Virus record (IMG/VR): IMGVR_UViG_3300011116_001118
Coordinates: 1-46,062 of that record
Strand: one strand, 5' to 3'
Length of the DNA: 46,062 nt
Source: a virus
The notes under the pieces were generated by a model. That model searched no databases. It was not told the DNA's origin and worked only from the letters and a program-made list of their open reading frames with translations. Shown here piece by piece: positions 1 to 46,062 of this stretch. Both the position numbers and the translations under genes were made by a program. How positions within the stretch are numbered: position 1 is the first letter of the stretch; the number at the start of each line of letters is the position of its first letter.

Positions 1-278
1 GTTCCCAGAGCGATAGTATGCAATAGCATAGCCAGACTAGCCAGCGCATGTCCAAGATGGCTAGAACCGCTCTCTGGGTCGAGGTCTTCCCCGTTCTGCC
101 ACTGAGCCACATGCCGAAGCGCAGCAGCGATAAGGCGGTGTCCGTCAAACCCAGCAGTGTAGTTATACCGCCCATACTTTTTCTCTCCATGCATAAAAGC
201 CAATGCCATTTGTTCCAGGGCAGGAAGAGGCAATAGACTTAAGTCAGGTTTAGCAGTATCATTTTTCTTTGCGGTCAT
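1..278 (-). CDS. MazZ-like dATP/dGTP pyrophosphohydrolase, N-terminal domain (3' end cut off)
   Basis: Ninety-two residues are visible from an ATG at 278, preceded by a GGGAG Shine-Dalgarno; the frame is open to the window edge. The segments KPDLSLLP (10-17), GEKKYGRYNY (31-40), RHVAQWQNGEDLDPES (55-70) and HLGHALASL match my memory of the phage domain once called DUF5664, now dATP/dGTP diphosphohydrolase N-terminal. That family hydrolyses purine dNTPs, and MazZ members occur in phages that replace adenine with 2-aminoadenine. Here it is the last visible gene of the leftward operon. The family call rests on motif recognition; a role in base substitution is inference, because no PurZ or matching polymerase is in the window. 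Confidence 0.72.
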   Translation of the reverse strand, partial: MTAKKNDTAKPDLSLLPLPALEQMALAFMHGEKKYGRYNYTAGFDGHRLIAAALRHVAQWQNGEDLDPESGSSHLGHALASLAMLLHTIALG

Positions 279-281
279 GGT

Positions 282-359
282 CTACTCCCATACAGTTACT
301 AATACCCACAGCCATTCTTCCCGTGCTGCGATGCTTTCCAATTCATCCCTGCGAATCAT
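282..359 (-). CDS. possible 25-residue peptide upstream of the MazZ-like gene
   Basis: A short frame starts at an ATG inside the 3' end of the 90-residue gene and ends TAG at 282. Its stop sits over the Shine-Dalgarno of the MazZ-like gene, which would allow translational coupling. The peptide begins MIRRDELESIAAREE and ends in a Trp-rich segment. It has no clear Shine-Dalgarno of its own, so it may be chance. No function can be suggested. Confidence 0.25.
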   Translation of the reverse strand: MIRRDELESIAAREEWLWVLVTVWE

Positions 360-615
360 TTGTTGGCGCCGCGTCGGCCACCATACCACCGTCAGTGCCT
401 TCGCTCCCGGCCTCTCCTGAAACAGCTGCGTTAGGGTTCTCTTCTGCGGTGATGCCATTGTCGGTTCCCTTTACCTGTGCCAATTCTGCCAACCGGAGGG
501 CCTCCCGAAGGAGGACCACTCTGGTAAAGGCACCTTGGCTGAGCCCGCTCAATTCCCACGCCATGTTAACTAGTTTGCGCTCACTGGCATTTCGGAAATC
601 AGCCTTGTACCCCAT
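343..615 (-). CDS. small hypothetical protein, 90 residues
   Basis: The ATG at 615 is chosen because AGGGG lies eight bases upstream; an upstream in-frame start would add residues encoded inside the protease gene. The first 50 residues (from MGYKADFRNASERK) look like amphipathic helices and resemble a short helical or DNA-binding fold. The rest is Gly/Ala/Glu-rich and probably disordered. It begins one base after the ClpP-like gene ends, so it belongs to the same operon. I do not recognise the family. Confidence 0.6.
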   Translation of the reverse strand: MGYKADFRNASERKLVNMAWELSGLSQGAFTRVVLLREALRLAELAQVKGTDNGITAEENPNAAVSGEAGSEGTDGGMVADAAPTNDSQG

Positions 616-616
616 G

Positions 617-1324
617 TTACTTGCCCCTATAAGTGTAGGTGATATCGCCATCGTTCTCGTTAAAGAAGAACTCAAATGCTTGTGATTGAGACGTTTTGAT
701 TACCTTGGGGTTAGCTAAAGCTTCGCTCAGTCCAGAGATATACTTCCTAACAGTGATAAATTTAGGGCACAATTGAGCCAGGTTGTCCCCAATGTGCAGC
801 GTTTCCTGATTGAAATGGAACAAGAGAGTCTCTTCGTCAAGGCCAAGAGACTCGCGCAACTCAGCAATAATTACCTTGTCAATGGACGCCAAGTCAGCAT
901 GCAAAGCAGCGGCCAGTTTAGAAGTAACCGGTTGACGGACACCAGTGCGAACCCCGTGCCACAGAAGGAAACTCCTAGACAAAGCATACCGTTCGTCACA
1001 GTGTACCAGAATCTGAAAAGCCATGGAAGCCGCGATGCCATTAACAAAGCACCGTACTCGGACGCCGTGTCCCTTCACTTCTTCAATCGCATTCACAAAC
1101 TGGAACCCAGTGAAGACACTGCCGCCGGGAGAATCGAGCACGATGTCCACAGCCTCGCCGCTCTTGTCGTTTGCAAGGGCAAGCATACGGGTTTGAACTG
1201 CTCCCATATTCTTACCAATCTCAGTATCGATTGCAATGGCGCGCTCCTGGTTGACGCGAAGAGCGTCTTTAGCAGATGCAGTACAAGATAAAAGAACAAG
1301 AGAACATACTAGAAAAATACGCAT
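617..1324 (-). CDS. exported ClpP/SppA-type serine protease-like protein
   Basis: The 235-residue product has the ClpP/crotonase fold signature: DSPGGSV (64-70) for the oxyanion region, GIAAS with the likely nucleophile Ser100, and LLWHG with likely catalytic His123. It starts with MRIF and a hydrophobic stretch ending LLSCTASA, a signal peptide that may be cut by signal peptidase I after ASA or carry a weak lipobox around Cys14. The ATG at 1324 is preferred over an upstream TTG because GGAG lies just before it. Phage ClpP-like proteases usually mature the head; this one sits among small leftward genes, away from the capsid, and appears exported. It has its own promoter at 1363-1391. The substrate is unknown. 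Confidence 0.72.
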   Translation of the reverse strand: MRIFLVCSLVLLSCTASAKDALRVNQERAIAIDTEIGKNMGAVQTRMLALANDKSGEAVDIVLDSPGGSVFTGFQFVNAIEEVKGHGVRVRCFVNGIAASMAFQILVHCDERYALSRSFLLWHGVRTGVRQPVTSKLAAALHADLASIDKVIIAELRESLGLDEETLLFHFNQETLHIGDNLAQLCPKFITVRKYISGLSEALANPKVIKTSQSQAFEFFFNENDGDITYTYRGK

Positions 1325-1362
1325 AGTGTCTCCAAACAAGGGCCCTTAATTGAGCCACGGTT

Positions 1363-1391
1363 ACAATACCAAACCAAACGGATACTGTCAA
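1363..1391 (-). promoter_or_regulatory. sigma-70 promoter, extended -10 (ClpP-like gene)
   Basis: On the minus strand TTGACA (1386-1391) and TATTGT (1363-1368) are 17 bases apart, with TGG directly before the -10. This is the architecture shared by most promoters in the window. It reads into the exported protease gene and overlaps the stop of the 34-residue gene upstream. Confidence 0.7.
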
Positions 1392-1492
1392 CAAAAAGGC
1401 AAGTCCCAATAACCGGGTGGGCGAGGACGAAATATCCACCAAAGCACAAGAGCTATAGGCACACCCATGAGAAGCAAATCAAAAAGAGGCAT
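1388..1492 (-). CDS. small single-pass membrane protein, 34 residues
   Basis: The frame starts at an ATG preceded by GGGGAGACAAC, a good Shine-Dalgarno, and overlaps the end of the 52-residue gene by 14 bases. The sequence MPLFDLLLMGVPIALVLWW is a clear membrane span, followed by a basic, Pro-rich tail (IFRPRPP). It belongs to a set of tiny membrane proteins in the leftward region, a common place for phage proteins that disturb the host envelope or exclude other phages. That role is inference. Confidence 0.55.
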   Translation of the reverse strand: MPLFDLLLMGVPIALVLWWIFRPRPPGYWDLPFC

Positions 1493-1637
1493 GTTGTCTC
1501 CCCACACTTTTTCTTCGAGTCAACCAATAGAGCCGAGTAAGTTGCTCAGTAGTCATAAGCGCGTAGATTGATTGAAGAAAGGCATGAGTTGTTGGTTTAT
1601 GTCGCACCAACAGTTCCTGCTCAATTATGCTTCGCAT
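1479..1637 (-). CDS. small hypothetical protein, 52 residues
   Basis: The ATG at 1637 follows AAGGAG at ideal spacing, inside the 3' end of the preceding 78-residue gene; a longer upstream start in this frame has no such site. The product (MRSIIEQELLVRHKP at its start) is basic and mostly helical, with a cluster of Arg and Lys near the end. Overlap with the genes on both sides points to translational coupling. Function unknown. Confidence 0.55.
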   Translation of the reverse strand: MRSIIEQELLVRHKPTTHAFLQSIYALMTTEQLTRLYWLTRRKSVGRQHASF

Positions 1638-1857
1638 GCGATTCTCCTTCAAAGATGTTCTCGTAAGCACGCTTTACTTGTCCGCTGATGCGATGCACCC
1701 ATGTGTCCATAGCTTCCAAGTCTGATTCAGATTGCGCCCCAGCGTAGATGACTGTGAGAAAGGCAGTGATTACCTCACCCGTATTGTATTGACCCTCGCT
1801 TACAAGTTCAGTCAAGTCATGGCTAAGCGTTGTGATTTTATCTTTGTCAAGTCTCAT
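1621..1857 (-). CDS. small hypothetical protein, 78 residues
   Basis: The ATG at 1857 has GGAG about ten bases upstream. The product is a predicted helical protein (MRLDKDKITTLSHDLTELV at its start) with no Cys and a His/Lys-rich end. The hairpin leader at 1875-1912 lies immediately upstream, so its translation may be controlled by that element. No family is recognised. Confidence 0.6.
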   Translation of the reverse strand: MRLDKDKITTLSHDLTELVSEGQYNTGEVITAFLTVIYAGAQSESDLEAMDTWVHRISGQVKRAYENIFEGESHAKHN

Positions 1858-1874
1858 ACCTAGTTCTCCATAGT

Positions 1875-1912
1875 GTAGTTACGGTAGCACCGGTCCCGGT
1901 GGTTGCTTGTCT
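1875..1912 (-). promoter_or_regulatory. hairpin leader element, GGTGCTACCGT variant
   Basis: Read on the minus strand, CACCGGGACCGGTG (1888-1901) forms a perfect five-base stem around a four-base loop. It is followed by CTACCGTAAC and then the GGAG Shine-Dalgarno of the 78-residue gene. This matches the hairpin plus GGTGCTGC pattern found at other leaders in this window. It is probably an RNA-level control site; this is inference from recurrence. Confidence 0.45.
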
Positions 1913-1919
1913 ATGTTAG

Positions 1920-2177
1920 TTACAGTCGTCCTCCCATAAAGATTGTGCCATCTTCTTCAAACGTGTTGTCTGTCTCGACCGCCAAGACAGGCTTCCCCCC
2001 TCCCATGAGGGGCAGGCTCGGCTGGGTTCGGTACATAAAGGCATCATAGGCCAGGTCCCATACCATCTCAGCATCGCCGCGAGCAACGCTCATCTCATCG
2101 GTCAAACCAAGGCGCTTAACAAGCTGGGTAGCGTAGGCGCTGGCCAGTTCGTGGGCGGTTCTGGAGGAGTTATTCAT
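1920..2177 (-). CDS. small hypothetical protein, 85 residues
   Basis: The ATG at 2177 follows GGGGGA, and the start overlaps the end of the 56-residue membrane protein by eight bases. The first half is helical (HELASAYATQLVKRLGL, then an acidic helix). A Gly/Pro linker around MGGGKP is followed by a short acidic end. The composition fits a soluble cytoplasmic protein. I do not recognise it. Confidence 0.6.
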   Translation of the reverse strand: MNNSSRTAHELASAYATQLVKRLGLTDEMSVARGDAEMVWDLAYDAFMYRTQPSLPLMGGGKPVLAVETDNTFEEDGTIFMGGRL

Positions 2178-2340
2178 TTCGTCCCCCTTTATTATTCACT
2201 ACACGAATAGGCTGCTCAATGTCCTCTGCGATGCGGGCCCAGTCAGGAGCGTTCAGTCGCTGAACCAATTCAGCGCCGCCAATGAGCCCTACAATAAACG
2301 CCACGCCGCCCAACAGAAACCCTACAAAAAACGTAATCAT
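2170..2340 (-). CDS. small single-pass membrane protein, 56 residues
   Basis: The ATG at 2340 is preceded by AAAGGAT. Residues 2-22 (starting ITFFVGFLLGG) are a strongly hydrophobic span rich in Gly and Phe, followed by a soluble tail with NAPDWARIAEDIEQP. It overlaps the next gene by eight bases. It may be an envelope-acting early protein, but sequence alone does not show that. Confidence 0.6.
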   Translation of the reverse strand: MITFFVGFLLGGVAFIVGLIGGAELVQRLNAPDWARIAEDIEQPIRVVNNKGGRNE

Positions 2341-2362
2341 GCTAAATCCTTTCTGTTAATGG

Positions 2363-2617
2363 TTACATTGCCTCTTGCTTTGCGTTGAACCATGCTTCAC
2401 ACATTTGTGCATAACTGAGTCCAGCCCAAATCACGTTGCCTGGCTTGCCTACCGCCACCCCCGCTAGCAGCTTCCTGAGCCGCTGATTAGCCGGACACGT
2501 ATCACTGTGGGGACCCCGCCCGTGCCCCCCGCCGCCCCCTCCCTTCCTAAGCCCCCGCTTGATTTCCTCGTTGGCTGACTGGCCAATCCGCTTCCTATTC
2601 TTGCTCCACTTATCCAT
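2363..2617 (-). CDS. small basic, glycine-rich hypothetical protein, 84 residues
   Basis: AAGGAGGTG gives this ATG one of the best Shine-Dalgarno sites in the left region. The N-terminal 25 residues are very basic (MDKWSKNRKRIGQ), followed by a run of six glycines and a His/Arg segment. The second half holds two Cys residues and a more hydrophobic helix. The basic, flexible N terminus would fit a nucleic-acid binding protein, but no known domain is visible. Confidence 0.6.
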   Translation of the reverse strand: MDKWSKNRKRIGQSANEEIKRGLRKGGGGGGHGRGPHSDTCPANQRLRKLLAGVAVGKPGNVIWAGLSYAQMCEAWFNAKQEAM

Positions 2618-2655
2618 GCAACACCTCCTTGATAATGAGAATCAGTTGCAATGCG

Positions 2656-3033
2656 CTAGATAAACTCCCGACGCGACGACTCATCTTTGATGTACTCGGC
2701 ATGCCGCTTAATGAAGCGTTTCACTTTGCGCACAAAAGCACGAGTACCAGTAATGCCGATGTAGGAGCAGTACCCAATCTCAGGGTCGCGACGGCCGGGA
2801 ATGTAGTATTCCCCCGTCAAAGGGTTGTTGCCCGTTACAATGTGCCCGTCCTTGAACCCCCATACAAACGCTCCATATGTAGGCTGTCCTTCCATCTTAT
2901 CCAATTTACGGTTAGTGTATTGCATATCGTATCGCTTCAGCATCTCGAACCATTTCATGGCGGGTACGCTAGTCAAGTCAAATCCATACTCGGAGCAGTC
3001 TTTGTAGCGTTGCAGGTATTTCACGTTGCTCAT
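2656..3033 (-). CDS. hypothetical protein, 125 residues
   Basis: The ATG follows GGGGGAT at normal spacing. The product is rich in Tyr, Gly and Lys/Arg (pieces such as WGFKDGHIVTGNNPLTGEYY and GYCSYIGITGTR), with a basic C-terminal helix of about 30 residues. The mix of beta-type and basic segments suggests a compact soluble domain. No match to a known family came to mind. It sits 27 bases after the previous gene in the leftward operon. Confidence 0.65.
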   Translation of the reverse strand: MSNVKYLQRYKDCSEYGFDLTSVPAMKWFEMLKRYDMQYTNRKLDKMEGQPTYGAFVWGFKDGHIVTGNNPLTGEYYIPGRRDPEIGYCSYIGITGTRAFVRKVKRFIKRHAEYIKDESSRREFI

Positions 3034-3060
3034 GTAGTATCCCCCAATAGTTACGCTTAG

Positions 3061-3252
3061 TTACGTGGCGGTGGTCGTTGTTGGCCCTGCCGCGGGCTTG
3101 TCCTCCAGGTCCTGTTCCTTGAGCGCGCCCACAAGTACCTCAGCGACCCAAAGGTATCGGCATTCTGCTAACCGCATTAGCTTGCCTTCTGGTGTAAGCA
3201 TACGCACTAACCAACCATCTTGCGCCTCATTTATAGTAATACTAAACAGCAT
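3061..3252 (-). CDS. small hypothetical protein, 63 residues
   Basis: The ATG at 3252 is used because AGGAGGG lies upstream and the preceding gene ends at 3254; earlier in-frame starts lie inside that gene. The product starts MLFSITINEAQDGWLV, looks like a short beta-hairpin plus helix, and ends in a threonine run. It is transcribed with its neighbours. Function unknown. Confidence 0.6.
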   Translation of the reverse strand: MLFSITINEAQDGWLVRMLTPEGKLMRLAECRYLWVAEVLVGALKEQDLEDKPAAGPTTTTAT

Positions 3253-3253
3253 G

Positions 3254-3436
3254 TTATCCCTCCTCATTGGCAATCTCATAATCTTCCCCATCTCGCAACC
3301 ACTTTTGATATTCAGTTTCAAATGCTACTTCATCCACCTTCTCAAGTGCCAGTGCTGGATTCGTTTCGTATCCCAGCAAAGATGTTGGACCATAAGTAAG
3401 AAGAACCCAGTGACGAAAATCTTTTCTAGTTTTCAT
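3254..3436 (-). CDS. small hypothetical protein, 60 residues
   Basis: Its ATG overlaps the TGA of the methyltransferase-like gene (ATGA), a classic coupled start, and AGGAG lies just upstream. The leader also contains CACCC and GGAGTGCTGC directly before the ATG, a compact relative of the hairpin element seen elsewhere. The product is acidic in its second half. It resembles no family I can name. Confidence 0.6.
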   Translation of the reverse strand: MKTRKDFRHWVLLTYGPTSLLGYETNPALALEKVDEVAFETEYQKWLRDGEDYEIANEEG

Positions 3437-4074
3437 GCAGCACTCCTAATAAGGGTGAGGTACATGGGGCTACGTCCCCAATAGGTACCAAAAGCTACAC
3501 TGCGTCCGGTCATCAGGGCGGCTAACTCGGGAATATGCCGCCCTGGCCTGTAACTTCGTTTCTTATCGGCAACAGAGCGGATAACTTTAGCCATTCGGGG
3601 GCGCAATCCCCATTCCTTTGCTGCGGCAGTGAGATGTACCTTGTGGCAGTCCCGAGCACTTCCATTAATAGAGATAGTTGCCGCAGGATTACGACGGGCC
3701 CAAGCGTACAGGTACTTATCCAAGGTGCCCCAAGTATCCACACCGTCAGCTTCTACGTATGCAACATCAGTAACGGTTTCCAAGTAATCTTCCAAGTTGC
3801 CAGTAACCACTTGGCAATCTATGTCCAGTCGCTTTGCTCGGCGACGCAAGGAATCTGCAGTATCTGCGTCTCTCTCAACAATTACAATATCTTCCATCTT
3901 GAATCCAAGTGCAAGCATGCGGGAGACGTGCCGCCAAAGCCCACGCCAATTGCCTACAAGAATCACAGCCTTACCCTTTGGCTTCCCATGCAGCTGTTCA
4001 GCGAGCAACATATCAAGTACTTGCTCAGACCGTAGCTTCCCCTTAGTAGTCGTGCACTTATTTACAAAGCTCAT
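3433..4074 (-). CDS. Rossmann-fold, SAM methyltransferase-like protein
   Basis: The 213-residue product starts MSFVNK at an ATG preceded by GGGGGG; an upstream start would lie in the tiny membrane gene. The central part reads like the first strands of a class I methyltransferase: KAVILVGNWRGLW, then IVIVERDADTADSLRRR with an acidic end to strand two, then VVTGNLEDYLE and AYVEADG. A clear catalytic motif such as NPPY or DPPY is absent, so it may be a degenerate or non-DNA enzyme, or another Rossmann protein. It could serve DNA or RNA modification, but that is only inferred from the fold. Confidence 0.45.
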   Translation of the reverse strand: MSFVNKCTTTKGKLRSEQVLDMLLAEQLHGKPKGKAVILVGNWRGLWRHVSRMLALGFKMEDIVIVERDADTADSLRRRAKRLDIDCQVVTGNLEDYLETVTDVAYVEADGVDTWGTLDKYLYAWARRNPAATISINGSARDCHKVHLTAAAKEWGLRPRMAKVIRSVADKKRSYRPGRHIPELAALMTGRSVAFGTYWGRSPMYLTLIRSAA

Positions 4075-4075
4075 A

Positions 4076-4165
4076 CTATTGCCCCCCATTGCGCACAAGG
4101 TAAATGCCTACGCACGTGAATACAAAGATAGTCACAGTGTAAATAGTCAGGTCAAGTATAGCCAT
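4076..4165 (-). CDS. tiny membrane peptide, 29 residues
   Basis: AAGGAG eight bases before the ATG makes this very short frame convincing. It encodes a single span (LTIYTVTIFVFTCVGIYLV) with a short RNGGQ tail. The stop lies one base before the start of the methyltransferase-like gene. It is the first gene after the promoter at 4212-4240. Such peptides in phages often act on the host membrane; here that is inference. Confidence 0.6.
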   Translation of the reverse strand: MAILDLTIYTVTIFVFTCVGIYLVRNGGQ

Positions 4166-4211
4166 AGAGATACTCCTTGCTATAGAGGGGCCAATGGCGA
4201 ACGGCATAGCC

Positions 4212-4240
4212 TTTGTATCACGCCGTTCAATTCTTGTCAA
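4212..4240 (-). promoter_or_regulatory. promoter, extended -10, reading leftward
   Basis: On the minus strand TTGACA (4235-4240) is followed after 17 bases by TACAAA (4212-4217) with TGA directly before it. The -10 lacks the final T, but the layout matches the phage-wide pattern. It would drive the tiny membrane peptide and the genes after it, and it overlaps the end of the DUF932 gene. Confidence 0.5.
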
Positions 4241-4932
4241 GCAGCGGCCAACGTAATGATATGGCTAAGTAATCCTTCATCCTTGGTCAACGCTGTGAAT
4301 TCGTTCCTGCTACGCAAGCGCACTGCCTCGTTCACCGTATTATAGAGACCCCATGCCGTGTATGGGTTATCCTCCTTGCGCGTTTGGGCATAGGCAAGAC
4401 AATCAATTGCTTGCTCCTTAGCCCGGATACCGATGGGCAAGGACGCAACCACTTCAATCGGCGCCCGTACTGTCACTTCTTTTGCTGTCTCAATCTGGTC
4501 CAGCAATCCTCCTGCCTCAATGAACTGCACTGCTTCGGCTACCATGTCGGGCAGAACATCGAGTTGCTCGTGTGCCCGGGGTCCATCCACATGCCTTAGT
4601 TTAGCTTCAAAACTCATGCCAGGTACGCCAACAGTGAGCCCATTGCTACACACCAGACGAAACAATCCTACGCCAATTGACAAGGCCTTGCGCCCCGTGT
4701 TATCGTTCCTGAAGAATAGGCGGGGTACCATTGTTCCTTCACCGGGTACTTCAAAAGAATGCTTTACAAGTGTAGCCATTGCAGTCATGCGCCGGTCGTT
4801 ACCAATTACGGAAATATTTTTTACGTCAACCCCGTGTGCTCCCGATGCATCACGTACTAATCGGAGCAAATCAATGTTACTAATGGACAAGAATCGGGGA
4901 CCTACTGAAGTGTCAAGGGTTCGGTTAATCAT
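4237..4932 (-). CDS. DUF932 family phage/plasmid protein
   Basis: The product is 231 residues from the ATG at 4932, which has AAGGAG upstream; the longer open frame runs back through the structured leader and is not credible. RLVCSNGLTV (92-101), after FRNDNTGRKALSIGVGLF, is the hallmark of DUF932 proteins (TIGR03299 type) of phages and plasmids. Their role is not established; some lie near recombination or anti-restriction genes. It is somewhat shorter than typical members. A long, folded leader lies between it and the gene upstream, so expression is probably controlled at the RNA level. Confidence 0.75.
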   Translation of the reverse strand: MINRTLDTSVGPRFLSISNIDLLRLVRDASGAHGVDVKNISVIGNDRRMTAMATLVKHSFEVPGEGTMVPRLFFRNDNTGRKALSIGVGLFRLVCSNGLTVGVPGMSFEAKLRHVDGPRAHEQLDVLPDMVAEAVQFIEAGGLLDQIETAKEVTVRAPIEVVASLPIGIRAKEQAIDCLAYAQTRKEDNPYTAWGLYNTVNEAVRLRSRNEFTALTKDEGLLSHIITLAAA

Positions 4933-4944
4933 GCCTAATCTCCT

Positions 4945-5090
4945 TATGTTCTGGCCACGGCAGCACCTCGCTAAAGCTCGGTGGTGCCCGGCTTGTTCCT
5001 CTATCCTTGCCGTCTCTGCAGGACCCCGTCCATGGGGCTGGTTAGCAGAGATAGGGCAGCTGTCTGGCAGAAAATTTGCAGCTATTTGAT
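4945..5090 (-). promoter_or_regulatory. structured leader of the DUF932 gene, with hairpin plus GGTGCTGCCGT
   Basis: On the minus strand this leader folds into at least two parts. First, TCTCTGC pairs with GCAGAGA around an inner CCCC/GGGG stem. Second, near the gene, GGCACCACC faces GGTGCTGCC with one mismatch (4958-4990), followed by CGTGGCCAG and the Shine-Dalgarno. The second part is the recurring leader element of this genome. No known riboswitch consensus was recognised. Confidence 0.5.
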
Positions 5091-5100
5091 TACCAAGGGA

Positions 5101-5130
5101 GTTATCCTGCACTCCCAAAAGTACTGTCAA
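5101..5130 (-). promoter_or_regulatory. possible promoter for the DUF932 leader
   Basis: TTGACA (5125-5130, minus strand) is followed after 18 bases by GATAAC (5101-5106). It lies at the end of the 78-residue gene and would give a leader of about 160 bases. It lacks the TGN extension seen in the other promoters, so support is weaker. Confidence 0.35.
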
Positions 5131-5338
5131 TGGTCTCATCCAATCGGCGCGCCGCTTCCGCATACTCCACAATACAGGCTTGCATATCTTCCAAGCATGC
5201 CTCAACTACATGAACCCACCACTCCCATTCCAGGTCGTCCTGCGCTATTGCTAGGCGGTTAAGAGCATGCTCATATCGCCGCTGTAATTCTGAGAACGTG
5301 AACCCATTACCTGCCTGAATGTCGTCGTCCCGTTGCAT
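5102..5338 (-). CDS. small acidic hypothetical protein, 78 residues
   Basis: The ATG follows GGGAGGGG. The product is almost entirely helical and acidic, with a Trp-rich centre (LEWEWWVHVVEACLEDM) and two Cys. The heptad-like spacing of hydrophobic residues suggests a helical bundle or coiled coil. It starts 11 bases after the 90-residue gene ends. No family is recognised. Confidence 0.6.
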   Translation of the reverse strand: MQRDDDIQAGNGFTFSELQRRYEHALNRLAIAQDDLEWEWWVHVVEACLEDMQACIVEYAEAARRLDETIDSTFGSAG

Positions 5339-5349
5339 GCTTCCCCTCC

Positions 5350-5622
5350 CTAATAAATATATTTAATAACTAAATCATATACATGCTGGCTATCTTCGTT
5401 CAGCCTGTCTAATTCTTGGTCAGTTAGCTCGGTGCCATCGTCCCATTCCGCCCAGCATATAAAGGCATCTGAATAATCGGGGGCGTCCCAGTTACGTACG
5501 CCGTCCACTTCATAATCCCCCAACGTCTTGGGCTTGCGTACTCGTGGCATATCCCCATGTTCTGCGTATTCTGCATCGGCCGCCGCTTTGCGTCGTTCCT
5601 CGCTGTCCCATATGTGACTCAT
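5350..5622 (-). CDS. small acidic hypothetical protein, 90 residues
   Basis: The start is the ATG at 5622 with AGGAG upstream; an in-frame GTG at 5640 lies inside the conserved leader element and is less likely. The product is acidic and aromatic, with NWDAPDYSDAF and a helix ELTDQELDRLNEDS. Its leader is nearly the same as that of the Cys-rich gene upstream, so the two are probably co-regulated. Function unknown. Confidence 0.6.
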   Translation of the reverse strand: MSHIWDSEERRKAAADAEYAEHGDMPRVRKPKTLGDYEVDGVRNWDAPDYSDAFICWAEWDDGTELTDQELDRLNEDSQHVYDLVIKYIY

Positions 5623-5690
5623 AAATTCTCCTATGCTCACATTGTTTACATGGTCGCAGCACTTCGCTACGCTCAGTGATTACGCTGCCG
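5623..5690 (-). promoter_or_regulatory. leader element GTGCTGCGAC with conserved TGTAAAC loop
   Basis: On the minus strand GTGCTGCGAC (5653-5662) is followed by CAT-GTAAACA-ATG, then GTGAGCATAGGAG and the start codon. The leader of the Cys-rich gene carries the same order at the same distances, including the TGTAAAC core. The shared sequence spans about 40 bases and the flanking stem bases differ while still pairing. Confidence 0.5.
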
Positions 5691-6381
5691 ACTGGACAAA
5701 TCCGCCGCTCACTTGCTCATCGGTTACTCGCCGGTTGCTTTTTAAGCGAAGCCCCACAATTACACCAGCCTTATCAAGGAATCGGAAGTCATGCTCATCT
5801 CCGTTTACAACTTCCCGCCCATGTAAACTTATCGGTAGCGCGTCCTTTTTCTTGAGGGAAAAAACAACTGCCACGTTTACTCCCGCGTTAATCATTGCAG
5901 TAAATAGCCTATCGGTGGTCCGTTCTGAGTAGCTATACGTTACGCTCACGCCCATTGCATGCAATTTCAGAGCCAAATCAGGGCGCTTTGTATATTCCCA
6001 GAACGTGACTTTGTCACGGTATTCAGCATATATATGAGACCAATCCAAATCACTGCCACCGTTAAGCCGGACCGCTGCTTGCTTGCCCCGCTTGGCCGCC
6101 CGTTTGATAAGTACATCCAGTTCTTTACGTAACTGGGCCTCAAATCCTGCCCGGTCCGACAATAGCCAGTCGCTTTTCTTTTTCCTGGCATTGCTTACTT
6201 TGTCGTCAAACGCTCCCCTCCCCGCTTTTACAATAAGACAGGCTTTCTTGCAAGCGCCGGCATTAGGACACAGTTCGGACTTATAAACAGCGCTTGCTAG
6301 ATACAAAATGGCCGCTTCATATGCATCGCCGGTATATTTTGCTAACTTAGGGCTAGCGTCCATTCGAGTAAGCAATTTCAT
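5680..6381 (-). CDS. conserved Cys-rich phage protein (DUF7227-like)
   Basis: The 233-residue product starts at the ATG at 6381 after AGGAGG. It carries LCPNAGACKKACLIVKAGRG (37-56; Cys38, Cys44, Cys48), then ARKKKSDWLLSDRAGFEAQL and AVRLNGGSDLDW (103-114). This order of motifs is one I recall from a widespread phage family of unknown function, often listed as DUF7227. The three spaced cysteines suggest metal or iron-sulfur binding. The family name is from memory and less certain than the motifs. It has a hairpin leader of the recurring type. Confidence 0.6.
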   Translation of the reverse strand: MKLLTRMDASPKLAKYTGDAYEAAILYLASAVYKSELCPNAGACKKACLIVKAGRGAFDDKVSNARKKKSDWLLSDRAGFEAQLRKELDVLIKRAAKRGKQAAVRLNGGSDLDWSHIYAEYRDKVTFWEYTKRPDLALKLHAMGVSVTYSYSERTTDRLFTAMINAGVNVAVVFSLKKKDALPISLHGREVVNGDEHDFRFLDKAGVIVGLRLKSNRRVTDEQVSGGFVQSAA

Positions 6382-6390
6382 AAGGCCTCC

Positions 6391-6450
6391 TGTACTCACA
6401 GCGTTTACACTGTCGCAGCATTTCGGGGTACCTCAATGGGTACCGCATGC
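6391..6450 (-). promoter_or_regulatory. leader element with GGTACC hairpin and ATGCTGCGAC
   Basis: On the minus strand GGTACC pairs with a second GGTACC across a six-base loop. ATGCTGCGAC (6411-6420) follows, then ACAG-TGTAAACG-CTGT, then ACAGGAGG before the ATG. The second half is nearly the same as the element at 5623-5690, which precedes the next gene of the operon. Confidence 0.5.
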
Positions 6451-6496
6451 CTTCCTCTAATCGGTCGTCCGTGACCGAAACTTGAGCCCCTTTCCG

Positions 6497-6715
6497 TTAT
6501 GCCGCAGAAATACTGGCCAATTCTTCTTTTGCCTTATGCAAGGCTAAGGCTAAGCCGGCCACGCGCCGCAGTTCGCTGTTTTCGCTTGTCCGAATAACTA
6601 GCTGGAAAAACTGGTCAATTCGGGCCCAACCTGTCCGCATGATACATTCGTACTCAGTTTGCGGCAAATATGCTATAATGTGCTCATATGCATCGCGTAC
6701 TAATGGACTAATCAT
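6497..6715 (-). CDS. small hypothetical protein, 72 residues
   Basis: The ATG at 6715 follows GGAGGTAAC. The product is a mostly helical soluble protein (starts MISPLVRDAYEHIIAYL, later LRRVAGLALALHKAKEEL). It is the first recognisable gene on the leftward transcript after the divergent promoter, so it is probably expressed early. Its leader carries a hairpin element at 6731-6775. No family recognised. Confidence 0.6.
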   Translation of the reverse strand: MISPLVRDAYEHIIAYLPQTEYECIMRTGWARIDQFFQLVIRTSENSELRRVAGLALALHKAKEELASISAA

Positions 6716-6730
6716 GCCTAGTTACCTCCG

Positions 6731-6775
6731 GCTATACCACGGCAGCACCTATTCGGTGAACTGCCTGGCAGTTAT
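6731..6775 (-). promoter_or_regulatory. leader element CACC hairpin plus GGTGCTGCCGTGG
   Basis: On the minus strand AACTGCC-A-GGCAGTT forms an upstream palindrome. Next comes CACC-GAATA-GGTG, a compact hairpin running into GGTGCTGCCGTGG (6737-6749), then the Shine-Dalgarno. GGTGCTGCCGTGG is the same 13 bases as in the DUF932 leader, over 1.7 kb away. Confidence 0.5.
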
Positions 6776-6902
6776 GCTAAGAGTACTGCAGGAGGGATGC
6801 CAACGTAAAAAAACCAATGATTTCAGGGGGCCAAAAGAGCCGGCCGCAGAATGATTAGAGAAAAAAACGACGAAGGAATTGACAGACAAAGCAAGGGAAG
6901 GG

Positions 6903-6923
6903 CAAAAAGGCCAGTAGCCGGCC
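6903..6923 (-). terminator. possible rho-independent terminator on the leftward RNA
   Basis: On the minus strand GGCCG-GCTAC-TGGCC forms a five-base stem with one G-U pair, followed by TTTTTG. It would stop transcription from the 7669 promoter after about 750 bases, before the first leftward gene. The stem is short, so read-through or antitermination is likely. Confidence 0.35.
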
Positions 6924-7486
6924 GTGTAACCAGGCAGAATGGCTAGCAGTGGCTAAAGAATAGCTACGCGGTGTCCAAGGATTTGACAGGCCAATTGCCG
7001 GGAAATGCGACTTGCCGGGTAGTTGATATGAGCGGTAGGGATGATATAGGGTAGTGAACCCCCAGCATGCCCCTTGGCACAAGATTTGCAGGCCGCCAGT
7101 AGGCCAGACCAGCCCTGGCACGATTCTTGCATGGGGGGAAGTGGGTTTGAGGGGCTGGCTGGTAGGGTATTACCTCTCTCACACTGGGGGGTTAGGTCGC
7201 AAAAGAGAAGGGGCCGCCACTCCAAAAAAGGGGGCAAATTGGCATGCCGCCAGCGGGCTGAGTGATAGGGAGGGAAAGGACTGGCCGCCAATGGGTCCAT
7301 GTGGGCCGTCAGGGGGCCCGTCCGCGGCGCTTGATGCTGCCCTGCCGACAACCTTCCGGGCCGGTGGGGCTATTGTGCTACAAGACATTGATATCATTGA
7401 CATATCTGGTACGCGCCGCTCCCCATTTATGGGGATGGGCATAGCTAAGTGTTGCATTTGATTGGCCTTGCCAGGCACCCCACCCC

Positions 7487-7631
7487 CTGATAGTCAGAGA
7501 CAGGCTCCCCCTCCCGGGCAGAGAGAGACACTGCCAGTGAGATGCAAGGCTGTGGGAGGGGGTGTGGGGGCAGGAGAGGCAGTGACAGGCTAAGTATGCA
7601 TTGCCTGAGCTAGGCATAGCTAGCATGCCTA
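7487..7631. repeat. cluster of nested inverted repeats
   Basis: CTGA-TAG-TCAG (7487-7497) is followed by CCCCCTCCC (7507-7515), which pairs with GGGAGGGGG (7554-7562). Inside that arm lies GGCAG-N9-CTGCC (7517-7535). Further right TAGGCA-N9-TGCCTA (7611-7631) forms another stem. The cluster lies about 40-180 bases from the leftward transcription start and could be structured RNA, operators or origin DNA. Confidence 0.5.
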
Positions 7632-7668
7632 TTGCCTATGACATGCACCGCTGGCCACCGTAATATCG

Positions 7669-7697
7669 GTTATAGCACACTTCTTTTCATTTGTCAA
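7669..7697 (-). promoter_or_regulatory. strong leftward promoter of the divergent pair
   Basis: On the minus strand TTGACA (7692-7697) and TATAAC (7669-7674) are 17 bases apart with TGC directly before the -10. It is the closest match to the full consensus in the window. Its -35 faces that of the rightward promoter with eight bases between them, so one regulator could control both. Confidence 0.75.
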
Positions 7698-7705
7698 GAA
7701 AATTG

Positions 7706-7734
7706 TTGACACGGCCCCATTTCTCTGATAGTCT
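7706..7734 (+). promoter_or_regulatory. rightward promoter of the divergent pair
   Basis: TTGACA (7706-7711) is followed after 17 bases by TAGTCT with TGA directly before it. It reads into the winged-helix-like gene and the small terminase. The short segment between the two -35 boxes, together with them, forms an interrupted palindrome (TTGTCAA...TTGACAA type). Confidence 0.7.
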
Positions 7735-7754
7735 CCCTATATGACTAGAGCGCT

Positions 7755-7801
7755 CACCTTCAAAGAAGGTCTTTGGGGTGCTGCGACAGGAGCCCGTCTC
7801 T
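7755..7801 (+). promoter_or_regulatory. leader element with ACCTTC hairpin and GGTGCTGCGACAGGAG
   Basis: ACCTTC-AAA-GAAGGT (7756-7770) is a perfect stem. GGTGCTGCGACAGGAG (7777-7792) follows and includes the Shine-Dalgarno for the GTG start at 7802. The same 16 bases recur before the fibre gene at 26553, where the start is also GTG-AGC-AA. Confidence 0.55.
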
Positions 7802-8140
7802 GTGAGCAACAAGCAACCAACAGTCCCATTCAAAATCATGTGCATCCTTCTCTATGGCACCCATAGCTGGCTTCGCCGCGAAGGGACTACGGTATACGTC
7901 AGAAGCGGGCCCCTGAACCGGGTGCTCAAGAACCGGAAGCAAGACATCTGGGGGATGCTCGACTGGTTGCAAGGAATAGGGCTAATCACCCGCTGGTCCC
8001 GCCCTGCCCCCGGTTACATCCTAGCCGAGGTCAGGCTTCCCCCTCCCGAGACGGGTGCGGGTACTCTGCCAAATCGTGCCCAAGGGCCTAAATCGGGACG
8101 CCAATCGCTTCTGCGACCTGAGGCGGGCAATATTGAGTAG
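7802..8140 (+). CDS. winged-helix-like small protein, possible regulator
   Basis: The 112-residue frame starts at a GTG nine bases after AGGAG; an upstream in-frame GTG would lie within the leader element. The centre (GPLNRVLKNRKQDIWGMLDW, then LQGIGLITRW, then GYILAEVRLP) has the helix-turn-helix plus beta-hairpin rhythm of a winged helix. The last 40 residues are Pro/Gly-rich. It lies first behind the rightward promoter, where a phage switch regulator is often found. It may bind the divergent promoters; this is inference. Confidence 0.5.
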   Translation: MSNKQPTVPFKIMCILLYGTHSWLRREGTTVYVRSGPLNRVLKNRKQDIWGMLDWLQGIGLITRWSRPAPGYILAEVRLPPPETGAGTLPNRAQGPKSGRQSLLRPEAGNIE

Positions 8141-8180
8141 GGGCGGTCGCTGTCGTTAGCTTTAGAGTTTGGAGGTTATA

Positions 8181-8768
8181 GTGAGCAGAAAATCAGTTAT
8201 GGATGGCTCTACGCCCCTTGAGGACCTGGTCGAGGAGGTAGTCTTTCGGCCATTGGAGGAGCACCGCCGACTCAAATCCCGGTTCCTCTCTCGGATTGCC
8301 GACAATCCCCTTGTTGACTCTTCCACGCTCTCCCTGGCCGATGTACAGCGCATCCTCGGCACCAATACGGTCTCTAAGTACTGGAATCTTCCCGGCTTTC
8401 AGGAATGGTTCCTCAACACCGGAGAATATCAGGAGCGTCTTGAGGGGCTGTTCTCACTGGCTCTCGATGCTGCCCAAGACATCCTCCTCAATCAGGACCC
8501 CAAAGCCCAGTCATCCCGGGCTGCTATGGTGAGGACCATGGCTGAACTGGCAGGCAAGATGCGCCCCAAAGATAATGGAAGCGCTGCCGGGGCTGCCATG
8601 GCCAAGCTTATCGCCAGCATGGACCAGGCCCAACTCAGCATGTTCCTAAGCAAGAGCGGGATGAATCTCCAGCTAGAGATGGGCAGGGGCCCAGGGCAGC
8701 TAGAGATGGGCAAAGGTGAGCCAGAGAAGGCCATCCCGATTTCTGTTGACAAACCTGACGAAGTGTGA
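8181..8768 (+). CDS. terS: terminase small subunit
   Basis: The GTG at 8181 has GGAGG at good spacing. The 195-residue product has a helix-turn-helix-like region LSLADVQRILG followed by SKYWNLPGFQEWFLN (50-78), then a helix with ILLNQDPKAQSSRAAMVRTM. This is the layout of small terminases in several podophages, which recognise the packaging site and load the large subunit. Its C terminus carries a near repeat (QLEMGRGPG, QLEMGKGEP). It lies upstream of a fibre cluster, not directly beside the large terminase. Confidence 0.65.
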   Translation: MSRKSVMDGSTPLEDLVEEVVFRPLEEHRRLKSRFLSRIADNPLVDSSTLSLADVQRILGTNTVSKYWNLPGFQEWFLNTGEYQERLEGLFSLALDAAQDILLNQDPKAQSSRAAMVRTMAELAGKMRPKDNGSAAGAAMAKLIASMDQAQLSMFLSKSGMNLQLEMGRGPGQLEMGKGEPEKAIPISVDKPDEV

Positions 8769-8774
8769 TAGAGT
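8746..8774 (+). promoter_or_regulatory. promoter, extended -10 (first fibre cluster)
   Basis: TTGACA (8746-8751), 17-base spacer, TAGAGT (8769-8774) with TGA before it. The -35 lies inside the last codons of the small terminase gene. It reads into the 8796-15566 genes. Confidence 0.65.
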
Positions 8775-8795
8775 AAGGGGCAGGTCAAACCTTGT

Positions 8796-9077
8796 TTGGT
8801 CTCCTCTCTCCCAATTCACGGGGCTGGGTCAGTCGTTCTGGCTGGCTCAGCGCTCCCCATTACTTGGAGTAACGTGGCCACTTCACTAGTAAATGATGTG
8901 CGCGGGACACGAATTGCTGTTGGCCTGGTTCCGGCTCTCTATGATGCTGTAGCGGTGGCCTACCCTGACTCAGTCACCGAAGTGTACACCTTCAGCTATG
9001 CCGGAGCGCAAGTAGGCGTAGTCACAATTGTAAACGACTCCTCAGGCAACCTCCTTTCCGCTACAAGGACTGCTTAG
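8796..9077 (+). CDS. small structural protein, about 93 residues, start uncertain
   Basis: The frame is open from a TTG at 8796, about 20 bases after the promoter's -10, with only a weak AGGT upstream, so the exact start is unsure. The product is beta-rich with repeated Val/Thr strands (TRIAVGLVPALYDAVAVAYP, then VTEVYTFSYAGAQVGVVTIV). Its stop overlaps the GTG of the next gene by one base. It is probably a small fibre-base or virion decoration protein; no family is recognised. Confidence 0.5.
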   Translation: MVSSLPIHGAGSVVLAGSALPITWSNVATSLVNDVRGTRIAVGLVPALYDAVAVAYPDSVTEVYTFSYAGAQVGVVTIVNDSSGNLLSATRTA

Positions 9078-9415
9078 TGAAGTTCAAATTAAATCCCCTC
9101 ACAGGGTTTTTTGACATCGTCGGTACGGGAGGAAGCGGTCCTGCCGCCGACTCCTTTTCCTACGAATATGTGAGCGGAAGCACCACTATCCCTGTCGAAC
9201 AGCAAATGTGTGTCGATGGGTCTGTGAATGTATCGGGTCTCTTGGATGTGCAAGGCAGTCTTGCCGTCATTAGTGACGATAGAGACTGGGGATTCCCCGA
9301 GACCATCCTTCCTTCTGAAACCTATTCGGTGCCTGTGCGCCGACAAGTTATCCTCTCTGGGGTACTAGATAACCAGGGACTCCTTGAAACGTATGGAGCA
9401 CTTGTAATACAATGA
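9077..9415 (+). CDS. small fibre-associated structural protein, 112 residues
   Basis: It begins GTG at 9077, overlapping the stop of the previous gene, and ends with its stop overlapping the fibre start at 9412. The opening KFKLNPLTGFFDIVG is typical of short phage proteins that attach fibres. The rest is beta-type, with repeated pairs such as VNVSGLLDVQGSL and VILSGVLDNQGLL. Coupled translation with the fibre gene supports a joint role. The exact role is not known. Confidence 0.55.
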   Translation: MKFKLNPLTGFFDIVGTGGSGPAADSFSYEYVSGSTTIPVEQQMCVDGSVNVSGLLDVQGSLAVISDDRDWGFPETILPSETYSVPVRRQVILSGVLDNQGLLETYGALVIQ

Positions 9416-11607
9416 CAGCATCCCGCGTCCGCCTAACACAAGGCAGTACTCCCTCTTCCCCTCCTTCGTCAACCCACGAGCTATTCGTAGGGAGTGACGG
9501 GCACTTCAAGAAAATCGACAGCACCGGCGCAGTCATGGACTATGACTCTGCCCTTGCCTTTGTCTCCTCCGTAGCAGACACCAATTCTATTGACCTCTCG
9601 GCCACTCTTGGGGTACTCTCAGCCGATTTACGCCTGAGCGACAGTTCTCTGGCCGTTGATGCGGGTGGCCTTAAGCTGAACACAGCAGGGGTGAGCAATG
9701 TGCACATCGCCTCCGGCGCGGCCATCTCTTTTTCTAAGCTGGCAGCCACTACGGCCAGCCGAGCAATTGTGAGCGACGGTTCAGGCCAACTATCTCCCTC
9801 CGCAGTAACTAGCAGCGAGCTTCTCTACCTCAGCGGCGTAACAAGCCCCCTTCAAAGTCAGATTAGCGGCAAGCAGGACGCAGATGCAGATTTGACAGCT
9901 ATTGCTGGTCTAAGTACAAACGGCCTGATTGCCCGCACAGGCGCAGGCAGTGCAGCGGCGCGGACCATCCAGGCAGGCACCGGCATGAGCGTGGCCAATG
10001 GTACGGGCGCTAGCGGTGACCCCACCATCTCAATGGCAAACACTACTGTCACTCCCGGCAGCTACGGCAGTTCCTCCGCGGTGCCCTCTTTCACGGTGGA
10101 TGCCCAGGGCCGGCTTACGGCAGCTAGCTCGGCCCCTATTACCAGCGCAGCAGTCTCCGATTTTGATGAAGCGGCTCAGGACGCTGTCGGCTCTGCCCTG
10201 ACCGACTCCTCTACTATTGATTTCACCTATAATGATGGTTCCAACACCATCTCAGCTGCCGTCCAGCTTCTTTCTCTTACTAACTCCCATATTGCTGCCG
10301 GCGCGGCCGTTGCTTTCTCCAAGATGGCAGCTCTAACAGCCAGTCGGGCTCTCGTCAGCGATGGCTCCGGCATTGTTAGCGCATCCCCCACTACGAGTGC
10401 AGAGGTGGGGTTCCTCAGCGGTGTGACCAGCGGCATCCAATCTCAACTTGATGGAAAACTGTCCCTGAGCGGCGGCATGATGACTGGCGCCATCAATGCC
10501 GGTGGCTTTGCTCTCTCCAACGTGGGCACTCCCACTTTGGCCAGCGATGCTGCCACCAAGGACTACGTGGACAATGCAGCGGCGGGGCTTAGCTGGAAAC
10601 AGCCAGTGCGCTACGCTTCCACTGCCGACATAACCCTCACAGGCCTAGTCTCCGTAGACGGGCAGACTCCCTCTCCAGGCGACCGTATTCTTGTGCGGGC
10701 ACAGTCCCTCTCCAACAACAACGGTATCTGGATAGCCTCGGCCGGTCCTTGGACGCGGGCAAGCGATGCCAACTCAGCAAGCGAACTGACTGGGGCAGCC
10801 TGCTTTGTCCTCGAAGGCGATACCCTTGCGGACCGGGCCTATGTGCAGACGGCCGAAATAGTTACCCTTGGTGTTGACCCTGTTACTTTCTCCCAGTTCT
10901 CCTCTTCTTCCTCCTATTCTGCCGGCAACGGTATCGATATTACGGGCTCCCTGATTGCCGTGAAACACGACGGGCAAGGCCTTGATTTCTCTGCTGGAAG
11001 TCTGGTTCTCGAACTTGACGGCAGTACCCTCAGCAAAAGTGCTGCCGGCCTCCGTGTTGCTAACCAGGGTATTTCCAACGCCCAAATAAACAACTCCGCA
11101 GCCATTTCTTACTCCAAATTGAACCTGGCCGCCAGCCTGGTAAACGCCGACGTGGCTTCGGGCGCGGCAATTGCCTATTCCAAACTCAATTTGAGCAGTA
11201 GCATTGTGAATGCCGATGTGGCTACTGGAGCCGCCATCGCCTACTCCAAGCTCAACCTTAATAATAGCATTGTGAATGCTGATGTAGCGGCCGGGGCGGC
11301 TATTGCCTACTCTAAACTCAGCCTTAGCAATAGTATTGTCAATGCTGACATTTCGTCTAGTGCCGCGATTGCATTGAGTAAATTAGACACAATTGCTGCT
11401 CCGACAGAAGAATATGGCCTTATTGCTGCAGGAAACTCTTTACAAACAGCTCTAAATAAGTTACAGTATACTAACACGCTTCAATCAAACACCATTGGAG
11501 CGAATGTGACAATTCCTACGGGAATGACGTGGCTTCGGTGTGAAACATCAATTACCGGAACTAATACCGTGACCCTCGCGGGCACGGCCACTATGAGGAT
11601 TATCTAG
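9412..11607 (+). CDS. long tail fibre protein, 731 residues
   Basis: The N terminus (LTQGSTPSSPPSSTHELFVG) is a typical fibre opening with a short structural motif read as decoration. The body repeats a module of about 50 residues, FSKLAATTASRAIVSDGSG...LSGVTS.LQSQ, at about 105-155 and again at about 297-350. It also has a domain with TKDYVDNAAAGLSWKQPVRY common in phage fibres. Near residues 560-665 a shorter unit (NADVASGAAIAYSKLNLSS) repeats at least four times. The last 70 residues (from about 11390) are AT-richer and differ in codon use. It probably binds the host surface, with the next gene as its tip. Confidence 0.75.
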   Translation: MTASRVRLTQGSTPSSPPSSTHELFVGSDGHFKKIDSTGAVMDYDSALAFVSSVADTNSIDLSATLGVLSADLRLSDSSLAVDAGGLKLNTAGVSNVHIASGAAISFSKLAATTASRAIVSDGSGQLSPSAVTSSELLYLSGVTSPLQSQISGKQDADADLTAIAGLSTNGLIARTGAGSAAARTIQAGTGMSVANGTGASGDPTISMANTTVTPGSYGSSSAVPSFTVDAQGRLTAASSAPITSAAVSDFDEAAQDAVGSALTDSSTIDFTYNDGSNTISAAVQLLSLTNSHIAAGAAVAFSKMAALTASRALVSDGSGIVSASPTTSAEVGFLSGVTSGIQSQLDGKLSLSGGMMTGAINAGGFALSNVGTPTLASDAATKDYVDNAAAGLSWKQPVRYASTADITLTGLVSVDGQTPSPGDRILVRAQSLSNNNGIWIASAGPWTRASDANSASELTGAACFVLEGDTLADRAYVQTAEIVTLGVDPVTFSQFSSSSSYSAGNGIDITGSLIAVKHDGQGLDFSAGSLVLELDGSTLSKSAAGLRVANQGISNAQINNSAAISYSKLNLAASLVNADVASGAAIAYSKLNLSSSIVNADVATGAAIAYSKLNLNNSIVNADVAAGAAIAYSKLSLSNSIVNADISSSAAIALSKLDTIAAPTEEYGLIAAGNSLQTALNKLQYTNTLQSNTIGANVTIPTGMTWLRCETSITGTNTVTLAGTATMRII

Positions 11608-11609
11608 CA

Positions 11610-12746
11610 ATGGCAAAGATTGACGTATCCAACCAATCCAGCGCGAGTGTTCCTACGCCGTCTTCGGGTAACACTTCTGTTTACGTGGACACAGCTGACA
11701 AAAAGCTGAAAACCAAAGACGATACCGGAACGGTCACTGACTACTCTGCTCCCGGCAGTTCCATCACTGCTCTGACCGGCGAAGTGACTGCGACTGGCCC
11801 AGGTTCAGTAGCGGCAACCGTATCTAATGCGGCGGTCATCAGCAAAGTCCTTACCGGGTATGTGGCTTCCCCTGGGGTGGTTTCAGCAACCGATACCATC
11901 CTTCAAGCTATTCAAAAGTTGGGCGCCCGTATTGAAGCGGGCTGGTTTGGTGACGGCCATGACGGGGATGTTACTATTTCAGCAAACACGACGCTTGTTC
12001 GTGATATGTATTACAACAACCTCACGGTTAACTCTGGTGCCATCCTTTCTACCGGTGGTTTCCGTATTCATGTGCTTGGTACATGTACCGTTGCAGCGGG
12101 CGGTTTTATTGACCGTAGCGGTAACGACGCTTCCGGTAACACGGCAGGGGCCGCATCTGTAGCAGGTACGTTGACGGCAACCGTTGCGGGCGGAACAGGC
12201 GGCGGTGCCGGTGTTGGTGCAGCAGGAACAGCCTCAGCTAGTGCGGTTGGTTCCGCAGGCGGAGCAGGCGGAGCTGGCGGTACCGGCGGTACGGCAGCAG
12301 GCGCAGCAGGTACCCTTACAGTTGTGCCAACCAACTCAGGCGGAACAGATGTTCTTTTTACAGTTGGTCGGGCTTCCTTAGCTCGCGATACGGCAGCTGC
12401 TTTGTGCACTGGAGGCTCGGGCGGTGGTGGTGGTGGCGGTAGCGGTGCAGCTACCTCAGGTGGTGGTGGCGGAGCAGGCGGCGGTGTACTTGTAATTTTA
12501 GCAAAAACTCTTACTGGCGGTGGCACAATTCGTGCAAACGGTGGTATTGGCGGTAACGCTCCTATTGCTAACGGCGGCGGTGGCGGAGGCGGTGGCGGAG
12601 GTTCTGTTGTTCTTGTAACAGATAACGACACCACAGCAACTTCTCTTGTGATTCAAGTAAACGGCGGGTTGGGCGGCGGGGGTGCAGGTAACGGTGTTAC
12701 AGGCTCCGCGGGTTCAGTTGGCCGTATTTATAGAGTGCGTACATAA
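11610..12746 (+). CDS. fibre adhesin with polyglycine-rich tip
   Basis: The 378-residue product opens with MAKIDVSNQSSASVPTPSSG and DDTGTVTDYSA, a common fibre-attachment start. A beta-type domain follows (DVTISANTTLVRDMYYNNLT, about 120-140). From about residue 180 to 345 the protein is dominated by Gly and Ala, with several blocks of six to nine glycines separated by short loops. This resembles the polyglycine-helix adhesins that cap long fibres in T4-related phage S16, where loops between glycine runs set host range. It sits directly after the long fibre gene. A role as the receptor-binding tip is inference. Confidence 0.65.
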   Translation: MAKIDVSNQSSASVPTPSSGNTSVYVDTADKKLKTKDDTGTVTDYSAPGSSITALTGEVTATGPGSVAATVSNAAVISKVLTGYVASPGVVSATDTILQAIQKLGARIEAGWFGDGHDGDVTISANTTLVRDMYYNNLTVNSGAILSTGGFRIHVLGTCTVAAGGFIDRSGNDASGNTAGAASVAGTLTATVAGGTGGGAGVGAAGTASASAVGSAGGAGGAGGTGGTAAGAAGTLTVVPTNSGGTDVLFTVGRASLARDTAAALCTGGSGGGGGGGSGAATSGGGGGAGGGVLVILAKTLTGGGTIRANGGIGGNAPIANGGGGGGGGGGSVVLVTDNDTTATSLVIQVNGGLGGGGAGNGVTGSAGSVGRIYRVRT

Positions 12747-13273
12747 TGTTATTTGCTATCTACGACGAAGCTACAAATGAGGTGCTTGGGGCATACAGTT
12801 CCCCAGCTCCCGATTTGTCTCGCCTAGATAATGGTAGGCCGCTGCGACATGCACGGGTCCCTACGGGAGTTCAAATTGCTTTTTCAAAGCCGCAACAAAT
12901 TAACGGAGAGTGGGTAGCCGTAGAAATTCCCGGAGCCCCACCTCCATTTGCTCCTCCCCCTCCAGACCCAGTGAAATTAACAGAGGGAGCAGTTGCTGCG
13001 GCTGTAGCATTCGGTCAGCAAATGCTTGTTCGCTTCGCGGCAGAAAATGTGCGACTTGGAATTACGCAAGCGGGCAAAACTCGACAAGTAAGAGAAACAT
13101 TAGGAGATGTGGTTCTTTGTCTTCTCACCGGCTCCCTTTACGATGCTATGGCACTTGTAAGGGCTGTACCGGCCGAGAAAAAAGACGATGTGTTTATTAC
13201 TGACGCACGCTTACTTTCTTTTATTAATGAAATTGAAGCGTTCCTTGGAATGCGAAAGAGCACCTCACTTTGA
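12746..13273 (+). CDS. tail fibre-associated protein, 175 residues
   Basis: The ATG overlaps the stop of the adhesin gene by one base. The first 60 residues form a small domain (LFAIYDEATNEVLGAY), followed by a Pro-rich linker (PGAPPPFAPPPPDP). The helical C-terminal domain has FAAENVRLGIT, TRQVRETLGDVVLCLLTGSL and a last helix NEIEAFLG. I recall this C-terminal pattern in proteins next to fibre genes, where it may help assembly or attachment. The adhesin and this gene share the same base composition. Confidence 0.55.
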   Translation: MLFAIYDEATNEVLGAYSSPAPDLSRLDNGRPLRHARVPTGVQIAFSKPQQINGEWVAVEIPGAPPPFAPPPPDPVKLTEGAVAAAVAFGQQMLVRFAAENVRLGITQAGKTRQVRETLGDVVLCLLTGSLYDAMALVRAVPAEKKDDVFITDARLLSFINEIEAFLGMRKSTSL

Positions 13274-13722
13274 AAATTCTGGCAACCCGTAGTTCAAAGC
13301 TTGGTAGTCGGTTTATTCAGTGGATTACGGAGGAAGAGGTTTCCCACGTAGCCCTAGAATTGAGTAACGGTTTTGTGATACACTCTACTGGTAAAGGCGT
13401 AAATATTACTTGGGCCCCCCATTTCCGTGCATCTCATCAGGTTGTTTACGAGGCGCAGTACATGGGTTTTCTCGGGGAGCCTACTGAGTTAATTCGTAAC
13501 CTGATGGAAGCGGAAGGCAAGTCCTACGACTACCTCCTTTTGCTTTCGATGGGACTACAAAAACTGCATATCCCTGTACCTAATTGGAATAGGCCAAACG
13601 CATTCATCTGTACAGAACTAATTGCCAAATACATCTTTGGTAGCAATGATAAACTGACACCTGGCCAAGTAATTGACAGGGTCGCAAATTCACCTCTTTG
13701 GGAGGTCAGGAGAGTCTCATGA
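13270..13722 (+). CDS. permuted NlpC/P60 (YiiX-like) papain-fold enzyme
   Basis: The 150-residue product starts at a TTG that overlaps the previous stop. VSHVALEL (His26) lies near the N terminus and AFICTELIAKY (Cys114) near the C terminus, the reversed order of catalytic residues found in permuted NlpC/P60 enzymes such as YaeF/YiiX. Those enzymes act on amide bonds in peptidoglycan or lipids. No signal peptide is visible. Its place within the fibre-adhesin cluster suggests a virion-bound wall-degrading or receptor-processing activity, though an endolysin role cannot be excluded. Confidence 0.65.
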   Translation: MKILATRSSKLGSRFIQWITEEEVSHVALELSNGFVIHSTGKGVNITWAPHFRASHQVVYEAQYMGFLGEPTELIRNLMEAEGKSYDYLLLLSMGLQKLHIPVPNWNRPNAFICTELIAKYIFGSNDKLTPGQVIDRVANSPLWEVRRVS

Positions 13723-14090
13723 GTAACGGCTGGGCACCTAAACAAGTAATTGCATCGGGACTTTCTGCTTTCGGTGCAAATCAAGCAAATAAGCCCATTA
13801 GTGAAGAATTTCGTCTGTCAGCAGGCGGGGCAACTGTCGGTGTCGTATTTGCTATTAAAGCTAGCGGCGTAACAGGCACCTGCGCCGCTACTTTCCAAAC
13901 CGGAGTAGATTCCTACTGGGAGGACGTTTCTTCAATCGCCGCACTTTCTAACGGCTATAATATCCTTCGCGTAAACATGCCAACAGACACTGCCGCTATG
14001 CCACTGCTGGCAAAGGGCCGTTTCCTTTTGGATACAAGTGCTGCTTCCGGTTGCACAATTGAGTCCATTCAGGTAATGCAAGCTCTGTAG
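13719..14090 (+). CDS. small beta-rich virion protein, 123 residues
   Basis: The ATG at 13719 overlaps the previous stop (ATGA) and has AGGAG upstream; an earlier in-frame start lies within the enzyme gene. The product (MSNGWAPKQVIASGLSAFG) has short strands with Val, Thr and Gly, such as GVVFAIKASGVTGTCAATF, and looks like a compact jelly-roll or decoration-type domain. It precedes the large terminase. No family recognised; a virion role is inferred from position. Confidence 0.5.
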   Translation: MSNGWAPKQVIASGLSAFGANQANKPISEEFRLSAGGATVGVVFAIKASGVTGTCAATFQTGVDSYWEDVSSIAALSNGYNILRVNMPTDTAAMPLLAKGRFLLDTSAASGCTIESIQVMQAL

Positions 14091-14102
14091 TCTGGTGCGA
14101 TT

Positions 14103-15566
14103 GTGGCTGACACGCCTGACGACATCATTAAGCTAGCTTTGAGCCGCTATAAACGGTTGGCGCGTCAGGGGGCCTTTGTCCCTAACGACGAGACTGCTAT
14201 GCCTACAGCTGCTCAAGCTTCCTTTCTGGACGATGTGCGCCACGACCGCCATCGGCAGTACTGGATAGTGTCGGCTAACCGCGCCGGCAAGTCCTTGACG
14301 GTTTTCCGTACTTGCGCCTGGCTTCTTGAAGAGTCTCTCCCGGGGTGGAAACGGCCTGAACGGTGGGGCAAGCAGCCCCTTCTTTTCATTGTCATGGGCC
14401 GAAACGGAAAGCAAATTGAAGATTCCATTCTGCCCTACATCACCTCTGCCCTTGACCCCAATGAGTACAAGATTGTGCGCATCGGAAATATCGTGCAGCG
14501 CCTTGAGCACGTCAATGGGAATCGGGTGGTCTTCCAGTCCATGGAAAACGCCCAGACAGCCCGAGAAAGAGCACAGGGCTATACGGCGCATGCGGTATTT
14601 GTGGATGAGATGCCCCCAATCGTGGAACTCATCACAGAAGGTATGACCCGCCTCTATACTACTGACGGCTACTTCTTTGCCTCCTTCACTCCCCTTGCCT
14701 TCAACTTGGACATCAAGGCAATGGTGGACGGCGCGCAGGAACCACTCGGCAAGAAGTACCGCTTTAAGATGTTTGATAACCCCTCGATTACACCTGACAT
14801 TCAGCAGCGTATTCTTGCTGAAATGGCCCACCTTAGCGAGACTGAGCGCAATGCCCGTCTCTATGGGGACTGGGTTGTCCCTTCTTCCAAAGTATTCAAT
14901 TACACGGATGAGGCCTGCATGCGGGACCTCCCGTCCTCTTATTTCCACGGCTGGCGACATGTGCGCAGCGTGGACCCGGCCATCTCTTCCAAGCTTGGGT
15001 ACGTGCTGGCGGCAGAAGACCCAAAAACAGGCTTTTGGTACATTGTTAAGGCGCTTTATAAAGAGGGCCTCAAGGACCCCAATGCTCTGTTTGACGCTGT
15101 GATGAAAGAGGATGCCAGCTATAATATTATGCGACGGGTCTGTGACCCCCATGAGACCTGGTTTATGGGCCTGTCCTCAGCAAAGGGAGTGACTCATGTG
15201 GCCCCCGTGGACAAAGCCAATCGTAGAGGGGAAATGGTTGCCAACCTACAGAAGAGACTGGGTAGCACCCTCTTCCTCACGCCGGGCTGCTCCGAGTTAC
15301 GCCAAGAGTTGCTTGGGGCCCAATGGAGCGAAACCACCGAAGGAAAGATTGCAAATTCTTCAAAATACCATCAGCTCGATGCTACTCTCTATCTGGTTGA
15401 CTGTCTCCCGGCTGCTGCCCCCACTACGGCCCCTGTGGCCTGGTGGACGGAAGTCCGAGAAAACGACCGTAAGTGGCGAGCAGGTCAGGAAGAAGCTAAG
15501 CGCGTGGCTTCACTAGGAAAAGTACGACGCCGCACCCGCAGGGGTGGGCAGTGGAGTATTGGCTAA
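14103..15566 (+). CDS. terL: terminase large subunit
   Basis: The 487-residue product carries a Walker A motif SANRAGKS (57-64), Walker B AVFVDE (164-169, with Glu169 catalytic) and SFTPL (194-198) as the coupling motif. The RNase H-like nuclease shows acidic residues Asp291 (SVDPA), Asp348 (VCDPHE) and Asp426 (HQLDATL). It is the ATPase motor and nuclease that packages and cuts the genome with the portal. It starts GTG with a weak Shine-Dalgarno. The length is typical for podophages. A basic tail (KVRRRTRRGG) ends the protein. Confidence 0.93.
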   Translation: MADTPDDIIKLALSRYKRLARQGAFVPNDETAMPTAAQASFLDDVRHDRHRQYWIVSANRAGKSLTVFRTCAWLLEESLPGWKRPERWGKQPLLFIVMGRNGKQIEDSILPYITSALDPNEYKIVRIGNIVQRLEHVNGNRVVFQSMENAQTARERAQGYTAHAVFVDEMPPIVELITEGMTRLYTTDGYFFASFTPLAFNLDIKAMVDGAQEPLGKKYRFKMFDNPSITPDIQQRILAEMAHLSETERNARLYGDWVVPSSKVFNYTDEACMRDLPSSYFHGWRHVRSVDPAISSKLGYVLAAEDPKTGFWYIVKALYKEGLKDPNALFDAVMKEDASYNIMRRVCDPHETWFMGLSSAKGVTHVAPVDKANRRGEMVANLQKRLGSTLFLTPGCSELRQELLGAQWSETTEGKIANSSKYHQLDATLYLVDCLPAAAPTTAPVAWWTEVRENDRKWRAGQEEAKRVASLGKVRRRTRRGGQWSIG

Positions 15567-15567
15567 G

Positions 15568-15732
15568 ATGGATATGGTGCTAGTGGCATTTCTCTTGACA
15601 TTTTTGCCGATTCACGGTATTATACTCTGTGGTCTTGTCATGAAGAGGCGGCAATTGGCTGAGGAGCGGGCTAAGGCCCTCTCTCTGATTTCAATTGCCC
15701 GCGGTTCCCGAACCAGGCGAGGCTTTTGGTAA
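15568..15732 (+). CDS. small membrane protein, 54 residues
   Basis: The ATG lies one base after the terminase stop. The protein has one span (VLVAFLLTFLPIHGIILCGL) and a basic cytoplasmic-type tail (KRRQLAEERAK, ending TRRGFW). Its coding region contains a strong promoter (15595-15623), whose TTGACA and TATTAT fall in the codons of the membrane span. It might be a holin-like or envelope protein, but the position between terminase and portal gives no direct clue. Confidence 0.5.
   Translation: MDMVLVAFLLTFLPIHGIILCGLVMKRRQLAEERAKALSLISIARGSRTRRGFW
15595..15623 (+). promoter_or_regulatory. promoter inside the small membrane gene (portal operon)
   Basis: TTGACA (15595-15600) and TATTAT (15618-15623) are 17 bases apart. 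Unlike most promoters here it lacks TGN before the -10, but its -10 is closer to consensus. It would drive the 15732 gene and the portal. Confidence 0.65.
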
Positions 15733-16007
15733 TGAAAATCACAATCGATATTCAGATGCCTACGCGAGAACAGACGCAGGCGGCCAAACGCAAAGTACCT
15801 CTGGAAGAGAGAGTGGACTACGCAATTGACCAGATAATTGCCGGGACGCCTAGCAAGAAGAGGGCGGTCGAGTTTTGTAGAGAAGCTTTTGACTACCTTG
15901 ACAGTATTGAGCATCCAAACGAGAAGCAACAGGCACTCAAAGAACGCCTCAAGCCCGTCATCAACGAATATGGCATGTACCACAAAGGTAGTAGCCAGAA
16001 GGAATAG
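15732..16007 (+). CDS. hypothetical protein, 91 residues, upstream of the portal
   Basis: The ATG overlaps the previous stop (TAATG). The product starts MKITIDIQMPTREQTQ and is a charged, helical protein with a basic middle (SKKRAVEFCREAFDYLD). It is followed two bases later by the portal gene. It could be a small head-assembly factor, but no family is recognised. Confidence 0.6.
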   Translation: MKITIDIQMPTREQTQAAKRKVPLEERVDYAIDQIIAGTPSKKRAVEFCREAFDYLDSIEHPNEKQQALKERLKPVINEYGMYHKGSSQKE

Positions 16008-16009
16008 TC

Positions 16010-18049
16010 GTGGCCAAGCTAGTAAACTGGGATAATGAAACAGCTAAGAATGAGTTGAGCAAGCGCCTTACCAATGCTAAGGACGCCCGCAGAAAATTTG
16101 AGCGAGACTGGGAGCAAAATGAACGGGCAATCTTTTCGACGAGTGCAACGCAGCCTCTCTCGGGTGATGGGCTTCTTGCCGGCGCTAGCGGCATGGTTTC
16201 TCTTAACCCTGTTACGGGCGGCGGGCCTGATTATACTATTAATTATGCTTTTAAGAATTATCGCCTTATCCACTCTCAGCTAGCTGCAAACCCTCCCACA
16301 GTAGTCCCCCGGCCAACCTCTAACGACCCAAGTGACCGCCGGAAGGCAGATGCTGCTGACCGTCTCATCCGGTATGCCCTGCGCCAGTACAACCTAAAGG
16401 AAGTCTTTGACCGTACCTCAGCGTTGGCGCTCCTGCATGGAACCTCCTTCATCCGTGCCTATTGGGACCCCGAAAAAGGCGAGATTGAGGAATTTAACCC
16501 AGAGACTGGCGAAGTAGGCACCGAAGGAGATATGTGCTTTAAGCCTGTGTCTGCTTGGGATATGTTCCTTGACCCCGATGCCCGTTGCTGGGAAGATGTA
16601 AATTACCTCTTCCAACGCATCCTCCTGCCCTACGAAGAAGCCTGTTTCCGTTTTCCAGAGCAGAAAGAGCTGCTCGACAAGCTGCGGATTCAGCAGGACA
16701 ACAGAGCCAGTACCTCCACGCAAGCAATGCTACGGCATCAGCACTTTGACATTGTGGAACTCTACCAATACTGGGAAACTGGACGCCCCTACAACGGATA
16801 CATGGGCCGGTTTTGCTGGTGCGCTGAGGACGGCACTGTGCTTGGCGCAGTAGGTCCGAACCCTGTCCGTTTCAATCCTCCAGTTGACAGAGGCATGCAA
16901 CACCCTGAATCTCCCAAGAACGAACAGCCCACTCGCCCTGGCAAAGCCCAGCTTCCTTTCCATATCTTTACTGACGTAGATGTTCCCGAGACTCCGTGGG
17001 GTAAAGCGAGCACCGCCTACCAGGCCCCGCTCCAGTCCCTCCATAACGACTTGCTCAATGCTAGCGTGGACATGGTTGAAGCCCATGGTGTGGCACGGAT
17101 TATCCTCCCTGAAGGCAGTGAAATTGCTGACGGGAGCATTACCAACTCCAACTGGGACATCATTAAGACTACGGGTAACCAGTCACCCCACTTTATGGAA
17201 CCCCTCCCCATGCCTTCTGCCCTGCCCCAGATGTTGCAGGTGGCCAAGGCGGGGATTGACGATATGGCCGGGGTCAATGAGAGTATGTTTGGGCAGCAAA
17301 GCCGGGAGCAGTCCGGTTTCTCTATGCAATACGCCACTCAACAGGCTAACCTGATTCGCCACCGCCTGTTCGTGAAATACACCATGCTGACGGAGGCCGT
17401 CTACAAGTCCTACCTGAACATGGTGCGCAAATACTGGCAAATCCCTAGAACTATCAATGTGTTAGGCAAAGAAAAGGCTTTTGAGGCCTACGACATCCAG
17501 GGGGCCGACATTGAGGGGGGATTTGACATCGTTGCCGAATACGGCACCTCGCTCTCCCTTGACCCCATGACCCGGCGGCAGGAAATTGTCCAAATGATGC
17601 CGGTACTTGAGAAGGCGGGCATCCAGACCCGCACCATTCTCCAGATGATGAAGCTTAATGAACTGGAAGGCATCTATGATAGGGTGCAAATGGCTAGCGA
17701 CCGGCAGCGGGAAATATTTGAGGCCATGATTAACCAGGACATCTACATTGCCCCGCGTGAGATTGCTGACCACCAGAACATGTTGGCGTATGCTTATGAT
17801 TTTATTATGAGTTCTGAATTCAGCTTCCTATCGGAGGCCCATAAGCAACTCGTAGAGCGCCACATTCATGAGCGTGAGCAGATAGCTGCCCAAGGCCCCG
17901 CCGCCCAGCAGCAACAGCAGGCAATGGGCGGTCAGCCCGGAGCTATGCCTCCCGGGGGCGGCCCTCAGCCAGGAGCCCCGGCAGGACCCCAGCCCCAATT
18001 ACCCACAGGGCCGGCTAACATGGCAGCCGCCGGTGGACCCCCTCAATAA
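16010..18049 (+). CDS. portal protein
   Basis: The 679-residue product has features of podophage portals: an N-terminal charged helix region, then NYAFKNYRLIHSQLAANPP and DRRKADAADRLIRYALRQY, a conserved stretch with GTSFIRAYWDPE (about 148-159) and VSAWDMFLDPDA, and a long helical C-terminal half. The final 70 residues are Gln, Pro and Gly-rich and probably disordered. It forms the ring at the packaging vertex and docks the terminase and the adaptor. It starts GTG and lies in the expected order portal, scaffold, capsid. Confidence 0.88.
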   Translation: MAKLVNWDNETAKNELSKRLTNAKDARRKFERDWEQNERAIFSTSATQPLSGDGLLAGASGMVSLNPVTGGGPDYTINYAFKNYRLIHSQLAANPPTVVPRPTSNDPSDRRKADAADRLIRYALRQYNLKEVFDRTSALALLHGTSFIRAYWDPEKGEIEEFNPETGEVGTEGDMCFKPVSAWDMFLDPDARCWEDVNYLFQRILLPYEEACFRFPEQKELLDKLRIQQDNRASTSTQAMLRHQHFDIVELYQYWETGRPYNGYMGRFCWCAEDGTVLGAVGPNPVRFNPPVDRGMQHPESPKNEQPTRPGKAQLPFHIFTDVDVPETPWGKASTAYQAPLQSLHNDLLNASVDMVEAHGVARIILPEGSEIADGSITNSNWDIIKTTGNQSPHFMEPLPMPSALPQMLQVAKAGIDDMAGVNESMFGQQSREQSGFSMQYATQQANLIRHRLFVKYTMLTEAVYKSYLNMVRKYWQIPRTINVLGKEKAFEAYDIQGADIEGGFDIVAEYGTSLSLDPMTRRQEIVQMMPVLEKAGIQTRTILQMMKLNELEGIYDRVQMASDRQREIFEAMINQDIYIAPREIADHQNMLAYAYDFIMSSEFSFLSEAHKQLVERHIHEREQIAAQGPAAQQQQQAMGGQPGAMPPGGGPQPGAPAGPQPQLPTGPANMAAAGGPPQ

Positions 18050-18055
18050 AAAAGC

Positions 18056-18084
18056 TTGACATTTGCCCCCCATTATGCTAGTGT
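18056..18084 (+). promoter_or_regulatory. promoter, extended -10 (scaffold and capsid)
   Basis: TTGACA (18056-18061), 17-base spacer, TAGTGT (18079-18084) with TGC before it. It starts just after the portal stop and would give abundant scaffold and capsid transcripts. Confidence 0.7.
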
Positions 18085-18274
18085 CAAACTAATCCCCCGT
18101 CTGCGAGTGCAGAGACACGAGGAGGCCGGACCTAAACCACCCGAGCCTCCGACTGTTCCCTCCTTCCAAGGACCCAAAGAGCCCATCCCAGTTCCTGGGC
18201 CGGCTTGAATAACGCTGGTAACCCCAGCCCCTCCGCCCATCCCCACCACTCCGGGCCGGCACAAGGAGAATAGT
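18085..18274 (+). promoter_or_regulatory. long structured leader of the scaffold gene
   Basis: About 180 bases separate the promoter from the ATG. TCTGC-GAGT-GCAGA (from about 18101) is a perfect hairpin, and GAGG and CCTC blocks pair further on. The rest is C-rich. AAGGAG precedes the ATG. It lacks the GGTGCTGC core seen in other leaders, but the length suggests RNA-level control or stabilisation. Confidence 0.35.
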
Positions 18275-19393
18275 ATGAGTGATTTAGCCCCCGCGGCCAA
18301 AGTGGCCGACCCCGTAACAGCTGCCTTTGATGCCTTCAAATCTGGAAGCGACATTGAAAAGGCTGTCTACGGAACCCAGAGCAAACCGAGTGCGGTGCCC
18401 GCGAAAGCCACGCCCCAACCTGGTGCAGCCCTGGACGCTCCTGAGCAGGAAGCTGCAGAGAGCACGTCTCCTGAAACCCCGTCTGAAGAGGCTGCTCCCG
18501 CCGAGGCAAAAGCTGAAGGCAACGAGCTACCCCCTGAAGAAGAGGTCCTCGTCACAGATGAGTCTGGTGCTCGCCGCCGCCTTAAGGTGAGTTACACGGA
18601 TAGGGAGAAAATCAAGAAAGCATACGAAATGGCAGCCGGTATGCGAAAGGCGTTCAGTGAACGGGACCAAGTGAAACAGCGCCTCGGTGCAATCGAGGGC
18701 GAATTCAAGGACCTGAAGAGCAGCTGGACGGCACTTGAAGAGGCATTTAGTAAGCAAGGCGTTGCAGGGATTGTGAATCTACTTGGCGGAAAACAGGACG
18801 CTTTCGAGCAGTTCATGAAGTCCGAAGTAGAGAAGCGCAACCGGTATGCGACGGCCAGCCCAGAAGAGCGCCAGCAGATGGACCTCCAAGCAATGCTTGA
18901 GCAGGAACGCGCTGAGAAGAAAGCTCTGATGGACAAAGTGCAAGCAGACTTGCAGCGGAGTGAAGAAGCAAAGAAGACGGCCGAGCAAAAGCAGGCAGAG
19001 TCAGTGCTCTACCCCACGTTCGACAAGTACCGCTTCACTGGCAAACTTGGTGACGAGTCTCTGGAGCAGCAACTCGATAGCGCAGTCTGGACACAGGCTC
19101 GCGAGAAATTGATGGCTCTCCCAGATGACGCAGAAATCACCCCAGCCATGGTTGACAAGGCTTTCCGCGAGACGGCAAATACGTTCAGGAAAGCGATTGA
19201 CAAGCAGGCTGGTGAGAAGGTCAAGCAAGTCTCTGCTACTAAAAAGCAGGCAGCACAGGAAGCCGCAGCCGCAGCGGTTCAAGGCGGGAACAGGGCAGGT
19301 GCCTCCTCACAGCAGGCAGTTGCTGCACATATGAAAAATAGTGACTTCGGCGGACTGTTCCGCGATGTCTTCAGTGGTAAAATCAAGTTATAA
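18275..19393 (+). CDS. scaffolding protein
   Basis: The 372-residue product has the usual scaffold build: a disordered, acidic, Ala/Pro/Glu-rich first third (EEAAPAEAKAEGNELPPEEE), a long charged coiled-coil middle, and a basic C-terminal segment ending FSGKIKL. The C terminus would bind the capsid shell during assembly. It lies between portal and capsid. No protease motif is visible. Confidence comes from composition and position, as scaffolds diverge fast. Confidence 0.75.
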   Translation: MSDLAPAAKVADPVTAAFDAFKSGSDIEKAVYGTQSKPSAVPAKATPQPGAALDAPEQEAAESTSPETPSEEAAPAEAKAEGNELPPEEEVLVTDESGARRRLKVSYTDREKIKKAYEMAAGMRKAFSERDQVKQRLGAIEGEFKDLKSSWTALEEAFSKQGVAGIVNLLGGKQDAFEQFMKSEVEKRNRYATASPEERQQMDLQAMLEQERAEKKALMDKVQADLQRSEEAKKTAEQKQAESVLYPTFDKYRFTGKLGDESLEQQLDSAVWTQAREKLMALPDDAEITPAMVDKAFRETANTFRKAIDKQAGEKVKQVSATKKQAAQEAAAAAVQGGNRAGASSQQAVAAHMKNSDFGGLFRDVFSGKIKL

Positions 19394-19405
19394 AGGTAAC
19401 ATCTA

Positions 19406-19615
19406 ATGGCTCTTAAAGCTTCAAAAGAAGCCCAAAAGACAGTTAAGCAAGCCAAAGTACCAAACAAGCGGGAGCGTGCAGCTTCCCAGTTTGGTCAATT
19501 GGACAGCATGACTAGCTCTTACTGGGCATCAGCAGCTCCCAAGACAATTCAGGAAGCAATCGAAAGATTGGCAAAAGCAGTTTCAAACAGCGGCGCAAGC
19601 CCCATCGCTCAATAA
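19406..19615 (+). CDS. small basic protein between scaffold and capsid, 69 residues
   Basis: The ATG lies 12 bases after the scaffold stop. The first half is basic (KASKEAQKTVKQAKVPNKRE), the second half polar. It is followed 17 bases later by the capsid gene, so it is strongly expressed along with it. Its role may be head decoration or assembly; sequence gives no more. Confidence 0.6.
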   Translation: MALKASKEAQKTVKQAKVPNKRERAASQFGQLDSMTSSYWASAAPKTIQEAIERLAKAVSNSGASPIAQ

Positions 19616-19632
19616 GCAAAGGATAATACATC

Positions 19633-20991
19633 ATGGCATTTAGTTCTATTGAAAACGGAGCACTTGGTAAGTTGCTCCAAATCAGCTTCTCGGAAGGCGT
19701 TCGCAGCCAGATTTCGGCTGACTACTCTGACTGGGAACAAATTAAGATGAACCGCATCGGCGACCCGAACGGCCGCGAACATCGGTTCCTGTTCCAGCGT
19801 TCTTACGGCCCTGCAGCAGTGCAGTATCGTAACCCGAACTTCTCAAGCGCTTTCCCTGCATCACAGCAAATCACTGTTTCTGAACACAGTGCTGTGTACA
19901 AGGAACTCGAAGCAACCATCGAGATTGACTATAACCTGTGGTTCCAACTCCAGAAGAGCCCGGCGAAATACGCAGACCAACTCGGGCTGGAAATCCAGTC
20001 GAAGGCTATTGCTCTGAAGCGCCGCATGGCAGCTGACCTCTACGCTGACGGAACTGGTGTTATCGCTCAGTGTGCAGCTGCTTCTATCAGCGCCGGCAAA
20101 GTCCTCCTCACGGTTGACGCTTCCAACACGGCACGCGGCCACCTTGGCTTCTGCGAATACTACGACCTTCTGGTTCCGTACAACGCAGCTGGCTCAACCC
20201 AGCGCACCCCTGTCGTTTCTTCGGGCACGTTCTACGCTTACCGCGTTGATTCCAAAGACCGCCCCAATGACCAAGTTATGCTGGCTGCAGTTGACGCTGC
20301 CGGTAACCAGTTGACGGTCACTGGCTTGGGCGGATTGGTTGCTACCGATGCATTCTACCGCGTTGGTCAGCCCACTATCCCCAACCTGTCGTCCATCTCT
20401 GACTACGGTACGGCTACCGAAGTCTGGGCAGGACTGGAATCGCTGGCTGCTTCTGACGGCCGCCAAGTTCATGGTATCACCATGAGCGGGCTGTCTGCTG
20501 GTTCGGCATACGACTGCGGTAACAACCCCATTGACGTGTCCTACCTCCAAGCTGGCCTTGACCAGACCAAAATCAACGTTGGTCCTGGCGCATACAGCTG
20601 GAAGAAGATGAGCATGGCTCCTGAAACCCACGCTGCTTTCGTCGAGTCTCGTGAAACCGACCGCCGCTTTGTAACCAAAGATGACGCCGTTCGCGGTATC
20701 AAAGTCTTTGGCTTCCAGCACGGAAATGACTTCCTCGAATCTTACACCTCTGAATATGTTCCCAAGAAGCGCATCTGGTGCTTGCCGGAACAAAAGGCAG
20801 GAAACAAGGTTCTGGAATGGCAAGGAACGGACTTCGAGCCAGTTCGCGTTAAGGGCTCGGACGAGTTCATGCTGAAGCCGGGTACGTCTGGCGGCCACGA
20901 GCGCCGGGTTGTTAGCTACATGCACTCCCTGGGAGTCATGATTAACAAGCACCCTGCAGCTTGCCTCCGTCTCCACAACTTTACCGCCTAA
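19633..20991 (+). CDS. major capsid protein
   Basis: The 452-residue product starts at an ATG after AAAGGAT. It follows scaffold, uses common codons, and has the mixed beta-alpha composition of HK97-fold capsid proteins: LEATIEIDYNLWFQL, then a helix QLGLEIQSKAIALKRRMAAD, a middle with INVGPGAYSWKKMSM, and a C-terminal VVSYMHSLGVMINKHPA. The family resembles capsid proteins of podophages with a 'QISADYSDWEQIKMNRIGD' opening. The length is normal for an unprocessed capsid protein. Exact family from memory is uncertain, but position and composition are strong. Confidence 0.82.
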   Translation: MAFSSIENGALGKLLQISFSEGVRSQISADYSDWEQIKMNRIGDPNGREHRFLFQRSYGPAAVQYRNPNFSSAFPASQQITVSEHSAVYKELEATIEIDYNLWFQLQKSPAKYADQLGLEIQSKAIALKRRMAADLYADGTGVIAQCAAASISAGKVLLTVDASNTARGHLGFCEYYDLLVPYNAAGSTQRTPVVSSGTFYAYRVDSKDRPNDQVMLAAVDAAGNQLTVTGLGGLVATDAFYRVGQPTIPNLSSISDYGTATEVWAGLESLAASDGRQVHGITMSGLSAGSAYDCGNNPIDVSYLQAGLDQTKINVGPGAYSWKKMSMAPETHAAFVESRETDRRFVTKDDAVRGIKVFGFQHGNDFLESYTSEYVPKKRIWCLPEQKAGNKVLEWQGTDFEPVRVKGSDEFMLKPGTSGGHERRVVSYMHSLGVMINKHPAACLRLHNFTA

Positions 20992-21004
20992 GCCTAACAG
21001 GGAC

Positions 21005-21024
21005 GGTAGCACTTCGGTGCTATC
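21005..21024 (+). terminator. UUCG-capped hairpin after the capsid gene
   Basis: GGTAGCAC-TTCG-GTGCTATC is an eight-base stem (one G-U pair) closed by the very stable C(UUCG)G loop, 13 bases after the capsid stop. No T-tract follows, so it may stabilise the capsid mRNA 3' end or be a processing site, more than end transcription. Its GGTGCTATCGCC half resembles the leader element found elsewhere. The remaining bases to 21158 hold no gene that I can see. Confidence 0.55.
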
Positions 21025-21158
21025 GCCCCTCAGTGATTTAGTTGGCCTTCTCTGCGGAGAAGTCAGGGTTTGGCGGAGTTCCCTGCGAATACAAACCGCT
21101 TTTCTTTCATTGTCCCACTCCCGAGCCCCATGTGGGCGGGCCCTACTAGGAACTAAAA

Positions 21159-22133
21159 GTGGCAACTACACTGACTCCAAATCTGAAGCTGCGGGTAGAC
21201 TCAAATCTGACCGCATCTGCTAAATATAACCTGAATCGGATTGATGCCCTTGGCGCAGTTTTTCAGCTGGACAACACTAACGCTGCTGTCATTCGGAGTG
21301 CTGAGGGAATCATATTTCGTCCCAACGACTCTACTGTGGGTGGGACAGGCGCTGGTGGTTCTGTCCAGTTTGGTGCTGAGGGACAGCCTGTTGAAAGCGT
21401 GGCTATCCACGCAGACACCTTTGAAGTAAACGCCCCCCTCTCCCTTGCGGACCAGGGCGCTGGCGGAACCAAGTCCCTCCTCTTCCAGTATGACTCCACT
21501 CTCAATGGCTCAGTAGACACTGCAGCCGACCGAACCCTTAAGCTCGATTTGAATGGGGCCGACAGGCAGCTCATTCTGGGCGGAGACCTCTCTTTGGTGG
21601 GGGGAAGCCTGTCCCTGACGGCCAGTGCTCCAGTAGCATGGACCCTCCCTGCTGCCGACGCTGCCGGTACTCTTACTAATGATGGCTCTGGCAACCTCTC
21701 CTGGAATACTGCCGGAGTAGGCACTGTTACCAGTGTGGCCCTAACTGCCCCTTCCATGTTCTCTGTGAGTGGCTCCCCCGTCACAAGTGCAGGCTCCTTG
21801 GGCCTCTCGTTTGCTAATCAGGCCGCCAACCTATTCTTGGCAGGTCCTGCAAGCGGCGGCGCGGCCCAGCCAGACTTCCGGGCCCTCACTGCAGCAGACC
21901 TCCAGTCCATCCCCGGCTACCGGGCAATGAGCCAGGCCTGGACCAGCGGCACCTCTCTTGTTATTACGCACAACTGGGGCACCCGCAAAATCATCATTGA
22001 AATTCTCGATGGCGATGCTAACTATTCGGAAGTCTTTGCTGACTCTGAGGAGCGCGACACCGATAACACAGTTACCCTTTCCACTAATCAAGCCCCTAAC
22101 AATTGGCTAGTCTTACTTAAAGAGGTTCCGTAA
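21159..22133 (+). CDS. tail fibre/receptor-binding protein, 324 residues
   Basis: It starts GTG after AGGA. The opening MATTLTPNLKLRVDSNLTAS is a fibre-attachment N terminus. The middle is beta-structured with repeats such as LKLDLNGADRQLILGGDLSL. It contains a linker LTNDGSGNLSWNTAGVGTVT typical of fibre shafts and ends in a domain beginning MSQAWTSGTSLVITHNWGT, which is shared in style with the end of the next gene (DWTSGTSFSFTHGL). The shared end domain suggests a common trimer tip. Confidence 0.7.
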   Translation: MATTLTPNLKLRVDSNLTASAKYNLNRIDALGAVFQLDNTNAAVIRSAEGIIFRPNDSTVGGTGAGGSVQFGAEGQPVESVAIHADTFEVNAPLSLADQGAGGTKSLLFQYDSTLNGSVDTAADRTLKLDLNGADRQLILGGDLSLVGGSLSLTASAPVAWTLPAADAAGTLTNDGSGNLSWNTAGVGTVTSVALTAPSMFSVSGSPVTSAGSLGLSFANQAANLFLAGPASGGAAQPDFRALTAADLQSIPGYRAMSQAWTSGTSLVITHNWGTRKIIIEILDGDANYSEVFADSEERDTDNTVTLSTNQAPNNWLVLLKEVP

Positions 22134-23557
22134 TGAAAGTATATGGCAATTTAGACTTACGCAACTCCGGCAAAGCCCGCTTCTATGAAGCCACTGGCGG
22201 CGGCACGAACTACGTGGCTCTGCAGGCTCCAGCAGCGGTCTCGTCAGACATCTCGTTTGTCCTTCCCGGCAGTGATACGGCCAACGGTGCAATGGTCTCG
22301 GACGGCTCGGGTAATCTTTCCTTGGCCCTGATTGCCAATGCCAACATCAGCGGCTCGGCGGCGATTGCCTACTCCAAGCTTAATTTGGCCTCTTCTATTG
22401 TCAACGCGGACATTAGTGGTTCTGCGGCAATTGCATTTTCCAAGATGGCTGCTCTTACGGCCAGCAAAGCACTTGTCAGCGATGGTTCTGGCTTTGTTTC
22501 TGCTTCCTCTGTAACCTCGACTGAGCTTGGGTTTGTCTCCGGCGTCACTTCTGCTATCCAAACGCAGCTCAACGCAAAAGAAAGCACAGCTAACAAGGGT
22601 GTCGCCGGCGGGTACGCTTCCCTTGACGGCGGTGGTAAAGTCCCTGTCTCCCAACTCCCCAACTCCATTATGGAATTCCAGGGTGTCTGGAATGCTTCCA
22701 CGAACTCTCCTACCCTTGTCGATGGCACGGGTAATGTGGGGGATGTCTACCGCGTCAACACGGCAGGCGCCCAAGACTTGGGTAGCGGCCCACAAACCTT
22801 TATTGTTGGCGACTTTGTAATCTATGATGCCGGTGGTATTTGGCGTCTTGCACATGCCGGTGCCGATGCAGTTGTTTCTGTTAACGGCTCGGCCGGCGTA
22901 GTCACTGTTAATGCCATCAACCAACTGACTGGCGATGTCACTGCAGGACCGGCTTCTGGTTCGCAGTCGCAGGCAGCTACCATTGCTGCCGGTGCTATCA
23001 CCAACTCCAAGGTAAACGCAAGCGCAGCTATTGATTACTCCAAGCTGGCAGCTTTGACGGCCTCTCGTGCTCTGGCTTCCGACGGCTCCGGGTTTGTGAG
23101 CGCAAGCGCAGTGACTTCGACGGAACTCGGTTACGTCTCTGGCGTTACCAGCGCAATTCAGACGCAACTCAACGGGAAGGCAAGCACTGCCCTCAGTAAC
23201 CTGACTGTCTCGGGTCTCACTGCCAACGACCTTTTCTACGCCACCTCTTCTTCTGCCGCCGGGCGCATTCCCGTAGGCACTAACGGACAAGTCCTCACTG
23301 TTGTCTCTGGTGCCCCGGCGTGGACCGCTCCTTCCTCTACAGTTACCTCCGCCAAGACTGACTGGACAAGCGGCACGTCCTTCTCCTTTACGCACGGCCT
23401 GAATAGCAAAGATTTGCTGGTGCAGATTTTTGACAGCAATGCCAATGAATACATCCAGGTTGACTCCATGACGCACTTTAGTACAAACCGGATTGACTTT
23501 GTATCAAATACGGCCCCGACTGGCAGCGGCTGGCGTATTTTGGTATTAGCTATCTAA
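22133..23557 (+). CDS. tail fibre protein, 474 residues, sharing modules with the 9412 fibre
   Basis: The ATG overlaps the previous stop. The product holds two copies of the module AAIAFSKMAALTASKALVSD...LGFVSGVTSAIQTQLNAK (about 100-150 and 300-350), the same unit found in the fibre at 9412. A NADISGSAAIAYSKLN-type repeat is also shared. Between them lies a domain with EFQGVWNASTNSPTLVDGTG. The C-terminal end matches the preceding gene in form. Shared modules between distant fibre genes indicate recombination within the genome. Confidence 0.72.
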   Translation: MKVYGNLDLRNSGKARFYEATGGGTNYVALQAPAAVSSDISFVLPGSDTANGAMVSDGSGNLSLALIANANISGSAAIAYSKLNLASSIVNADISGSAAIAFSKMAALTASKALVSDGSGFVSASSVTSTELGFVSGVTSAIQTQLNAKESTANKGVAGGYASLDGGGKVPVSQLPNSIMEFQGVWNASTNSPTLVDGTGNVGDVYRVNTAGAQDLGSGPQTFIVGDFVIYDAGGIWRLAHAGADAVVSVNGSAGVVTVNAINQLTGDVTAGPASGSQSQAATIAAGAITNSKVNASAAIDYSKLAALTASRALASDGSGFVSASAVTSTELGYVSGVTSAIQTQLNGKASTALSNLTVSGLTANDLFYATSSSAAGRIPVGTNGQVLTVVSGAPAWTAPSSTVTSAKTDWTSGTSFSFTHGLNSKDLLVQIFDSNANEYIQVDSMTHFSTNRIDFVSNTAPTGSGWRILVLAI

Positions 23558-23594
23558 TAAGTTATAGTAAGTTATAGTGCATTTGATATATAAC

Positions 23595-23623
23595 TTGACA
23601 CTGGCCTGCTGTTGTGGTAGGCT
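23595..23623 (+). promoter_or_regulatory. promoter, extended -10 (fibre gene at 23690)
   Basis: TTGACA (23595-23600), 17-base spacer, TAGGCT (23618-23623) with TGG before it. A direct repeat AAGTTATAGT lies upstream. It gives the next fibre genes their own transcript. Confidence 0.65.
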
Positions 23624-23635
23624 GGTCATATTCAC

Positions 23636-23665
23636 GAAGCCCTACTTGGGTGCTCCCCACGCCAA
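23636..23665 (+). promoter_or_regulatory. weak copy of the hairpin leader element
   Basis: CCC-TACTT-GGG forms a short stem and runs into GGGTGCTCCCCACG, a diverged relative of GGTGCTGCCGTGG. It lies about 30 bases before the Shine-Dalgarno of the fibre gene at 23690. Included because its position and order match the other leaders. Confidence 0.3.
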
Positions 23666-23689
23666 ACCAATGGCAGCAGGAAGGTCCGC

Positions 23690-25843
23690 ATGAAAATATT
23701 TGGAAGTATAAACGAGCTGTTAGCATTGGTGTTTCGTCGTAATTCCCAGCAGATAACAGTCCGCCCCAACCAGGCCACGACCTACACTGCTGCCCGTGAC
23801 ATTCAGCTGCCTCCCGGGGATGCTGACCATGTGATGCTGTCGGCAACCTCATCCCAGGCTGTCTCTAACAAGACTATTGACTCTTCTAACTCGATTACGC
23901 TCAAGGATAGTACTGCTGAGGTAGTTGACGCAACGGATGCCACCAAAAAGATTCTCTTCAATGCCGCCGGCACTACTGGGACATCTACTACCATCGCAGG
24001 CTCTCAGTCGGCCAACCGTGTTCTTACCCTTCCCGATGCTACCGATACAGTAGCGGTACTTGCTGCTTCCCAAGCCTTGACCAACAAGACGCTTGACTCT
24101 TCTAACTCCATTACCCTGAAGGATAGCACCGCCCAGGTGGTCGATGCCACCGACGCCACTAAGCGCATCCTCTTTGACGCTGCCGGTACCACAGGCACAG
24201 CCACCACCATTCAGGGCTCACAGAGTGTGGACCGCACTTTGACGCTGCCCGATGCCACTGATACGCTGGTTGGCCGTAACACCACGGATACTCTCCTCAA
24301 CAAGAAGCTGAGTGACTCGACTACTTCAATTGTAGACTCTGGGGACATTACTAAGCGAATCCTGTTTGATGCAGGCGGGAGCACCGGTACTTCCACCACG
24401 ATTACTGGAGCCCAGACTGCTAACCGGGTACTCACTCTGCCCGACGCTACTGACACTCTGACGGCTAACTCCGCTTCTCAGACCATCACCAATAAGGTTC
24501 TTGACGGCGGAACCGCAAGCAGCACAAACCGCTTTACTCTGCCCAAAGCACCGAAAGCCACCCTTGATGGCCTTGGCCGAGTACAGGGAACGCTCCTTTA
24601 CGCTTCCGACACCAACGTGGTGTACTCGGATGATGGGAGCAACCTGAATGAGCTGGGCGCGGGGGGGATTAGCTCCACCATCACTCAGGCCTCGCACGGA
24701 TTTACCTCCTCTGACTTGGGTGCCCCCCTCTACCTCAATGGTAGTACCTATGTGAAGGCAAAAGCTGATGCCGCCAATACTGCGGAAGTTGTAGGCGTCA
24801 TTGGGGCCATCCTGTCCGTTAACCAGTTCAAGTTGGTCAGTGCCGGGACTGTCTCTGTAGATACCACGGTGAGTGGCGGAGCCCTTGTTGCCGGTACGGT
24901 GTACTTCCTTAGCTCTTCCTCGGCCGGCCAAATTACAGCGACTGAGCCAAGCGTAATTGGGCACGTGAGTATGCCTCTTGGTGTTGCCAAGGATACCTCC
25001 TCTCTTATCCTCAACATCATGCGCGGCGCTGTCATTGGCGGTTCAAACGCCAGGACAACAGTTTCCCTCACGAACAATGCCACAAGCACAGTTCAGAACG
25101 CGGCGGCCTACGATGCCGGGGAACTCACCGGCTGGGTATCGATTACGGCCACGACTCCTCTCCGGTTTTACGTAGCAGCGCAGTTTGCCAAGAATGGTGC
25201 AGCCTCTGACTGGAACCTGTCTTACCAGACAAGCGGAGACACGCCACCTACTGGGTTCTCCCTAAGCATCACCAGCGGTGGGGTTATCCAAGCAACCCTT
25301 CCCTCGATTACGGGCTTCTCAACTGCAAGCATCAACTACGCCCTCAACGCCCCTGCCGTGGGCACTTCATTTCCGCTAACAGTACAGGCAAGTGCCGTTC
25401 AAGGGAGGGTAGACGGTGCAGCCGCTAGTGCAGGATACATTGGTGAAAGCCTTAGCCAGTCACGCGCTTATGCTTCTCAAATTTCTGTATCAACTGGTGT
25501 AGACACTAACGTAACCGCAACTCCACTCACTCTTACCCCAGGGTCTTGGTTGATTAGTGGTGTTGTTCACTTAGAAACGTCTAGCGCACAAGTGACCGAT
25601 TTTAGGGCTGGTATTTCCACTACATCAGCAACCCTTCCTTCCGTCTATGGTACTCCAAGTGGCAACCAAGTAGCGTACAGGTACTTTTTAAACAACTATA
25701 CGGGTGCGTTTACAGCATCAATTTCTTCTTATGTAGTTAACGTTTCTACACCTACGACATTCTATTTGATTGGGCGGCCAACTTGGTCAACTGGCGTTAA
25801 CTCCTTCTTAGACGGTTACATCCAAGCAATCCGAATCGCATAA
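23690..25843 (+). CDS. long tail fibre protein with tandem repeats, 717 residues
   Basis: AGGAAGG precedes the ATG. The opening (MKIFGSINELLALVFRRNSQ) and LPPGDADHVML attach to an array of three tandem repeats of about 72 residues, each with SNSITLKDSTA, DATDATKRILF, TGTSTTI and LTLPDATDT (about 50-260). A linker domain with ASTNRFTLPKA leads to a beta middle region. The C-terminal 140 residues (from GYIGESLSQSRAY) are a widespread phage fibre tip with LTPGSWLISGVVHLE. The tip is coded in AT-richer DNA with different codon use, pointing to exchange by recombination at about 25440. Confidence 0.75.
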   Translation: MKIFGSINELLALVFRRNSQQITVRPNQATTYTAARDIQLPPGDADHVMLSATSSQAVSNKTIDSSNSITLKDSTAEVVDATDATKKILFNAAGTTGTSTTIAGSQSANRVLTLPDATDTVAVLAASQALTNKTLDSSNSITLKDSTAQVVDATDATKRILFDAAGTTGTATTIQGSQSVDRTLTLPDATDTLVGRNTTDTLLNKKLSDSTTSIVDSGDITKRILFDAGGSTGTSTTITGAQTANRVLTLPDATDTLTANSASQTITNKVLDGGTASSTNRFTLPKAPKATLDGLGRVQGTLLYASDTNVVYSDDGSNLNELGAGGISSTITQASHGFTSSDLGAPLYLNGSTYVKAKADAANTAEVVGVIGAILSVNQFKLVSAGTVSVDTTVSGGALVAGTVYFLSSSSAGQITATEPSVIGHVSMPLGVAKDTSSLILNIMRGAVIGGSNARTTVSLTNNATSTVQNAAAYDAGELTGWVSITATTPLRFYVAAQFAKNGAASDWNLSYQTSGDTPPTGFSLSITSGGVIQATLPSITGFSTASINYALNAPAVGTSFPLTVQASAVQGRVDGAAASAGYIGESLSQSRAYASQISVSTGVDTNVTATPLTLTPGSWLISGVVHLETSSAQVTDFRAGISTTSATLPSVYGTPSGNQVAYRYFLNNYTGAFTASISSYVVNVSTPTTFYLIGRPTWSTGVNSFLDGYIQAIRIA
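23845..24480 (+). repeat. three tandem 216-base coding repeats
   Basis: The first two copies are spaced exactly 216 bases apart (GACTCTTCTAAC at 23879 and 24095), and a third, diverged copy begins about 24275. They encode 72-residue repeats of a fibre shaft and keep the reading frame. Unequal crossing-over here would change fibre length. Confidence 0.7.
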
Positions 25844-25917
25844 CGACAAGGGTACTCGTCGTGAGGACACGCTTTAATTAAATAAGAATGGCAGCCACCC
25901 CTTGCGGGTGCTGCGAC
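25843..25917 (+). promoter_or_regulatory. structured spacer, first copy: GGGTAC hairpin plus GGGTGCTGCGAC
   Basis: Right after the fibre stop ACGAC pairs with GTCGT around a loop with GGGTAC (25843-25862), then GTGAGGAC and an AT-rich tract, then GCAGCCACCC-CTTGC-GGGTGCTGC (bulged, 25891-25914) followed by GAC. The second copy is at 26446-26552. The two copies flank the 156-residue tip gene. The first hairpin may be a terminator or processing site and the second the translation-control element. Confidence 0.5.
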
Positions 25918-25931
25918 TGAAAAGGAGCACC

Positions 25932-25973
25932 ATGACACCAGCTCCGCAGACAAAGAATAACAGAGAGGAATAG
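25932..25973 (+). CDS. 13-residue leader peptide
   Basis: ATG follows AAAAGGAG at ideal spacing and encodes MTPAPQTKNNREE. Its stop TAG lies two bases before the ATG of the 156-residue gene, and the last codons contain that gene's Shine-Dalgarno (GAGAGGAA). This is a classic coupled leader: translation of the short frame would open the next start. The peptide itself probably has no separate function. Confidence 0.5.
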   Translation: MTPAPQTKNNREE

Positions 25974-25975
25974 CA

Positions 25976-26446
25976 ATGACGGCTAAAGCATTACAGGATT
26001 CTGGATTCCCTACTGCGCTGACTGACTCACAGGCGACGGCGTTGGGGTTGAAAGTTTATACAAATGGTGTTGCGTATAATGGCGGTAATACACCCGCAAC
26101 GACTGGAACAAATTGGACTACGGCTCGCGGTAAGTACATCCCTTATCAGATGCAAGATGGTACGTGGCGATTAAGACTAAATATTACTGGCGTATATAGT
26201 GGGGCAAGTTCAAGCAACGTGGCAAATCCACTTACAATATCAGGAATAACTACAATAGTTGAAATCCAAGCATTGGCTGTAAATGACCAAGGTTGCCAGG
26301 CGCGAGCTGCGGCATGTTCAGCGTCAGTACTTGCCAGCAGTGGAACTATCCAACTTTTGTTTGGGGCGTCGACAAACTACAACACATTTCAGTTTATTTA
26401 TAGTGGTGACATTGAGCTAGCATCCAAACCCACCTGGGCCTACTGA
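25976..26446 (+). CDS. stand-alone fibre tip domain, 156 residues
   Basis: The whole protein matches, in order, the last 130 or so residues of the next fibre. Shared parts are YNGGNTPAT/YNGGNAPTI, IPYQMQDGTWRLRLN/IPYQMADGTWRCKFN and YSGDIELASKPTWAY/FSGDVKLASKPTWAY. It has no shaft of its own. It may be an extra tip that assembles on a fibre, a chaperone-like tip copy, or the remnant of a replaced fibre end. It is bordered by two copies of a structured spacer, which would help such exchange. Confidence 0.6.
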   Translation: MTAKALQDSGFPTALTDSQATALGLKVYTNGVAYNGGNTPATTGTNWTTARGKYIPYQMQDGTWRLRLNITGVYSGASSSNVANPLTISGITTIVEIQALAVNDQGCQARAAACSASVLASSGTIQLLFGASTNYNTFQFIYSGDIELASKPTWAY

Positions 26447-26552
26447 CAACACGGGTACGTATTGTGAGGACTTTCTTTTAATTCAATTAACTCAATAGCG
26501 CCCACCGACGAGGCATTGTGCCGAGAAGGTGCTGCGACAGGAGTAACTCTTT
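26446..26552 (+). promoter_or_regulatory. structured spacer, second copy: GGGTAC hairpin plus GGTGCTGCGACAGGAG
   Basis: ACAA pairs with TTGT around ACGGGTACG (26446-26465), followed by GTGAGGAC and an AT-rich tract, then CACC...GGTGCTGCGACAGGAG (26502-26543 region) just before the GTG start. The layout equals the copy at 25843, with changed stem bases that still pair. The 16-base end is the same as at 7777-7792. Confidence 0.55.
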
Positions 26553-28523
26553 GTGAGCAATTCAGCATTTACACCTACAAACCTGGGCACCGGTACTTCT
26601 TCTGGTAGTGGTTCTTCTGGTATCAACTACCTCTCCTCTCACTTTGCCGCTGATTCCCTTGGCAGTGTGACCCTCAACGTCGGAGACACCCTGGCGTCCT
26701 CGACGCGGAGCAACCCAACGCAGTGGGGAACCAGCGCCGCTTCTGCCATCATTGCCCAGAGCAGCGACTCCTCGCTCCGGGGTACCACCAACTACCTCAT
26801 CAGCTTCACCACCAACGGCCAATTTGTCGAGTCCCCGCTCTTCACGCTAGATGGCTCTGACTTGGGCAAAGCCCTCCAGGTTGCTTTTGCCAACAGCGGC
26901 GTGAGTACTAGCGACGACGTGCAAGCCTACATGGTCCGCTACAACTCAAGCAATGTGCTTCAGGAGAAAATCCCGCTTGCAGGGACTGCCAGTGCCACGG
27001 GCCCCTTCTCTGCACGTCTTGGGACGGGCGTGGCCCAATTCAACTCTTTCTTTGTCAGCGGAAGTACTGCTTCTGACAAATACGCCCTGCGCCTTGTGAG
27101 GAATGCCAACACTACGGCATTGCGCCTGGACTCTTTCAGCATTGGCCCTCAGAGTATTGGGGTAGGTTTTGGCGGTACTGACTGGATTAGTTATACGCCA
27201 ACTTATACTGGCATTTCTGCAAGTGCCTCTTCCGTGCGGTACCGCCGGGTCGGAGACTCTATTGAAGTAGCAGGAGAAGTTGATATATCCGCATCGTCCG
27301 CAGCTACGGTATCAATTTCCCTTCCTACAGGATTGACGTTAGACACAACAAAACTTGCTGGAAACTTGGCAAACTTTTTTGGTACGGCATGGCGTGGCGG
27401 TGGGGCCAATGTTAATATCCCGGTCGCGGCATACGGCCCTTGGGCAGTTGTTGATAACCGCACAAATTCTACATCGGCAGTATATATTGCCTCCCAGACA
27501 AATGCTATATTCAATTTAGTAAATGGTAACACTATTTTAAGTAGCAGTGAATTTCTTGCCTTTAGATTTACTGCCCCAATTTCTACCTGGGCCTCTGGTA
27601 TTCAGGTTGCCGACAGGGCGGTGGAGGAATATGCAAGTAACTCGAACACAAGCGATGCAGATACAACTGGTTCGGGTTATGCCTACGGACCTGCCGGAAG
27701 TCAGTTTGCAAGCTTCACAGCTGAACATTACAAAGAAGTTCAGTTCCAGCAGCCTATTCAGTCTACCGACCAGATAACACTTCAGTTCTCGGCAGACTCT
27801 GGCACAACATGGGTTAATGTAGGTCAGGGAAACCTCATCTCGTCATACGACACACAGAACTCAGTTGTGTATGGGATGACGTGGGTTCAATTGTCATCCA
27901 CGAAAATCCTCGTCTATTTCGGCCAATACCGCAGAAATTTCAGCACAACCTACGGCGGTGCGGGTACGGCGTGGTCTGGCATTGCAACATCGAGCACCTA
28001 CAAATGGCGCGTTCGTAAAGTAAGTGGCGGTGCCACCGTAGGCTATCCCATCGCCAATAGTAACCAGGTTGCAATCAACGCCGCTTCTGAGTATAGCGCA
28101 AATACGCGACTGGGGCAGATGGTTTATTCGCATGGCGGGTCATACAATGGCGGGAATGCGCCGACAATTACTCTTTTTTCTGGTGGGGGGACATTAAGCC
28201 AAGTAGCACAAGCGGATTTTATCCCATACCAGATGGCTGATGGGACTTGGAGATGCAAATTTAATGTTGTTCCAATTTTATCAAGCACCGCAAGGACTGA
28301 GGCTATTATCTCTGTTGCTGGTCTGACATTTTATGACAATTCTTCCGGTGGTGGGGATGGACAGGCGGTTGGAGGCGGTAGCGCCTACCAAACCGCCGCG
28401 TATTTTACATATGCCGTGAATAACACGGGTAGGATACGTGTAGCGCACGCCAGCATAGCAACGGCTGAATACTGGTTTAGTGGCGACGTAAAACTAGCTT
28501 CCAAACCCACATGGGCCTACTAG
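26553..28523 (+). CDS. tail fibre protein, 656 residues
   Basis: It starts GTG after AGGAG. The first 200 residues have common fibre motifs (SSGINYLSSHFAADSLG, then TNYLISFTTNGQFVESPLF). DWISYTPTYTGISASASSVRY begins the next domain, and the sequence from about 27180 is AT-richer with other codon use. A middle domain with YKEVQFQQPIQSTDQITLQF and YKWRVRKVSGG follows. The last 130 residues are the tip domain also found alone in the preceding gene. It probably binds the host surface. Domain boundaries match the composition changes, as expected for a mosaic fibre. Confidence 0.72.
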   Translation: MSNSAFTPTNLGTGTSSGSGSSGINYLSSHFAADSLGSVTLNVGDTLASSTRSNPTQWGTSAASAIIAQSSDSSLRGTTNYLISFTTNGQFVESPLFTLDGSDLGKALQVAFANSGVSTSDDVQAYMVRYNSSNVLQEKIPLAGTASATGPFSARLGTGVAQFNSFFVSGSTASDKYALRLVRNANTTALRLDSFSIGPQSIGVGFGGTDWISYTPTYTGISASASSVRYRRVGDSIEVAGEVDISASSAATVSISLPTGLTLDTTKLAGNLANFFGTAWRGGGANVNIPVAAYGPWAVVDNRTNSTSAVYIASQTNAIFNLVNGNTILSSSEFLAFRFTAPISTWASGIQVADRAVEEYASNSNTSDADTTGSGYAYGPAGSQFASFTAEHYKEVQFQQPIQSTDQITLQFSADSGTTWVNVGQGNLISSYDTQNSVVYGMTWVQLSSTKILVYFGQYRRNFSTTYGGAGTAWSGIATSSTYKWRVRKVSGGATVGYPIANSNQVAINAASEYSANTRLGQMVYSHGGSYNGGNAPTITLFSGGGTLSQVAQADFIPYQMADGTWRCKFNVVPILSSTARTEAIISVAGLTFYDNSSGGGDGQAVGGGSAYQTAAYFTYAVNNTGRIRVAHASIATAEYWFSGDVKLASKPTWAY

Positions 28524-28530
28524 GTAGCAT

Positions 28531-28782
28531 ATGAACGACCAGCTCCAATACCTCCAAGAGCGACTTGACCAAATAGCTGACCTTCTCCGGGAACAAGCCA
28601 TCACCCTGGCACGTAACACCGACTCCTTGGAAGAGCACATGCGCCGGACTAACCTACTGGAAGAGCAGATGGAGCTTGCTCTCTGGCCTATTCGAATTGC
28701 TAAGGTGGCTATGTGGGTCGGCGGAGCAGTTACTTTCATTGCGACGCTTGCGTATTATGCAAATCAAATGGCCCGTCCGTAG
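28531..28782 (+). CDS. holin-like protein with coiled coil and C-terminal membrane span (XhlA type)
   Basis: The 83-residue product has an N-terminal coiled coil (LQYLQERLDQIADLLREQ, then SLEEHMRRTNLLEEQMEL) and one membrane span near residues 57-77 (RIAKVAMWVGGAVTFIATLA). This layout, with EEHMRRTNLLE, recalls phage haemolysin XhlA-like holins that lie beside lysis genes. The next gene is another candidate of the lysis region. AGGT precedes the ATG. The lysis role is inferred. Confidence 0.55.
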   Translation: MNDQLQYLQERLDQIADLLREQAITLARNTDSLEEHMRRTNLLEEQMELALWPIRIAKVAMWVGGAVTFIATLAYYANQMARP

Positions 28783-28785
28783 ATA

Positions 28786-28819
28786 GTCGCAGCATATTGA
28801 GTCTGCCTAGTTAACTCAA
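28786..28819 (+). promoter_or_regulatory. GTCGCAGCA plus hairpin upstream of the lysis-region gene
   Basis: GTCGCAGCA (28786-28794) is the exact reverse complement of TGCTGCGAC, the core of the leader element. It is followed by TTGAGT-N11-ACTCAA, a six-base stem. An RNA from here could pair with the leaders elsewhere; this is speculation. It lies in the only gap between the holin-like gene and the next frame. Confidence 0.35.
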
Positions 28820-28843
28820 TTCACTACGTTCAATGAGGCGAAG

Positions 28844-29632
28844 TTGGCCTGGATATTGACAGATGAGTGCGATAGCCTTCTCTTTTCCTGCCTGGACGCA
28901 GTGGGTCGGAACCAGCCCTTTGACATCTGCCAGGCGCGGGTCGGTAGGGGACTGTGGCTAAGGAGACCCGCGGGCTGCGGGGAGTGCAGCAGTACCACCA
29001 GCCGGGACATGCAGATGGGGCTCCTAGTCTACTTCCTCCACTTCCGTCGAGCCGACCTACTGGCTGAGTTAGTCCACAGGTGCATGCACTCCTTCGGCAA
29101 GATGGGCACCGAGACCAAGCGTGTCTCTGTGAAAGTAGGGCCCTTCTCTTTTACTGTGCCCGAGAATCGCGTCTACTACACCCCCGGCCTCTTCATCCTG
29201 TTGCTTGCCTGCTGGGCCCAGGCTTCTGGTCGGCTCAAGTTAGCGAAACTACTCACATATGTGCCCCAAGTCTACTCTGTCGCTCCTGGTTACACCTCCC
29301 ACCTCACGCTCCTGCACATCTACTTGAACAGGCGTATTCGGGGCAAGCTAATCGGTATAGAATACAAAGCTCTGTGGGAAATTGAAAAACACATGCAGAG
29401 CAGCCCCCTCGTCCATGCCCTTTTGGGCCGAGGGTCGCTGGCCCTGCAGAAACTGGAGGCTAGGTGGCCAGGAGGCGTACCCGCGCCGATGACAGCATGG
29501 AGCGAGCCGTGGGTCCTTCAACGTAGCGATGACGACGAGGGGCTCCGGCCAGATTCTTCAGCGAACCCGCTAGCTTATCACGGGGATGGAGATTACCTCT
29601 TTGCCCGACACAGTATTGGGCTTTTTTGTTGA
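28844..29632 (+). CDS. conserved phage protein, possible lysis or tail role, 262 residues
   Basis: The frame starts TTG after GAGG; no in-frame ATG occurs before residue 57. Segments DECDSLLFSCLDAVG, GLWLRRPAGCG, SRDMQMGLLVYFL and RVYYTPGLFILLLACWAQ are arranged like a helical-repeat protein, and I recall this order in uncharacterised phage proteins near lysis genes, without a name for the family. The C-terminal codons run into a terminator. A hydrolase or toroid-like role is possible. The function is not known. Confidence 0.5.
   Translation: MAWILTDECDSLLFSCLDAVGRNQPFDICQARVGRGLWLRRPAGCGECSSTTSRDMQMGLLVYFLHFRRADLLAELVHRCMHSFGKMGTETKRVSVKVGPFSFTVPENRVYYTPGLFILLLACWAQASGRLKLAKLLTYVPQVYSVAPGYTSHLTLLHIYLNRRIRGKLIGIEYKALWEIEKHMQSSPLVHALLGRGSLALQKLEARWPGGVPAPMTAWSEPWVLQRSDDDEGLRPDSSANPLAYHGDGDYLFARHSIGLFC
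29603..29627 (+). terminator. rho-independent terminator overlapping the gene end
   Basis: GCCCGA-CACAGTA-TTGGGC (one G-U pair) followed by six T. It ends the second fibre and lysis transcript, and the next promoter's TTGACA starts two bases later, so one transcription unit is closed and the next opened within 55 bases. Confidence 0.7.
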
Positions 29633-29657
29633 CAAAAGACGGGTTTTATGCTACAGT
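29629..29657 (+). promoter_or_regulatory. promoter, extended -10 (acidic protein and adaptor operon)
   Basis: TTGACA (29629-29634), 17-base spacer, TACAGT (29652-29657) with TGC before it. It directly follows the terminator. It reads into the acidic protein and the genes after it. Confidence 0.7.
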
Positions 29658-29695
29658 GGTTGTAGCTCACCCCTTTAATTAGAAGGAAGATTTCG

Positions 29696-30010
29696 ATGCG
29701 TAAAGAGATGCTTAAGGCTGCTAAAATGCCGCCTGCCAAAAAAGAAGCAGAGGATGACATGCTTTCCATGGAAGGCATGGAAGACGACGAAGCCGCTGCT
29801 GAGCCCGGAGCTGGCGAGGAAAGCCCTGCCGAAGAAGCCAAAGAATTGAAGGCAATGCCTGACGAAGTTCTCTTGGCTGAGTTGAAGGCTCGCGGCTACG
29901 AAGTTGAAGGAATGGAAGAGCACGCTGCCGAAGGGGAGGCCGGTGAAAAAGCAGAGAGTGGCATGCCTGCCATGAAGAAGCCGGCACCTGCTAAGCCTTC
30001 TTTCCCCTAA
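29696..30010 (+). CDS. acidic, Glu/Ala-rich virion protein, 104 residues
   Basis: AGAAGGAAG precedes the ATG. The product is very acidic, with Lys-rich ends (MRKEMLKAAKMPPAKKE, and MKKPAPAKPSFP at the end) and one conserved-looking helix MPDEVLLAELKARGYEVEG. The rest is probably disordered. Such proteins lie near connector genes in several phages; it may be an internal head or accessory protein. No family is recognised with certainty. Confidence 0.6.
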   Translation: MRKEMLKAAKMPPAKKEAEDDMLSMEGMEDDEAAAEPGAGEESPAEEAKELKAMPDEVLLAELKARGYEVEGMEEHAAEGEAGEKAESGMPAMKKPAPAKPSFP

Positions 30011-30036
30011 TTAGCATCCCCCATCCCGGGTGCAGG

Positions 30037-30065
30037 TTGCCTTTTTGAGCGGCCTGTGATACCTT
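30037..30065 (+). promoter_or_regulatory. possible promoter for the HNH gene
   Basis: TTGCCT (30037-30042), 17-base spacer, TACCTT (30060-30065) with TGA before it. The -35 is off consensus but the rest keeps the phage-wide layout. It lies 18 bases before the HNH start. Confidence 0.45.
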
Positions 30066-30083
30066 GGCAGGTGGAGGTGTGTT

Positions 30084-30692
30084 ATGTCCGATGTCGGCAC
30101 TAAGCATTGTTACAACTGTAAACAGATAAAGTTTTTGAATGAGTATAGCTCAGATAGGAGCCGGGGCGACGGTAAAGCTCCTATGTGTAAAGTATGTACT
30201 CGATTTAAAAGACGACAGGCATACCAAAAGTCAAGCGATAAAATATGTGCGCAAAAACGAGCAAGATATGCAACGCAGGCAGAGCACGTAAGAAAACTAA
30301 GAAAAGCTGCCTACCAAAAGAACAAAGAAAAACTTTTGGCATACCACAGAGAGTGGCGACAGAACCACGCAGAAAGCTGTAAGGTTTCTTACAAAAAATG
30401 GCAGGCTGCGAATAAGGAGAGGGTCGCACTTTATAGCGCAAACCGCCGAGCTAGAATAAAAAATGCGCAGCCTAGGTGGTTAACTGAAAACGACTTGAAG
30501 TGGATTGCGTGGCACTATGACCACGCACAAAAAATGACGGAAATTACTGGGACTGTGCACCACGTGGACCATATCCATCCTTTGCAAGGCAAAACCTTTA
30601 GAGGCCTCCACGTTCCGTGGAATCTCCAGGTTATACCTGCTCATGAAAATGTTCGGAAAGGGGCAAGATATGAGGCGGTTGATAGTAAATGA
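30084..30692 (+). CDS. HNH endonuclease, probable free-standing homing enzyme
   Basis: The 202-residue product has an N-terminal zinc ribbon (Cys9, Cys12, Cys35, Cys38) and a basic helical middle rich in Lys, Gln and Arg. The C-terminal HNH core has HHVDHIHPL (159-167), then WNLQVI with Asn180 and HENVRKG (187-193). It cuts DNA with a metal ion and can spread its gene into related phages. It lies between the acidic protein and the adaptor. Its 3' end overlaps the adaptor start by 23 bases and holds that gene's Shine-Dalgarno, so the adaptor now depends on sequence inside this gene. Confidence 0.8.
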   Translation: MSDVGTKHCYNCKQIKFLNEYSSDRSRGDGKAPMCKVCTRFKRRQAYQKSSDKICAQKRARYATQAEHVRKLRKAAYQKNKEKLLAYHREWRQNHAESCKVSYKKWQAANKERVALYSANRRARIKNAQPRWLTENDLKWIAWHYDHAQKMTEITGTVHHVDHIHPLQGKTFRGLHVPWNLQVIPAHENVRKGARYEAVDSK

Positions 30693-31656
30693 GCTAATAA
30701 CATCAGTGCGCAATCAGCTCGCGGAGCAAAACACCGAGAGCGTGACAGATGACTTTATTCTGGACGCCCTTAACAGAGCCCAGGATTTTGCCTGCAACAT
30801 CTTTGCGCGGCACTACGAGGCTCCTCTTCTCACCTACAAGTTTGTCAATACAACTGGCTCTCAAGCAGAGTATGATATTCCGGAAGAGGCGATGGAGCAG
30901 CGCCTTGAGCGCATTGAGGTGAGCATCAATGGTGTGTTCTACCCAGTAACACGCCTTGACCCTCGCGATGCCACTCTCTTTGAATCACAAGCCTCCATTT
31001 CCATCCCATACTACTACACAGTCATCGGCGACAAGTATCGGCTCATTCCACGCGCCAGCGGTATCTACCCCCTGCGTGTCTGGTACATGCGCGACCCAGA
31101 CCCGTTCGTCAAGAGCCAGGGCCAGATTACTCTGGTCAACCAGGCGTCCAACTATGTGATTCTGGACAACGTGGGCGAGTCCCTCACCACCGAGTCGGAC
31201 CAGCTTGACTCCTATGTGAACATTGTGGACGGGCAGAGCGGTCGCATCAAGGCCACCATGCAGGTGCAAAGCATCGCTAACGGGCGGGTCACTTTCAGAA
31301 GCTCGCCGATTCGCTCAAGGGTTCTCAACAAAGACGTGCTCGCGGCGCTCCCTTTTGAGGCCGATGGTGTCACTCCCCTGATTCAGCCCGATGACTATGT
31401 TTGCCTCATCCACGGCTCATGCGTCCCTTTCATTAAGAAGCCCCTTTCTAACTATGTCATTCAATATGCGGTGGCCGAGATTCGCCGAGCGCTTGGCGGG
31501 CCAGCCGAACTGGAAGAGGCAGTCAAGCGCCAGATGGAAGAGGAAGTGGAGCATAGTTGGGTTGGCCGGGAAAGTTCCCTGCGGGTCAAGGCAGTCAGCG
31601 GAATCTGGGGCCGTCCTGGTATTCGCCGCCGCGTCCTCATAAACAGCAAAGGTTAA
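30670..31656 (+). CDS. head-tail adaptor protein
   Basis: The 328-residue product starts MRRLIVNELI at 30670, after AAAGGGG; an upstream in-frame ATG at 30643 lies further inside the HNH gene. It opens with a helical part (DDFILDALNRAQDFACNIFA), then beta-rich segments (AEYDIPEEAMEQRLERIEVS, IPYYYTVIGDKYRLIPR) and VWYMRDPDPFV. This is the look of podophage adaptors and tail tubular A-like proteins that bind the portal. The following small genes and the nozzle fit this order. Confidence 0.7.
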   Translation: MRRLIVNELITSVRNQLAEQNTESVTDDFILDALNRAQDFACNIFARHYEAPLLTYKFVNTTGSQAEYDIPEEAMEQRLERIEVSINGVFYPVTRLDPRDATLFESQASISIPYYYTVIGDKYRLIPRASGIYPLRVWYMRDPDPFVKSQGQITLVNQASNYVILDNVGESLTTESDQLDSYVNIVDGQSGRIKATMQVQSIANGRVTFRSSPIRSRVLNKDVLAALPFEADGVTPLIQPDDYVCLIHGSCVPFIKKPLSNYVIQYAVAEIRRALGGPAELEEAVKRQMEEEVEHSWVGRESSLRVKAVSGIWGRPGIRRRVLINSKG

Positions 31657-31660
31657 GCAA

Positions 31661-32455
31661 ATGGCTAACTACATGGACGGAAATGAGAAAGACGAGGAGC
31701 AAAGCAAAAACCGTACCTACAAAAGTGCTCTTCGCATTTACAAAAAAGCTCGGCATGCCGATGAAGAGGAGGACTCTGTTATCCCTCCTGAGCCTATAAG
31801 TGGCACTGCTTCTGCAGACAAAAAAAGTCCTTTCTTTGCAAGTGATGAAGAAGCAGAACGCCTACGAGAGCCCGGCATTAAAGAGGACTCTTTCTTTCCC
31901 CCTCCTGGTGCTACCCTTCGTGACCCATATAAAGCAGACCCCAAGTATGCCGCTATTACGGAAGGAATGCCCGGCCTAGAGTCTATTGAGTATGGCGTTG
32001 GCGCCATCAACAAAATGGGCGCCGCTGACAAGATGGCAACCCTGGCAGCAGAGAAGGCGGAACAAAAAGGCCTTTCTCGTGCAGCCCTCGAAAGTGTGGC
32101 TTCCCCTGACAAGGGCCGCCTTCCGGCTGCTCCGCCCCGCACCATCAAGGACGTGAAAAAGAGTGCCCCTCGTCAAACGTGGACGGACAAGCAAGACTAC
32201 GATGTGGCAAGCGGTGAGAGGGTTATTGATTATTCACAACTAAAGGGCGCACCACAGCCGGATGCCCGGACTATCAAATACAGCGACTTGTCAGAGGCAC
32301 CAGAGGAAGTCCGCAGCATTGACTATGCACCATTTAAGGCGGCTGAAGAAATAAAACAGCGCATGTACGAGCGACAAGCCCCTGTTATTGACTACTCCAA
32401 TAAAAAGAACATCCGAATCCGCAAAGCAAAGCCAAGTGGCGGATACGAGGAGTAA
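31661..32455 (+). CDS. virion protein with IDYS/IKYS repeats, 264 residues
   Basis: The ATG lies four bases after the adaptor stop. The protein is charged, low in Cys and probably extended. Its C-terminal part repeats a short unit: VIDYSQLKGAP, TIKYSDLSEAPEE, SIDYAPFKAAEE and VIDYSNKKN, spaced by 15-25 residues. Such repeats may dock along another protein. It is followed by a small basic gene. A virion role is inferred from the operon. Confidence 0.6.
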   Translation: MANYMDGNEKDEEQSKNRTYKSALRIYKKARHADEEEDSVIPPEPISGTASADKKSPFFASDEEAERLREPGIKEDSFFPPPGATLRDPYKADPKYAAITEGMPGLESIEYGVGAINKMGAADKMATLAAEKAEQKGLSRAALESVASPDKGRLPAAPPRTIKDVKKSAPRQTWTDKQDYDVASGERVIDYSQLKGAPQPDARTIKYSDLSEAPEEVRSIDYAPFKAAEEIKQRMYERQAPVIDYSNKKNIRIRKAKPSGGYEE

Positions 32456-32457
32456 GC

Positions 32458-32628
32458 ATGCCACTAGCAGAAGGCTCCTCGCAGGAAACTATTAGCAAAA
32501 ACATACGCAAGCTTCTGCACGAGTCGTACCCAAAAAAGCAAGCCGTTGCTATCTCCATGCAGATGGCCGGCGCAGATGAGAAGCCCAAGAAGAAGGGCAA
32601 GATACGCAAGAAAAAGGCTGACAAATAG
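32458..32628 (+). CDS. small basic phage protein, 56 residues
   Basis: GGAG lies just before the ATG. The opening MPLAEGSSQETISKNIRKLL and PKKQAVAISMQ match the short, widespread phage proteins of the MPLKKG...ISKNI..KQAVAIA type seen near virion genes. The tail is a dense Lys/Arg run (KPKKKGKIRKKKADK). It probably binds nucleic acid or a partner protein; its function is not established. Confidence 0.7.
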   Translation: MPLAEGSSQETISKNIRKLLHESYPKKQAVAISMQMAGADEKPKKKGKIRKKKADK

Positions 32629-32679
32629 TCAGTCTTCCCTTTTCCCACAATAAGCTAGCCTTCGGCAGCCGGGAGCGCA

Positions 32680-35600
32680 ATGGCCAACATTCAATACACT
32701 ACCATCAAAAAGAATGACTTTGGAAGCGGCACGGACCAGCTGAGTCCCGAGACAAACGTGGCGGAAGGCCATGTCGAAAGCCTCTCCAACGTAGACCCCC
32801 GTGCCGAGGGCCACCTCACCAAGCGAACTGGCTACCAGGGGTATGCAGGGTTCATGCCCGTCCGCGTCACCCGAGTGGACTATACCACGGCGGATACTGA
32901 CAACCTGTGCTTTACCCTTGACCGTGCTGTGGATTTCACACTCACCCGCAGCTCTCCTCTTGTTGCCTACGGCCGGACCAGCGCCACGCACACGGGGGAC
33001 TTCACTGCAACCGACTCGGTCCATTATTACCCCGGCTTTCATCCCCGTATCAAAAAGACCTTCCCCGCCTCCGCCACCACTACTCTTCCCATTCCTGCTT
33101 CCGAGCATGGACAGGAAACCGGCTCACTGCTTGTTGGACTTGCAGAGAGCACTTCCTTCATCAACACCTCTAACTCTCTTTTCTTCCCTGACAGCGTAAC
33201 GGTGGATAGCGTGTCGTTTGCTGTCGGAATTACTGCAGAAAACAATTCCCCTTCTGCTGTGTCCGCCTATGTTTACTACTTAAAGCAGGACCCTATCCCG
33301 GGCAGCATTTACGTAGAAACCCGCGCTATCTCTTCTGGCACAAACACTTATCCTATTTCTCAGAGCATTCATCAGCTGGGGTCCTCTCGGATTCTGGCAA
33401 CTATTTATTCTGTAAACGGAAACACGCGCACGCTTGTAGAGCCCGATGCTTTCCGAATCTTGCCAAACGGAAACGTGGAATTTGATATTACAACCAATAC
33501 GGGCTTTACTGCCTACATCATTCTTAGTACCTGCCCTCTTGACAACTATGCTACTACCTCCATTGTACCTTCCCTGGCATCCCAGTCTGTCATTTTTCCT
33601 GTCACCTCCTCCTTCATCTTTCCTGCTATCTATAGGGACACCGGTACTCAATTAGAGCAGGTCCTTCCTGATTCCCTCACGGTAGACGACGCTGCTGATA
33701 CCTGCACTATCACGTTTACTAACGATGGCGTGGGGGCCAACTTCCAGATTTATTGGCAGTATGGAAACGTGTCCTCCAATACTATTTGCGTAGATGCCGT
33801 CGCGGGGACCACGTACACTGATGTGGCTCCACAGATTACTCTTTGGGGCCTCGACCATCTCTCCCTCTACTCTAGTGGAGAAAGGGGCGGGTGGGTCAAC
33901 CATATCGACTCCTACCGCGCCGCGGGCGATGCTTTTGTGGTAGCCGGATTGGGTGGGAACCTGTTCCGTAGTGGGAGCCGTGCTGACTACGGCACCTCTC
34001 ACCTCCTTCCCCTTCTCTACCCTGCCCTCCGCGCCCGCAGTGCTTCCCTCCAGTATGTGGGCCCCGTCTTCTGGGAAACCGGAGATACACCGCTACGTAC
34101 TCGTGGCTACATCACAGCCGATGGCGGGGCAGCCCATCAAGTTACATGCACAGGGATTGCCTACAACGCAGGGAATGTGGACTATACCCTGTCGCTGCCA
34201 AGTATGGTCATTAGCGGCTCCCTATCTTCTATTATTAGCACCACTGCTGGGCTGGAGGATTGGCTCACGGTGTCGGGCGCAAGCTATGCTCGCCATAATG
34301 GCACATTCCGAATACTAGCCGTAAGTCAGGCTTCCCCCACTTCCCTGGTCATCTCTGTAGAAAATCCAGCCGTGGATAGCTCGGACTGGGACGACACCGG
34401 CTGTGCCGCCCTTGCCTCAATCCTTACGGACCAGCTCACCCTCTCTGCTACTAGCCCATTCCTCCCAGGAGACATTCTCTCCTCCGAAGTCTTTTCCAAT
34501 GGGGAGGTTGTTCAAGTCCTTTCTAGCGAGGGGGCCGTCTCAGTTATCTCGGGACTTGATGCTGACTATGGGTTCACGGCTAACCAGCGAGTTGTCGGGT
34601 CCCGCACATCCTCAGTGATGCCGGTGCGTCAGCTGGACGAAACCCCCTCTGTGACAAACCTGGTAAAGGGCGACATGCTGGCCCTTACTGGGTATTCCCG
34701 CGAAATCCGAATCCTCTCCATCAATCCGAACAGTACACTTACCTGCACCATTGTGGGTGATGGTCAGACTGCACAGCTAACCCTTGGAAGCGGAAACACC
34801 GATGCATTCACCGTGGGACAGAAGGTTCTTGTATCACAAGCAGGAGATTATTCGGGCGAGCAGACCATTACCTCTGTTGACAGCCTCTCCCAGTTCAGCT
34901 TCGACCACAGCAGTACGGCCTCGGAGGCGGGTTTTCTGGTCGGCAAAACTATTGAAATGGACGAGAGCCTGGCGTGGGGGGATGCCGTCACTAGCAGTAA
35001 CTCCCTGAGTGTTCCTCGCCGCTGGATTCCTATTGAGGCCCCGGACGACTCCTTCGACTTAACTCCAAGCACTAATGTGTACCATTGGCACAGCGGCTCT
35101 TATGATAACCGCCCCCTCATGCGCAGCGTGATGAGCGCCGACGACTTGTATATCTCCTCTGGCGCAGACCCCATCATGAAGTTTGACGGGCAGTCAATCT
35201 ATAGGGCGGGGCTTCCGCGGTGGCAGCCCACACTCTGGGCCACTGTTGACACAAGCGCTACAGGGAAGATAAGCATAAAAACCCCAACAGTTACGCCACA
35301 TTCCGCCCCTGTTGCTGGCGATTTTAAGTTTACAATACACCTGGATGACGTTGGTAACTTTAAGGTGGGCGGAACTTTTACGCACACTGCAGACGGCAGT
35401 CACTACACAATTGCTAGTATAACAGAAAATACTACGGCAACTCCTTCCCCTCTTGCATACCTGCACGTTACTTCGCCTATTCCTACTCCGGCCCCCGGCA
35501 CAGGTACCCTGACATCGGAGTTGGTGGCAAAATACTATATGCGCCTGAATTCGGTGGACGCCAACAACAATGTGATTGCCAGTGCGGTGGTCGGGGCCGA

Positions 35601-37851
35601 CGATAACGTGGTTCGCCTTTCCCAGGATGCTGCCGTGACGCTTCGGGCGGTTGGTCTCCCCGCGTGGGATAACTATGACCACGAGCGCCTCGAACTGGAA
35701 ATCTATAGGACCCCTTATGTTCCCGAGTGGAATACCACTTCTTTGGCTTCTTTCTACAGGCTTGCCTCTATTCCTCTCTCCTTTTCTAAAGGGGCAGGGT
35801 ACATCTTGTTTACTGACACTACTAGTAACGATACACTGGACACTATCGACCCCACCTCTCTTCTGACTGCAGGCGAACTGGGCACGCAGTTCAGCGAGCC
35901 GCTTATTGCCAAAAGCATCACTTCCGCAGGAAACAAGCTAATTCTGGGGAACGTGACGGACTACCCCGAGTTGAGCATTGTGATGCAGAGCGCGGGGGCC
36001 CCTATCCTTGCAAGCACGCTAGTAGGGAAGCGGTGGCTGCTGCGCCGGGATAACACTGACACTGCTACTGATAGTAACATGGCCGACCGGGTCGGGCTGG
36101 AGTGGGTAGGCACCAGTGGCTCAAAAGTCGTCTCCGGCATCACAAGCACTGCCTCGGATTTCACAGTAACAACAGGGAGCGCCCATGGACAAGTCGCAGG
36201 AAATTGGGTATATCTATATGCTTCTGCCGTATCTGCTACTCGTAATAGTCGTTACAGTGGTTGGTTCCAAGTAGCCAGCGCACCTACCGCCACCACTTTC
36301 ACTGTGAATGACACAGGCAACCTGGGCACCAGTGGCGTTAATGATGTGGACCGCATGGTGGGTGCTACCCTTGCAGGGGATGTGCCAGTCCTCATCGGTA
36401 CCGACGGCAATTATGGGACTGTGAACGGGAACACTGCTTCTGCTAGTGACAGTTACATGTTCCTTGGAATGCGCCGACTAAGCGCAGCCATCAACGCAGC
36501 CATGCGGAAGACGGACGTATCCATGGTTCCCACCTTTGTCCCTTGGATTATGGCATATGCCGGTAACGAATACGATGCCGGACAACTGGTCTTGCGTGTG
36601 CCGCGTTTGGACAGTACAAGCGTGGAAGTGGAGCTACCGACCTACTCTGCAACCGACTGGCGCATCTATGGGAATGCCGTCCTTAGGACATCGGGCAGCT
36701 CGGTAGGCGCACTGAGCAAAACTTTCCCAAGCCGCCTCCTTGTCTCTTATGCTAACTATCCCGAATTGTTTGATGCCCCCACTGTGGACCAGGACAAGGA
36801 CAGCGTGAGTGCAATCGACATTAATACTGCGGACGGACAGGAAATCACCGCAGTCATTCCATTCTTTGGAAGCTCGGCTTTTGGAGCTGCAATGCAAAGC
36901 GGTGTGGTTGTGGTGTTCAAGACCAACTCTATTTACCTCGTGGACCTGTCAGAGAAAGCCAAAGGCAATAACGCGGTGCAGAAGATTGAGAGCGCAGGCC
37001 TTGGTTGTACTGCTCCAGGCAGTGTGGTTGCGACCAAGGACGGCATTATGTTTGCCAACGAAAGTGGTGTGTACCGCCTGAAGCGTGATTTGACTGTGGA
37101 ATATGTGGGCCGCCGTATGGAAAGAACGTGGCGAGGTGAAGTGAACACCAACCAGTTGGCCCTGATGGCCGGACACATGCACCAAGCAACCAGTCGCTAT
37201 AAGTTGAGCGTCCCATACACGGGAGAGGACAGCCCTACTGGGGCCCTTGTCTACGACTACACGCGAGAGTACCGAGCCCGCATTTCCTCTAACCAGGCGT
37301 TCATGGGAGCGCAGGGGATGGGTAGTTGGACCCAGTATACTAATCACCCTGCCATCGGATGGTGTAACCTTCTCTCAGCTTCTTTTATGGCGACCACCAA
37401 AGGGCAGGTATTCACCCCCCGGATTACGGGCGAATTGAGCGACTACCGGGACGACGCCGCCCCAATCCTCGGCACCGTGGTGTTTGGGGCCACCGACTTT
37501 GGGGACTCCTCTATACGCAAGCTTCTCAGTGCAGTGATTGTACACTATAGGGCCCGGACAGGTGTGACGGAGACAATGCAAACTAGTCTTGCCGCAGATT
37601 TGGAGGATGACTTTGCCTCCCTCGACGAATCCTCCGTAAAAGCGGACACGGGGGTGAGTAGCGGCATGGGAGACACGGCGGGCCGCAAGGTGAGGAGTAT
37701 CCGATACAGTGTGTCACGAAGAAGGCTCCTCTACGCACAGCTACAAATTCAAAACGGGGAGAAGGACACCCCCATGGAGATAGCTGAGGTAGCCTGGCGA
37801 GTCGCAGGTCTATCAGAATTTGGAATTACGCAGGGACCGGCAACGCGCTAA
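32680..37851 (+). CDS. giant tail nozzle/hub-like protein, 1723 residues
   Basis: The N terminus (LSPETNVAEGHVESLSNVD, then LTKRTGYQGYAG) is the usual opening of podophage nozzle or hub proteins, which list a short conserved 'kRtGy' signal. The body is beta-rich, with many strand-turn repeats. The C-terminal third has ANYPELFDAPTVDQDKD, GVVVVFKTNSIYLVDLS and VATKDGIMFANESGVYRLKR, features of the beta-propeller part of nozzle proteins. At 1723 residues it is far longer than T7 gp12 (about 800), with extra beta domains in the middle. It follows the adaptor and would plug the tail channel and carry fibres. Confidence 0.7.
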   Translation: MANIQYTTIKKNDFGSGTDQLSPETNVAEGHVESLSNVDPRAEGHLTKRTGYQGYAGFMPVRVTRVDYTTADTDNLCFTLDRAVDFTLTRSSPLVAYGRTSATHTGDFTATDSVHYYPGFHPRIKKTFPASATTTLPIPASEHGQETGSLLVGLAESTSFINTSNSLFFPDSVTVDSVSFAVGITAENNSPSAVSAYVYYLKQDPIPGSIYVETRAISSGTNTYPISQSIHQLGSSRILATIYSVNGNTRTLVEPDAFRILPNGNVEFDITTNTGFTAYIILSTCPLDNYATTSIVPSLASQSVIFPVTSSFIFPAIYRDTGTQLEQVLPDSLTVDDAADTCTITFTNDGVGANFQIYWQYGNVSSNTICVDAVAGTTYTDVAPQITLWGLDHLSLYSSGERGGWVNHIDSYRAAGDAFVVAGLGGNLFRSGSRADYGTSHLLPLLYPALRARSASLQYVGPVFWETGDTPLRTRGYITADGGAAHQVTCTGIAYNAGNVDYTLSLPSMVISGSLSSIISTTAGLEDWLTVSGASYARHNGTFRILAVSQASPTSLVISVENPAVDSSDWDDTGCAALASILTDQLTLSATSPFLPGDILSSEVFSNGEVVQVLSSEGAVSVISGLDADYGFTANQRVVGSRTSSVMPVRQLDETPSVTNLVKGDMLALTGYSREIRILSINPNSTLTCTIVGDGQTAQLTLGSGNTDAFTVGQKVLVSQAGDYSGEQTITSVDSLSQFSFDHSSTASEAGFLVGKTIEMDESLAWGDAVTSSNSLSVPRRWIPIEAPDDSFDLTPSTNVYHWHSGSYDNRPLMRSVMSADDLYISSGADPIMKFDGQSIYRAGLPRWQPTLWATVDTSATGKISIKTPTVTPHSAPVAGDFKFTIHLDDVGNFKVGGTFTHTADGSHYTIASITENTTATPSPLAYLHVTSPIPTPAPGTGTLTSELVAKYYMRLNSVDANNNVIASAVVGADDNVVRLSQDAAVTLRAVGLPAWDNYDHERLELEIYRTPYVPEWNTTSLASFYRLASIPLSFSKGAGYILFTDTTSNDTLDTIDPTSLLTAGELGTQFSEPLIAKSITSAGNKLILGNVTDYPELSIVMQSAGAPILASTLVGKRWLLRRDNTDTATDSNMADRVGLEWVGTSGSKVVSGITSTASDFTVTTGSAHGQVAGNWVYLYASAVSATRNSRYSGWFQVASAPTATTFTVNDTGNLGTSGVNDVDRMVGATLAGDVPVLIGTDGNYGTVNGNTASASDSYMFLGMRRLSAAINAAMRKTDVSMVPTFVPWIMAYAGNEYDAGQLVLRVPRLDSTSVEVELPTYSATDWRIYGNAVLRTSGSSVGALSKTFPSRLLVSYANYPELFDAPTVDQDKDSVSAIDINTADGQEITAVIPFFGSSAFGAAMQSGVVVVFKTNSIYLVDLSEKAKGNNAVQKIESAGLGCTAPGSVVATKDGIMFANESGVYRLKRDLTVEYVGRRMERTWRGEVNTNQLALMAGHMHQATSRYKLSVPYTGEDSPTGALVYDYTREYRARISSNQAFMGAQGMGSWTQYTNHPAIGWCNLLSASFMATTKGQVFTPRITGELSDYRDDAAPILGTVVFGATDFGDSSIRKLLSAVIVHYRARTGVTETMQTSLAADLEDDFASLDESSVKADTGVSSGMGDTAGRKVRSIRYSVSRRRLLYAQLQIQNGEKDTPMEIAEVAWRVAGLSEFGITQGPATR

Positions 37852-38513
37852 TATTTAGCACTCTTTTTTAAATTATCCGTAGCCCACAAAGGTTGTAAAT
37901 TAGTATAATGAAAACATTCTTTTTGTTGTATGGGGTCAGTTAAATCAAAAGATGCACAAGGCCGAATGTGGTCAATATGCCAGCCGGACTTACCATGATT
38001 CTCCCAAGTCATGCCCGGCAAGAATTGAGATTCCAGATGAGCCCGAACTTGAGAAATAGTAGTACCAAGTAAGTCAATGCTTTTTGTAGATTTAGTTGTC
38101 CCCTGCTTTTTAATTGCGCGATAAATACGGGTCCTTAATGTATGCACAAGACGAAACTCAACATCAGAAATAGTTCGCTGCCGCCGGTAAGCCTGCATGT
38201 ATTGCCTTATTTTTTCTCGATTTTGTTGTCGGTATTCTTTTATACGTTCCTGGTTCCTACTATAATATTGGCGCTTTCGTTGTTGCACTGCCTCCCAATT
38301 TTTAGCCAAATATTCTTTTTGGTAGGCTTTCAAGCGCTTGCTGTTTCTCTGATAATATTCCCGGTCCTGTTTCCGTTTATTATGTGGGTTTTTGGCATGC
38401 GCCTCTTTTCGCCGCAAAAGCGCCTGCACTTTACACGTGGGCCTCGTTCTAAATCTGTACCAGTGCTCGGCTGTGAGGGGGTATTCTTTTTTGCAGTAAT
38501 CACAGTATTTCAT
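37848..38513 (-). CDS. HNH endonuclease on the opposite strand, degenerate zinc ribbon
   Basis: The 221-residue product starts at ATG 38513 after GGAGGT; a longer open frame lacks a site. CDYC (Cys4, Cys7) begins a zinc ribbon, but the second pair reads Cys27-Lys-Val-Gln30, so one ligand is missing. A long Lys/Arg/Gln/Tyr-rich helix follows. The HNH core is GWHIDHIRPCASFDL, YTNLQPLWATDNLKKSAK. It is convergent with the nozzle gene and overlaps its last codon. It has its own promoter at 38533. It is probably a homing enzyme inserted between virion genes. Confidence 0.78.
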   Translation of the reverse strand: MKYCDYCKKEYPLTAEHWYRFRTRPTCKVQALLRRKEAHAKNPHNKRKQDREYYQRNSKRLKAYQKEYLAKNWEAVQQRKRQYYSRNQERIKEYRQQNREKIRQYMQAYRRQRTISDVEFRLVHTLRTRIYRAIKKQGTTKSTKSIDLLGTTISQVRAHLESQFLPGMTWENHGKSGWHIDHIRPCASFDLTDPIQQKECFHYTNLQPLWATDNLKKSAKY

Positions 38514-38532
38514 ATTTGCTACCTCCGGTTGT

Positions 38533-38561
38533 ATAGTAACAAATCTAAACTGGCAAAGCAA
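38533..38561 (-). promoter_or_regulatory. promoter of the second HNH gene
   Basis: On the minus strand TTGCTT (38556-38561) is followed after 17 bases by TACTAT (38533-38538) with TGT before it. The HNH start lies 20 bases further. It faces away from the plus-strand promoter at 38605. Confidence 0.5.
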
Positions 38562-38604
38562 GTGCGTAAGTGGGACATACGCAAAGCACCCAAAGTTCCG
38601 CCCA

Positions 38605-38633
38605 TTGACAACCGCCTATTTCCATGCTATTAA
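38605..38633 (+). promoter_or_regulatory. promoter, extended -10 (first of two before the internal virion operon)
   Basis: TTGACA (38605-38610), 17-base spacer, TATTAA (38628-38633) with TGC before it. It forms a divergent pair with the HNH promoter, and a second promoter in the same direction follows 179 bases downstream. Confidence 0.6.
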
Positions 38634-38639
38634 GTATTT

Positions 38640-38783
38640 GCCAGTCCGCCAGGGCCCCTCTCTGTATGCCATAGAGCATCTCTCGGGCCGGCCAATCAAA
38701 GGCCCCTGTAATCATTGGCAATTCCCCTCTTGTATTGGGGGGAAGCCTGACCGGGGCGGTAGGGAGCTACCTGCCGAATTACC
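38640..38783 (+). other. non-coding spacer between tandem promoters
   Basis: No gene is visible. The stretch has GGCCCCT repeated, CCCC-N8-TGGGG and GGTAG-GGAG-CTACC hairpins, and ends at the second promoter. A short RNA starting at the first promoter would span these hairpins before the second promoter, and could be a small regulatory RNA or just a leader. Confidence 0.35.
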
Positions 38784-38812
38784 TTGACAAAATGCCTGTT
38801 TTCTGATACAGT
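38784..38812 (+). promoter_or_regulatory. promoter, extended -10 (internal virion proteins)
   Basis: TTGACA (38784-38789), 17-base spacer, TACAGT (38807-38812) with TGA before it. The same -10 (TACAGT) appears at 29652. The TTG start of the next gene lies 25 bases downstream. Confidence 0.7.
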
Positions 38813-38836
38813 AACATGAGCAGCTAGGAGATTACC

Positions 38837-41281
38837 TTGGCTTCCCCTCTTGATAAATTACAGAGCGCTTTCAAGTCTTCTCAGGGTCAAATTGCCCAAG
38901 GAAGCACTGAGGAACTGTCGGCACAGCTCGGGCAGAGTTCTGTTCCAAAAGACCCCGCGTCAGCCCTGGCTCTTGGGGCTACGCCACAGCAGGCTGCCAT
39001 GAGTGGTAGCAAGGCTTCCCTCCGTGCTACCATTCGGCAAAACATGGACCTGGGGGCCCAGCAAAGGCAGGGCCAGGGCGTGCCGCAAGACCAGGCCGCC
39101 GCTGACAAAGCAAAGCAGGAAGCAGCCGCCCTTACTCAGTCGATGGGAAATCTGGATAGTCGGGTGCAGCAGCTGGTCCAAGCAAAAGTGGGCAACCCGC
39201 AAGCAGAGAAAGAAGCTGCGCTCAAAGTGAGTAGCTCGGCGTTGGACGCAGTGCCTCAGCAAAATAGAGCCGCTCTTGAGCCTCTTCTTGGCAAGCTGGG
39301 TGCTGGTACGGCCACCCCCACCGACATTCTCAACATTAATAAATTGATGGGTAAGACGACGCAGGCAGACATGCTTGACGCTGCCACTCTCCAAAAGCAA
39401 TTCTTGCAGGGTGAGCAACAGATTGGCCAGGCCCTGGCGGCGGGTGTAGGCAACGCTCTCAAGGTGAGCGAACTAAATATTGACTCGCTGGGAATGGGCA
39501 GCAAGGCCGACATTGCTAATCGCCTGGGCGTGAGTGTTGCTGACGTAGACAACATGACAGCTTCCCAGTTCATGGAAAGCCTTCACACTTATCAACAACG
39601 CGAGTTAACTCGGACCAACTCGCTGCAACAGCGTGCTAACGACCCCCTTCTTGGGCAAGCGGAAAGGCAGCAGGCCCGCCAAGAGCTACGGGGCGCAGGA
39701 GCAACGGGACTTCGTAGTGCGGAAGAGAGCGTAGCTGATTTGCAAGACCAGATTAACACGGCCAATACTGTGTCGTTCGGCGGACAGAACATGTCTGTTG
39801 AAAAGCTCATGAGCGATGAAAACATGAGCAATATGGTTGCCTCCTACCTTCGCGACCCTAGTAGCGAGTCCTCCCGGGAATTGGCAAAGACTGAGCCGGG
39901 GCTGGTTGACTGGATTAATCAGAATAAGCAAGGCTTGGATAAGCTGTCTCAGGGCGTTTCTCAGCAGGCCCAGCAGTTTGCCGACATTCAGATGCAGACT
40001 AAGAAGCTAGCAAGTCCCGAAGGCATGCCGGCGCTTAGCGATGACACAATGAAGGCCCTTATGCCGGAGTGGGGACAGCTCACTGACAAAGTACCACAGG
40101 CTCCGGCTGCCCTCCAAATTCTCCACGACCCTGCTGCAAATTTCACGGAGAAGCAAGCAATTCATGAGACACTTACTAGCCTAACAAACTTGGGGCCCTC
40201 CTATGTGACTGAGCTGCGGGACATGAGTCACCAGGACCTGCGATTACTGGGACTTACGGAACCCGGCGCCGCAAAAGCGTATGTTGGCTATGTGAAAGAC
40301 TCCAAGAATATTGGGACAGCAAATCCTGAGCCCAAGGCACTTCTTGGTGCAGTCGGCCTCGATGTAGCCCAGGCCGATGCTAAGCTCCAGGAACTGCGCT
40401 ATCAGAAGACCATGGGCATTGGCGAAGACGCCGGGCCTCTCTCCTCTATTCTTGACCCGGACGGAGACGGGCATGTCAATACCCAGGACATGGCCCGTAT
40501 TAAGGAGCAGCTAAAGGGCCTTATGGGTGGAGGCACAATGAGCCTCTCCCAGATGTTGCAGGCAGGTAAGCGGGTAGACAGCATGCCCACCCTGGCCTCA
40601 TTAGGAACGGGCGTAGGCGCAAAAGCTCTCTCGGGCGACACCAAGACTCTCTATGACGCAGTGAGAAGCGGGCTGCAAGACGGGGACTTTAACGGGAAAG
40701 AGGCGGAAGAGGCAGCGCGGAACCTGGGCAATGACGTGAGCAAGCTTGCCAAACTGGCCAACATGATGCGCAACTCTCGGGATGCCGGTGGCGTGCGGGG
40801 CGATGGTGCTGACAAGCTCACCGAGATTGGTACCAACAAGGCTACCGATAACTACAAGAAACGCATCTTCCCGACCTCCCTTAAAGGCAATGACGGGCAA
40901 GAGTATGGGCACTGGGGTAACCGGGCTCGAAGTGGACAGGTACTTCCTGATAATGTGCGCGGTGACATGGAAAAAGCAGTGGCTGCCCTCCGCTCTCAGA
41001 AGCCTGCCAACTATATGGAAGAGAATGCCCGTAATAACCTGCTGGGCTCTCTTGAAAATACCCTTAAGCTTTCTTCTATCAACCAAAATCAAAAGAATGC
41101 TGAAGAGGCTAAAAAAGCAAGAGAAGCTGCTGAGGCAGCGTCTCGGCGTGTTACAGAGGCGCAAAAGCCGGAAAACCAGGAGATTGCTCGCATTCGTGCA
41201 GAGCTGGCAAAGAATATTTCCTCAGGTAGGGACTATAATGCAATGGTAGCCCGGCTTCGTCAACTAGGAGCTGAACCTTAA
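38837..41281 (+). CDS. internal virion protein with an EF-hand calcium loop, 814 residues
   Basis: TAGGAG precedes the TTG start. The protein is Gln/Ala-rich and mostly helical, with long coiled coils, as in ejection proteins of podophages. Residues 540-551 read DPDGDGHVNTQD, a full calcium-binding loop of the dockerin/EF-hand type with Asp at positions 1, 3, 5 and 12. Such a site could sense calcium during DNA entry or hold a fold together. The C-terminal 100 residues are highly charged helices. It heads the internal virion operon. Confidence 0.65.
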   Translation: MASPLDKLQSAFKSSQGQIAQGSTEELSAQLGQSSVPKDPASALALGATPQQAAMSGSKASLRATIRQNMDLGAQQRQGQGVPQDQAAADKAKQEAAALTQSMGNLDSRVQQLVQAKVGNPQAEKEAALKVSSSALDAVPQQNRAALEPLLGKLGAGTATPTDILNINKLMGKTTQADMLDAATLQKQFLQGEQQIGQALAAGVGNALKVSELNIDSLGMGSKADIANRLGVSVADVDNMTASQFMESLHTYQQRELTRTNSLQQRANDPLLGQAERQQARQELRGAGATGLRSAEESVADLQDQINTANTVSFGGQNMSVEKLMSDENMSNMVASYLRDPSSESSRELAKTEPGLVDWINQNKQGLDKLSQGVSQQAQQFADIQMQTKKLASPEGMPALSDDTMKALMPEWGQLTDKVPQAPAALQILHDPAANFTEKQAIHETLTSLTNLGPSYVTELRDMSHQDLRLLGLTEPGAAKAYVGYVKDSKNIGTANPEPKALLGAVGLDVAQADAKLQELRYQKTMGIGEDAGPLSSILDPDGDGHVNTQDMARIKEQLKGLMGGGTMSLSQMLQAGKRVDSMPTLASLGTGVGAKALSGDTKTLYDAVRSGLQDGDFNGKEAEEAARNLGNDVSKLAKLANMMRNSRDAGGVRGDGADKLTEIGTNKATDNYKKRIFPTSLKGNDGQEYGHWGNRARSGQVLPDNVRGDMEKAVAALRSQKPANYMEENARNNLLGSLENTLKLSSINQNQKNAEEAKKAREAAEAASRRVTEAQKPENQEIARIRAELAKNISSGRDYNAMVARLRQLGAEP

Positions 41282-42192
41282 TGCCAACTCTCATGGAAAC
41301 AATTCAGGGAAATATGGCCAAGGCCACCGCCCCCCAAGCTATCGGTGCCACTCAGGCAGCGGACCAGGCTACCTCTCAAGCACAGCAGCTTGGGCAGGCT
41401 GGTACAGGAAAAGCAGCTGCCCCGGGGGCCCAGCCGCGAGCAACTAACCTGGCCGCCCAAGTGAGCGCGGGCCAAGCTAACCTAGGGGCTCAGCAGCTGG
41501 GACAGCAGGCACAGATACAGGGAGAGCAACTCAAGACGCAGGAGGCGGGTATTGCTCAGCAGGCCTCTCTTCAGGGCCGTGAACTTGATGAGCAGGCACT
41601 TTCCCAGCACGACACCTACGCAAACAGGGCTCAACAGATTATGGGTGAGTTGACTCGTGGCGGACAACAGATTGATTTCAATAAACAAAAGGCCCAGGTA
41701 GAACAGCTGGGGTTCAACCTTCGCTTAGCCAATGACCAGTACGTCCACCAGCTGGACATGGAAGGTCAGAGGGCCCGCCTTGACAATGAGCAGGTATTTC
41801 AGGAACAACTCCAGAATGCTATTTTTGCAGATGACATGGAAGTGCTGGAGCAGGACATTGGGTTCAAAGAAGCCCTCAATGGGAAAAAGAACGACTGGCT
41901 GGAGTACCTGGGGCAGGTTGATTTGGACCACGCCATGAGCATTGCAGAATCTGAATCGAAAGCAGCTTCCCAGCAAATGATGTGGACAGGTATTCAGACA
42001 GCTACAGGGGCGGGAGCCGGGGCTGCGGCAAAATATAAAGCGGGGAAAGGCTCTGGTGAACCAGGAAACACGACAGAAGCGGTTAGCGAAGGTGCCGTTT
42101 CTGAGTCTTGGGAAGGTGCAGCGAATCAGGACTGGGAAAGAAATCAAGTGGGTACGAGTTCTGGACAATCTCGATGGGAGGCTGGAAGGTAA
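41281..42192 (+). CDS. Gln-rich internal virion protein, 303 residues
   Basis: The ATG overlaps the previous stop by one base. The first 100 residues are rich in Gln and Ala with short repeats (ATQAADQATSQAQQLGQAG and similar), followed by a long amphipathic helix with little Pro. A Gly/Ala segment (TATGAGAGAAAKYK) lies near the C terminus. It resembles ejected proteins that line or cross the envelope. No enzymatic motif is visible. Translation is coupled with the next gene. Confidence 0.55.
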   Translation: MPTLMETIQGNMAKATAPQAIGATQAADQATSQAQQLGQAGTGKAAAPGAQPRATNLAAQVSAGQANLGAQQLGQQAQIQGEQLKTQEAGIAQQASLQGRELDEQALSQHDTYANRAQQIMGELTRGGQQIDFNKQKAQVEQLGFNLRLANDQYVHQLDMEGQRARLDNEQVFQEQLQNAIFADDMEVLEQDIGFKEALNGKKNDWLEYLGQVDLDHAMSIAESESKAASQQMMWTGIQTATGAGAGAAAKYKAGKGSGEPGNTTEAVSEGAVSESWEGAANQDWERNQVGTSSGQSRWEAGR

Positions 42193-43034
42193 TGGCACTT
42201 TCAAAAGATGGCCTTCTAGCAGGCATGAGCAATATGGCTCCCCAAGTTAATCAGCAGGTTGCGCAGGGCGTGGGAGACCAGGCAGCATTTGCCCAGAAAC
42301 AGCAGGCAGGACAAGCCTACATGGGTGGCCAGCCTCTAGGCAAGCCTCAAATGGCCCAGATGGGAGCGCAGTTAGCAGGACAAAAAGCTGGGGCCAGTTT
42401 GGCTGCGGCTCAGTCCACGGTGCAGCAGCAACAGCAAATTGGGCAAGTAGGACTCCAGGCGCAGCAACAACAAGCGCAGGCACAGCTTGGGGAGAAGAAA
42501 CTGGGGCTCCAGAAAAAGCAACGCGAACTGGAGAACAGTCTGGCAAGTATGGGAGAGGAAGTAAAGAACAAGCTTTTCTCTCAGAACTTGGCATTTCAAA
42601 AGGATGAGCTGGGCCGGACTGCTTGGAATGAGCGGCAGTTGGCCGATTGGAAAGTACGGCAGGCTAAAGATATTCAGGATTTGCAGAACTATCAACAGCA
42701 GGTCCGGCAAATAAGTGCCCGGAAGCAGCAACTTCTTAAGACGGCCCACGCCAAAATTGTTCAGGAGTTGCAAAATATCTCGGCAAATAGTACACTGGAT
42801 GCGGACATGCAGACAAAAGAAAAACTAATGAGAGCTAAGGTTGCAATGGAAGAAAAGATAGCAGATGAAAAAAGGGCGGCAGCTAACCGTGCCGGTATGG
42901 CTGGTGCTATGGGCACTATCATTGGTGTAGGTGCTGGGGCTGCTACAGGAAGTCCGCAAGCGGCTGCAGTAGGCGGCGTAGTTGGTGGTGGATTAGGCAC
43001 GGCTGCGGCCGGCGCCGGCGTATTTGGAGGGTAA
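42192..43034 (+). CDS. internal virion protein with C-terminal glycine zipper, 280 residues
   Basis: The ATG overlaps the previous stop (TAATG). The first part repeats Gln-rich units (AQLAGQKAGASLAAAQ, QQQQIGQVGLQAQQQQAQAQ), like the preceding gene, so both may have come from one ancestor. A central coiled coil leads to a C-terminal segment of Gly/Ala repeats every four to six residues (IIGVGAGAATGSP, VGGVVGGGLGTAAAGAG). Such glycine-zipper segments can insert in membranes. It is a good candidate for part of an ejection channel. Confidence 0.55.
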   Translation: MALSKDGLLAGMSNMAPQVNQQVAQGVGDQAAFAQKQQAGQAYMGGQPLGKPQMAQMGAQLAGQKAGASLAAAQSTVQQQQQIGQVGLQAQQQQAQAQLGEKKLGLQKKQRELENSLASMGEEVKNKLFSQNLAFQKDELGRTAWNERQLADWKVRQAKDIQDLQNYQQQVRQISARKQQLLKTAHAKIVQELQNISANSTLDADMQTKEKLMRAKVAMEEKIADEKRAAANRAGMAGAMGTIIGVGAGAATGSPQAAAVGGVVGGGLGTAAAGAGVFGG

Positions 43035-43038
43035 AGAA

Positions 43039-44325
43039 ATGGCAGATATGCAGGCATTAGAAAGACTTAAGCAGAAATACAAATCGCAAGGTATGAGCGA
43101 TGCTGATGCTCAGGCGCAGGCCGAGAGGGATACAGCTGATTTGCCGGGTCCCCTCTCGTCTCTATCTAAGTCGGTAGCCTCCGAAATTTACTCTGCTACC
43201 CCAAAAGCACCTACAGCTGCGCCTAAGTCAGAGCCCGGTATTCCAGCAGAAGCTAGCGCAAATAAAGCGCGGCCGGAAGAGCTGGATTCCTTGGCAGCCA
43301 AACTAAAGGCAAAGCAAGCGCAACCCCAGGAACAGGCCCCTCCCCCGCCTTCGAGTGCAGCTCCCGCTGCTCCAGCTGGTCCCAAGCCCACGGAGGCTAA
43401 AGCAGGGACCGGTATGGCGTTTGACGGGAAGGACGCTGCCCAATTTCGCAGCAAGATTGCTGCTATGATGGAGTCCACGGACGACAAGGAAGTAAAGGCC
43501 AAGGCTTCTGAGTTAGACAAAGCGCATGCCGATTTGATGGCCCAGTATAAAAAAGACAAAACGGCTCTTGACTGGGGCCGCGTTGGAGAAATGCTGGGCC
43601 GGGCTCTGACCCAGCTGGCCGCGGGCGCCTGGGGCGCTAAAAATAATGTGGACCTCTCCAACTTGAAGGGCGAGAAGTGGGACTGGAAGCAAGACTTCGA
43701 TAACTTGCTTGAGCAGACCAAGATGGAATCCTCTGATATTGAAAAACGCCGCAACATCAATGAGAAAGAGCGCGAAGCCCTTGACCGTCGTAAAGAGCGG
43801 CAGCAAGGCCTCAAGGCCGGTGCAGAAGAGACCATCTACAAAGAAGCTGCTTCTAACAAACGGGAGATTGCAAAAGAGGGGCGGACGGCCGGGCGGGAAG
43901 AAGCGGCGGATAGGCGTAAGTCTATTGAGCTGCAAGGCAAATCCTATGATGCGCTTGCTGGACAACTATCCCAGGAAGCCGAAAAGATACGAGCACAAGA
44001 AAAAACAAACCCAAGCTATACCCTGGAACAGGCCCAATCATATGCCCGTTCCGTAGGTGCAGACCCCAACTTTGTACAGGACCAATTCAAGTTGTTTGGC
44101 AAGAATGAAGTGAGCGCCGCGCAGCTTTCCAGCATGTTCTCTCAAGAGGCCATAAAGACACGACAAAAAGCACGGGAAACATATGGTCGTTTGGAAGGCG
44201 GTGCCCCGGCCACATCTGCGCCCGGCTCCGGTGAAGCCATGATTATGGTTAGAGAAAAAACTACTGGCCGTACAGGAAAAATGCCCGCTTCCAAATTTGA
44301 CCCGGCTAAATACGAGAAAATGTAA
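43039..44325 (+). CDS. charged coiled-coil internal virion protein, 428 residues
   Basis: The start is the ATG after GGAGGG; an in-frame start 15 bases upstream is less well placed. The first 120 residues are Pro/Ala-rich and disordered (PAAPAGPKPTEAK). Then come long charged helices with many Lys, Glu and Arg (DIEKRRNINEKEREALDRRK) and a final helical domain with NPSYTLEQAQSYARSVGAD. It ends in the DPAKYEK type of short tail. It is likely a structural component of the ejectosome or an internal core protein. Confidence 0.55.
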   Translation: MADMQALERLKQKYKSQGMSDADAQAQAERDTADLPGPLSSLSKSVASEIYSATPKAPTAAPKSEPGIPAEASANKARPEELDSLAAKLKAKQAQPQEQAPPPPSSAAPAAPAGPKPTEAKAGTGMAFDGKDAAQFRSKIAAMMESTDDKEVKAKASELDKAHADLMAQYKKDKTALDWGRVGEMLGRALTQLAAGAWGAKNNVDLSNLKGEKWDWKQDFDNLLEQTKMESSDIEKRRNINEKEREALDRRKERQQGLKAGAEETIYKEAASNKREIAKEGRTAGREEAADRRKSIELQGKSYDALAGQLSQEAEKIRAQEKTNPSYTLEQAQSYARSVGADPNFVQDQFKLFGKNEVSAAQLSSMFSQEAIKTRQKARETYGRLEGGAPATSAPGSGEAMIMVREKTTGRTGKMPASKFDPAKYEKM

Positions 44326-46062
44326 TGGATGGATTTATTCCAGACAAGGAGCCCGCCCCTTCTACTGACGGCTTTGTGCCCGATGAGAAGGCGCCTACCC
44401 AGGACGGTTTTGTTCCTGATGCGCAGCCTACTGCCGCCCCCGTTTCCCAAGAGGACAGCGCCGGCGAGATAAAAAAGGTAGAACTGGCGCAGATTGCTAA
44501 GAAGCATGGAGTTGACCCCAGCCGACTTGAGTGGATTGTTCCCATTATGGGAGTGAACCTGGAAGGCATGGATGCGGCCTCTTCTATTATTGCCCGTACT
44601 GGTGGACTTGCCTCCGAGGGTATTGGCATGGGGGCTATCCCCTTTGCATACAAAAAGCTGGTGGCGGATGATAAAGAAGAAGCCGCAATTGATGACTTGC
44701 GAAAATTGGCAGATGAGCGAAAGACCGGAATTGAGACTGCCATGGAACTGGGAACGAGTCTCTTAGTGCCTGGTATTGGTGCGGGCAAGGCGATGGCCTC
44801 TGCAGGCAAGCTGGCTAAAGTGGCCGAGGCGGCTGCAGTTGGAGCAGGCTACGGTGCCGCCGGAGGCTTATTTAAATCAAAAGCCGGCGAAGAATTGAAA
44901 GAGGCCGGAGAAGGGGCCCTTGTTGGTGGTGCCTTTGGTGGCGCTCTTGGCGTTGCCTCCGCTGCCCTTTCTCGTGCTGGCAAGCCTTCCAAAGACGTGA
45001 AGCTGGTCCTCGGGGAAATGGGAGAGCGTGGCCAGAAGATTACTGAGAAGGCCCAGGAAATTGCGCAGCGTGACTCCACTCTTGCAGTAGAGCACGCCAT
45101 CGTCTCAAATGCCCTTGAATTTAAAAAGCCTGAAGTGACGGAACGTTTGGTGGCTGCTATGAAACCCAGCGAGTCTCTTCTGGAACAGATGGGCGGGGAC
45201 GCCGCGGCTGCCAAAGTCTATATGGCACAGAAAGTCCTCGATAAAGAAACTATGGAATTTGCCAAGTACCTTACGGGCCGCAAACCCAAGACACTGGAGC
45301 AAGCTTCCAAGTATCTTTCTAAGCTGGGTACCGAAGGGGAAGAATCCCTTTCCCGCAAATGGATGAACTACCTCGAAGGAGAGAAGGCAACTAACTCTCT
45401 TATTAAAAGCGGCGTTATTGAGAAGATGCCCCCAAATAAATCCTTTATTGACCGGGTAGGCCTATTCATGAGTGACGGCCTCAACGGAGCGGCTCAGAGG
45501 ATTGATGAGCGCTTGGGAACCAACATTGCACCTACTATTCTTGAGGGCACTGAACGCTACAATGCTTTCATGTTTAGGCACGCTGCGCTCCATGCAGAAA
45601 TGAAACCTCAAGTAGAAACCGCCCTCTCCCTTCCTGAGAGCAAAGTGGAGGAAATGCACCAAGCAATAACAGGAGGGAAGATTGCAGAGTTATCTGACGA
45701 CCTCCGCCCACTAGCCGAGTCTTTCTCTAATAAGTTTACGGAACTTGCTAGGGTAGCAGAAAAAGAGTTTGGCGTTAACGTGCCCTGGAAAGAGAACTAC
45801 TTGCCGCAGATGACCAAAGATTCTGTGGACGTAGCTGCCCTTATCGGCAGCCGCTGGGAACAGGCGGGGAAGAACGCAGAGGCAGTACTGGCTGCAGAAA
45901 CACCAGAGATGGCGCAGCTTAAGCAGGGCTTAGAGTTCCTGGCCGGGCGGCCAATTAAGACCGAGAAGGGCATTGAGAAGGCGCTTGCTGACGCAATGAA
46001 TCCTGTTGTTATTGGGGAGAGGCAGAACACCCAGGCCCGTTTCTTTAATGAGCGCACGGGTG
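44325..46062 (+). CDS. large virion protein, 5' part (runs off the window)
   Basis: The ATG overlaps the previous stop, and the frame is open to the end, giving 579 residues. The N terminus repeats DGFIPDKEP, DGFVPDEKA and DGFVPDAQP, three copies of a short unit. A helical part with VPGIGAGKAMASAGKLAK and a Gly/Ala membrane-like segment (ALVGGAFGGALGVASAALS, about 206-224) follow. Near residue 490 VNVPWKENYLPQM resembles the 'ENYvP' motif in large polyvalent phage proteins. It may be the biggest ejection protein, and enzyme domains could lie beyond the window. Confidence 0.6.
   Translation, partial: MDGFIPDKEPAPSTDGFVPDEKAPTQDGFVPDAQPTAAPVSQEDSAGEIKKVELAQIAKKHGVDPSRLEWIVPIMGVNLEGMDAASSIIARTGGLASEGIGMGAIPFAYKKLVADDKEEAAIDDLRKLADERKTGIETAMELGTSLLVPGIGAGKAMASAGKLAKVAEAAAVGAGYGAAGGLFKSKAGEELKEAGEGALVGGAFGGALGVASAALSRAGKPSKDVKLVLGEMGERGQKITEKAQEIAQRDSTLAVEHAIVSNALEFKKPEVTERLVAAMKPSESLLEQMGGDAAAAKVYMAQKVLDKETMEFAKYLTGRKPKTLEQASKYLSKLGTEGEESLSRKWMNYLEGEKATNSLIKSGVIEKMPPNKSFIDRVGLFMSDGLNGAAQRIDERLGTNIAPTILEGTERYNAFMFRHAALHAEMKPQVETALSLPESKVEEMHQAITGGKIAELSDDLRPLAESFSNKFTELARVAEKEFGVNVPWKENYLPQMTKDSVDVAALIGSRWEQAGKNAEAVLAAETPEMAQLKQGLEFLAGRPIKTEKGIEKALADAMNPVVIGERQNTQARFFNERTG

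Follow-up and report, generated by a model that had tools for sequence, protein, structure and literature searches.

A small gene resembling the end of a tail fibre lies between two fibre genes in an uncultured virus, and the spacer on each side of it carries structured elements. Fibre-end exchange decides which hosts a phage infects, and the arrangement raises the question of what is exchanged at this locus: the small gene, a part of it, or the gene together with its spacers. An earlier note on this DNA had favoured the last of these, describing a cassette that could be duplicated, swapped or recombined with the fibre end. Our analysis points to a different division of labor, in which the gene encodes a stand-alone receptor-binding head, one domain of it is exchanged, and the spacers act as expression elements. 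We consider this combined account likely, and set out below the observations that bear on each of its parts.

Genomic setting of the fibre locus

The window, i.e., the whole stretch of DNA that was analysed, spans the entirety of a public virus record, 46,062 bases in length. It contains PHROGs matches to a large terminase, a portal, a head protein and tail proteins, as well as an SU10-type adaptor (Pfam). At the fibre locus, a minor tail protein is followed by three rightward genes (fibre 1, a lone tip of 156 aa and fibre 2), with the following features:

23690..25843, + strand: fibre 1 (P0001, 717 aa), N-terminus MKIFGSI.EL, ending IQAIRIA
~24680-25414: body of fibre 1, common to 58 viral loci (search with the fibre-1 body)
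~25415-25840: tip of fibre 1, 'IRIA' type
25976..26446, + strand: lone tip gene (P0002, 156 aa), MTAKALQDSG N-terminus and PTWAY domain, ending KPTWAY
26553..28523, + strand: fibre 2 (P0003, 656 aa), N-terminus VSNSAFTPT, GTG start, second body type
~28083-28520: tip of fibre 2, 'PTWAY' type, ending KPTWAY

Among INPHARED phages, tblastn found zero matches to P0002 and one partial match to P0003, and a megablast of window bases 1-25000, run beside these searches, returned no match. The adaptor protein alone as a query recovered no syntenic relatives; these were found by alignment of the large structural protein.

Homology and origin of the lone tip gene

Residues 18-156 of P0002 align with the C-terminal 139 residues of fibre 2 (38% identity, E 5e-19), and the C-terminal domain common to the two proteins ends ...SGD(I/V)(E/K)LASKPTWAY. 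The earlier note had held that the 156-aa gene equals the tip of the following fibre. The homology of the C-terminal domains stands, but 'equals' is an overstatement, since at this level of identity the two tips have diverged within a common domain family, in which they are not sisters. This PTWAY family, which we defined here from ~30 viral loci, is found at protein ends, and sometimes in protein middles, in those loci and in one Bdellovibrio-assigned contig; tblastn confirmed relatives in 28 viral loci. P0002 matches the PTWAY profile across the entire domain, including the ...KPTWAY end (E 3e-43, with P0002 itself in the profile).

Given this identity and the adjacency of the two genes, P0002 might be a local, since diverged duplicate of the C-terminal tip of P0003, as the earlier note had suggested. 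The tip tree argues otherwise: P0002 pairs with the tip of L057 (98/82), the P0003 tip pairs with L067/L068 (93/93), and a topology forcing P0002 and P0003 together was rejected (AU test, p=0.033). The start of P0002 likewise belongs to the lone-tip family, as MTAKALQDSG resembles the starts of relatives' stand-alone tip genes (MTQKALLQSAGDG, MTAKAQLQSSGDG and others) and the N-terminal motif of that family, MTxKxxLQSxGDG, is present in P0002 as MTAKA-LQ-SG. Against a profile of 16 relatives' lone tips, the P0002 N-terminus scores 18.3, whereas the highest-scoring unrelated frame, out of 5264 open frames, reaches 6.3. With both the tree and the N-terminus against it, local duplication appears very unlikely.

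The same N-terminus bears on a second possible origin, in which P0002 would be the old tip of fibre 1, severed by insertion of an IRIA tip, a stop and a spacer copy, and retained as a gene. Fibre-1 bodies with PTWAY tips are known from L058, L059, L064, L116 and L131, the P0002 gene directly follows fibre 1, and the spacers behind the stops of fibre 1 and P0002 are related. However, the lone-tip family that the N-terminus fits is found in phages with intact fibre-1 tips, and P0002 does not group with the tips of body-1 fibres. We regard a severed fibre-1 tip as quite unlikely.

Membership in a family of stand-alone tip genes is the origin that we favor. Lone tips occupy the same locus, between the fibre and the downstream genes, in L150, L156, L167 and L169 of the window's virus family. 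All other lone-tip members seen carry an IRIA-type C-terminal domain, and P0002 has the PTWAY type instead; the simplest reading of these sequences is that the PTWAY domain of P0002 would be the result of a tip exchange in a stand-alone tip gene. The IRIA domain is common in the lone-tip family, perhaps without defining it.

Predicted structure and function of the lone tip

P0002 is predicted to fold into a beta-rich head domain (mean pLDDT 87). Its best structural matches were fibre knobs or receptor-binding heads of phages and viruses, among them the Pa223 tail needle (Z 9.3) and the receptor-binding protein of Listeria phage PSA (Z 8.7), with further matches to the TP901-1 receptor-binding protein and reovirus sigma1 (Z 7.3 for both); values of 7-9 are near the level reachable by unrelated beta folds and are suggestive only. 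Alignments with these solved heads extend over ~100-110 residues at 4-13% identity (VIA), with Foldseek E values of only 0.05-0.1, and the nearest predicted viral structure is likewise that of a small protein (153 aa; 39% identity, TM 0.76). The modeled fold suggests that P0002 is a stand-alone head that may bind a receptor, probably placed at the distal end of the virion fibres or attached beside them.

The lone tip could also be a chaperone or a non-structural protein. In T4, gene 38 is a small gene beside a fibre gene, and gp38 serves as the assembly chaperone for gp37; the small, fibre-adjacent P0002 gene could by this likeness encode a fibre-assembly chaperone and not an adhesin. This is hard to reconcile with the homology of P0002 to the fibres' own terminal domains, down to identical ending residues, and with the lone tips of relatives, which vary as adhesins do. 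We find a chaperone role highly doubtful, and continue with P0002 as a putative receptor-binding head.

Tip exchange among relatives

Tip exchange in relatives is strongly supported by our data, and the claim that the tip is an exchangeable unit is upheld: tip types are swapped on both fibre bodies, lone tips differ, and segments are cleanly replaced. In the 58 loci recovered with the fibre-1 body, body 1 ends in IRIA, PTWAY or other tips, and body 2 does likewise. The combination found in the window (body 1 with IRIA, body 2 with PTWAY) also occurs in L062, L071 and L072, while L058/L104 and L131 combine body 1 with PTWAY, body 2 with IRIA and a lone IRIA tip.

Pairs of closely related phages locate the borders of these replacements, the identities and borders being read from a fairly small set of contigs that includes fragments. 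L104 and L074 are 98.7% identical to ~200 nt into the fibre gene, where their bodies begin to differ; beyond the differing bodies, the tip is 85% identical and identity is then 92-97%. L128 and L133 are 98-100% identical upstream through the first codons of the lone tip, ~50% identical in its middle, and ~90% identical from its last codons downstream. Between L120 and L135, the fibre-1 tips and the lone tips are both unalignable, and the spacer between these replaced tips is 95% identical over 103 nt, including the start of the next gene; this conserved spacer is unrelated to the spacers of the window. Across 13 lone tips, mean pairwise DNA identity is 0.76 over the first 78 nt, drops to 0.53 in the central part, close to what unrelated DNA yields when aligned in this way, and is 0.69 over the final 24 nt.

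The virus family to which the window belongs varies in the number and order of these genes and in tip type, as the differing layouts of L147, L160 and L169 demonstrate. In L147, the nearest relative, whose conserved genes show 56-69% aa identity, a single 911-aa fibre (body 2, IRIA tip) takes the place of the window's three genes. L160 and L169 share 90-96% DNA identity and differ in the whole segment from fibre to lone tip: L160 has a single fibre (body 2, PTWAY), and in L169 the segment holds a body-1 fibre with an IRIA tip, two additional genes and a lone tip. The left border of the replaced block lies ~41 nt into the fibre gene, and its right border just past the stop of the last tip.

The relatives therefore do not uniformly retain the two genes in a fixed arrangement free of exchange; the exchanged tip genes and altered gene numbers that the earlier note had proposed looking for were both found, the single fibre of L147 among them. 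Since the tip gene has been repeatedly replaced, moved or lost in relatives, the locus can be described as a swap site for attachment parts. The exchange itself is observed in these relatives, and their sequences suggest that the same exchange happened in the lineage of the window. GIY-YIG endonucleases adjoin tips in three relatives and may drive some exchanges there; GIY-YIG and HNH endonucleases were not found in the window's record.

Structure and relatedness of the spacers

The two spacers of the window (25844-25975 and 26447-26552) are related: their best local alignment scores 18, where 2000 dinucleotide shuffles reached at most 15, and their first 45 nt align with a score of 17 against a shuffle maximum of 13. 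These results confirm the earlier description of a hairpin, GTGAGGAC, an AT tract and a leader element shared by both. The elements, including a mini-ORF in spacer 1 and a third copy of the leader elsewhere in the window, are as follows:

25843..25862, + strand: post-stop hairpin of spacer 1, ACGACAAG-GGTA-CTCGTCGT
25861..25868, + strand: GTGAGGAC of spacer 1, then an AT-rich tract at ~25873-25889
25888..25925, + strand: leader hairpin of spacer 1, GGCAGCCACC...GGTGCTGCGAC, then AAAAGGAG
25932..25973, + strand: mini-ORF of 13 codons, MTPAPQTKNNREE, behind the Shine-Dalgarno of the leader and ending 2 nt before the lone-tip start
26446..26465, + strand: post-stop hairpin of spacer 2, ACAACACG-GGTA-CGTATTGT
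26464..26471, + strand: GTGAGGAC of spacer 2, then an AT-rich tract at ~26472-26496
26497..26543, + strand: leader hairpin of spacer 2, AGCGCCCACC...GGTGCTGCGACAGGAG, 9 nt ahead of the GTG start of fibre 2
7749..7792, + strand: third leader copy, 5' of the first gene of a rightward gene block, with start GTGAGCAA as in fibre 2

Both post-stop hairpins begin on the last base of a stop codon. Compensatory substitutions at both positions distinguish two of the eight pairs between the copies (G-C to A-T and A-T to C-G); in a comparison of two sequences only, this is a hint that structure has been kept. Each copy contains one A.C mismatch. The leaders of both spacers follow the layout CACC-loop-GGTGCTGCGAC-SD. 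For their composition, these structures are only moderately stable relative to shuffles (z of -2.2 and -1.4 for the post-stop hairpins, -2.0 and -2.5 for the leaders). Two other readings of the hairpins were considered and dropped: as intrinsic terminators, the post-stop hairpins have no T run behind them and are absent from the terminator scan; as coding-sequence relics (with an in-frame TGA after six codons in both spacers), they are at odds with the differences between the spacers, which preserve pairing and not residues.

The mini-ORF of spacer 1 may possibly mediate translational coupling or represent a relic of an earlier gene start. Comparable mini-ORFs precede the lone tips of L131 and L120, and in L139 a second leader and an intact gene are preceded by what is clearly the relic of a start (MTTVS...).

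The earlier note had also taken the shared elements to mark a cassette. In the window, the 5' half of the spacers (the post-stop hairpin and GTGAGGAC) was found in the two spacers only, but the leader is not peculiar to them, given the copy at 7749-7792. That copy lies far from any fibre gene, has the exact GGTGCTGCGACAGGAG in common, and reached a covariance-model E of 6e-12, a score that is high by construction as the copy was in the model. The genome contains six occurrences of the leader core TGCTGCGAC (~0.35 expected from a simple base count), two lying ahead of leftward genes. Because of the third copy and the six core occurrences, the leader appears to be a more general element of this virus and not specific to tips. 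In 34 related loci, the covariance model of the leader found nothing convincing; Rfam families were absent from the window at gathering thresholds and from the region at E<=1. Among viral contigs, exact GGGTACNNNNNGTGAGGAC was present in 50 stretches, with flanks that were judged by eye to be free of the hairpin and leader, and the pattern CACC-N-GGTGCTGCGACAGGAG in three stretches whose context gave no sign of a leader.

How tips may be exchanged

We propose that the variable C-terminal domain of the lone tip is the exchange module, replaced by recombination between phages with borders at the conserved gene start, around the final codons and the stop, and in some cases within the spacer. Such replacements would be accounted for by homologous or homeologous recombination at conserved stretches when phages infect the same cell, and the borders visible in relatives are mostly at conserved coding stretches and stop codons. 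Two other routes were also considered. Neither a reverse transcriptase (PF00078) nor serine or tyrosine recombinases (PF00239, PF00589) were found in the record, which is possibly incomplete, and thus neither a diversity-generating retroelement nor an inversion model is supported; a Mu/P1-type invertible tail-fibre cassette is further disfavored by the orientation of the three fibre-locus genes, all of which are on the same strand.

More weight has to be given to the proposal that the spacers themselves are the recombination borders, with a cassette of spacer and tip duplicated or swapped via the hairpin, GTGAGGAC and the leader. Related spacers flank the lone tip exactly, the relic start of L139 before its second leader and intact gene looks as if a leader and gene had been inserted together, and the conserved spacer that L120 and L135 keep between two replaced tips makes a border role possible in principle. 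Yet the longest exact runs common to the two spacers are at most 11 nt, too short for efficient homologous exchange inside one genome, and the leader is also present far from fibres. Most borders in relatives lie in coding ends or at stop codons, and the window's spacers have no counterpart in any relative examined. On balance, our data do not support the claim that the spacers are what recombines, and we consider it rather unlikely.

The spacers may mainly be expression elements, combining a leader hairpin before a Shine-Dalgarno with a post-stop hairpin, and from their sequence most likely serve the separate expression of each gene. With its own structured leader and Shine-Dalgarno, each tip gene would be exchangeable yet translated independently. 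It is conceivable, though unlikely, that tip genes move together with a self-contained intergenic cassette made up of the post-stop hairpin, GTGAGGAC, the AT tract and the leader, the lone gene being a dedicated slot for plug-in modules across this uncultured phage family. If so, an acquired adhesin module would bring its own 3' end and translation leader, allowing immediate expression.

Comparison with known systems

Modular receptor-binding tips are already well established as a wider idea. The locus described here, from an uncultured virus group, combines a small tip gene that has a constant start and an exchangeable head with two fibre bodies that draw on the same pool of heads. Comparison of near-identical phage pairs locates the borders of exchange with a precision of tens of bases; at such resolution, the question of where fibre tips swap can be tested by tallying borders across a large number of contigs.

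The predicted head may resemble those of TP901-1, Listeria phage PSA and reovirus sigma1 in being a compact, beta-rich terminal domain of similar size, but differs from them in having no notable sequence similarity (and structural Z scores of 7-9 only). For the leader, the nearest likeness is to the SAS/ESAS elements of cluster K mycobacteriophages, a repeat with an AGGAG Shine-Dalgarno directly ahead of start codons (PMC3203893), consisting of the 13-bp GGGATAGGAGCCC and in about half of cases an upstream inverted repeat of 17 bp (PMC3203893). The resemblance is in layout only: the window's leader has GGTGCTGCGACAGGAG where SAS has GGGATAGGAGCCC, is present in only three full copies, and has an inverted repeat of 7-9 pairs and not 17 bp. 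Membership in SAS/ESAS was rejected, as the leader differs in sequence.

Tail fibre modules have been transferred horizontally among the unrelated phages P2, lambda and T4 (Haggard-Ljungquist et al. 1992, as listed in PMC6466182). Like these mosaic fibres, those of the window group have conserved N-terminal and body parts and exchanged C-terminal tips; unlike them, they belong to another group of viruses (with a portal and an SU10-type adaptor) and are accompanied by stand-alone tip genes.

The closest precedent is the gp37/gp38 locus of T-even phages (T2-type), where a small, separate tip gene adjoins the fibre and is variable between conserved stretches. T-even phages are known to exchange fibre ends as modules and to encode a separate hypervariable adhesin beside the fibre; in them, recombination at conserved motifs swaps fibre specificity (Tetart et al. 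1998, as listed in PMC6466182) and gp38 has hypervariable regions between glycine-rich motifs (PMC12892980). Compared by description, the two tips differ in fold, a poly-glycine II sandwich in gp38 (PMC12892980) and a predicted compact beta head here. The window group differs further from the T-even locus in that it also exchanges tip type onto two fibre bodies, and in that its genes have structured leaders.

GIY-YIG endonucleases and PTWAY domains in related contigs

In one related contig (L076), a GIY-YIG endonuclease ORF (3158-3355) starts within the final codons of a fibre ending in the PTWA tip, the C-terminal fibre domain. Behind this ORF comes another PTWA tip, a lone one, which places the endonuclease exactly between two tips; the same arrangement is present in L164. 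A GIY-YIG endonuclease also lies immediately 3' of the tandem-tip gene in L075 (6464-7111), and another, carrying NUMOD3, is close to a fibre in L122 (8665-9522). The PTWAY domain is not only terminal: across L080-L085 it also occurs internally in longer proteins, and one contig with such an internal domain, L085, is assigned to Bdellovibrio.

Leftward genes of the window

The leader element also exists in another version, TGCTGCGAC-[hairpin with TGTAAAC]-TGTGAG-AGGAG, which two leftward genes share (5661 and 6420, minus strand). Hairpins with GGTGCTGCC (CACC...GGTG) precede two leftward genes (4967 and 6749, minus strand) and resemble the rightward leaders. The leftward block, separate from the head genes, also holds a Clp-like protease gene (617-1339, minus strand) that matches head maturation protease profiles.

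Folded spacers behind fibre 1

Long, strongly folded spacers follow fibre 1 in three relatives:

L141, 3500-3700
L140, 7190-7400
L139, 3730-3975

The L139 spacer contains a relic gene start of 16 codons (3817-3867, MTTVSGSRKANTVEQC), nearly identical over its first 15 nt to the start of the intact downstream gene (3965, MTTVSTLGTYGD), which has a structured leader of its own. This is likely the scar of an insertion or exchange. All three spacers carry a related hairpin, TCTATACTC...AGTAT.GG, immediately 5' of the Shine-Dalgarno sequence; its placement is the same as that of the window's hairpin, but its sequence is different.
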